A stretch of 34,666 nt of DNA from Gemmatimonadaceae bacterium (GTDB lineage Bacteria; Gemmatimonadota; Gemmatimonadetes; Gemmatimonadales; Gemmatimonadaceae), in assembly GCA_013361335.1 (NCBI GenBank), contig JABFYH010000106.1:1-34666 (forward strand), written 5' to 3'. Shown here piece by piece: positions 1-34,666 of the stretch. The position numbers were made by a program, and so were the translations under genes. The notes below the pieces were generated by a model that saw only the letters and a program-made list of their open reading frames with translations, had not been told where the DNA came from and searched no databases. How positions within the stretch are numbered: the stretch's first letter is position 1; the number at the start of each line of letters is the position of its first letter.

Positions 1-307
1 GTCGAGGCGGTGAACCCGCTCCTCAGCTTTCACAGCGCCGTGTCGCGCCAGGACGCCGACAACTGGCCGGCGGCGGGGTGGATGCCCGAGCAGCGCATGA
101 CGCGTGAGGAGGCGCTGCGCTCGATGACGATCTGGCCGGCATACGCTGCCTTCCAGGGAGACGGTGATGGGCTCGCTGTCGGCCGGCAAGCTGGCCGACT
201 TCGTCGTGCTCGATCGCGACATCATGACCGTGCCCGACCAGGACATCCTCGGAACCGCCGTGATCGCGACGTACATTGGTGGGAAGCCGGTGTACGAAAA
301 GCGTTAG
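1..307 (+). pseudogene. Amidohydrolase family protein, C-terminal end, frameshifted
   Basis: The 5' part, reading from base 1, ends in EALRSMTIWPAYAAFQ. After a shift of one base the next frame continues GSLSAGKLADFVVLDRDIM and stops at 305-307. Together these match the C-terminal end of metal-dependent amidohydrolases of the YtcJ type, where a TIWPAYAAF-like stretch runs directly into a G-S-(x)-GK-ADFVVL strand. The break lies at the GGG run at 156-158: removing one G restores a continuous frame. The start lies outside the window. Either the gene is disrupted near its end or the extra G is a sequencing or assembly error; the good conservation on both sides favours a recent change or an error. 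The substrate cannot be told from this fragment. Confidence 0.75.
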
Positions 308-335
308 CCGCCTCTCCCCCGTGCGGCCTTCATCC

Positions 336-782
336 ATGGTTCAGCAGAACTCCACCGAGCTCGACCCTCTCGTCGCGAGACGCTATCCGTGGCTCACCCC
401 CACGGCGCAGGCGCGCGTTCGCGCCGTGCTGCTCGGCGTCGCCCTGTTCGTCGGGCTCGTCGTGTGGGTCTGGCACTCGCTCGGTGCGACGTCGCCGTTG
501 CAGGGCACGTTCATCCGCAAGCTGCGCGTGGTCGGCATCATGACCTGGCTCTACGCGCTCGTGCAGATCGTCGACATGCGCTTCTGGCACAGCGGGATCG
601 CACGCCGGCGGCGCATCTCGCTCGGCATCCCCGAGAGCGTCATCGCCTGGCTGTTCGGACAGATGCTCGCCTGGTTCGGCATCATCTACTACGGCTTCAC
701 CGAGGACGCCCGCTGGTACGCCGGCGGCCTGCTCGTCCTGCTCCTCACCTTCGCCGCCTTCCCCATCCGGCGCGACGACTGA
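336..782 (+). CDS. Small integral membrane protein of unknown function
   Basis: The protein is 148 aa from the ATG at 336. That start sits 28 nt after the preceding stop and avoids an Arg/Ser-rich N-terminal extension. Four hydrophobic stretches are visible: around residues 30-50 (AVLLGVALFVGLVVWVW), 67-83, 101-122 (AWLFGQMLAWFGIIYYGF) and 128-146. A basic loop (ARRRRIS) lies between the second and third. I do not recognise the family. The stop is only 5 nt before the next gene, so the two are probably co-transcribed; the partner is a cobalamin-binding-type protein, but nothing in this sequence shows a transporter fold. Function unknown. Confidence 0.7.
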   Translation: MVQQNSTELDPLVARRYPWLTPTAQARVRAVLLGVALFVGLVVWVWHSLGATSPLQGTFIRKLRVVGIMTWLYALVQIVDMRFWHSGIARRRRISLGIPESVIAWLFGQMLAWFGIIYYGFTEDARWYAGGLLVLLLTFAAFPIRRDD

Positions 783-787
783 CCACG

Positions 788-1705
788 ATGCGCGTCGTCT
801 CGCTGCTCCCCGCGGCGACGGAGATCGTGGCGGCGCTCGGCGCACTGCCGACGCTCGTCGGCATCTCGCACGAGTGCGACTTCCCGCCGGAGGTGGCGCA
901 GCTGCCGCGCCTCACGGCGAGTCTCGTGAATCGCGACGACACCTCGGCCGGCATCGACGCCGCGGTGCGTGCGCTCGCGGCGACCGGCGCGCCGGTGTTC
1001 GCGCTCGATGCCGATCAGCTCCGCCGACTCGCGCCGACGCTGGTCATCACCCAGGCGCTCTGCGAGGTGTGCGCCCTCAGCGCCGGCGCCATGTGCGCGC
1101 TCACCGACGTGGTGACGCCATCCCCGCGTGTGCTGCATCTCTCTGGCACGACGCTGGATGGCGTCCAGGAAGACATCATCGCGGTCGGCGCCGCCCTCGA
1201 ACGCGACGCGGCGGCAGCCGAGCTGCTCGCCGCCATCTCGGCTCGACTCCGCGCCGTGCACGAGACGCTCAAGGCGGCGCGCGCGCCACGCCCTCGCGTT
1301 GCGGTGATCGAGTGGCTCGACCCGCTCTTCTTCGCGGGACACTGGACGCCGGACCTCGTGCGCCGCGCCGGGGGAATCGACGTCCTCGCGTCTCCCGGCG
1401 CCCACTCGACGACGATCACCGCGGACCAGGTGCGCGACGCCCAGCCGGAGCTGCTGCTGTTCGCCCCGTGCGGCTTCGACGCCGAGCGTGCCGAGCGTGA
1501 AGCGCGCGCGCTGCTCGGCACCGACGCGTGGCGGTGGGCGCGTGGACTCCGCTGCTGGGCGCTGGATGGCAATGCTCTTACCAGCCGGCCCGGCCCACGC
1601 CTGGCCGACGCGGTCGAGGTGATGGCGGCGATCGTCGCGCCGGCTCTGTTCGGCCCGCCGGACGTGACGTATGCGCGCCCCTTAGCTGAACCAGACCTTC
1701 ACTGA
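788..1705 (+). CDS. Cobalamin-binding / ABC substrate-binding-type protein (BtuF-like fold)
   Basis: This 305-aa protein starts MRVVSLLPAATEIVAALG and continues with GISHECDFPPEV, QALCEVCALS and later FFAGHWTPDLVRRAGG. It is the class III periplasmic-binding-protein fold (BtuF/FhuD type) in the subgroup usually annotated as cobalamin-binding protein. Members bind corrinoids or similar ligands between two lobes. No signal peptide is visible: the first beta strand starts at residue 2, so the mature fold is complete without export. The ATG at 788 follows a small membrane protein gene by 5 nt. The last 24 nt overlap the end of the convergent gene on the other strand. No ABC permease or ATPase lies nearby and there is no cobalamin riboswitch upstream. 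Ligand identity is an inference from family. Confidence 0.75.
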   Translation: MRVVSLLPAATEIVAALGALPTLVGISHECDFPPEVAQLPRLTASLVNRDDTSAGIDAAVRALAATGAPVFALDADQLRRLAPTLVITQALCEVCALSAGAMCALTDVVTPSPRVLHLSGTTLDGVQEDIIAVGAALERDAAAAELLAAISARLRAVHETLKAARAPRPRVAVIEWLDPLFFAGHWTPDLVRRAGGIDVLASPGAHSTTITADQVRDAQPELLLFAPCGFDAERAEREARALLGTDAWRWARGLRCWALDGNALTSRPGPRLADAVEVMAAIVAPALFGPPDVTYARPLAEPDLH

Positions 1706-2035
1706 CACGAGCAGCAGGAAGACGGCGAAGGCGCGCCGTGCGAGCGCAGGGTCCAGCCCCTGCGCAACCCGGGCGCCGAAGAAGGCCCCCGCCAGCAGTC
1801 CCAACGCGATGAGGGCCGAGGCGCGGACGTCGACGTGGCCGTTCTTGTAGTACTCCCAGGCCCCGAACGCGCCGACGGGGAGCAGGAGGGCACCGAGGGA
1901 GGTTCCGGTCGCCGTGGCCGGCGCCATCCGGCCGACGAGGAGCAGCGCCGGGACGATCAGGATCCCGCCCCCGATGCCGAACAGGCCCGACAGGAGGCCG
2001 GCCGCGAGGCCGATGAGCAGATAGATGAGTGACAT
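1682..2035 (-). CDS. Half-size TauE/SafE-family membrane protein
   Basis: The protein is 117 aa with about four membrane segments (residues ~4-34, 40-62, 71-91 and 97-115). The motif GLLSGLFGIGGGILIVPALL and the following ATGTSLGALLLP are typical of one half of TauE/SafE permeases, which move sulfite, sulfoacetate or other organic anions and are normally about 250 aa with two such halves. Single-half versions are common in bacteria and are thought to pair as dimers, so the short length need not mean truncation. The gene is convergent with the cobalamin-binding-type gene and its 3' end overlaps it by 24 nt. Substrate unknown. Confidence 0.8.
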   Translation of the reverse strand: MSLIYLLIGLAAGLLSGLFGIGGGILIVPALLLVGRMAPATATGTSLGALLLPVGAFGAWEYYKNGHVDVRASALIALGLLAGAFFGARVAQGLDPALARRAFAVFLLLVSVKVWFS

Positions 2036-2169
2036 GATCGTGGAGGCTGTCGTCTTTCCTCCAGCCGCGCAACCACCTGATCCGGGTACGACTGCCGCGC
2101 TTCCTCGACGCCGGGGAGCGGACTAGGATTCGCCACGGTACCTGCGCGACCCCTCCCACGACGGCCACG

Positions 2170-3240
2170 ATGCTCAGCTCGTCCTCGATCGGCTTTCTCA
2201 AGCGACTGCTCGACGCCCCCGCCCCCTCGGGCTTCGAGACTGCCGCCGCCCGTGCCTGGCGCGCGGAGGCCGAGACCTTCGCCGAGAAAGTGACCGTGGA
2301 CGTGGCCGGAAACAGCATGGCCGAGGTCAACGGGCGCGGCGCCGTGACGATCATGCTCGACGGTCACATCGACGAGATCGGCGTGATCGTCCAGTACATC
2401 GACGACGACGGCTACATCTACATCGCGCCAATCGGCGGGTGGGACCCGCAGGTGCTGGTGGGCCAGCGCATTCGCTTCCTCGGCGCCAAGGGCGACGTCC
2501 TCGGCGTGGTGGGCAAGAAGCCCATCCACCTGATGAAGACGGAGGACCGCGAGCACTCGAGCAAGTTCTCCGATCTGTGGGTGGACATCGGGGCGCGGAA
2601 GCGGAGCGAGGCCGAGGAGCGGCTTGACGTCGGCGACCCCGGGGTGATCGACTCGCGGAGCCTGGACTTCCCGAACGGGCGCCTGGTCTCGCGCTCGATC
2701 GACGACCGGATCGGCGCGTTCATCGTGCTGGAAGCGCTGCGGCGGTACGCCGAGCGGCCCGGTGCGGCGCGCGTCGTGGCGGCGGCAACGACGCAGGAGG
2801 AGATCGCGTGGCACGGCGGCGGCGCGCTGGTGTGCGCGCACTGCATCAACCCGCAGATCGCCCTCGTCGTCGACGTGACCTTCGCGACCGATCACCCGAA
2901 CGTCGAGAAGAAGGAGATCGGCGAGCACAAGATGGGCGGCGGGCCGATCATCAGTCGCGGTGCGCTGATCTCGCCGGTGGTGCACACGCTGCTGCGGGAA
3001 ACGGCGAAGACGCACAACATCGCGCACGCGGTGCACGCCGTCGGGCGCGACACCTCCACCAACGCCGACGCGATCCACATCGCGCGCGAAGGGGTGGCAA
3101 CGGGGCTGGTGTCCATCCCGAATCGCTACATGCACTCCCCGAACGAGATGGTCGACCTCGCGGACGTCGACAACGCCGCGACGCTGATCGCCGAGTTCTG
3201 CCGCGCGGTGACCGAGAAGACGGACCTGACGGCGCGCTAG
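2170..3240 (+). CDS. M42-family metallo-aminopeptidase
   Basis: The 356-aa protein is full length for the M42 glutamyl-aminopeptidase/PepA-like family of cytosolic, dinuclear metal, self-compartmentalising exopeptidases that trim peptides. Visible metal and catalytic residues are His66 and Asp68 (LDGHIDEIG), Asp178/Asp179 (RSIDDRIG), Glu210-Glu211 (TTQEEIAWHG), Asp235 (VVDVTFATD) and His322 (RYMHSPNEMV). The insertion following the first metal site (residues ~80-165) corresponds to the dimerisation domain. The start ATG at 2170 lies after a 134-nt gap; a TAGGAT hexamer at 2124-2129 could be its -10 element. Its stop is one base from the stop of the convergent HEAT-repeat gene, with no hairpin between. 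Confidence 0.9.
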   Translation: MLSSSSIGFLKRLLDAPAPSGFETAAARAWRAEAETFAEKVTVDVAGNSMAEVNGRGAVTIMLDGHIDEIGVIVQYIDDDGYIYIAPIGGWDPQVLVGQRIRFLGAKGDVLGVVGKKPIHLMKTEDREHSSKFSDLWVDIGARKRSEAEERLDVGDPGVIDSRSLDFPNGRLVSRSIDDRIGAFIVLEALRRYAERPGAARVVAAATTQEEIAWHGGGALVCAHCINPQIALVVDVTFATDHPNVEKKEIGEHKMGGGPIISRGALISPVVHTLLRETAKTHNIAHAVHAVGRDTSTNADAIHIAREGVATGLVSIPNRYMHSPNEMVDLADVDNAATLIAEFCRAVTEKTDLTAR

Positions 3241-3241
3241 G

Positions 3242-4813
3242 CTAGCCGCCCATCCGGCTTCGCCGTCCCAACGCGTAGACCGCGGTCGCGCGCACGTCCT
3301 CGTCCTTGTCGCCCTGCAGCGCGGTCAGCGCGGCGCGCGCCTGCTCGGTGTCCACCTCGGCCAGCGCCTGCACCGCGGCGACGCGCAGCGCCACCGGCTT
3401 CCGGCGAAAGAGTCCCCTGTCCGCCTCCGCCGTGGCGATCAGCCGCGCCACCGCGTCGGGTGTGCCCAGGCGTCCGAGCGCGAGCAGGAACGCCGCCGCG
3501 ACCTCGTCATCGCGCTCGTCGTCCAGGGCGCGAAGCAGCAGGTCGGGGACATTGCGCTCCTTGCGACCGACGAGGGCGGCGGCCGCCTGCATCCGGATCT
3601 GCGGCGCTCGATCGCGGAGCCCCTCCTGGATCGTCGGCATCGAGCGCGCGGTGCCGAGCCGCATCAGGGCGACGATCGCGGCGTGACGCACACGCTCGTC
3701 GTCGTGATGCAGCAGCCCGGTGAGGGGCTTCTCGGCATCGCGGGCCTGCATCTCGCCCAGCAGCGCCGCCGCGTTGCGCGCGACGTACCAGCGCGCGTCG
3801 CCAAGCATGTGCAGCAGCGTCGGCACGCCCGCATGGAGCTGCACCAGGACGTCGAAGAAGAGGAGTCGGGCCTTGCGTCCCTCCTCGGCGGCCAGACGCT
3901 CGATCACCGCGTCCGCGCCCTCCTCGCCGGTGCGCGCGAGCACCACCTTGGCCCGCGCGTGCTCGTCGGGTGACCGCGTGAGGTCGGTGACGACCGCCTG
4001 AAGCAACGCCGGCTTGGTGAGGCGCTTCACGGCGAGCACGAAGGCGCGTTTGACGTCGGACTCCTGCGCGTCGTGCTCCCGGCGGACGATGCGATGGAAG
4101 ATCTCCGTCGCCATGGGCGCTCGACCGGCGCCCATGGCCTGCTCTGCGCGCGCGGCCAGCTCGCCGAGCAGCCCGATGAGCGCGTCGGGCGACCGTTCGG
4201 CGTCGAACCGCGCGAGCAGCTCCCCGTCGGTGGCGGATGACGACTCGGTGCTGAAGTGATCGAACATCCCACCCCCTCCGACGCGGCGCTTCGCGGCGGG
4301 GGGCGGGGGCGCTTGCGCCGGCTGCGATCGCACCGGCGTCGCTCGCTCGAGTGCGGCGGCGATGGGATCGTCGATCATCTCGCCGAAGTCGAACTCCGGC
4401 AGCGATGCGGCGCGGCTCGCGTCGACCAACGGCGCATCGACCTCGCCGGCCGGCGCGATGGCGAAGCGAACGGTGGCGCCAGGGACCAGCGTCAGGTCAG
4501 ACCCTGGTGCGGCGAGCAGACGCGCCGCACGAATGATGTCGCCCGCCGACGCGTTGCGGTCGACGTCGAGCGTACCGGCACCCAGCGCGCTCAGGCGAGC
4601 GACGATCTCGGCCACCCCGGAGAGGGCGGGAGGCAGCGCGGTGCCATTCGCCGTGAGCGTCCCCATGCGCGCACCGAGGCTGATGAAACCCTCGCGCGCG
4701 ACGGTGACCAGAGCGCGCAGCACCGCCTTCTGCTCGTCGACGTTCGCCGGCTCGTGTGTCAGCAGCCAGACCAGGCGGGCAAAGTGCCGGGCGAAGGTGA
4801 CCGAATAATCCAT
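3242..4813 (-). CDS. HEAT-repeat protein
   Basis: From the ATG at 4813 the protein is 523 aa. A longer version from a GTG at 4909 would add 32 low-complexity residues and is less likely. An N-terminal region (about residues 1-140) of unknown fold is followed by a disordered linker rich in Pro, Ala and Gly around 170-195 (QAPPPPAAKRR). The C-terminal 300 residues are built of HEAT-type helical repeats, for example VRHAAIVALMRLGTA, IRMQAAAALVGRKE and VRATAVYALGRRSR. HEAT solenoids are protein-protein scaffolds, and there is no catalytic motif. No signal peptide is seen, so it is probably cytosolic. It is transcribed divergently from the M28 peptidase, with a 176-nt shared upstream region. Confidence 0.8.
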   Translation of the reverse strand: MDYSVTFARHFARLVWLLTHEPANVDEQKAVLRALVTVAREGFISLGARMGTLTANGTALPPALSGVAEIVARLSALGAGTLDVDRNASAGDIIRAARLLAAPGSDLTLVPGATVRFAIAPAGEVDAPLVDASRAASLPEFDFGEMIDDPIAAALERATPVRSQPAQAPPPPAAKRRVGGGGMFDHFSTESSSATDGELLARFDAERSPDALIGLLGELAARAEQAMGAGRAPMATEIFHRIVRREHDAQESDVKRAFVLAVKRLTKPALLQAVVTDLTRSPDEHARAKVVLARTGEEGADAVIERLAAEEGRKARLLFFDVLVQLHAGVPTLLHMLGDARWYVARNAAALLGEMQARDAEKPLTGLLHHDDERVRHAAIVALMRLGTARSMPTIQEGLRDRAPQIRMQAAAALVGRKERNVPDLLLRALDDERDDEVAAAFLLALGRLGTPDAVARLIATAEADRGLFRRKPVALRVAAVQALAEVDTEQARAALTALQGDKDEDVRATAVYALGRRSRMGG

Positions 4814-4989
4814 GGGAGGTGTCGCGAGGCCGGTCGCACGGGCGGGGCGGTCGGCAAAGCTACCGAATCGGGCAAGGGCTCCGCCACTCGGCCCGGAGCG
4901 ACCGGGCACTCACTCCGGCCGGTGAGCGTTCATTACCATTCCACGACCGGTCTCCTGCCCTCCCGTCGATGCTCCTGGGATCTCCCGTC

Positions 4990-6273
4990 ATGCGTCCTCC
5001 GCTGCGCCTCGCGACAGTGCTTCTCGTGCTCACCGGGGCGTGCCGTACCGCGGAGCCCTCCCCTGCGCCGAGTGCCGTGCCCGATGCCGGCCGGATCCTC
5101 CGCGACATCGCGTGGCTCGCCGACGACCGGCTCGAGGGCCGCGGGACCGGCACCGCCGGCAACGACAGCGCGGCGGCGTGGCTCGCGCGGCGGCATGCGG
5201 CGCTAGGCGTGCGCCCGCTCGGCGACCGAGCCGGCTACGTGCAGGTGTTCACGGCGCGGAGCGCGCAGATGGCGCACGCGGGGCAGGCGGAGGGCGTGAC
5301 TACCCGGAACGTGCTGGGGCTCATCCCCGGTCGCGATCCCGCGCTGCGGGGCGAGTACGTCGTGATCGGCGCGCACTTCGACCACCTCGGCCGCTCGGCC
5401 GCGAACGCGATGGACCCCGAAGCGCGGGACGCGGTGCGCAATGGCGCCGACGACAACGCCTCCGGCACGGCGGCGGTGCTCGAGCTCGCGCGGCTCCTCG
5501 TCGCGCGTCCCGCTCGACGCTCCGTCGTCGTCGCGCATTTCAGCGGCGAGGAGCTCGGGCTGCTCGGCTCCCAGTGGTTCGTCGATCATCCGCCGGTGTC
5601 GCTCGACAGCGCGGTGGCGATGGTGAACTTCGACATGGTTGGCCGGCTGCGGAACGACAAGCTCATCGTGTACGGCGTGGCGACGGCGCGCGAGCTGCCG
5701 GCGATCCTCGACAGCGCCAACGTCGCGCCGCGCCTCGCGATCAGCGCGGTGGGCGACGGGTTCGGACCGTCCGATCAGAGCTCGTTCTACGCGCGGGGCG
5801 TGCCGGTGCTGCACTTCTTCACCGGCCTGCACGACGACTATCACCGGGCGTCCGACGACGTGGCGAAGATCAACGCGGCAGGTGAAGCGCGCGTCGTCGC
5901 GCTGGCCGAGCGTGTCGTGCGCGCGATCGCCGATCGGCCGGCGCCGGTGACGCGGGTGCGGATGGCGGCGCGCGCTCCCGCCGCCGGTGGGCGCGAGGGC
6001 TCGAGCGTGTATCTCGGCACGGTGCCCGACATGAGCGCCGGCGACGCGCCCGGACTGCGACTGACCGGTGTCCGGTCGGGCAGCCCCGCGGACGCTGGGG
6101 GTCTCCGCGCCGGCGACGTGATCATCGCGCTGGGTGGGCGGCCGGTGAAGCATCTCTACTCGTACAGCGACGCGCTGTACGCGCACCAGCCCGGCGATCG
6201 TGTCGACATCCTGTTCGTTCGCGCGGGGGAGCGTCGTGCGATCACGGTGACGCTGGGCCGGCGCGGACCGTGA
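4990..6273 (+). CDS. M28-family metallopeptidase with C-terminal PDZ domain, exported lipoprotein
   Basis: From ATG 4990 the protein is 427 aa. The N-terminus (RLATVLLVLTGAC) is a lipoprotein-like signal with the likely acylated Cys at 18, although the lipobox is not perfect. The M28 zinc-peptidase domain covers about residues 35-315, with His129 and Asp131 (IGAHFDHLG), Asp155 (GADDNASG), catalytic Glu187 and ligand Glu188 (SGEELGLLG), Asp215 (NFDMVGR) and His285 (DDYHRASDD). A PDZ domain follows at about 340-425 (SPADAGGLRAGDVIIALGG). The enzyme probably removes N-terminal residues from peptides in the periplasm, with the PDZ domain recognising substrates. An in-frame ATG at 4969 is an alternative start. 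The gene for the deacetylase-fold protein follows 28 nt downstream. Confidence 0.88.
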   Translation: MRPPLRLATVLLVLTGACRTAEPSPAPSAVPDAGRILRDIAWLADDRLEGRGTGTAGNDSAAAWLARRHAALGVRPLGDRAGYVQVFTARSAQMAHAGQAEGVTTRNVLGLIPGRDPALRGEYVVIGAHFDHLGRSAANAMDPEARDAVRNGADDNASGTAAVLELARLLVARPARRSVVVAHFSGEELGLLGSQWFVDHPPVSLDSAVAMVNFDMVGRLRNDKLIVYGVATARELPAILDSANVAPRLAISAVGDGFGPSDQSSFYARGVPVLHFFTGLHDDYHRASDDVAKINAAGEARVVALAERVVRAIADRPAPVTRVRMAARAPAAGGREGSSVYLGTVPDMSAGDAPGLRLTGVRSGSPADAGGLRAGDVIIALGGRPVKHLYSYSDALYAHQPGDRVDILFVRAGERRAITVTLGRRGP

Positions 6274-6301
6274 GGCGAGCGACGGCGGCGCGCACAGGCT
6301 G

Positions 6302-7204
6302 ATGCCACTCACCGTGTGGTCATCGGCGCGATACACCTTTCCGCTGCCGGAGGGCCACCGCTTTCCCGTGGAGAAGTACGCCATGCTGCGTGAGCGCGTC
6401 GTGGCGGAGGGGATCGTCGCGGCCGAGCGCGTGCTGGATCCGGCGGCCGCGACCGACGACATGCTTCGCCTCGTGCACACGGCGGACTACGTCGGGCGGT
6501 TCGTGCGTGGAGCAATGTCGGAGGCGGAGCTCCGGCGGCTCGGCTTCCCGTGGTCGGCGGCGCTCGTCGAGCGGTCGCGTCGCGCCGTCGGCGGCACGGT
6601 CGCGGCGGCGCGGCATGCGCTCGCCCATGGCGCGGCGATGAACCTCGCCGGCGGCACACACCACGCGTTTCCCGATCATGGCGAGGGGTTCTGCGTCTTC
6701 AACGACGTCGCGATCGCCATCCGGCTGCTGCGTGCAGAGGGGCTCGTTCGTCGCGTGGCGGTGATCGACCTCGACGTGCACCAGGGGAACGGCACGCACG
6801 CGATCTTCGCCGGCGACCCGGCGGTGTACACCTTCAGCATGCATGGCCGGCGGAACTATCCGTTCGAGAAGGTGGCCGGCACGATGGACATCGATCTCGA
6901 GGATGGGACGGAGGATGCGGAATATCTGGCGCGGCTCGGTGCAGCGTTGCCGCGCGTGCTGCATGCGGCGCAGCCGGATCTCGTCGTGTATCTCGCCGGC
7001 GCCGATCCGCACGAGCGCGATCGACTCGGCCGGATGAAGCTGACGTTCGCCGGCCTGGAGCGGCGGGACGGGATGGTGCTCGCGTCGTGTCGCGAGGTCG
7101 GGCTTCCCGTGGCGGTGGTGATCGCCGGAGGGTACGGTGCGCGGATCGAGGACACGGTGGCGGCGCATGTCGCGACGGCGCGCATCGCGGCGGCAAGCGG
7201 CTGA
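6302..7204 (+). CDS. Histone-deacetylase-superfamily Zn amidohydrolase
   Basis: This 300-aa protein has the arginase/deacetylase fold used by HDACs, acetoin-utilisation AcuC and acetylpolyamine amidohydrolases. Catalytic His120-His121 (AGGTHHAF), zinc ligands Asp158 and His160 (VIDLDVHQGNGT) and Asp235 (LAGADP), and the transition-state Tyr278 (IAGGYGA) are all present, so it should be active. The length and motifs resemble the small bacterial class (HDAC11/class IV-like). The likely reaction is removal of an acetyl or longer acyl group from lysine or a small amine; the natural substrate is unknown. It lies 28 nt after the M28 peptidase and probably shares its transcript. No signal peptide is visible, so it is cytosolic. 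Confidence 0.87.
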   Translation: MPLTVWSSARYTFPLPEGHRFPVEKYAMLRERVVAEGIVAAERVLDPAAATDDMLRLVHTADYVGRFVRGAMSEAELRRLGFPWSAALVERSRRAVGGTVAAARHALAHGAAMNLAGGTHHAFPDHGEGFCVFNDVAIAIRLLRAEGLVRRVAVIDLDVHQGNGTHAIFAGDPAVYTFSMHGRRNYPFEKVAGTMDIDLEDGTEDAEYLARLGAALPRVLHAAQPDLVVYLAGADPHERDRLGRMKLTFAGLERRDGMVLASCREVGLPVAVVIAGGYGARIEDTVAAHVATARIAAASG

Positions 7205-7433
7205 GGGGTGGGTTACTGACGGCCGAGCTCGCGTGAGCGATGGGGATCGATCGACGTAAACGCTTGACGCACAAACGCTTGGCCCCGCTCCGCATCAGCG
7301 AGGTCTGCTGGGCCCCTTGACGGGTGCTGCGTCGCCTCTTACGCGGCGATCCGGGTTGGCGTACTCTCCCCGACCCCACCGCCGGCAGCTCAGCGCCGAC
7401 GGGAGATCCCTCCCCAGGACAGGAGCAGCTGTC

Positions 7434-10253
7434 ATGCGACGCCGCGTGCTGTTGTACCTGACGCTCATTGCCCTGAGCGCCTGTAACGGCGACAAAGTCA
7501 CCGCCCCGACTGACGCAGCCACCGATCCATCCAAAGTCATCGTGGATGGGAATCACTGCGTCATTTCGGGCACCACGTGCACGATCGGCAACCCGGACTT
7601 TTTCTTCCTGCCGCCGATGGTGCAGGATCCGAGCTCCAGCCCCAACTGGGACACAGGCGCATTCAATCCGGATCTCGAACCCGTGGTCAAGATTTGCGCA
7701 TCGCGGGCGCTCACCGTCGATCAGATTCCAACGGCCGCCTGCGACGCGGACCCTGATCGGATCGCGGTGGTGGACCCGAGCGCAGAGCAGTACAAGCTGA
7801 ACTGGCAGGTCCCGACCAGCGCGACGATCTACTATCGCCTGGCTGTCACCGTGGGCACGACGACGCTCGGTTACGCCGACCTCGAAACGGGCTCGAACAC
7901 CGGACAGCTCAAGAAGGTCGGCACCAACGAGGTCATTCAGCTGCTCGACGGCCGCACGCTACCGATCAAGTTCCGGATCGAGCGCTACGCGCTGTGCGAG
8001 GTGCCTGGCGTGGGACCATGCGCGACGAAGGCGATCGACGTGTTCGGCGCCGGCGGCAAGGTTTCCCTCCCCCTCGTACCGAACTCGACGAAGGATAACG
8101 GCGTCATCTTCGCCAGCAGCACCGCGTCGACAGCGGGACTTGCCACGACGACCACGACGACGGGCAAGCGCACGATCACCGTGGAGCGCTGCACCGACTT
8201 CCGCCAGCGTGAGGTCACCGACCTGCCGACCTTCGGACCCTGCGTCCGCCTTCGCGTCGAGCCGGCGCTCACCAGCCCCCTCACCACGCCGGCGCTCGTG
8301 TACAGCTGCGACGTCACCGCTGCGAGCGTGACGGGCACGGTGAGCCACGCGCAGGCCGAGCGGATCACGATGCATCGGCTGGTCGGCGACAAGCTCGAGG
8401 CATTGCCGCATGATCACCCTGACTGCGGGCTGTCGACCGCGGCGACGGGTAGCATGCGCGGCATGCTCAGCGACCTCGCGCATGGCCGGCTCAGGTCTGC
8501 CGGGCGGCAGATGGTGGCGATGCTCGCACCGAAGTCATTGTACGCCGCGCGGTTCATCGACCTCGGCGGCGGCGGCCTCACGAGCCTCGACGCGGGCGGC
8601 GGTGCACTGAGCGTCTCCAGCATTGGCGGTCCGCGTCTGAGCGTCAGCGGCGTCGGACAGCCCCGCCACGAATTCCAGTTCCTGCTCCCCGCCAAGTTCG
8701 ATTTCATCGAGACGGCGACCGACCGGGCCGCCTACCCCGCCGACCAGCTCTCGGTCAGCGTGAAGGTCACCGACCTCGGCGACGAGCCGGTGATGAACGC
8801 GCGGGTCCGCTTCAGCGTGGATCAGGGGGGCACGGTGAGCGACGCGATCAAGTCGACCGGCAGCGACGGGGGCTCGGCTGGCATCGCGACCGTCGCCTGG
8901 ACGGTGACGGCGCCATCACCCAACACGCTGACGGCGACCGGGAAAGGCATCGGCGGTGAGGACTCGCACGGGCCACGGAATCGCACGCCGACGAAGATCG
9001 ACCCCTTCCAGCCGTGCGACCGCAATTGGGAAGTGCCGGGAAGCCCGTTGACCTGTGCCGAGACGCACACGCCGACCACCGTCGGTGTAGGAACGATGAA
9101 GGTCACGGCGATCACGGTTGGAAGCATCGACGGACACGTGATCGATGCGCAGACCGGCGATGCGATCGACGCGACGGTGACATGGTCACCCTTCGGACCC
9201 GCAGCGCCGACGTCGGCAAGCGGCGGCGCGTTCCGGATCGAGAACCTGACGCCGGGACCGCGGTTGGCACGGCAGCAGTACAGCCTGTCGTTCACGTCAT
9301 CGAAGCATCAGGATCGGGCGCGCGCCGGGATCGACGTGCAGCCGAAGGAGACGACCCATCTTGGCGATGTCTGCCTGACGCCGTCGAACGGCAGCATCAG
9401 CGGGACGGTCGTCAGTACGCTGGACGGCAAGCTGATCGATCCTGATGCTGTCACGGTAACGGCGACACAGACCACGGTCCCCTTCTCCGACAAGTGCGTG
9501 GCTGCGGGCGACGCCGCACCCGCCCCCGCGTCGGTGACCGTACCGGGCTCGCATGGTGCATTCGCCATCGCTGGTCTGCCCCCGGGGACCTACAGCCTGT
9601 CGGTGCACTCGGACGACTACGACGATGCGACGGTCGCTGGCGTCGTCGTGAAGGCCGCCGAGGAGACCGCGAACCCGGCGATCCCGCTCAAGTGGAAGTT
9701 CGGGAACATCACCGGGACCGTGGTGAAATCTCTGGACGGAAGTCCGCTGGGCGGTGTGACCCTGAGCGACGGGACGAACACGGCGACGTCGACAGCGGAC
9801 GGCAGCTTCCTGCTGCGGCGGCTCGTTCCCGGTGCGCACACCGTGACCTACTCGGCGGTGGGCTATGCCGGCGCTTCCCGCGACGCCACGGTGACCGCCT
9901 CCCAGAGCACGGCGCTCGCGGCTGTTCGCCTCGACCCGACGCCAGCCTCGGCATCGGCCACGGTATCGCCCGAATCCTTCACCGGCGCCTGCCCCAAGCA
10001 GTTCGTTTTCACTGCGACCATCAGTGCCGCACCCGGAACCGCCATCAGCTACGTCTGGGATCGTAGCGATGGTGCGACGATGACAGCGCTCACGGTCACG
10101 ACGGACGCGACTGGCTCGGCCACCGTGCAGACGACCTGGGATCTGTCACCCGCATCCTTCTCGGGGTGGGAGCAATTGCGAATGACTCTGGCCGACGGCA
10201 CGGTCGTGAGGTCGAATCAGGCGAACTTCACGCTGAGCTGCACGGCGAGCTGA
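7434..10253 (+). CDS. Large modular surface lipoprotein with Ig-like and carboxypeptidase-regulatory-like repeats
   Basis: The protein is 939 aa from the ATG at 7434, which has a GGAG-type ribosome site about 10 nt upstream. The signal ends in a good lipobox (LIALSAC, Cys17). Residues 17-420 are a mostly beta region of unknown family that includes the phrase DGRTLPIKFRIE. About 423-503 is an Ig-like (Big/invasin-type) domain (DEPVMNARVRFSVDQGGTVS). Three carboxypeptidase-regulatory-like beta-sandwich modules follow at about 562-653, 653-756 and 758-838, each opening with G-x-(I)-x-G-x-V (GSISGTVVSTLDGK, GNITGTVVKSLDGS). The last 100 residues are another beta domain. No catalytic motif is seen. 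It is probably an outer-membrane or surface adhesin or scaffold. A terminator follows directly, and the gene is isolated. Confidence 0.75.
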   Translation: MRRRVLLYLTLIALSACNGDKVTAPTDAATDPSKVIVDGNHCVISGTTCTIGNPDFFFLPPMVQDPSSSPNWDTGAFNPDLEPVVKICASRALTVDQIPTAACDADPDRIAVVDPSAEQYKLNWQVPTSATIYYRLAVTVGTTTLGYADLETGSNTGQLKKVGTNEVIQLLDGRTLPIKFRIERYALCEVPGVGPCATKAIDVFGAGGKVSLPLVPNSTKDNGVIFASSTASTAGLATTTTTTGKRTITVERCTDFRQREVTDLPTFGPCVRLRVEPALTSPLTTPALVYSCDVTAASVTGTVSHAQAERITMHRLVGDKLEALPHDHPDCGLSTAATGSMRGMLSDLAHGRLRSAGRQMVAMLAPKSLYAARFIDLGGGGLTSLDAGGGALSVSSIGGPRLSVSGVGQPRHEFQFLLPAKFDFIETATDRAAYPADQLSVSVKVTDLGDEPVMNARVRFSVDQGGTVSDAIKSTGSDGGSAGIATVAWTVTAPSPNTLTATGKGIGGEDSHGPRNRTPTKIDPFQPCDRNWEVPGSPLTCAETHTPTTVGVGTMKVTAITVGSIDGHVIDAQTGDAIDATVTWSPFGPAAPTSASGGAFRIENLTPGPRLARQQYSLSFTSSKHQDRARAGIDVQPKETTHLGDVCLTPSNGSISGTVVSTLDGKLIDPDAVTVTATQTTVPFSDKCVAAGDAAPAPASVTVPGSHGAFAIAGLPPGTYSLSVHSDDYDDATVAGVVVKAAEETANPAIPLKWKFGNITGTVVKSLDGSPLGGVTLSDGTNTATSTADGSFLLRRLVPGAHTVTYSAVGYAGASRDATVTASQSTALAAVRLDPTPASASATVSPESFTGACPKQFVFTATISAAPGTAISYVWDRSDGATMTALTVTTDATGSATVQTTWDLSPASFSGWEQLRMTLADGTVVRSNQANFTLSCTAS

Positions 10254-10280
10254 CGGCAGCCCGTACGAGCGCATGAACCG

Positions 10281-10312
10281 AGAGGGGCGGCTTCGCGAGA
10301 AGCCGCCTCTTT
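10281..10312 (+). terminator. Intrinsic terminator of the modular lipoprotein gene
   Basis: A perfect 9-bp stem (ggcggcttc / gaagccgcc) with a gcga tetraloop is extended outward by five more pairs including G-T wobbles, and ends in cctcttt. It starts 27 nt after the lipoprotein stop codon, as expected for a Rho-independent terminator. Confidence 0.8.
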
Positions 10313-10345
10313 CGCATGTCGCCCCGCCCTGCCAGACTGCACCGG

Positions 10346-11245
10346 ATGCCACCGATTCCCCCGCCGCGCGCCGACGGCTTCACCACCACGACCCCCGTTC
10401 CGCTCTACTGGGCGGAGTACGGCGATCCCGAGGCGCCGCCCCTCCTCCTGCTGCACGGCGGGCCCGGCGCGAGCCACGACTACCTGCTTCCGCAGATGCT
10501 GGAGCTCGCGCGAGAGCATCGCCTCGTCACCTACGACCAGCGCGGGGGCGGCCGATCGCGCGCCGACGACGATCGCGCCACCATCGGCTGGCAGGACCAG
10601 GTGGCCGACGTCGAACGAGTGGCGCGCGAGCTGCGCGTCGCGCCGCTCTCCCTCGTCGGCTATTCGTGGGGCGGGCTCCTCGCGCTGCTGTACGCGATCG
10701 AGGCGGCGGAGGGTCGCGTGGGCGCCGCGCCGGCGAGCCTCGCGCTGATCGATCCGGCGCCGGCCACGCGCGGCTATCGCGAGACCTTCGAGCGGGAGTT
10801 CGCGCGACGCCAGGCCGGCCCCGTCGTGGCCGCGCTGCGCGAGGAGCTCCAGCGGTCCGGGCTCAGGGAGCGCAATCCCGAGGCATTCCGCCAGCGGTCG
10901 TTCGAGCTCAGCGTGGCGGGCTACTTCGCCGACCCGCGCCGCGCGCACGATCTCACCCCCTTCCGGGTGACCGGGCGCGTGCAGCAATCCATCTGGCAAT
11001 CGCTGGGCGACTACGACATACTCCCGGCGCTCCGGACGCTCCGCCTGCCCGCCGTGGTGCTGCATGGGCAGGAGGATCCCATCCCGCTCGCCTCGTCGGA
11101 CGCCGTGGCGCGTGCCCTGGGCACGGAGTGCATCGTCCTGCATGACTGCGGGCACGTGCCGTACGTGGAGCAGCCCGACCAGCTTTTCCCGCCCCTGCTC
11201 GCCTTCCTGCGCGAGCAGCGCGCCTCACTCCACCCTACCGGGTAA
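10346..11245 (+). CDS. Alpha/beta-hydrolase, proline-iminopeptidase-like (S33)
   Basis: From ATG 10346 the protein is 299 aa; an ATG at 10316 would add 10 residues but begins almost inside the upstream terminator. The oxyanion motif LLHGGPGASHDYL, the strand VTYDQRGGGRSR and the nucleophile elbow GYSWGG (Ser107) are those of the proline iminopeptidase/S33 branch. The acid (GQEDPI) and the catalytic His (DCGHVPYVEQP) are present, completing the triad. A helical cap domain lies between about residues 130 and 220. It may release N-terminal proline from peptides or hydrolyse an ester or amide; the sequence alone does not decide. The next gene starts 8 nt after its stop, suggesting an operon. Confidence 0.85.
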   Translation: MPPIPPPRADGFTTTTPVPLYWAEYGDPEAPPLLLLHGGPGASHDYLLPQMLELAREHRLVTYDQRGGGRSRADDDRATIGWQDQVADVERVARELRVAPLSLVGYSWGGLLALLYAIEAAEGRVGAAPASLALIDPAPATRGYRETFEREFARRQAGPVVAALREELQRSGLRERNPEAFRQRSFELSVAGYFADPRRAHDLTPFRVTGRVQQSIWQSLGDYDILPALRTLRLPAVVLHGQEDPIPLASSDAVARALGTECIVLHDCGHVPYVEQPDQLFPPLLAFLREQRASLHPTG

Positions 11246-11252
11246 CGGATCC

Positions 11253-11702
11253 GTGGCCGACGAGATCGTGCAGCCGCACATCGCATCGCTCGATTACGAC
11301 GGACGGCGCTTCAACGTCTCCTGTCGCATCGCGTTCGACGGCATCGAGTACGTCGGCCGCCTCTGGTTCGCCGACGAGAGCTGGGACGACGGCGGGCTCC
11401 CCGACCGCGGCGCGCTGCCCGGCCGCACCCGCGAGGAGGTCATCGGCTTCGCGCGGCGGCTCACGCAGCAGGACCTCATGCTCCGCTATCGCCGCGCCCT
11501 CGCCGAGAAGCGCCGCTTCACCGGCCTGCGCAAGGCGACCGACGAGATTCTCAGCAAGATCCGCTACCTCAACCAGGTCGCGATCTCGATGCGCGCCGGC
11601 CTGCTCGACACCGACGGCGCCGCCGCCGAGATCGACCTCACGGAGCGGCAGCTGCACGAGATCGTCGAGCGGCTCAAGACGCACGCGGGAGTCGAGGGGT
11701 GA
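11253..11702 (+). CDS. Conserved-looking protein of unknown function
   Basis: The protein is 149 aa if it starts at the GTG at 11253, the first start codon after the hydrolase stop (7-nt gap); no strong ribosome site is visible. The N-terminal third looks like beta strands (RRFNVSCRIAF, GIEYVGRLWFAD). The rest is helical and charged (RRLTQQDLMLRYRRALAEKR), ending with a helix ERQLHEIVERLKTH. There is no signal peptide, membrane segment or recognised motif. Codon use matches its neighbours, supporting a real gene. It sits between the hydrolase and the repair gene polX, separated from the latter by a heptamer repeat array. Function unknown. Confidence 0.65.
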   Translation: MADEIVQPHIASLDYDGRRFNVSCRIAFDGIEYVGRLWFADESWDDGGLPDRGALPGRTREEVIGFARRLTQQDLMLRYRRALAEKRRFTGLRKATDEILSKIRYLNQVAISMRAGLLDTDGAAAEIDLTERQLHEIVERLKTHAGVEG

Positions 11703-11720
11703 ACGTTCACCGTTCATCGT

Positions 11721-11763
11721 GAACCGTGAACCGTGAACCGTGATCCGTTCACGGTTCACGGTT
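11721..11763. repeat. Inverted array of 7-nt units (locus A)
   Basis: Three tandem gaaccgt units (11721-11741) face two reverse units (acggttc type, to 11763). Bases 11722-11738 and 11747-11763 form a perfect 17-bp inverted repeat with an 8-nt loop. The array fills the gap between the 149-aa gene and polX. Similar arrays are at 25147-25254 and 33232-33326. Confidence 0.85.
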
Positions 11764-11768
11764 ATCTT
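11763..11768 (+). promoter_or_regulatory. Candidate -10 element of polX (tatctt)
   Basis: The hexamer tatctt, within the longer tatctttg, lies 5 nt before the ATG at 11774. It resembles the TAnnTTTG element known from Bacteroidetes. Transcription would begin at or next to the ATG, giving a leaderless message. No -35 box is obvious. Confidence 0.35.
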
Positions 11769-11773
11769 TGAGG

Positions 11774-13501
11774 ATGGATCCGCGCTCCGCTGCCCACGTG
11801 CTCGCGCAGATCGCCGCCTACCTGGAGCTGCGCGGGGAGAGCCGCTTCAAGATCCGCGCGTACGAGGAGGCGGCGCGGTCGCTGACCAAGCTCGAGACCG
11901 ACGACCTCGCCGCCCTCGACCGGACCGGCGAGCTGGCGGCGACGCGCGGCCTCGGACCGGCCACCCTCTCCATCGTCCGCGATCTCATCGCGACAGGCGA
12001 GTCGCGCTACCTCGAGCAGCTTCGCGCCGATACCCCGCCCGGCCTGCTCGACCTCCTGCGCGTGCCGGGCCTCGCCACCGCGAAGATCCATCTCCTGCGC
12101 GACGCGCTCGACGTCGACTCCGTGGACTCCCTCGAGGCGGCGCTCCAGGACGGACGCGTCGCGAAGCTCAAGGGCTTCGGCCCCAAGACGGCGCAGAAGC
12201 TGCTCCGCGGCATCGAGTTCTTCCGGTCGTCCGGCTCGCGCGTGCTGCATCACCGCGGCGCCGTGCAGGCGCGCGCGCTGCTGTCCATGGTGCGCGCACA
12301 TCCCGACGTGAGCGCCGCCGAGGTGGCCGGCTCCGTACGCCGCCACGGCGAGACGGTGGGCGACACCGACGTCGTCGCCGCCTGCCGGACCGATCCGCGC
12401 GTCGTCGCCGGTTCCTTCGCGCGAGCGCCCGGCGTCCGCGCCGTCGCGAACGAGGGGTCGCCGTCACCGCGCATCACCTACGTCGACGGCACGCGACTCG
12501 ACCTGCACTGCGTGCAGGAACGTGACTTCGTCGTCGCGCTCTGGCGCGCCACCGGATCGGCGTCGCACGTCGTGGCGGTGGCCGCGCGGCTGCACGAGCG
12601 CGGCCTGACGCTCGACGGCGACGCCGTGCGCGATGCACGCGGCGGCGCCATCCCGGTCGCCGACGAGCCCGCGCTGTACGCGCTGGCCGGCCTCGCGTTC
12701 GTCCCCGCCGAAATGCGCGAGGGCCACGGCGAGATCGAGCGCGCCGCCGCCAGCCCGATCGACGACCTGATCACCCTCGGCGACATCCAAGGCGCGCTGC
12801 ACTGCCACTCCACCTGGTCCGACGGCAAGTCGACGATCGCCCAGATGGCCGATGCATCACGCGCGCGGGGGTGGCGCTACATCGGCATCACCGACCATTC
12901 ACAGGCGGCCTTCTACGCCGGCGGGCTCTCGCGCGACAAGGTGCTGATGCAGCATGCCGAGATCGACGGCATCAACGCCGCGGCGACGGATGGATTCCGC
13001 GTGCTCAAGGGGATCGAGGCCGACATCCTTGCCGACGGGTCGATCGACTACGACGACGCCCTGCTCGACCACTTCGACTTCGTGGTCGGCTCGATCCACT
13101 CCCGCTTCGCGATGGACGAGCGCGCGATGACCGATCGCGTGCTCCGCGCCCTCGACGATCCGCACCTGACGGTGCTCGGCCATCCGACGGGCCGCCTGCT
13201 CCTCTCGCGCGACGCGTACCCGATCGACATGCAGGCGGTGCTCGAGAAGGCGGCGGAGCGCGGAGTGGCGGTGGAGATCAACGCCGACCCGCATCGCCTG
13301 GATCTGGATTGGCGGCTCGTCCCTCAGGCGCGCGCCCTTGGCGCGACCTTCGAGATCGGACCCGACGCGCACTCCACGACCAGCCTGGACAACATGGGCT
13401 TCGGCGTCGGCATCGCGCGCAAGGGCGGCATCGAACGAGGCGAGGTGCTCAACGCGCGCTCGGCCGACGAGGTGATCGCCTTCGCGAGGCGCCGGCGGTG
13501 A
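11774..13501 (+). CDS. polX: DNA polymerase X family protein with PHP exonuclease domain
   Basis: The 575-aa protein has the bacterial PolX layout. Residues ~1-90 are the helical 8-kDa-like domain ([14 protein letters not shown]). Helix-hairpin-helix motifs follow at ~95-140 ([24 protein letters not shown]). The nucleotidyltransferase palm contains [16 protein letters not shown] with catalytic Asp197 and Asp199, and probably Asp243 (RLDLHC). A C-terminal PHP domain (from ~340) has its metal ligands intact ([38 protein letters not shown]). Family members fill short gaps in base excision repair and carry 3'-5' exonuclease or AP-site activity in the PHP domain. The ATG at 11774 was chosen; a TTG two codons earlier is possible. 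The stop overlaps the start of endonuclease III. Confidence 0.92.
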
Positions 13502-13557
13502 AGAGGCCCACGGTGAAGAAGCCAGCAGTGAAGAAGCCAACGGTGAAGAAGCCGACG
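13498..13557 (+). repeat. Four tandem 15-nt repeats at the start of nth
   Basis: Units gtgaagaggcccacg, gtgaagaagccagca, gtgaagaagccaacg and gtgaagaagccgacg encode (V/M)K(K/R)P(T/A). A fifth, degenerate unit starts with the ATG at 13558. Every unit begins with GTG in the gene's frame, so copy number could change the N-terminal length without a frameshift. Confidence 0.9.
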
Positions 13558-14181
13558 ATGAAGCATTCGGCGATGCTCTTCGACCGCCTGCTGGCGCTGT
13601 ACCCCGATGCGCATTGCGCGCTGGATTTCACGAATGCCTTCCAGCTGCTCTGCGCCACGATCCTCAGCGCGCAGTGCACGGACAAGCGCGTCAACCTGGT
13701 CACCCCGGCACTGTTCGCCCGTTATCCCGACGCCGCGGCGCTCGCGGCGGCGAAGCCGGAGGAGCTGGAGGAGCTCATCCGGAGCACCGGATTCTTCCGC
13801 AGCAAGGCGAAGAGCCTGATCGGGATGGCGGCGGCGCTCGTCGAGCGGCATGGCGGCGAGGTGCCGGCCGACATGGAGGCGCTCACCGCCCTCCCCGGGG
13901 TGGGGCGCAAGACCGCCAACGTGATCCTCGGCAACGCCTTCGGCCGCAACGACGGGATCGTCGTCGACACCCATGTGACCCGGTTGAGCAATCGCCTCGC
14001 GCTCACGTCGGAGTCGGACGCGGTGAAGATCGAGCAGGCCCTCGTGCCGCTCTTTCCGCAGGAGCGCTGGACGATGCTCTCCCATCTGCTGATCGAGCAT
14101 GGCCGGCAGGTCTGCGACGCGCGGAAGCCGCGTTGTGGCGATTGCGTGCTCTCGGACGTCTGTCCTTCGGCGCTCCTCTGA
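13498..14181 (+). CDS. nth: Endonuclease III
   Basis: The protein is 227 aa from the GTG at 13498, which overlaps the polX stop (GTGA). From the ATG at 13558 it would be 207 aa, closer to the usual length of about 211. It is a DNA glycosylase/AP lyase that removes oxidised pyrimidines. The helix-hairpin-helix with catalytic Lys138 ([13 protein letters not shown]), catalytic Asp157 ([12 protein letters not shown]) and the 4Fe-4S ligands Cys206, 213, 216 and 222 (C-x6-C-x2-C-x5-C) are all present. The extra N-terminus is four copies of a Val-Lys-Lys-Pro-Thr-like pentapeptide, each encoded by a 15-nt repeat beginning with a possible GTG start. Coupling to polX fits a joint role in base excision repair. 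Confidence 0.94.
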
Positions 14182-14207
14182 GCGCTTTCCTCCCTCCGCT
14201 CAACCCG

Positions 14208-14705
14208 ATGACCAGACCGTTTCTGCGCGCCGGCGCGCGCCTGCTCGCGTATCCCCTGGCCGCCCTCCTCGTGGCTGCCTGCTCCTCGAATCCCGACCCC
14301 GAGCTCGTCCCGGACCAGCCGGTGCGGATCGCCGCCCCCGCGGCCCCGATCAAGTTCGGCGACTGCCCGGAGGCCTTGCGGCGTGCCAACGCCCAGGCCG
14401 ATCTCCTGGTGGACCGCCTCCCCTCGCCGCGGGCGCTCGTGCCGGCGCCCCTGCCGGGGAAGTCCATGCCGGAGGCGGTGCGCACCGCGAAGTACAACGC
14501 GGTGAAGATCACCGTCGTGGTGGACACCCTGGGCCACGCGGACATGCGGACCTTCTCCGTGGTCCGGACGACCCACCCCTGGCTCGCCTCGAGCGTGAAG
14601 AGCGCGGTGGCGAAGTGGAAGTTCGAGCCGGCCCAGCTCGCGGGATGCAAGGTGCCGAGGATCTTCGAGTGGGGAGCGACGTCGGGGCGCGCGCCACGGG
14701 CCTGA
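14208..14705 (+). CDS. Lipoprotein with TonB-C-like domain
   Basis: The 165-aa protein has a lipoprotein signal (YPLAALLVAAC, Cys25). After a spacer, residues ~85-155 read ITVVVDTLGHADMRTFSVV and later SSVKSAVAKWKFEPAQLAG. This is the beta-alpha-beta pattern of TonB C-terminal domains (VDTxG, then a helix ending in A-x-W/Y-x-F-x-P). It lacks an N-terminal transmembrane helix with Pro-rich spacer, so it is not a normal TonB; lipidated periplasmic proteins of this kind are seen but not well understood. It resembles the remnant domain at 18353-18658 in the same motif. It follows nth by 26 nt. Confidence 0.65.
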   Translation: MTRPFLRAGARLLAYPLAALLVAACSSNPDPELVPDQPVRIAAPAAPIKFGDCPEALRRANAQADLLVDRLPSPRALVPAPLPGKSMPEAVRTAKYNAVKITVVVDTLGHADMRTFSVVRTTHPWLASSVKSAVAKWKFEPAQLAGCKVPRIFEWGATSGRAPRA

Positions 14706-14747
14706 CGCCCGATTATCTTACAGGCTCCACCCGTTCGGAGACCTGCG

Positions 14748-15206
14748 TTGAAGACTGCCACCTTCGAGACCAACCGCGGCACCATCACCGCGGAGCTCTA
14801 CGAGAAGGACGCTCCCAAGACCGTCGAGAACTTCGAGAAGCTCGCGAACTCGGGCTTCTACGACGGCGTGAAGTTCCATCGCGTGATCCCGGACTTCGTC
14901 GTCCAGGGCGGCGATCCCCTCTCGAAGGACCTCCCCGAGGGTGACCCGCGCGTCGGCACCGGCGGGCCAGGCTGGAAGATCAAGTGCGAGACCGCCGGCA
15001 ACCCCCGCAAGCACGAGGTCGGCGCACTGTCGATGGCCCACGCCGGCAAGGATACCGGCGGCAGCCAGTTCTTCATGGTGCTCTCCGAGGACAACACCCG
15101 GCACCTCAACGGCGTGCACACCGTATTCGGGAAGATCACGGGCGGCATCGACACGATGAAGCAGATCAAGAAGAACGACGTCATGACCAAGGTGCGGGTC
15201 TCATGA
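14748..15206 (+). CDS. Cyclophilin-type peptidyl-prolyl cis-trans isomerase
   Basis: The 152-aa cyclophilin consists of a single catalytic domain with no signal peptide, so it is cytosolic. The active-site features [15 protein letters not shown] (Arg45, Phe50, Gln53), [16 protein letters not shown] (residues 95-110) and HTVFGKI (124-130) are present. It speeds up isomerisation of Xaa-Pro bonds during folding. The start is a TTG at 14748 with GGAG about 7 nt upstream. A tatctt hexamer at 14714-14719 could be its -10 element with a short leader. Its stop overlaps the start of the next small gene (ATGA), indicating translational coupling. Confidence 0.92.
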
Positions 15207-15367
15207 GCGCGCCCCAGCCTGGTGACAAGTCGGCCGGGTTCACCGGCCTGATCCTCGGCGCGATCACGATCTTCGTGATCGTGTTCGCGATCGTCCGGAT
15301 GACCAACGCGAAGTACGCCGGCCACGCCGAGGGTGGCGAGACCCCCGCGGCAGCGACGACGCACTGA
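15203..15367 (+). CDS. 54-residue single-pass membrane protein
   Basis: The start codon overlaps the cyclophilin stop (ATGA at 15203-15206), strong support for a real coupled gene. One hydrophobic helix is visible at about residues 12-32 ([20 protein letters not shown]). It is flanked by a short N-terminal tail and a C-terminal Ala/Thr/Gly-rich tail ending in TTH. There is no recognised family. It may anchor or assist another factor, but nothing in the sequence says which. Confidence 0.7.
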
Positions 15368-15376
15368 CCCCGGACG

Positions 15377-16249
15377 TCAGGCTTCGCGCAAGGCGCGGAG
15401 GTAGCGCTCGGGGGCGGCGAGAAACTCCCGGGTGAGCACGACGTGGTCCAGCTCGTCGTAGGCTACCGTCGCCGCCGGCGCCTGATCGAAGCTGTAGATC
15501 GTGGCCCCGGGGAAGGCGAGCAGGATCGGGGAATGCGTGGCGATGATGAACTGTGCGCCCTCGGCGAGCATGTCCTGGATCATCGCCATCAACCCGAGCT
15601 GGCTCTGCGGGCTGAGCGGGGCCTCCGGCTCGTCGAGCAGATAGAGTCCATCGGGCACGAAGCGCGACCGGAACAGCCGGAGAAAGCTCTGACCGTGCGA
15701 GTTGGCGTCGAGATCCACCCCGTATCGGCGCTCCATCTCCGCCAGCGACGTGCGCGCCGGCCCCATTGCCAGCCCTTTCGCGTAGCTCGAGCGGTCGACG
15801 TACTCCCCCTCGAGCTCGGCGATGCGCGCGAGCAGCTCGGCGCGAAGGATGGACAGCCGCCTGGTGAAGCCGAAGAAATCCTCGGCGCGGAGGAAGAAGC
15901 CGCGCGAGGTCTTCCGCGACCAGAGCAGTCGAAGCGCACCGGCGAGCTCGCGCTGGGCGTCGAGCGTCGCGTCGGCATCGAGGTCCGCGCTGCCGATCGC
16001 CGGCAGCCGCGCCGCGGCGGCGATCGCCTCCAACAGCGTCGACTTGCCCGAACCGTTCTCCCCGACGAAGAACGTCACCGGGCTGTCGAAACGCAGCCCG
16101 GTGAGCGTTCGTATGACCGGAACGCTGAAGGGAAAGCGCGTGTCGTCCCCCGTCTCGCGGCGGCGCACCTCGCGGAGGAATCGCCCGCCCGAGCCAAGCG
16201 CCGGTGCTTCGTCGGCGGTATTCTCCGGTGTGGGGCGGCGGCGGCTCAT
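15377..16249 (-). CDS. Predicted ABC/SMC-type ATPase (COG3910-like)
   Basis: The 290-aa stand-alone ATPase has Walker [10 protein letters not shown] (63-71), an ABC-type signature around SHGQS (184-188), Walker B with catalytic Glu (LYLLDEPE, 202-209) and a switch His239 (IIATHSPIL). The insert between Walker A and the signature is helical (about 90-180). It resembles the predicted-ATPase family COG3910, whose role is not established. No permease or nuclease partner lies beside it. It is convergent with the cyclophilin operon (9-nt gap), and upstream of its start lies the 8-nt repeat array before the HD-domain gene. Confidence 0.82.
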
Positions 16250-16293
16250 GGCTCAACCTGGACCGCCGTACTGACCGCCGCAATCCACTCATC

Positions 16294-16333
16294 GCTCCTC
16301 CGCTCCTCCGCTCATCCGCTCATCCGCTCATCC
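16294..16333. repeat. Tandem array of 8-nt units (gctcatcc family)
   Basis: Five direct units, gctcctcc twice then gctcatcc three times, lie between the divergent ATPase gene and the HD-domain gene and end 7 nt before the latter's ATG. The same unit occurs in an inverted array at 22097-22142. Confidence 0.85.
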
Positions 16334-16340
16334 GGCCCAC

Positions 16341-16934
16341 ATGCTCCCGACCCGCGACGACGCTCTCGCCCTGATGCACGAGTACACCGCCAGCGATTCG
16401 CTGCGGAAGCACATGCTCTCCGTGGAGGCGGCGATGCGCGCCTACGCCGAAGCGCGGGGCGACGACGTCGAGCGCTGGGGGCTCACGGGGCTGATTCACG
16501 ACTTCGACTACGAGCGCTGGCCGAACGACGCGCACTCGCCGACCGAGGAGCACCCGAGCGAGGGCGTGCGCATCCTGCGGGCGCGCGGCTGGCCGGAGGA
16601 CATCCTCGACGCCATTCTCGGCCACGCGCTCTACTGCAACGTGCCGCGGACGACGCCGATGGCGAGGACGCTGTTCGCGGTCGACGAGCTCACGGGGCTG
16701 ATCACCGCCACCGCGCTCGTCAAGCCGAGCCGCAGCGTGCACGACGTCGAGGCCAGGTCCGTCCGGAAGAAGATGAAGGACAAGGCGTTCGCACGGGGCG
16801 TCAGCCGCGAGGACGTCGTGAACGGCGCCGCGGAGCTCGGCGTGGATCTCGACGAGCACATCGCCTTCGTGATCCGGGCCATGCAGCATTCGGCCGACGC
16901 CATCGGCCTGGCCGGCGTGCCGGCCGTCAGCTGA
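16341..16934 (+). CDS. HD-domain phosphohydrolase-type protein
   Basis: The 197-aa protein has the HD-superfamily metal ligands His24 (RKHMLSVEAAM), His53-Asp54 (GLIHDFDYERW) and further conserved His71 (EEHPSEGVRIL) and His95 (AILGHALY). This is the small stand-alone HD type often labelled HDIG or metal-dependent phosphohydrolase. Such enzymes act on nucleotides or phosphate esters, and the substrate here is unknown. The ATG at 16341 immediately follows an 8-nt repeat array, which takes the place of a normal ribosome-binding region. It is followed by the sigma-factor operon after about 75 nt. Confidence 0.85.
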   Translation: MLPTRDDALALMHEYTASDSLRKHMLSVEAAMRAYAEARGDDVERWGLTGLIHDFDYERWPNDAHSPTEEHPSEGVRILRARGWPEDILDAILGHALYCNVPRTTPMARTLFAVDELTGLITATALVKPSRSVHDVEARSVRKKMKDKAFARGVSREDVVNGAAELGVDLDEHIAFVIRAMQHSADAIGLAGVPAVS

Positions 16935-16984
16935 CGGGCAGGTGGCCTCGTGCCCTCAACAGTCCTGACGCCCGCCCCGTAGTT

Positions 16985-16999
16985 GGGATGACGCATCCC
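16985..16999. promoter_or_regulatory. Palindrome upstream of the sigma-factor gene
   Basis: The sequence gggatg-acg-catccc is a perfect 6-bp inverted repeat lying 11 nt before the sigma-factor ATG at 17010, just after a TAGTTG hexamer (16980-16985). It could be an operator or a small RNA hairpin; nothing distinguishes these. Confidence 0.35.
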
Positions 17000-17009
17000 C
17001 ACTGGTGCC

Positions 17010-17600
17010 ATGCTCGCGACTGCCGGGTTCACCGCGCCGCTTCTCATGCCCACGCCCACTGACGGCGCGGCCGCGGAGCGCGCGATCGTGATCGCGGCGC
17101 AGCGGGGGGCGGACGAGGCCTTCTCGGCGCTCGTGCGTTTGCATCAGCGGCGGGCGTACGCCATCGTCCGTGCCATCGTGTTGTCGCATGAAGATGCGGA
17201 GGACGCAGTGCAGGAGGGGTTTCTCCACGCACACCGCGCGCTCGACCGGTTTCGTCCCGACCAGCCATTCGGAGCGTGGCTCTACCGGATCATGGCGAAC
17301 GCCGCGCTCGATCTCGTCCGCCGCCGGAAGGTGCGTGACGCCGACGAGCTTCCGGAGTCCATTCCGATGCCCTTCCGCGATCCGGCGGAATCGGGAGAGC
17401 TCCGGGAACGGTTGCAGGGCGCGCTCACGCAGCTCACGGCCCGGCAGCGCGCGGTGATCGTGATGCACGACGTCGAAGGCTTCACGCACGGGGAGATCGG
17501 GCAGACGCTCGGCATCCCGGAAGGCACGGCCCGATCCGATCTTCACCATGCCCGCGCCGCGCTGCGCCGGCTTCTGCAGGATATCCGGAGCACATCATGA
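17010..17600 (+). CDS. ECF-type RNA polymerase sigma factor
   Basis: The 196-aa protein has region 2 at about residues 36-105 (AFSALVRLHQRRAYAIV, DAEDAVQEGFL, FGAWLYRIMANAALDLVRRR) and region 4 at about 138-190 (LTARQRAVIVMHDVEGFTH, IGQTLGIPEGTARSDL). Regions 1 and 3 are missing, as in extracytoplasmic-function sigma factors. It would direct RNA polymerase to a stress or envelope regulon. An ATG at 17046 is an alternative start giving 184 aa. Its stop overlaps the start of the next gene (ATGA), a membrane protein likely to act as its anti-sigma factor. Confidence 0.9.
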   Translation: MLATAGFTAPLLMPTPTDGAAAERAIVIAAQRGADEAFSALVRLHQRRAYAIVRAIVLSHEDAEDAVQEGFLHAHRALDRFRPDQPFGAWLYRIMANAALDLVRRRKVRDADELPESIPMPFRDPAESGELRERLQGALTQLTARQRAVIVMHDVEGFTHGEIGQTLGIPEGTARSDLHHARAALRRLLQDIRSTS

Positions 17601-17959
17601 CGCATGACCGCTGGACATCAGGCGACGCCGAGCTCACGGGCGCGCTGCGCGCGCTGTACGCCGCGCCGGCCGAGGACTCCTACTGGGAAGCGCTCGAGGC
17701 GCGGATCCTCGCCCACGTGGCGCACGGCGACGAGGGTAGGGCCTGGTGGGGCGAGCTGGTCGACATGGTGCGGCCGGGCCTCGTCGCGGCGGCGGCGCTG
17801 ATCCTCGCCGCGACGCTGGCGATGGCGCACTCGCAGCGCCTCGAGGCCAGCAATGCCTACGGCAGCGTCATCGCGAGCCCGTCGTCGCTCGAAGCCTCGT
17901 CGCGCAACGGGTCGCTGGGCGACGGTGACGCCGCGATCCACTACCTCCTCTCCCGGTAA
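17597..17959 (+). CDS. Putative anti-sigma factor, single-pass membrane protein
   Basis: The 120-aa protein is translationally coupled to the sigma-factor gene (ATGA overlap). A cytosolic N-terminal region (residues 1-55, DAELTGALRALY, YWEALEARILAHV) precedes one membrane helix at about 56-76 (RPGLVAAAALILAATLAMAH). A polar C-terminal tail of about 40 residues follows and would be periplasmic. The position and topology are those of an ECF anti-sigma factor. The zinc-binding HxxxCxxC motif of the common ZAS class is absent (there are no cysteines), so the assignment rests on context. Confidence 0.65.
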   Translation: MTHDRWTSGDAELTGALRALYAAPAEDSYWEALEARILAHVAHGDEGRAWWGELVDMVRPGLVAAAALILAATLAMAHSQRLEASNAYGSVIASPSSLEASSRNGSLGDGDAAIHYLLSR

Positions 17960-17964
17960 GGCCC

Positions 17965-18348
17965 ATGGAGCGACCCAAGCAGCAGGCGCTCGCGTTCCTT
18001 CTCGGCGCCGTTCTCGTCGGGGGCGTGGTCGGCTTCTCGGCCGACCGCGTGTTCCGCCGTAACGAGACGTCGATCGCGGCGAAGCGGGCCGCCTTGTACG
18101 ACGACCTGGAGCTCTCCCGGGCGCAGCGCAGCACGATGGACTCGCTGCTCGACGCGCGGAACTGCAAGTACGACGCGATCTTCCAGCCGATCCAGCCGGC
18201 ACTCGACTCCCTGAAGCTCGAGACGCGCGGACGCATCAACGCCCTTCTCACCGCCGAGCAGCGGGCGCGCCTCGACGTGCGCCGCCGCGAGGACGACGCA
18301 CGCAAGGACGCCGAGCGCCAGCGGATCCTGGCCGCCTGCCACCGCTAG
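17965..18348 (+). CDS. Spy/CpxP-like periplasmic protein with membrane anchor
   Basis: The 127-aa protein has an N-terminal membrane helix or uncleaved signal (ALAFLLGAVLVGGVVGFSAD, residues ~8-27). A highly charged helical region follows, with LELSRAQRSTMDSLLD and INALLTAEQRARLDVRR. This is the pattern of Spy/CpxP and heavy-metal-sensor-like proteins (two L-S/T-x-x-Q motifs), which chaperone or sense damage in the periplasm. It starts 5 nt after the putative anti-sigma gene, so sigma factor, anti-sigma and sensor form one operon. The single Cys pair (Cys47 and Cys125) could form a disulfide. The gene ends 4 nt from the facing TonB-domain remnant. Confidence 0.7.
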   Translation: MERPKQQALAFLLGAVLVGGVVGFSADRVFRRNETSIAAKRAALYDDLELSRAQRSTMDSLLDARNCKYDAIFQPIQPALDSLKLETRGRINALLTAEQRARLDVRRREDDARKDAERQRILAACHR

Positions 18349-18352
18349 GTCG

Positions 18353-18658
18353 TCACCGCACCAGCGCGAGCTCGAAGGGGATCTGGACGCGCATGCGGAC
18401 CTTTCGGCCGGCCGTCTCGCCGACGGAAAAGCGATAGCGCGCCAGCGCGGAGCGGACGGCGTCCACGAACAGCGGATGCGCCGTCTCGATCACCTGCAGC
18501 TCGGCCAGCTCGGCGCGGCCGAGGGTGTCGACGACGCACTGCACGACCACGCGGCCCTGGACGCCCGCCTGGCGCAGCGACGCCGGGTAGCTCCGCTCCG
18601 CGGCGCCTCCGAGCAGCCGTGGTGCGCGGTCGACGAAGCGCTCGTCGACGGCGGTGGC
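18353..18658 (-). pseudogene. Remnant TonB C-terminal domain
   Basis: Reading from 18658 down, the frame gives a complete TonB_C domain core: SYPASLRQAGVQGRVVVQ, then VDTLGRAELAELQVIETAHP, AVRSALARYRFSVGETAG and a final strand ending LALVR before the stop at 18353. Immediately upstream, in frame, is a TAA (18659-18661). No ATG, GTG or TTG precedes the domain; the first possible starts are GTGs at 18556 and 18550, inside the first strand. The inner-membrane anchor and Pro-rich spacer of a TonB are missing. It is most likely the surviving 3' end of a degraded energy-transducer gene. It faces the Spy-like gene with a 4-nt gap. Confidence 0.7.
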
Positions 18659-18736
18659 TTAGGCGCTCGTGATCGGGCGATTATGCGTCGATCACCGCGC
18701 CATGACGAGTCGCTGAACGTCAGGTGAAGGAACGAT

Positions 18737-18766
18737 GAAGGGCGCCGGCATCCGCCGGCGCCCTTC
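18737..18766 (-). terminator. Terminator of the CsbD-family gene
   Basis: A perfect 13-bp stem (gaagggcgccggc / gccggcgcccttc) with an atcc loop lies 21 nt beyond the CsbD stop codon. On the minus strand there is only a short A/T stretch after it, so the U-tract is weak. Confidence 0.7.
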
Positions 18767-18787
18767 TCGACTCGTCGCGAGCGACGG

Positions 18788-18988
18788 TCAGAGGTTGCGA
18801 TCGATGTTGCCTTCGGCCTCACCGATCTTGCGCTGCCCCTTGCCCTCGAGCTCGCGCGCCTTGCCCTTGAGCTCCTGGCTCTGGTTGTCCGTCAGGTCGC
18901 CGACGTTCTTCTGGACCTTGCCGGCGACTTCCTTCGCCGCGCCCTTGACCTGGTTTTCGAGACCATCCGTGCCGAGATCGTCCGCCAT
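18788..18988 (-). CDS. CsbD-family stress protein
   Basis: The 66-aa, very hydrophilic protein rich in Lys, Glu, Gly and Gln matches the CsbD family (LENQVKGAAKEVAGKVQKNV, QELKGKARELEGKGQRKIGE). Family members are induced by general stress, phosphate limitation or osmotic shock; the molecular role is not known, and the protein is probably disordered or forms loose helices. There are no cysteines and no signal peptide. It is divergent from padR across a 461-nt intergenic region and is followed by a strong hairpin. Control by the nearby PadR regulator is possible but not shown. Confidence 0.9.
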   Translation of the reverse strand: MADDLGTDGLENQVKGAAKEVAGKVQKNVGDLTDNQSQELKGKARELEGKGQRKIGEAEGNIDRNL

Positions 18989-19402
18989 GGTAGTCAGCCC
19001 CTGAAGTTGAGTGAAGAGAACCTGCTTTCCGTGACGGGCGATAAAGCAAGCGATATGCCGTGCTGCGGCGTGCGGCGCGCGGCGGGAGGCGTGCCGGCGT
19101 GCGGCGGTCGTGCGGTGTGAGGGGTACGGCGCGCCGTGCGGCTTCGCGGCGTGCGGCGTGCGGCGTGCGAATTCGGAACTGGTATCGGTGGGGTGAGGGC
19201 GGCTGAAGGCGCCCCGACCCCTCCCGCTGTCACGCGGTCGTCCCACCAGCACCGGTTCCGACAGAAACGCCCCGCGCCCGCCGTCGGGCCGCAGTTCCCG
19301 AACCAGCACCCGCCACCGATTCCCCACGCCGTACGCCTGACGCCGCCCCCGCACGACGCGGCGTACCCCTCCCGCCGCCGCGGCGCCTGTCCTGGACAAA
19401 GT
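18989..19402. other. Gene-free stretch between csbD and padR
   Basis: No convincing reading frame is seen here. The csbD-proximal 70 nt is relatively AT-rich and probably holds its promoter (tttatc on the minus strand around 19040). From about 19059 to 19169 the strand is a run of imperfect gcggcgt-like units. From about 19200 to 19400 it is C-rich without repeats that I can resolve. The padR operator begins at 19403. Confidence 0.5.
19146..19166. repeat. Three exact gcggcgt units in a degenerate array
   Basis: Three perfect 7-nt units (gcggcgt) sit at the end of a longer, imperfect G/C-rich array (about 19059-19169) with many gtgcggc variants. It is another short-period intergenic repeat, without an inverted partner. 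Confidence 0.75.
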
Positions 19403-19440
19403 TATATCGCCGATATATCGTACCAATCCACGATATATCG
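19403..19440. promoter_or_regulatory. Operator of the PadR-family gene
   Basis: Two identical palindromes cgatatatcg (19411-19420 and 19431-19440) are spaced exactly 20 bp apart, about two helical turns. A third half-site tatatcg (19403-19409) forms tatatcg-c-cgatata with the first. The array lies 10-47 nt before the padR ATG, and the second box touches the Shine-Dalgarno sequence. It is by far the most AT-rich stretch nearby. Autoregulation by PadR is the natural reading. Confidence 0.8.
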
Positions 19441-19444
19441 GAGG
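19440..19444 (+). promoter_or_regulatory. Ribosome binding site of padR
   Basis: GGAGG ends 5 nt before the ATG at 19450 and overlaps the last base of the second operator palindrome. It decides in favour of the upstream start, which includes the His-rich N-terminus. Confidence 0.75.
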
Positions 19445-19449
19445 CATCC

Positions 19450-20031
19450 ATGTTCCACGATGGACACTGCCGCCCTCACGGCCATCGCGCCAAATGGGGG
19501 TGGGACGCCAGCTTCATGAGCGGAGTCTTCGGGGCGGAGGGCCGGCCGCGCGGACGATGGCGTGGAGGTCGGATGTTCGAGCAGGGCGACCTCCGCTACG
19601 TCGTCCTCCGGCTCCTGGAGGAGAAGCCCCGCCACGGCTACGAGATCATCAAAGCGCTGGAAGAGCGGTTTGGCGGCAACTACGCTCCCAGCCCGGGGGT
19701 GGTCTACCCTACCCTCCAGCTCCTCGAGGACCTGGGCTACGCCCGCGTGGTCCCCGGCGTCGAGGGCAAGAAGACCTACGAGATCACCGATGAGGGCCGA
19801 GCGTATCTGGCCGAGAACCGCGAGACCGTCGACTCGATCTTCGACCGGATCAGCAAGCTGGTCGGCCACTTTCTGGACGAGCCGATGACCGAGGTGCACG
19901 CCGCCTTCCGGACGGTCGGCAAGGCGACCTACAGCCGGGCGACGGACGCCGTACAGAGTCCCGCCGTGCTCCGGCAGATCGTCGACATCCTGACCCGGGC
20001 GGCGAAGGAGATCGACGCGATCCCGCGCTAG
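19450..20031 (+). CDS. PadR-family transcriptional regulator
   Basis: The 193-aa protein carries the PadR winged-helix domain at residues ~44-118 (LRYVVLRLLEEKPRHGYEII, then YAPSPGVVYPTLQLLEDLGY and KKTYEITDEGRAYL). A helical C-terminal dimerisation region (LAENRETVDSIFDRISKL to the end) follows. A 40-residue N-terminal extension has four His, one Cys and several Trp and Arg residues (FHDGHCRPHGHRAKWGWD) and could bind a metal. The start at 19450 is supported by GGAGG 5 nt upstream. PadR proteins repress their own and neighbouring genes and respond to small molecules. The target outside its own operator is not evident; csbD and kup are the nearest candidates. Confidence 0.9.
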   Translation: MFHDGHCRPHGHRAKWGWDASFMSGVFGAEGRPRGRWRGGRMFEQGDLRYVVLRLLEEKPRHGYEIIKALEERFGGNYAPSPGVVYPTLQLLEDLGYARVVPGVEGKKTYEITDEGRAYLAENRETVDSIFDRISKLVGHFLDEPMTEVHAAFRTVGKATYSRATDAVQSPAVLRQIVDILTRAAKEIDAIPR

Positions 20032-20088
20032 GCGAAAGGGGCGCGGTTCGCTCCGCTGCCGGATTGCCAGCGTGTAGGTATGTTCAAG

Positions 20089-20120
20089 GCGGGCCGGGGG
20101 CGCTTGCGTCTCCGGCCCGC
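20089..20120. terminator. GC-rich hairpin between padR and kup
   Basis: A 9-bp perfect stem (gcgggccgg / ccggcccgc) with a 14-nt loop lies 58 nt after padR and 43 nt before kup. It lacks a T-run, so it could be a terminator for padR or a leader structure for kup. Confidence 0.5.
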
Positions 20121-20162
20121 GCCGTTGGCCGGGCGCTGCAGTCCGCCACCCGAATCCCCGAG

Positions 20163-22088
20163 ATGTCTCCGCTCGAAACCGGAAGCTTTCCGATTGAGCC
20201 CCAGGCGCACGCTCGCCCGCAGGGCCGGCGCCTCGCCCTGCTCACTCTCACCGCGCTGGGTGTCGTCTACGGCGACATCGGCACCAGTCCCCTCTACGCC
20301 CTCCGCGAGTGCTTCAAGGCGGAGTACGGCATCCACCCCACCGCCGGCAACATCATCGGCGTCCTCTCGCTGATCCTCTGGTCGCTGATCCTCGTCGTCA
20401 GTGTCAAGTACATCGTCTTCATCCTGCGCGCGGACAACCGGGGCGAGGGAGGCATTCTCGCTCTCCTCGCCCTGCTGCTCCAGCAGCGCCGACGCAGCGA
20501 CGACAAGCGTCGTCGGCTCACGCTGGTCGCCCTCGGCCTGTTCGGCGCCGCCCTTCTGTACGGCGACGGTGTGATCACCCCTGCGATCTCGGTGCTGGGC
20601 GCGGTGGAGGGGCTCGAGGTCGGCGCGCCGGGGCTGGCGCGGATCGTCGTGCCGATCACGCTGCTCATCCTCTTCGCGCTGTTCATGGTGCAGCGCTTCG
20701 GCACCGCACGCGTCGGCACCGCCTTCGGTCCGACGATGCTGGTCTGGTTCATCACCATCGCCGTGCTCGGCATTCGCTCCATCGTCGGCGCACCGGAGGT
20801 GCTCGCGGCTGCGAATCCCTGGCAGGGGGTCCGCTTCTTCATGGACCATGGGATGGCCGGCTTCCTCACCCTGGGCGCGGTGGTGTTGTGCGTGACCGGC
20901 GGAGAGGCGCTCTACGCCGACATGGGGCACTTCGGCAAGCGACCGATCCGCATTGCCTGGTTCGGCGTCGCGCTGCCCGCGCTGCTGCTCAACTATTTCG
21001 GCCAGGGGGCGCTGCTGCTGCGTAGCCCTCAGGCAGCCAGCAACCCGTTCTACCTGCTGGCACCGGCGGCGTTTCAGCTGCCACTGCTCGTGATCGCCAC
21101 CGCGGCGGCGATCGTCGCCTCGCAGGCGTTGATCTCCGGGGCCTTCTCGTTGACGCAGCAGAGCATCCAGCTGGGCTACTCGCCGCGCATGCAGATCATC
21201 CACACCTCGATGCACGAGGCCGGACAGATCTACATCCCCGAGGTCAACAAGGCATTGATGGTCGGGTGCCTGATCCTCGTCCTCTGGTTCGGCAACTCGA
21301 GCGCGCTCAGCGCCGCGTACGGGATCGCCGTGACGGGCACGATGGCCATCACGTCGCTGCTCTTCGCGGTGGTAGCGCGCACGCGATGGAACTGGTCGGT
21401 GCTCCATGTCGCGCTCCTGACCGCCGCGTTCCTCCTCATCGACCTGTCGTTCCTCATCGCCAACGTCGTCAAGGTGGAGCACGGCGGCTGGGTCCCCCTC
21501 GTAATGGCCATCGGCGTCTACACCCTGATGAGCACGTGGAAGCGCGGGCGCACCGAGCTCGGAACGATCCAGGCGTCCAACGCCCTTCCGCTCGAGACCT
21601 TCCTGTCGAGCATCGAGCGGAATCCGCCGGTGCGCGTGCGGGGCACCGCCGTGTTCATGACGTCGACCCCCGGCGGAGTTCCGGTGGTCCTGCTGCACCA
21701 CCTCAAGCACAACAAGGTGCTGCACGAGACCGTGGTGCTGCTGAGCGTGCAGACGCGGGGGATCCCGGAGGTGGGGACGGATCACCACCTGACCCTGGAA
21801 CCGATGGGTCAGGGCTTCTTCCGGGTCGTCGCCAACTATGGCTTCATGCAGTCGCCGAACGTTCCGCAGGTGCTCGCCGAAGCCGCCGCGCGAGGCGTGG
21901 CCATCCCGCCGATGGACACCTCATACTTCCTCGGCCGCGAGCGGCTGGTGCTCACCGGCCGCGCCCGGATGTCGCGCTGGCGGAAGCGCCTCTTCGCCCT
22001 GATGTCGCGCAACGCCCGCTCGGCGACGGAGTTCTTCCAGATCCCACCGAATCGCGTGGTCGAGCTGGGAGCGCAGATCGAGTTCTGA
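20163..22088 (+). CDS. kup: Low-affinity potassium transporter Kup
   Basis: The 641-aa protein is full length for the KUP/HAK/KT family of K+/H+ symporters in the inner membrane. The diagnostic GVVYGDIGTSPLYALRECF occurs at residues ~33-51. Further family motifs include LLYGDGVITPAISVLGAVEG, GGEALYADMGHFG, LNYFGQGALLL and IYIPEVNKALM. About twelve hydrophobic segments run to residue ~465; the last 175 residues are the cytosolic C-terminal domain. Kup imports potassium, mainly under osmotic or low-pH conditions. The start ATG at 20163 was chosen because the family N-terminus begins about 20 residues before the first membrane helix. No c-di-AMP riboswitch is recognisable upstream. Confidence 0.95.
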   Translation: MSPLETGSFPIEPQAHARPQGRRLALLTLTALGVVYGDIGTSPLYALRECFKAEYGIHPTAGNIIGVLSLILWSLILVVSVKYIVFILRADNRGEGGILALLALLLQQRRRSDDKRRRLTLVALGLFGAALLYGDGVITPAISVLGAVEGLEVGAPGLARIVVPITLLILFALFMVQRFGTARVGTAFGPTMLVWFITIAVLGIRSIVGAPEVLAAANPWQGVRFFMDHGMAGFLTLGAVVLCVTGGEALYADMGHFGKRPIRIAWFGVALPALLLNYFGQGALLLRSPQAASNPFYLLAPAAFQLPLLVIATAAAIVASQALISGAFSLTQQSIQLGYSPRMQIIHTSMHEAGQIYIPEVNKALMVGCLILVLWFGNSSALSAAYGIAVTGTMAITSLLFAVVARTRWNWSVLHVALLTAAFLLIDLSFLIANVVKVEHGGWVPLVMAIGVYTLMSTWKRGRTELGTIQASNALPLETFLSSIERNPPVRVRGTAVFMTSTPGGVPVVLLHHLKHNKVLHETVVLLSVQTRGIPEVGTDHHLTLEPMGQGFFRVVANYGFMQSPNVPQVLAEAAARGVAIPPMDTSYFLGRERLVLTGRARMSRWRKRLFALMSRNARSATEFFQIPPNRVVELGAQIEF

Positions 22089-22096
22089 GCCAAGCC

Positions 22097-22142
22097 GGAT
22101 GAGCGGTGGAGCGGCGGAGCGGTGTCGCTCATCCGCTCGTCC
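22097..22142. repeat. Inverted array of 8-nt units (gctcatcc family)
   Basis: Units ggatgagc, ggtggagc and ggcggagc (22097-22120) face gctcatcc and gctcgtcc (22127-22142) across a 6-nt spacer. The outer ggatgagcg and cgctcatcc pair perfectly. The array fills the gap between the convergent kup and PDZ genes and could act as a bidirectional terminator. Confidence 0.8.
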
Positions 22143-22150
22143 GACCCGAG

Positions 22151-23272
22151 TCACATGACGACCGTCCTGATTCTCGGCGGCTGTACGTCCAGGACGACGT
22201 TCGGCACGCGGATGCTCTCGAGCGCGGCGGGCAGGTCGCGCAGCACGCGGTCGAGCTGCGGGCCGATGCGCTCGAGCTGGACGCCGGCTTCGTGCAACCC
22301 ATCCTCGATCGCCGGGCCGAGCTCCATGTGGATCGACTCGAGCGGCCAGCTGCGCACGCGGGGCATCGCCGGCATGGCGGGCATCGGGGGCATGGGCGGC
22401 ATCGGGGCGATCATCCCGCCATAGTAGCTGCGACTGCGGCGCGGCAGATCGCCGGCGCGCGCGACCTTCACCCGCACGTCGCGGAACTGCCCGTTCGAGT
22501 AGATCCGCAGCGTCGCATCGCTGCCGGGCTTGAGCTGCGCGAGCTCCCGCTGGAGCCGCTGCGCCTTCGCGCCGCTGACGTAGGCGTCGCCCGCATCCTC
22601 GCGCGCGACCCGGAGATTCACGCCGTTGATGGCGGCGATCCGGTTCCCCTCCTCGAGGCCGGCGCGTTCGGCGGGCGTCGAGTCGCCCACCGACACGATC
22701 AGGACGCCGAGCGTGTCGCGCCGGCTGCCGCTGCTCTGGATGCTGATCCCGAGGGCAGGCCGATCCTCGGCCTCCTCCCGGGTGTAGCGGACCATCTCGC
22801 GACGACGGAACAGTGAATCGGAGTCCACCGTCTTCACCCGAACGGTCTGCGTGCGGCCCTCCTTGTACACACGCAGCTCCACCTCGTCGCCGGGCTTCGC
22901 CTTGGCGAGCTCGCGGGTCAGGCGGCGAGTGAGGGAGCCCGACAGCTCCGCATCCTCGATGTCCGCGGGGTTCGCGCGGAGGTTCACGCTGTTGATCGCC
23001 TGGAGTCGATTGCCCTCCTCGAGGCCGGCCCGCTCGGCCGGCCCACCGCGGGTGACGGAGGAGATCATGAGCCCCAGCGTATCGCGCAGCGTGCCGGTGG
23101 CCGTGGTGCTGACACCGATCGCGGCGCGGTTGTCGTCGTCGAACCCCGCCTCGATGCGCCCGCGTGGCGCACGGAGGATGCGGACCCCGGGATCGCTGTA
23201 CACCTGTGCGCCGGCGGGGAGAGCGGTGAGCGCCGCGCTCGCGGCGAGAGTGAGGAGCTGGATGCGAGTCAT
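22151..23272 (-). CDS. Secreted protein with two PDZ domains
   Basis: From the ATG at 23272 the protein is 373 aa, beginning with a clear Sec signal (LLTLAASAALTALPAGAQ) cut after about residue 22. Two similar PDZ domains follow at ~50-148 and ~173-271 (GGPAERAGLEEGNRLQAINS and STPAERAGLEEGNRIAAING), probably an internal duplication. No protease domain is present, so this is a peptide-binding adaptor of the periplasm. Next comes a Met/Pro-rich segment at ~287-304 (APMPPMPPMPAMPAMPR), and then an amphipathic helical C-terminus. An upstream ATG giving 406 aa would place the signal peptide internally and is rejected. It is convergent with kup. Confidence 0.82.
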   Translation of the reverse strand: MTRIQLLTLAASAALTALPAGAQVYSDPGVRILRAPRGRIEAGFDDDNRAAIGVSTTATGTLRDTLGLMISSVTRGGPAERAGLEEGNRLQAINSVNLRANPADIEDAELSGSLTRRLTRELAKAKPGDEVELRVYKEGRTQTVRVKTVDSDSLFRRREMVRYTREEAEDRPALGISIQSSGSRRDTLGVLIVSVGDSTPAERAGLEEGNRIAAINGVNLRVAREDAGDAYVSGAKAQRLQRELAQLKPGSDATLRIYSNGQFRDVRVKVARAGDLPRRSRSYYGGMIAPMPPMPPMPAMPAMPRVRSWPLESIHMELGPAIEDGLHEAGVQLERIGPQLDRVLRDLPAALESIRVPNVVLDVQPPRIRTVVM

Positions 23273-23393
23273 TGGGTGAGCCTCGGGTACGGTGGGTCGG
23301 TCTGCCTGATCTGACACGCCCGGCCGGGAAAAGGGTTTGCCGTCCGGTCGGGAGGAGTGGTGGCCATGCACACCCGCAGCTTCCGGCTGGCTC

Positions 23394-23399
23394 TATATT
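23394..23399 (+). promoter_or_regulatory. Candidate -10 element of the ferritin-like/VIT gene (tatatt)
   Basis: The hexamer tatatt (in tatatttt) ends 7 nt before the ATG at 23407 in otherwise GC-rich sequence. Initiation at the normal distance would put the first transcribed base on or beside the ATG. No Shine-Dalgarno sequence is present. Confidence 0.4.
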
Positions 23400-23406
23400 T
23401 TCCCAC

Positions 23407-24555
23407 ATGGCCACGACTGCTCCTACCGCGCCGGATGGCCGGCCGGATCTCGACTCCTTCCATCATCATTGGCAGGACGAGGCGGACGCCGCCTACCTGT
23501 ACCGCGTGCTCGCCGATTCCGAGCCCGACGCGGCGAAACAGAGCATCTACCGCCGGCTCGCCGACGTGGAGGATCGTCACCTCGAGATCTGGTCGGGGCT
23601 GCTGGCGCAGCATGGGCGGACCCCGGGCCGACATCGTCCCACGGCGCGCACCCGTCTGCTCGCCTTCCTCGGCCGCCGCTTCGGGCCGGCGTTCCTGCTG
23701 CCGATGCTCCTCGCCGAAGAGGGGCGCGAAGTGAAGGCGTATCTGGACATGCATCGGACGACGGGTCGGGGGGTCGCCGGCCGGGACGAGGCGCTCGTGC
23801 TCGCGAAGGAATCGGCCGAGCACGCCACCACCCTCAACGGCATCGCCGGCCGCACCGGCGAGCCGTGGCACAAGACCGGGGCCGGCGGCTTCCTGCGCAA
23901 CGTCGTGTACGGGTTCAACGACGGGCTCACCGCCAACTTCGGCCTCGTCGCCGGCGTGCTGGGCGCCACCGTCGCCAGCGCGGAGACCTATCATCACGTG
24001 ATCGTCGCCGGCGTGGCCGGCCTGATCGCCGACGCGTTGTCGATGGGGTCGAGCGGGTATCTCGCGGCGCAGAGCGAGCGCGAGGTGTACGCGCACGAGA
24101 TCGCGATGGAGCGCGACGAGATCGCGCTGATGCCCGAGATCGAGCGCGACGAGCTGGCGCTGATCTACGAGGCGAAGGGGATGGACCGCGAGTCGGCGTT
24201 CCGCATCGCGACGCAGGTGATGGCCGATCCGGAGAAGATGCTGGCCGAGCAGGTGCAGGAGGAGCTCGGGATCGGCGAGTCGGCGACGTCGCCGATGCGC
24301 GAAGCGTGGATCACCGGGCTGGCGACGGCGGTGGGGGCGCTGATTCCGGTGATGCCCTTCTTCATGTTCGCCGGCCCGACGGCGGTGGTCGTCTCGTTCA
24401 CCATCGCCATGCTGTCGCACTGGATGGTGGGCGCCGCGCGCTCGGTCTTCACCGGACGCAGCGTGTTCCGATCCGGGCTCGACATGTTCGTCGTCGGGCT
24501 CGGGGTCGCGGTGGTGGGGTACTTCGTCGGCGAGTGGGTGGCGAAGCTGTTGTGA
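23407..24555 (+). CDS. Ferritin-like domain fused to VIT1/CCC1 metal transporter
   Basis: The 382-aa protein has an N-terminal rubrerythrin/ferritin-like four-helix region (residues ~15-145) with Glu25, Glu55-x-x-His58 (DVEDRHLEIW), Glu104/Glu105 and Glu135/His139 as candidate metal ligands. The C-terminal VIT1/CCC1 membrane domain starts with GGFLRNVVYGFNDGLTANFG at ~160 and has about five membrane helices, with a cytosolic acidic loop (AHEIAMERDEIALMPEIERD). The layout resembles MbfA-type exporters, which bind iron through the ferritin-like domain and move iron or manganese across the inner membrane. The start lies a few bases after a TATATTTT box. The downstream gene is an outer-membrane-like protein. 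Confidence 0.88.
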   Translation: MATTAPTAPDGRPDLDSFHHHWQDEADAAYLYRVLADSEPDAAKQSIYRRLADVEDRHLEIWSGLLAQHGRTPGRHRPTARTRLLAFLGRRFGPAFLLPMLLAEEGREVKAYLDMHRTTGRGVAGRDEALVLAKESAEHATTLNGIAGRTGEPWHKTGAGGFLRNVVYGFNDGLTANFGLVAGVLGATVASAETYHHVIVAGVAGLIADALSMGSSGYLAAQSEREVYAHEIAMERDEIALMPEIERDELALIYEAKGMDRESAFRIATQVMADPEKMLAEQVQEELGIGESATSPMREAWITGLATAVGALIPVMPFFMFAGPTAVVVSFTIAMLSHWMVGAARSVFTGRSVFRSGLDMFVVGLGVAVVGYFVGEWVAKLL

Positions 24556-24589
24556 CGCACGTCGCGTTGCCCGCGCCGTGAGCCCCCGC

Positions 24590-24595
24590 TAACGT
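24590..24595 (+). promoter_or_regulatory. Candidate -10 element of the small outer-membrane protein gene (taacgt)
   Basis: The hexamer taacgt ends 7 nt before the ATG at 24603, the same spacing as for the upstream VIT gene. The base match is weaker and no ribosome site is visible. Confidence 0.25.
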
Positions 24596-24602
24596 TCGCG
24601 AC

Positions 24603-25145
24603 ATGCGCTTCGCTACTCTCTCTCTCGTGCTCGCGCTCGGCGCGGTCGGCGCCGCGCCCGCGGCGGCCCAGGTGTCCGGTCCCGGCAGTGTGCCGGTCGG
24701 CAACATGTACACGCCGATCTTCGGCGGCACCGCCGGCGTCGCCATCCCGATCGGCGCGCTGTCGGACGATCACGCCGCGGGCTACCTGTTCGGCGGCCTG
24801 GTGGAGTACGGTGTCACCGGCCAGCCGTACGCGTTGCGCGGCGAGCTGCTCTATCAGCGGTTCCCGCTCAAGGAGAATCACGCCGGCAACGACGTGAATC
24901 TCTGGTCGCTCGGCTCGACGATCGTGTACAAGCTGCAGCAGTCGGCGATGAACACGTTCGTCACGGGCGGCATCGCGATCTACAGCGGTACGGGTCTCGG
25001 AACGCGTCCGGGCTTCAATGTGGGGACGGGTGTGGAGATCCCGCTCACCGGCTTCTCCGCAACGGGCGAAGCGCGGTTGCATCTCATGCTCGCTGATGGA
25101 CGGCCGGTCATCACGCTGCCGTTGACGGTCGGGGTGAGATTCTGA
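24603..25145 (+). CDS. Small exported protein, probable outer-membrane beta-barrel
   Basis: The 180-aa protein has a clear Sec signal (LSLVLALGAVGAAPAAAQ, cleavage after about residue 22). The mature part alternates short hydrophobic strands and Gly-rich turns (LFGGLVEYGVTGQPYALRG, NTFVTGGIAIYSGTG, INP-free C-terminal strand LPLTVGVRF) and ends with Phe, a hallmark of outer-membrane barrels. At this length it would form about eight strands. No family is recognised with certainty. It follows the VIT transporter by 47 nt and ends at a heptamer array plus terminator hairpin shared with the convergent leuS gene. Confidence 0.75.
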   Translation: MRFATLSLVLALGAVGAAPAAAQVSGPGSVPVGNMYTPIFGGTAGVAIPIGALSDDHAAGYLFGGLVEYGVTGQPYALRGELLYQRFPLKENHAGNDVNLWSLGSTIVYKLQQSAMNTFVTGGIAIYSGTGLGTRPGFNVGTGVEIPLTGFSATGEARLHLMLADGRPVITLPLTVGVRF

Positions 25146-25146
25146 C

Positions 25147-25254
25147 GAACGGTGAACGGTGAACGGTGAACCGTAGAGGCGTCTGAAGGCGTGAAAGGCA
25201 CACCGGACGCGGTCTGGTGTGCCTTTCGCAGCTACGGTTCACGGATCACGGATC
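25147..25254. repeat. Inverted array of 7-nt units (locus B)
   Basis: Four tandem units, gaacggt three times and gaaccgt once (25147-25174), face three reverse units, acggttc and acggatc twice (25234-25254). The arms flank 59 nt that contain a terminator hairpin. The outer unit of the right arm runs into the leuS stop codon (25253-25255). It is the same family as 11721-11763 and 33232-33326. Confidence 0.85.
25193..25227. terminator. Bidirectional terminator between the outer-membrane protein gene and leuS
   Basis: A perfect 12-bp stem (gaaaggcacacc / ggtgtgcctttc) with an 11-nt loop lies between the two convergent stop codons. The stem base carries cctttc on one strand and the mirror on the other, suiting termination in both directions. 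Confidence 0.75.
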
Positions 25255-27757
25255 ACACGATGACATTGATGAGTCGTCCCGGCACGAAGATCACCCGCTT
25301 CGGCGCGCCGGTGATGAACTTGGCGAGCGCGGGATCGCCGTGCACCGCGGCCATCGCGTCGTCCTGGCTCGCCGACTTCGCGACGGAGATCGTGCCGCGG
25401 GTCTTCCCGTTCACCTGCACCGCCATCGTGACGCGGTCTTCGGTGACGAGCGCCGGATCGTAGACGGGCCAGCCGGCGTCGAAGACGCTCGTCGTGCCGC
25501 CCATCATCTCCCACAGCTCCTCGGCGATGTGCGGCGCGAAGGGGCTCACGAGCTGCACCAGCGGACGCACCTCCTCCAGCCGCGGGCGCCGCTCGCCGGC
25601 GCGCATGGTGTTCATGTACTCCATCATCGCGGCGACGGCGGTGTTGTAGCTCAGCCGCGGGATGTCCTCGCCGACCTTCCTGATCGTCTGATGCAGCTTC
25701 CGCTGCACGTCGGGATCGGCGGGTCGTCCCCGCTCCGCGTCCTGCACCGAGCGCCACAGCCGGTCGAGGAAGCGCTTCACGCCGGAGATGCCCTTGTCGC
25801 GGAAGTCGCCGCCCTCCTCGAAGGGCCCGAGGAACATCAGGTAGGTGCGGAAGGCGTCGGCGCCCCACTCGTCGATGTACTGGTCGGGATTGACGACGTT
25901 CCCCTTGCTCTTCGACATCTTCGCCCCCTCGCGCACGATCAGCCCGTGCGCGCGGAAGCGCGTGAACGGCTCCTCGAAGTCCACGAGGCCGGCGTCGTGC
26001 AGCACCATCGTCACGAACCGTGAGTACAGCAGGTGCAGCACGGCGTGCTCGTTCCCGCCGATGTAGCTGTGCACCGGCAGCCAGCGCTTGACGAGCGTGC
26101 GGTCGAAGGGCACGTCCTCGCGCTCCGAGCTCGGATAGCGCAGGAAGTACCACGCGCTGTCGAGGAAGGTGTCGCTGACGTCGGTCTCGCGCCGACCCTG
26201 CTTGCCGCACTGCGGGCAGGGCGTGTGGTACCACTCGTCGTGACGCGCGAGGGGGCTGATCCCCGAGTCGTCGGGGCGGAAGTCGTCGATCAGGGGCAGC
26301 AGCACCGGCAGCTGCGACTCGGGGACGGGCACCGTGCCGCAGTCGTCGCAGTAGACGATCGGGATGGGCGGCCCCCAGTAGCGCTGGCGCGAGATGCACC
26401 AGTCGTACAGCCGATAGTTCACCACCGGCACCGCTGCGGTGTGCGCGGCGAGCTCGGCGACGATCGCCGCCTTCCCCTCCTCCACGGTCATCCCCGTGAA
26501 GCGTCCCGAGCTCACGAGCCGGCAGCCCGCCGTGTCGGTGAACGCGGCCGCGCTCACGTCGCCACCACCGTCGGCCGGTGCGACGACCTGCACGATGGGG
26601 AGATCGTACACGCGCGCGAACTCGTGGTCGCGCTCGTCGTGGCCCGGCACCGCCATGATGGCCCCGGTGCCGTACTCCATCAGCACGTAGTCGGCGATCC
26701 AGATCGGGATCGGGCGTCCGGTCGCGGGATTCGTCGCATACGCGCCGGTGAAGACGCCGGTCTTGTCCTTCGTCGTCTTGCGGCTCACCAGGTCCTGGCT
26801 CGCCGCCGCGTTCACGTAGACCTGCACGGCCGAGCGCTGCTCGTCGCCGGTGATCTGGGCGACGAGCGGATGCTCGGGGGCGAGCACGAGATACGTCGCG
26901 CCGAAGATCGTGTCCGGCCGAGTGGTGAACACCTTCACCGTCGGCGGCGCGGCGGTCACTTCCCCGGTCGTCGCCGTGTTCGCGGTCGAGGTGCCGTACA
27001 CCATGACGTCCAGCACCGGAAAGGCGATCTCCGCCCCCTCCGACTTGCCGATCCAGTTCCGCTGCGCGGTCTTCGTCGTCTCCGACCAGTCGAGGGTGTC
27101 GAGGTTGGCCAGCAGACGCCCCGCGTAGTCGGTGATGCGGAAGAACCACTGCTCGAGGAGCCGCTGCTCGACGATCGTGCCGCAGCGCTCGCACGCGCCG
27201 GCGATGACCTGCTCGTTGGCGAGCACGGTCTTGTCGAACGGGCACCAGTTGACCGCCGCCTTCTTCTTGTAGGCGAGCCCCCGCTGGTAGAGCTGGAGGA
27301 AGACCCACTGCGTCCACTTGTAGTAGGACGGGTCGGTGGTCGAGAGCTCATGCGTCCAGTCGACCATCAGGCCGGCGCGCTGCACCTGCTGCCGGAAGTT
27401 CGCGATGTTCCGCGGGATCAGCTCCGCCGGATGGACGCCGACCTTGATGGCGTAGTTCTCGGAATGGATCCCGAACGCGTCGTAGCCGAAGGGCTCGAAG
27501 ACGGTGTGCCCCTGGAGCCGCTGGAATCGTCCATAGATGTCGTTCCCCGTGAAGGCGAAGAGGTTGCCCACATGGAGCCCCTCGGCGCTCGGGTACGGGA
27601 ACATCATCAGGGCATAGAACGGTCGCGGTCCACCCGCGAGATCGGTGACGTTGGTGGCCGCCGCGTCCCAGCGCGCGCGCCACTTCCGTTCGACGACGGC
27701 AGGGTCATAGCCGGCCGGTTCGTCGCCGGTGGGCAGGTGCACAGCAGGTTCTGACAT
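25253..27757 (-). CDS. leuS: Leucyl-tRNA synthetase
   Basis: This 834-aa class Ia synthetase attaches leucine to tRNA-Leu in the cytosol. The HIGH-type motif is PYPSAEGLHVGN (residues ~55-65), and the KMSKS loop is intact at residues 613-617 (AKMSKSKGN). The CP1 editing domain is present (VFTTRPDTIFGATYL, GHDERDHEFA), as is a Cys-rich zinc segment (ACERCGTIVEQR). The C-terminal anticodon and tail regions end with FITGAPKRVIFVPGRLINVIV. Length is normal. The sequence after the HIGH motif reads FEPFGYDAFGIHSEN instead of the commoner GWDAFGLPAEN, a variant rather than a defect. It is divergent from the chemoreceptor gene. Confidence 0.97.
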   Translation of the reverse strand: MSEPAVHLPTGDEPAGYDPAVVERKWRARWDAAATNVTDLAGGPRPFYALMMFPYPSAEGLHVGNLFAFTGNDIYGRFQRLQGHTVFEPFGYDAFGIHSENYAIKVGVHPAELIPRNIANFRQQVQRAGLMVDWTHELSTTDPSYYKWTQWVFLQLYQRGLAYKKKAAVNWCPFDKTVLANEQVIAGACERCGTIVEQRLLEQWFFRITDYAGRLLANLDTLDWSETTKTAQRNWIGKSEGAEIAFPVLDVMVYGTSTANTATTGEVTAAPPTVKVFTTRPDTIFGATYLVLAPEHPLVAQITGDEQRSAVQVYVNAAASQDLVSRKTTKDKTGVFTGAYATNPATGRPIPIWIADYVLMEYGTGAIMAVPGHDERDHEFARVYDLPIVQVVAPADGGGDVSAAAFTDTAGCRLVSSGRFTGMTVEEGKAAIVAELAAHTAAVPVVNYRLYDWCISRQRYWGPPIPIVYCDDCGTVPVPESQLPVLLPLIDDFRPDDSGISPLARHDEWYHTPCPQCGKQGRRETDVSDTFLDSAWYFLRYPSSEREDVPFDRTLVKRWLPVHSYIGGNEHAVLHLLYSRFVTMVLHDAGLVDFEEPFTRFRAHGLIVREGAKMSKSKGNVVNPDQYIDEWGADAFRTYLMFLGPFEEGGDFRDKGISGVKRFLDRLWRSVQDAERGRPADPDVQRKLHQTIRKVGEDIPRLSYNTAVAAMMEYMNTMRAGERRPRLEEVRPLVQLVSPFAPHIAEELWEMMGGTTSVFDAGWPVYDPALVTEDRVTMAVQVNGKTRGTISVAKSASQDDAMAAVHGDPALAKFITGAPKRVIFVPGRLINVIV

Positions 27758-27921
27758 GGGCGTGGGCAGCTCGGGCGCTCGGACCGCGGGCAGGGCGAAG
27801 CGGCGCCTGCAAGCAGAGTGGGTCGCTGATCACAATTTAGCCTGGTGGGAGGGGCATTCAAGCACGCGCGCCGCCGCGCGGCGGCCCGTCCCCGCTTTCA
27901 CGTTCTTCCGGCACCACGACG

Positions 27922-30141
27922 ATGTCGCACGCTTTCCGCTCGACCATGTCGCGCTCCCGGCCCACGGGTCGGGCGGCATCGCTGCACCATCGCTTTCTCC
28001 TCGCCGTAGGGGTGGGTGGCGCGCTCGCGATCGCCCTTCTCGCCTGGGGCGCCAGCGTGGCGCTGGACGGTGTGGTCGCGCGTCAGGGCGACGCCCGGGT
28101 GGCCGACGCGGCCCGGCGCGGGGTGCTCGTGGTGGACGCCGCGCTCGCCGAACGCGTGCGTGAGTCCGAGGCGATTGCCGCGTCGCCGGAGGTGATCGGC
28201 GCCGCCCGCGCCGGCGCCGCCCGGGCGCAGGCGCTCGGCATCGTGCACACCCCGATCCCCGTGCTGGAGAAGCGCTTCATCGAACAGCGCTCGCTCCAGG
28301 TGGATCTCGCCACGCTCTATTACCTCCGCGCGATGCTTCGGCGGATCGGCGCGGCAGACATCATGCTCACCGACGCCTACGGGTTCAACGCGGTGACCAC
28401 GGGTCTGAGCTCCGACTTCGTGCAGAGCGACGAGGAGTGGTGGCAGACGACCTGGCGCGACGGCCTCTCGCACGCCGACGCCGCCTACGACTCCGCCGCG
28501 CACCAGCCGGTGGTCTCGCTCGCCGCGATCGTCCGGTCGGACACGACGCCGGTCGGGGTGGTCAAGCTGAAGTACAGCATGGCTCCCCTCACCCATGCGC
28601 TCGGCGAGGCGGGAACGGGGATCGACATCGACGTCCTCGACGCGAACGATCGCGTCGTGCTGAGCTCCGATTCCACGGTGCTGGGCAGCCTGGCGAAAGG
28701 GCTCGCGCCGAGCAGCCTCGGCACCCCGGGCACCGTCAGCCCGAGCGGTGTCACCGAGCGCGCCGTGGCCGTGCTGGCCAGCGGCGGCCGCTGGCGCGTC
28801 ACCGCGCACCTGCCGCTGGGCGCGCTGGAAGCGCCCTTCGCCGCGACCCGCCGAGGGCTGGCGTACGGGATCGGCGCGCTGGTGCTCGTGCTGGCCCTGT
28901 TGCTCCTCGCGCTTCACTACTTCCTCGCCCGCCGCATGTCCGAGCCGACGACGGAGCTCGCGGAGGCCGCCGAGGCGGTGGCCGCCGGCGACTTCTCCGT
29001 CGAGCTCCGGCGGGTGTCGGCCAACGACGAGATCGGCCGGCTCGGACGCGGGATGGCGGCGATGATCCTCGAGCTGCGACGTCTGGCGGGCGCGATCGCC
29101 GGCGCCGCCGCGGGCACGACGCAGATGTCGCACGAGATCACCGCCGGCTCCGAGGAGATGGCGGCGGCCGCCGGCGAGATGGCGCATACCGCGAGCGAGC
29201 TCTCGGTGCAGGCCTCCGGGATGGCGGGCACGATCGGCACGCTCGCGCGGTCGGCGGCGGAGCTGAAGGGGCTGGCCACGGCGCTCGACGAGGGCGCGCA
29301 CCAGGGGGTGGAGCGGAACACGGTGCTGCGGACCCTCGCCGCCGAGAACCGCGCCGGGCTGGACGCGAGCGCGGCGTCGCTCGGCACGCTGGCATCCGAC
29401 GTCAACGCCAGCGCCTCGGCCGTGGAAGCGCTCGGGGAGGCGTCGCACGAGATCCGCTCGTTCGTGACGCTGGTACGCAAGCTCGCGCGGCAGTCGAAGC
29501 TGCTCGCCCTCAACGCCGCGATGGAGGCGGCGCGTGCCGGCGAGCATGGCGAGGGGTTCGCGGTGGTGGCGAGCGAGGTCCGTCGCCTGGCGTCGATGTC
29601 GTCGGAGGCGGCCGAGCGCACGGAGTCGATCGTGTCCGGAGTGCTGAGCGGCATCGATCAGTCGCGCGAGTCGGCGAAGCGTGCGGTGAACACGGCGGAG
29701 GAGGTGCGCAGCGCGACGGCGCGCGCGTCGGCGTCGTTCGTGGAGATCGAGCGGGCCGTGGCGGATGCCGAGGCGTGGACCTCGGCGGTGGAGCAGACCT
29801 CGGCGACGACGAACCGGCTGATCGCCGAAATGACGGAGCGGCTGGACTCCCTCGCCGCAGGGACGGACTCGTTCGCCGCGGCCATGGAGCAGGTGGCGGC
29901 GTCGAGCGAGCAGCAGAGCGCCAGCACCCAGGAGATCGCGGCGGCCGCGGCCTCCCTGTCGTCGGCCGCTGAGCGGCTCGCGCAGCTGGTGGCGAACTTC
30001 AGGCTCGGCGACGCCGCGCCGGCGCCTGTCGCGGCCGCGCTCCCGCCCGATGCAGCGCCACCGACCCCACCGGTGGTGGCTCCGGGGGTGCCGTCGTTGA
30101 GTGTGGTCGCGGAGCTGGATTCGCGGCCGGTGCCGGCATAA
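27922..30141 (+). CDS. Methyl-accepting chemotaxis protein
   Basis: The 739-aa transmembrane chemoreceptor has membrane helix 1 at ~25-50 and a periplasmic Cache-like sensor at ~55-305 ([30 protein letters not shown]). Helix 2 is at ~312-334, HAMP at ~335-390 and the signalling coiled coil to ~695. The hairpin tip is conserved ([20 protein letters not shown]), so it should contact CheA/CheW. A Pro-rich tail of about 40 residues follows, without a CheR-binding pentapeptide. No che, fli or pil genes are in the window, so it is an orphan receptor. The ATG at 27922 was chosen; Met9 is an alternative. The Cache domain suggests recognition of a small molecule such as an organic or amino acid. Confidence 0.93.
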
Positions 30142-30225
30142 GCGTTCTGGCCATCGCGGCCTTGGCCTTCTTCCGCTGTCGAGCGGTGGCGAGAGGGGGC
30201 ACTCACACGCGCCGGATGCACCGGG

Positions 30226-30231
30226 TAGTTT
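30226..30231 (+). promoter_or_regulatory. Candidate -10 element of the sensor-aspartase operon (tagttt)
   Basis: The hexamer tagttt ends 9 nt before the ATG at 30241. With the usual 6-7 nt to the start point the leader would be only about 2-3 nt. No Shine-Dalgarno sequence is visible. Confidence 0.35.
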
Positions 30232-30240
30232 CCGCGTGAT

Positions 30241-32160
30241 ATGACCAACACCGTACGCGATCATCTCCGCGCCCTCGCCTTCCTGGAAGGGCTGACGGAC
30301 ACCGCCGTGCATCAGCTCTCCAGGATCGTGCAGCCCGTCGAGTATGCCTGCGACGCCGTGCTGTTCGAGGAAGGAGAGCATCGCCAGCTCCTCGCCCTGG
30401 TCGTATCCGGGGCGGTCGCCATCGAGAAGCGGCAGAACGGGCGGCCGATCCGGCTCGCCACCCTGGGACCCGGGGAGGCCGTCGGCGAAGGGTTGCTGCT
30501 CGATGATTCCGCGCACGGCACCAGCGCGCGGGCCATCCTCCCCACCGCGGCCTACGTGCTCACGCGCGACCAGGTGGAGGGGATGCTCAAGGAGTCGCCG
30601 ACGCTGTACGCGGCGCTCGTGGGGCGCGCCGCTCGTGCCATCTCGCAGCGGCTGTCGGCGGTCGACGCGACCCTCGTGGGGCGCGGCCGGTCGCTCGGCT
30701 TCGGGGGCGCGCGGACGCGCACGGAGCACGACCTGCTCGGCGACCGTCAGGTTCCCGACGACGCGCTCTATGGCGTGCAGACGCTGCGCGCGCTGGAGAA
30801 TTTCGCGATCACCGGGGTGCCCCTGCGTGAATTTCCCGCGCTCATCGAGGCCCTGGCGTCGGTCAAGGAGGCCGCCGCGCTGGCGAACGCCGAGCTCGGG
30901 CTGCTCCCGCCGCCGATCGCCGATCTGATCGTGCGCGCGTGCGGCGAGCTCCGCGCCGGCCGGCATCACGAGCACTTCCTGGTCGACATGATCCAGGGCG
31001 GCGCGGGCACGTCGACGAACATGAACGTGAACGAGGTGATCGCCAATCGCGCCCTGGAGCTGTCCGGACGCGAAAAGGGCGACTACCGCTCCGTGCACCC
31101 GAACAATCACGTCAACCTGAGCCAGTCCACCAACGACGTCTATCCGACGGCGGTGAAGCTGGCGCTGCACACGGTCATCGAGGCGCTGCGCGTGGCGATG
31201 AAGGATCTCGCCGCCGCCTTCCTCGCGAAGGGCGACGAGTTCGCCCCGTTCATCAAGATGGGGCGCACCCAGCTGCAGGACGCCGTGCCGATGACGCTGG
31301 GCCAGGAGTTCACCGCCTTCGGCCACACGATGCTCGAGGACGTGGAGAGATTGGGCGAAGCCCAGGCTCTCATACGAGAGATCAACATGGGCGCGACGGC
31401 GATCGGCACGGGGATCAACGCCCCGCAGGGCTACGCCGAGGCGGTGCGGGCGCACCTGTCCCGCATCACCGGGCTCGCGCTGATCACCGCGCCCGATCTC
31501 GTCGAGGCGACGGCCGACACCGGCGCCTTCGTGCAGCTCAGCGGGGTGCTGAAGCGCTGTGCGGTGAAGCTCTCCAAGATCTGCAACGATCTCCGGCTGC
31601 TCAGCTCGGGCCCGCGCGCCGGCCTCGGGGAGATCAACCTCCCGCCGATGCAGCCCGGCTCGTCGATCATGCCGGGCAAGGTGAACCCGGTGATCCCCGA
31701 AGTGGTGAACCAGGTGTGCTTCGACGTCATCGGCGGGGACATGACGGTGACGATGGCCGCCGAGGCGGGGCAGCTCCAGCTCAACGTCTTCGAGCCGGTG
31801 ATCGCGTATCGGCTGCTCGGCGGGATGGCCGCGCTCACCAATGCCTGCATGGTGCTGCGCGAGCGCTGCGTCGTCGGGATCACGGCGAACCCCGACCGGA
31901 TGCGGCAGTTCGTGGAGCATTCGATCGGCATCGTGACGGCGCTCGTGCCGGTGCTCGGCTACGAGGCGTCGACCGAGATCGCGCGTGACGCGCTGGCGAG
32001 CGGGCGCGGCGTGTTCGAGCTGGTGATGGAGCGCGGTCTGCTGACGCGCGAGCAGCTCGACAAGGCGCTCGATCCCGAGGCGATGACGGCGCCGCGACCC
32101 GCCGTGGCGGCGCCGATGGCGCCCCCCGTCGGCAAGACCGGCCGGCCGGCCAAGCGGTAG
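30241..32160 (+). CDS. aspA: Aspartate ammonia-lyase fused to N-terminal cyclic-nucleotide-binding-like domain
   Basis: The protein is 639 aa, against about 470 for ordinary aspartase. Residues ~10-140 are a Crp/PKA-type cNMP-binding fold (CDAVLFEEGE, LLALVVSGAVAIEK, LGPGEAVGEGLLLDD). The ribose-contacting Glu83 is kept, but the phosphate-binding Arg expected nine residues later is His92. Residues ~160-620 are the aspartase: HPNNHVNLSQSTNDVYP (286-302), GRTQLQDAVPMTLGQEF (341-357), EINMGATAIGTGIN and the catalytic SS-loop GSSIMPGKVNP (473-483). It converts L-aspartate to fumarate and ammonia. The tail (from ~615) is Pro/Ala/Lys-rich. A fumarase reading is less likely because of the close match to AspA around the SS-loop. 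The next gene starts 4 nt later. Confidence 0.9.
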   Translation: MTNTVRDHLRALAFLEGLTDTAVHQLSRIVQPVEYACDAVLFEEGEHRQLLALVVSGAVAIEKRQNGRPIRLATLGPGEAVGEGLLLDDSAHGTSARAILPTAAYVLTRDQVEGMLKESPTLYAALVGRAARAISQRLSAVDATLVGRGRSLGFGGARTRTEHDLLGDRQVPDDALYGVQTLRALENFAITGVPLREFPALIEALASVKEAAALANAELGLLPPPIADLIVRACGELRAGRHHEHFLVDMIQGGAGTSTNMNVNEVIANRALELSGREKGDYRSVHPNNHVNLSQSTNDVYPTAVKLALHTVIEALRVAMKDLAAAFLAKGDEFAPFIKMGRTQLQDAVPMTLGQEFTAFGHTMLEDVERLGEAQALIREINMGATAIGTGINAPQGYAEAVRAHLSRITGLALITAPDLVEATADTGAFVQLSGVLKRCAVKLSKICNDLRLLSSGPRAGLGEINLPPMQPGSSIMPGKVNPVIPEVVNQVCFDVIGGDMTVTMAAEAGQLQLNVFEPVIAYRLLGGMAALTNACMVLRERCVVGITANPDRMRQFVEHSIGIVTALVPVLGYEASTEIARDALASGRGVFELVMERGLLTREQLDKALDPEAMTAPRPAVAAPMAPPVGKTGRPAKR

Positions 32161-32164
32161 CGCC

Positions 32165-33229
32165 GTGCCTCCTCGACGACGACGGCGGATCGACCCGGCC
32201 CTGTTCGATCTGCCCGTGGATCGGATCCGCGCCGGCGAGTACAGCGACGTCTATTTCAACCGCGCCCGGGCGGCACTGCACGCCGAGGGGAGGCAGGCGC
32301 GCGTCACCTGGCAGGTGTCGGCGAAGCGGGGCGGCTGGCTCGGTGGCATCGACGAGGCCGTGGCGCTGTTCAAGCTCTGCAGCGACGACTTCAGCGCCCT
32401 CGAGATCCACGCGTTGTACGAGGGCGACCGCGTCGAGCCGTGGGACACCGTGCTCGCGGTGGAGGGGGACTACGCCAGCTTCGCGCACCTCGAGACCCTC
32501 GTGCTGGGCTCGCTCGCGCGCCGGACGCGCATCTGCACGAACGTGCGCACGCTGGTGGATGCGGCGCGCCCGAAGCCGATCTACTACTTCGGCGCGCGGA
32601 GCGATCATGCGCGGCTCCAGCCGGGCGACGGGCTCAGCGCGCATGTCGGCGGCGCCGCCAGCGTCTCGACCGATGCGCAGGGGACGCTGACCGGGAAGAA
32701 GGGGGTGGGCACGGTGCCGCACGCCCTCATCGCGGCCTACGGGGGCGATACGGTCGCCGCGGCGCTCGCCGTGTCGAAGGTGCTTGCCCCCGAGGTGCCG
32801 CTGATCGCGCTCGTGGACTACGAGAACGACTCGGTGGCGACGAGCCTGGCGGTGGCGCGCGCGCTCGAGGGGCGGCTCTGGGGGGTGCGGCTCGACACCG
32901 CGGAGTTCATGGTCGACCGGTCGGTGCTGCCGCATCTGGGGACCTTCAAGCCGACGGGAGTGAACCCGGTGCTGGTGTGGAACGTCCGGAACGCGCTCGA
33001 TACGGAAGGGTTCGGCGAGGTGAAGATCGTGGCGTCGGGGGGATTCGACGTGGCGCGCGTGCGCGCGTTCGAGGAGGAGGGGGTACCGGTGGACGCGTAC
33101 GGCGTCGGGGCGAGCGTGCAGGAGGGCCGGTGGGACTTCACGGCGGACGTCGTGCGGCTGGATGGGGCGCCGCAGGGGAAGGCGGGCCGGGAGTACCGGG
33201 CGAACCCGAAGCTGGAGCGGGTGAAATAG
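32165..33229 (+). CDS. pncB: Nicotinate phosphoribosyltransferase, archaeal-type
   Basis: The 354-aa protein starts at a GTG 4 nt after the aspartase stop. It makes nicotinate mononucleotide from nicotinate and PRPP (with ATP), the committed step of the Preiss-Handler NAD salvage route. Family features include GEYSDVYFNRARA near the start, LETLVLGSLARRTRICTN, FGARSDHARLQPGD, HVGGAASVST, VGTVPHALIAAYGGD, VRLDTAEF, KIVASGGFD and YGVGASV. The form is the shorter one related to Thermoplasma NAPRTase rather than E. coli PncB. All strands of the barrel are present, so it appears intact. Co-transcription with the sensor-aspartase links aspartate breakdown to NAD salvage. Confidence 0.93.
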   Translation: MPPRRRRRIDPALFDLPVDRIRAGEYSDVYFNRARAALHAEGRQARVTWQVSAKRGGWLGGIDEAVALFKLCSDDFSALEIHALYEGDRVEPWDTVLAVEGDYASFAHLETLVLGSLARRTRICTNVRTLVDAARPKPIYYFGARSDHARLQPGDGLSAHVGGAASVSTDAQGTLTGKKGVGTVPHALIAAYGGDTVAAALAVSKVLAPEVPLIALVDYENDSVATSLAVARALEGRLWGVRLDTAEFMVDRSVLPHLGTFKPTGVNPVLVWNVRNALDTEGFGEVKIVASGGFDVARVRAFEEEGVPVDAYGVGASVQEGRWDFTADVVRLDGAPQGKAGREYRANPKLERVK

Positions 33230-33231
33230 GT

Positions 33232-33326
33232 GAACCGTGAACGGTGAACCGTTACGCCGGCGCTCGGGGTGCAGTCTGATATCCGAAGCGCAGCGGCCAC
33301 GGTTCACGGTTCACGATTCACGGTTA
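33232..33326. repeat. Inverted array of 7-nt units (locus C)
   Basis: Units gaaccgt, gaacggt and gaaccgt (33232-33252) face acggttc twice, acgattc and acggtta (33299-33326) across a 46-nt spacer. Bases 33230-33242 and 33302-33314 form a perfect 13-bp inverted repeat. The array starts 2 nt after the pncB stop and ends 11 nt before the next ATG. Confidence 0.85.
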
Positions 33327-33337
33327 CGGGGGTTCGG

Positions 33338-33712
33338 ATGGCAGCCGGTCCCAAGCTCGACGGCGCGGGCGTGCAGAAGATGAAGACGATCGACGAAGCG
33401 CTGACGCAGACGCAGCGGCTGCATGGGGTCGTCGAGCACTATGGGCTCGCGCTCAAGCGCAAACAGCCGACGAACCTGTTCGGGATGCAGATCAAGCGCG
33501 CCCTCACGCCGCTGGTGGGGCTGCTCAAGCCGCAGTTCGGGCTGATCGCCGATCAGGTGGCGGCGATGAATCTCGTCGCGGGGCGCGGCGGGAGCGAGGA
33601 GGCCAAGCTGCGCAGCCTCCGCGAGGGGGTCGGCGCGCTCAAGCAGGCGCTCGAGATCGCGGCCGTCCGTGTGAAGGACAATCACACGGTGAAGGAAGAG
33701 GCGGACGCATAG
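33338..33712 (+). CDS. Small helical protein of unknown function
   Basis: The 124-aa, basic and largely helical protein has no cysteines, signal peptide or membrane helix. Visible stretches are ALTQTQRLHGVVEHYGLAL, a hydrophobic ALTPLVGLLKPQFGLIADQV and the charged helix KLRSLREGVGALKQALEIA. The ATG at 33338 follows a heptamer repeat array; GGGGG at 33328-33332 may serve as the ribosome site. No family recognised. Codon use matches the neighbourhood and the third positions are GC-rich, supporting expression. Confidence 0.6.
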   Translation: MAAGPKLDGAGVQKMKTIDEALTQTQRLHGVVEHYGLALKRKQPTNLFGMQIKRALTPLVGLLKPQFGLIADQVAAMNLVAGRGGSEEAKLRSLREGVGALKQALEIAAVRVKDNHTVKEEADA

Positions 33713-33765
33713 CGCTGCGGCGCGTGGTGTGGGGAAAACCACCACAATCGTGCGCGTAGCTGTGT

Positions 33766-33841
33766 GCGCGCGTGGGGTTTGCGTTGCTTTCACCCATGGC
33801 GGCCGGTACTTTTCCGGCGTTGCCGTACCACCCACGCGCGC
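33766..33841. promoter_or_regulatory. Inverted repeat in the leader of the cytochrome oxidase gene
   Basis: The arms gcgcgcgtggg (33766-33776) and cccacgcgcgc (33831-33841) are perfectly complementary over 11 bp. They enclose 54 nt that include tactttt (33808-33814), a possible -10. They lie 55 nt before the start of the oxidase gene. They could be an operator pair or a transcript structure. Confidence 0.4.
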
Positions 33842-33895
33842 GACGCTCCCAGGGCGGAGCCGCGTCTCCCGAACCAGCCGGAACAAGGACTCCGC

Positions 33896-34666
33896 ATGCC
33901 CGTGCCCACCCGACTGCGCCGGTCCCTCGCGGCCGCGCTGCCGGCCCTTCTCGCGGTCGTCTTCACGGCCTGCAGCGCAGTAGGCTACCCGAACTCCATC
34001 TTCACGCGCCACACGGAGTTCAACCGAGAGATCGGCAGTCTGTTCGACATTCTGATCTGGCTGGGGACGATCGTCTTCATCTTCGTCGAAGCGATCCTCC
34101 TCTACACGATCTGGCGCTATCGACGGCGCAGCGATCAGGATCGGCCCGAGCACGTGCACGGGAACACGACGCTCGAGATCCTGTGGACCGCCATCCCGGC
34201 GCTCATCCTCGCCTTCATCGCCGTGCCGACGGTGCGCACGATCTTCCGGACCCAGGCGGCGGCGTCGGCCGACGCGCTCCAGGTCGAGGTGATCGGGCAC
34301 CAGTGGTGGTGGGAGTTCCGGTACCCGCAGTACAAGATCACGACGGCGAACGAGCTGTATCTGCCGGTGGGGCGGAAGGTGAACTTCACGCTGAAGAGCA
34401 ACGACGTCCTCCATTCGTTCTGGATCCCGCAGCTCGGCGGCAAGCGCGACCTCATCACCAACCACCCGAACTACCTCTGGTTCACCCCCGATTCGGTGGG
34501 CGAGCAGGCGTGGAACGGCATGTGTGTGGAGTATTGCGGCTCGTCGCACGCGAACATGCGGTTCAAGACCTTCACGGTGACGCCGGCGAACTTCGAGTCG
34601 TGGGCGGCGCATCAGGCGTCGCCGGCGGCGTTCGGCGCCAGCGCGCCCGCGGGGGCGGCCGGCACG
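33896..34666 (+). CDS. coxB: Cytochrome c oxidase subunit II (3' end outside window)
   Basis: The first 257 codons are in the window and remain open at the end. The N-terminus is a lipoprotein-type signal (LLAVVFTACSAVG, Cys26). Two membrane helices follow at ~49-73 and ~93-115, and then the periplasmic cupredoxin domain. The binuclear CuA ligands are complete: His173 (LHSFWIP), Cys210, Glu212, Cys214, His218 and Met221 (CVEYCGSSHANM). Aromatic residues for electron entry (HQWWWEF) are also present. The protein accepts electrons from cytochrome c and passes them to subunit I. After residue 240 the sequence turns Ala/Pro/Gly-rich, typical of a linker to a fused cytochrome c domain. It is probably the first gene of an oxidase operon. 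Confidence 0.95.
   Translation, partial: MPVPTRLRRSLAAALPALLAVVFTACSAVGYPNSIFTRHTEFNREIGSLFDILIWLGTIVFIFVEAILLYTIWRYRRRSDQDRPEHVHGNTTLEILWTAIPALILAFIAVPTVRTIFRTQAAASADALQVEVIGHQWWWEFRYPQYKITTANELYLPVGRKVNFTLKSNDVLHSFWIPQLGGKRDLITNHPNYLWFTPDSVGEQAWNGMCVEYCGSSHANMRFKTFTVTPANFESWAAHQASPAAFGASAPAGAAGT

Follow-up and report, generated by a model that had tools for sequence, protein, structure and literature searches.

The region analysed (the window) is a stretch of 34,666 nucleotides from a Gemmatimonadaceae bacterium. A single open frame at positions 30241-32160 on the forward strand, running from ATG to TAG, encodes a protein of 639 amino acids. The protein opens with a cyclic-nucleotide-binding (CNB) domain of the CRP type, which a linker joins to a complete aspartate ammonia-lyase. 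The sensor domain occupies residues 1-145 (30241..30675, + strand), the linker residues 142-158 (30664..30714, +) and the lyase domain residues 159-617 (30715..32091, +). A gene for a methyl-accepting chemotaxis protein (27922-30141) lies directly upstream on the same strand. A nicotinate phosphoribosyltransferase-like gene (32165..33229, +) begins 4 bp past the fusion stop; its best NCBIfam match, PRK07188, scored 325.5 bits, below the cut-off of 378. Further downstream, a cytochrome c oxidase subunit II (coxB-like) gene (33764-34666; TIGR02866, 198.6 bits, over the cut-off) runs off the window end. On the reverse strand, a 1340-codon open frame (27898-31920) runs opposite the genes for the chemotaxis protein and the aspartase and has the look of a high-GC artefact; no Rfam match was found in 29900-32400.

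The two parts of the protein were examined separately. Pfam cNMP_binding (PF00027) matched residues 33-118 with an E value of 5.4e-14 and 52.4 bits, over the cut-off of 27.5. When the CNB was modelled alone with AlphaFold2 (residues 1-158), the mean pLDDT was 89.9 and a beta-roll with a C-helix was predicted, the last helix (residues 120-147) being CRP-like. The best PDB matches of this model were CRP and GlxR, with a Foldseek E value of 2.9e-12 to MtbCRP. The first-pass annotation had described a cNMP-type domain ahead of a complete aspartase in one open frame and had proposed that the domain be modelled; the frame, Pfam and NCBIfam all agreed with this layout, and the predicted fold was CRP/GlxR-like. 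In the full-protein model, the pLDDT fell below 50 across linker residues 142-155. The linker sequence was conserved, G147 being invariant in all 62 sequences compared.

For the aspartase domain, Pfam Lyase_1 matched residues 168-498 (E 2e-92) and FumaraseC_C residues 564-616. NCBIfam PRK12273, aspartate ammonia-lyase, spanned residues 158-619 at 735.8 bits, over its cut-off of 510, and the aspA equivalog TIGR00839 was missed narrowly, by 3 bits (677.9 vs 681.2). The motifs SQSTNDVYPT and GRTQLQDAVP and the loop GSSIMPGKVNPV were all present. The domain aligned end to end with solved aspartases including E. coli 1jsw, with GRTQLQDAVP and the catalytic loop GSSxMPxKxNPV as in E. coli AspA, and its best Foldseek match was 3oce (E 5e-39). 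S474, S475, K480 and N482 were invariant (62/62). Judged by these matches, the domain is a complete aspartate ammonia-lyase with intact motifs. The solved aspartases (PRK12273; 1jsw, 1j3u, 6wng, 3oce) share the whole catalytic domain and its motifs, but their listed chains of about 470 residues contain no sensor domain, whereas the fusion has one. Some fused genomes also carry a second, sensor-free aspartase-like gene of 56-57% identity (G007:C15, G022:C3 and G004:C89; L145-L147).

The CNB-aspartase fusion is a conserved gene. Of 41 relatives searched, 25 were genomes of the window's family; 19 of these carried it whole, and in three more it was fragmented or truncated at a contig end. In the other 16 genomes, which belong to other families of the order, no best match began before residue 122. 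In a class-wide sample of 295 genomes, 80 matched the first 210 residues, 70 of them with sensor and aspartase together and 10 with the aspartase part only. The 70 fused genomes comprised 51 of the window's family (one of them, G004, with the gene split in two frames) and 19 of families f5, f7 and f8, thus four families in total. A phylum-wide sample of 395 genomes gave 116 matches at E 1e-22, none of them outside this class and these four families. A scan of genome contigs with exact 8-residue patterns, which reach close relatives only, kept 80 of 112 relatives, and the named ones belonged to Gemmatimonadaceae and other Gemmatimonadota. Of 225 records from a tblastn search of plasmids, none reached 80% query coverage, and the three inspected (H1, H2 and H11) were aspartases of ordinary length. 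For six pairs of sequences, the dN/dS ratios, rough because some dS values exceeded 1, were 0.09-0.41 for the CNB and 0.07-0.12 for the aspartase, indicating purifying selection on both parts. Because the fusion was recovered in 101 non-identical sequences and both parts are under purifying selection, it is neither a chance join nor an assembly artefact. No report of a CNB-aspartase fusion was found in full-text searches of open-access literature; domain databases may list the architecture.

We were particularly interested in the ligand pocket of the CNB. The pocket was compared in 101 non-identical fused proteins spanning residue 45 or earlier to residue 590 or later, 83 from the window's family and 18 from other families. 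Glu83 (30487..30489, +) is the Glu of the phosphate cassette, which we take to be the ribose-binding position of canonical CNBs. The position of PKA Arg209 is held by His92 (30514..30516, +), and that of PKA Gly169, in the loop before strand 50-56, by Arg48 (30382..30384, +). In pairwise alignments to solved CNBs (CRP, PKG), the phosphate-cassette Arg falls at His92 and the loop Gly at Arg48. Arg48, Glu83, His92 and the C-helix residue Arg137, the counterpart of CRP Arg123, were each identical in 101 of 101 fusions. In a set of 66 CNB domains left after filtering at 80% identity, which ranged down to 29% identity to that of the window, the only invariant columns were L26, R48, G57, G78, E83, L87, H92 and R137. 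Of the features of canonical cAMP/cGMP CNBs, the cassette Glu is thus present, the cassette Arg is absent (His) and the beta2-beta3 loop Gly169 is absent (Arg). Residue 85, at the PKA Ala202 position, varied among L, I, V, A, M, S and T, and Glu occurred there in none of the 101 fusions.

It had been noticed in the first pass that Glu83 was kept and that the matching Arg position was His92, and the conservation of this His across homologues had been named as a check. The numbering was right, both residues were found in every one of the 101 fusions, and no homologue of the same architecture kept the Arg (0/101). The change of the pocket had been described only by half, because the replacement of Gly by the equally invariant Arg48 was missed. 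According to the alignments, Arg48/His92 is a paired replacement of the usual Gly169/Arg209.

Unfused CNBs of the same family were used for comparison. Among 23 such domains from 11 family genomes, nine had the cassette Arg, and all nine had Gly at position 48. The other 14 had neither Gly48 nor Arg92 nor the fused-type pair, one of them (L164) aligning poorly. Neither Arg48 nor His92 was found in any of the 23, and both were present in all six fused CNBs recovered by the same search. Since nine of the unfused domains have Arg with Gly and 14 have neither, positions 48 and 92 change together, as reported for CNBs generally (PMC2246266). In 11 of the 23 (L161, L166, L167, L179 and others), Tyr replaces the cassette Arg and Ala or Cys the loop Gly, a second paired variant.

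The fusion was then set beside known systems. It shares the CNB fold, the cassette with its Glu and the C-helix with the cAMP receptors of the CRP/GlxR type (PF00027 + HTH_Crp_2; MtbCRP 3d0s/4a2u, GlxR 3r6s), but has His for the cassette Arg, Arg for the loop Gly and an enzyme instead of the DNA-binding domain. Kannan et al. (2007; PMC2246266) report that PKA Gly169 co-evolved with Arg209; the Gly contacts the Arg guanidinium and links the binding of cAMP to distal sites. The non-canonical CNBs described there (CooA, PDZ-GEF, FixK, FNR) resemble the fusion in losing Arg209 together with a change at Gly169. A His structurally analogous to Arg209 ligates heme in CooA, and His or Met occupies the position in PDZ-GEF (PMC2246266). 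The passages on these CNBs mention neither the Arg48/His92 pair nor an aspartase partner, and the words "aspartase" and "lyase" do not occur in the main text of that paper. In trypanosomatid PKA regulatory subunits, a CNB has likewise lost the Arg and its ligand has changed, nucleosides being bound and a cassette Glu being gained at the Ala202 position (PMC10959531); the fusion has no such Glu and has a loop Arg. The pocket of the fusion keeps its positive character, since the Ala202 position is without Glu, unlike in the trypanosomatid nucleoside sensors. A tested precedent for the architecture is mycobacterial Pat, in which, as reported in PMC8556138, an N-terminal CNB relieves the inhibition of a GNAT acetyltransferase fused behind it in one chain. 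Pat differs from the fusion in being cAMP-responsive and in carrying another enzyme, and the fusion is without the cassette Arg.

In one Gemmatimonadaceae clade, the same aspartase, about 77-80% identical, has neither a linker nor a sensor domain (L136-L144, L107, L108 and L023). These standalone genes sit at the same locus as the fused ones, before the coxB-like gene (11/11). In a quick tree, 12 standalone rows, among them two pairs of identical sequences, formed one group inside the fused sequences of the family, and the root was unsure because the outgroup did not hold together. In AU tests, a placement of the standalones outside the fused family sequences was not rejected (p 0.546), a single clade of all fused sequences excluding the standalones was rejected (p 0.009), and one shared origin of the CNB was not rejected (p 0.388). 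With one shared origin allowed, the loss of the CNB is the likelier, although unproven, direction, so the standalone clade likelier arose by losing its sensor.

The neighbouring genes were also surveyed at other loci, some of which are the same gene from two collections, so that the counts do not represent independent species. Of 76 other fused family loci with 1 kb or more of sequence past the fusion, 13 had the nicotinate phosphoribosyltransferase-like gene as its immediate downstream neighbour. leuS lay within 5 kb upstream in 34 of the 42 with that much upstream sequence. A coxB-like gene followed in 36 of the 60 other fused loci of the family and 11 of 11 standalone loci with 2 kb, and in none of 18 fused loci of other families. 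Because it is found at all standalone loci and at no other-family fused locus, this neighbour reflects synteny of the locus and is unlinked to the sensor. A reading of the ligand as part of the NAD pathway, drawn from the operon, was dropped, as the nicotinate phosphoribosyltransferase-like gene is no fixed partner. The neighbour genes do not name a ligand.

Co-occurrence of the aspartase with a cyclase and a CRP was examined across the family. The genome of the window (84% complete) was found to hold one class III cyclase domain, in an FHA-GAF-cyclase protein, and a CRP with a canonical pocket. With orthologue cut-offs of at least 375 bits for the cyclase and at least 269 bits for CRP, the cyclase searches covering class III and some genomes being incomplete, each orthologue was found in 48 of 51 fused family genomes, both being missing in the same three (G012, G262 and G264). 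Each was found in none of 10 genomes with a standalone aspartase. Altogether, among 61 family genomes with the aspartase, the FHA-GAF-class III cyclase (L149:2878-4530, - strand) and the canonical CRP (L158:1177-1866, -) were both present in 48 and both absent in 13. In a later set, G357 and G397 had a strong class III cyclase match without a CRP match, and with the sets combined a CRP orthologue was found in 51 of the 59 fused family genomes searched for it. Among the standalone genomes, one had a distant cyclase match and three of 10 a distant CRP-like match of 33% identity; in G081, the only one of these whose pocket was read, Tyr replaces the cassette Arg. The cyclase gene adjoins a gene that reads by eye like trpE.

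When any class III cyclase domain over the cut-off was counted, 2 of 10 standalone genomes had one vs 49 of 51 fused genomes. Such a domain was absent in 5 of 67 fused family genomes (G262, G264, G341, G351 and the 79% complete G389) and in 7 of 17 fused genomes of other families. A Fisher test on cyclase presence treats related genomes as independent, and its p-value was not relied on. Because the standalones share one locus and form one group in the tree, the link with the cyclase and CRP amounts to one evolutionary event at best. The absence of the family's cyclase and CRP in the CNB-free clade points towards a cyclase product as ligand; the fused genomes in which no class III cyclase was detected speak against one.

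These observations suggest that the protein is probably a ligand-gated aspartase, in which the CNB would control the enzyme through a small ligand. A conserved sensor, a conserved linker and a complete aspartase, with purifying selection on both parts, make ligand control the best explanation, and because the same residue swap occurs in every copy examined, a small molecule probably acts as the switch of the enzyme. The N-terminal CRP-type CNB would bind a ligand that is small and anionic, with a purine nucleotide as the likeliest candidate. The binding state would then pass via the C-helix and the conserved Gly/Arg linker to the aspartase, whose rate of converting aspartate to fumarate and ammonia would change with it. 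No coupling route is visible, because the linker was modelled at low confidence. With Gly169/Arg209 replaced by Arg48/His92, the positive charge that meets the phosphate probably now lies in the neighbouring loop and no longer in the cassette, and the pocket would still expect an anion beside a ribose-like group. Within the ligand-gated reading, we infer the binding of a ligand, its class, the allosteric effect and the sign of that effect.

The first-pass annotation had proposed allosteric control by a nucleotide-like or other small ligand, "probably not ordinary cAMP". Control by a ligand is still the likeliest reading and is plausible, given a real CNB, a non-canonical pocket and the conservation of both the His and the fusion. 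The statement about cAMP was not established: the loss of the cassette Arg is weak evidence against cAMP because an invariant Arg48 now stands in the adjoining loop, and the cyclase pattern cuts both ways. If the aspartase is ligand-gated, cAMP or cGMP could be the ligand with a chance somewhat short of even, and other nucleotides are a possible but slightly less likely choice.

The CNB might instead no longer bind a ligand and serve in assembly or stability, for instance as a dimerisation domain that pairs through the CRP-like C-helix. Such a role would fit the missing cassette Arg (101/101), the retained Arg137 of the C-helix (101/101) and the clade whose aspartase, 77-80% identical, does without the domain. 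In CNBs as little as 29% identical to that of the window, the three charged residues of the pocket are still the same, which a dead pocket would not easily explain, and we regard such a role as fairly unlikely. As a ligand, a free purine nucleoside, as in the trypanosomatid PKA regulatory subunits, would agree with the loss of Arg seen in those proteins, where nucleosides replace cAMP (PMC10959531), and the ligand-bound T. cruzi PKA regulatory subunit 6hyi stood at rank 23 among the fold matches listed. The Glu at the Ala202 position that defines those subunits is found in 0 of 101 fusions, Arg and His being found instead, which makes a nucleoside improbable.

A non-nucleotide ligand was also weighed, with His92 binding heme or a metal and the domain acting as a gas or redox switch for the aspartase. 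The CooA-type feature, a His at the Arg209 position, is present in 101 of 101 fusions, and in CooA this His ligates heme (PMC2246266); a coxB-like gene, moreover, follows in the window and in 36 of the 60 other fused loci of the family that have 2 kb downstream. That gene does not track the sensor (11/11 standalone loci, 0/18 other-family fused loci), the pocket is charged owing to Glu83 and Arg48, both invariant, and the best 50 fold matches listed include cAMP and cGMP receptors but no CooA. A heme or metal switch therefore appears highly improbable.

In its most far-reaching form, the ligand-gated reading would describe a CNB lineage whose phosphate-binding Arg has moved to the beta2-beta3 loop. 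This would give a new mode of ligand recognition, which may serve a nucleotide that is not cAMP, and through it aspartate deamination would be switched directly; we put this forward tentatively, as a conjecture that could well fail. If the Arg has indeed been relocated in this way, a second messenger or nucleotide pool would be tied, at the post-translational level, to the supply of nitrogen and fumarate in Gemmatimonadota. Few enzymes are known that a fused cyclic-nucleotide-type sensor controls directly. In the present case, the aspartase of much of a bacterial family bears a CNB sensor, with a uniform pocket signature that can be tested. Knowing the ligand would tell to what extent the CNB fold can be retuned and would put the published Gly169/Arg209 pairing to the test. 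Natural controls are at hand in the close sensor-free relatives at the same locus and in sensor-bearing relatives without a detected class III cyclase. Comparison of the fused family sequences with the standalones showed that R196 (78/83), R241 (79/83) and, weakly, T191 are kept in the former and mostly changed in the latter. R196 and R241 of the aspartase domain are thus possible contacts with the sensor, although these few residues do not suffice to map an interface.
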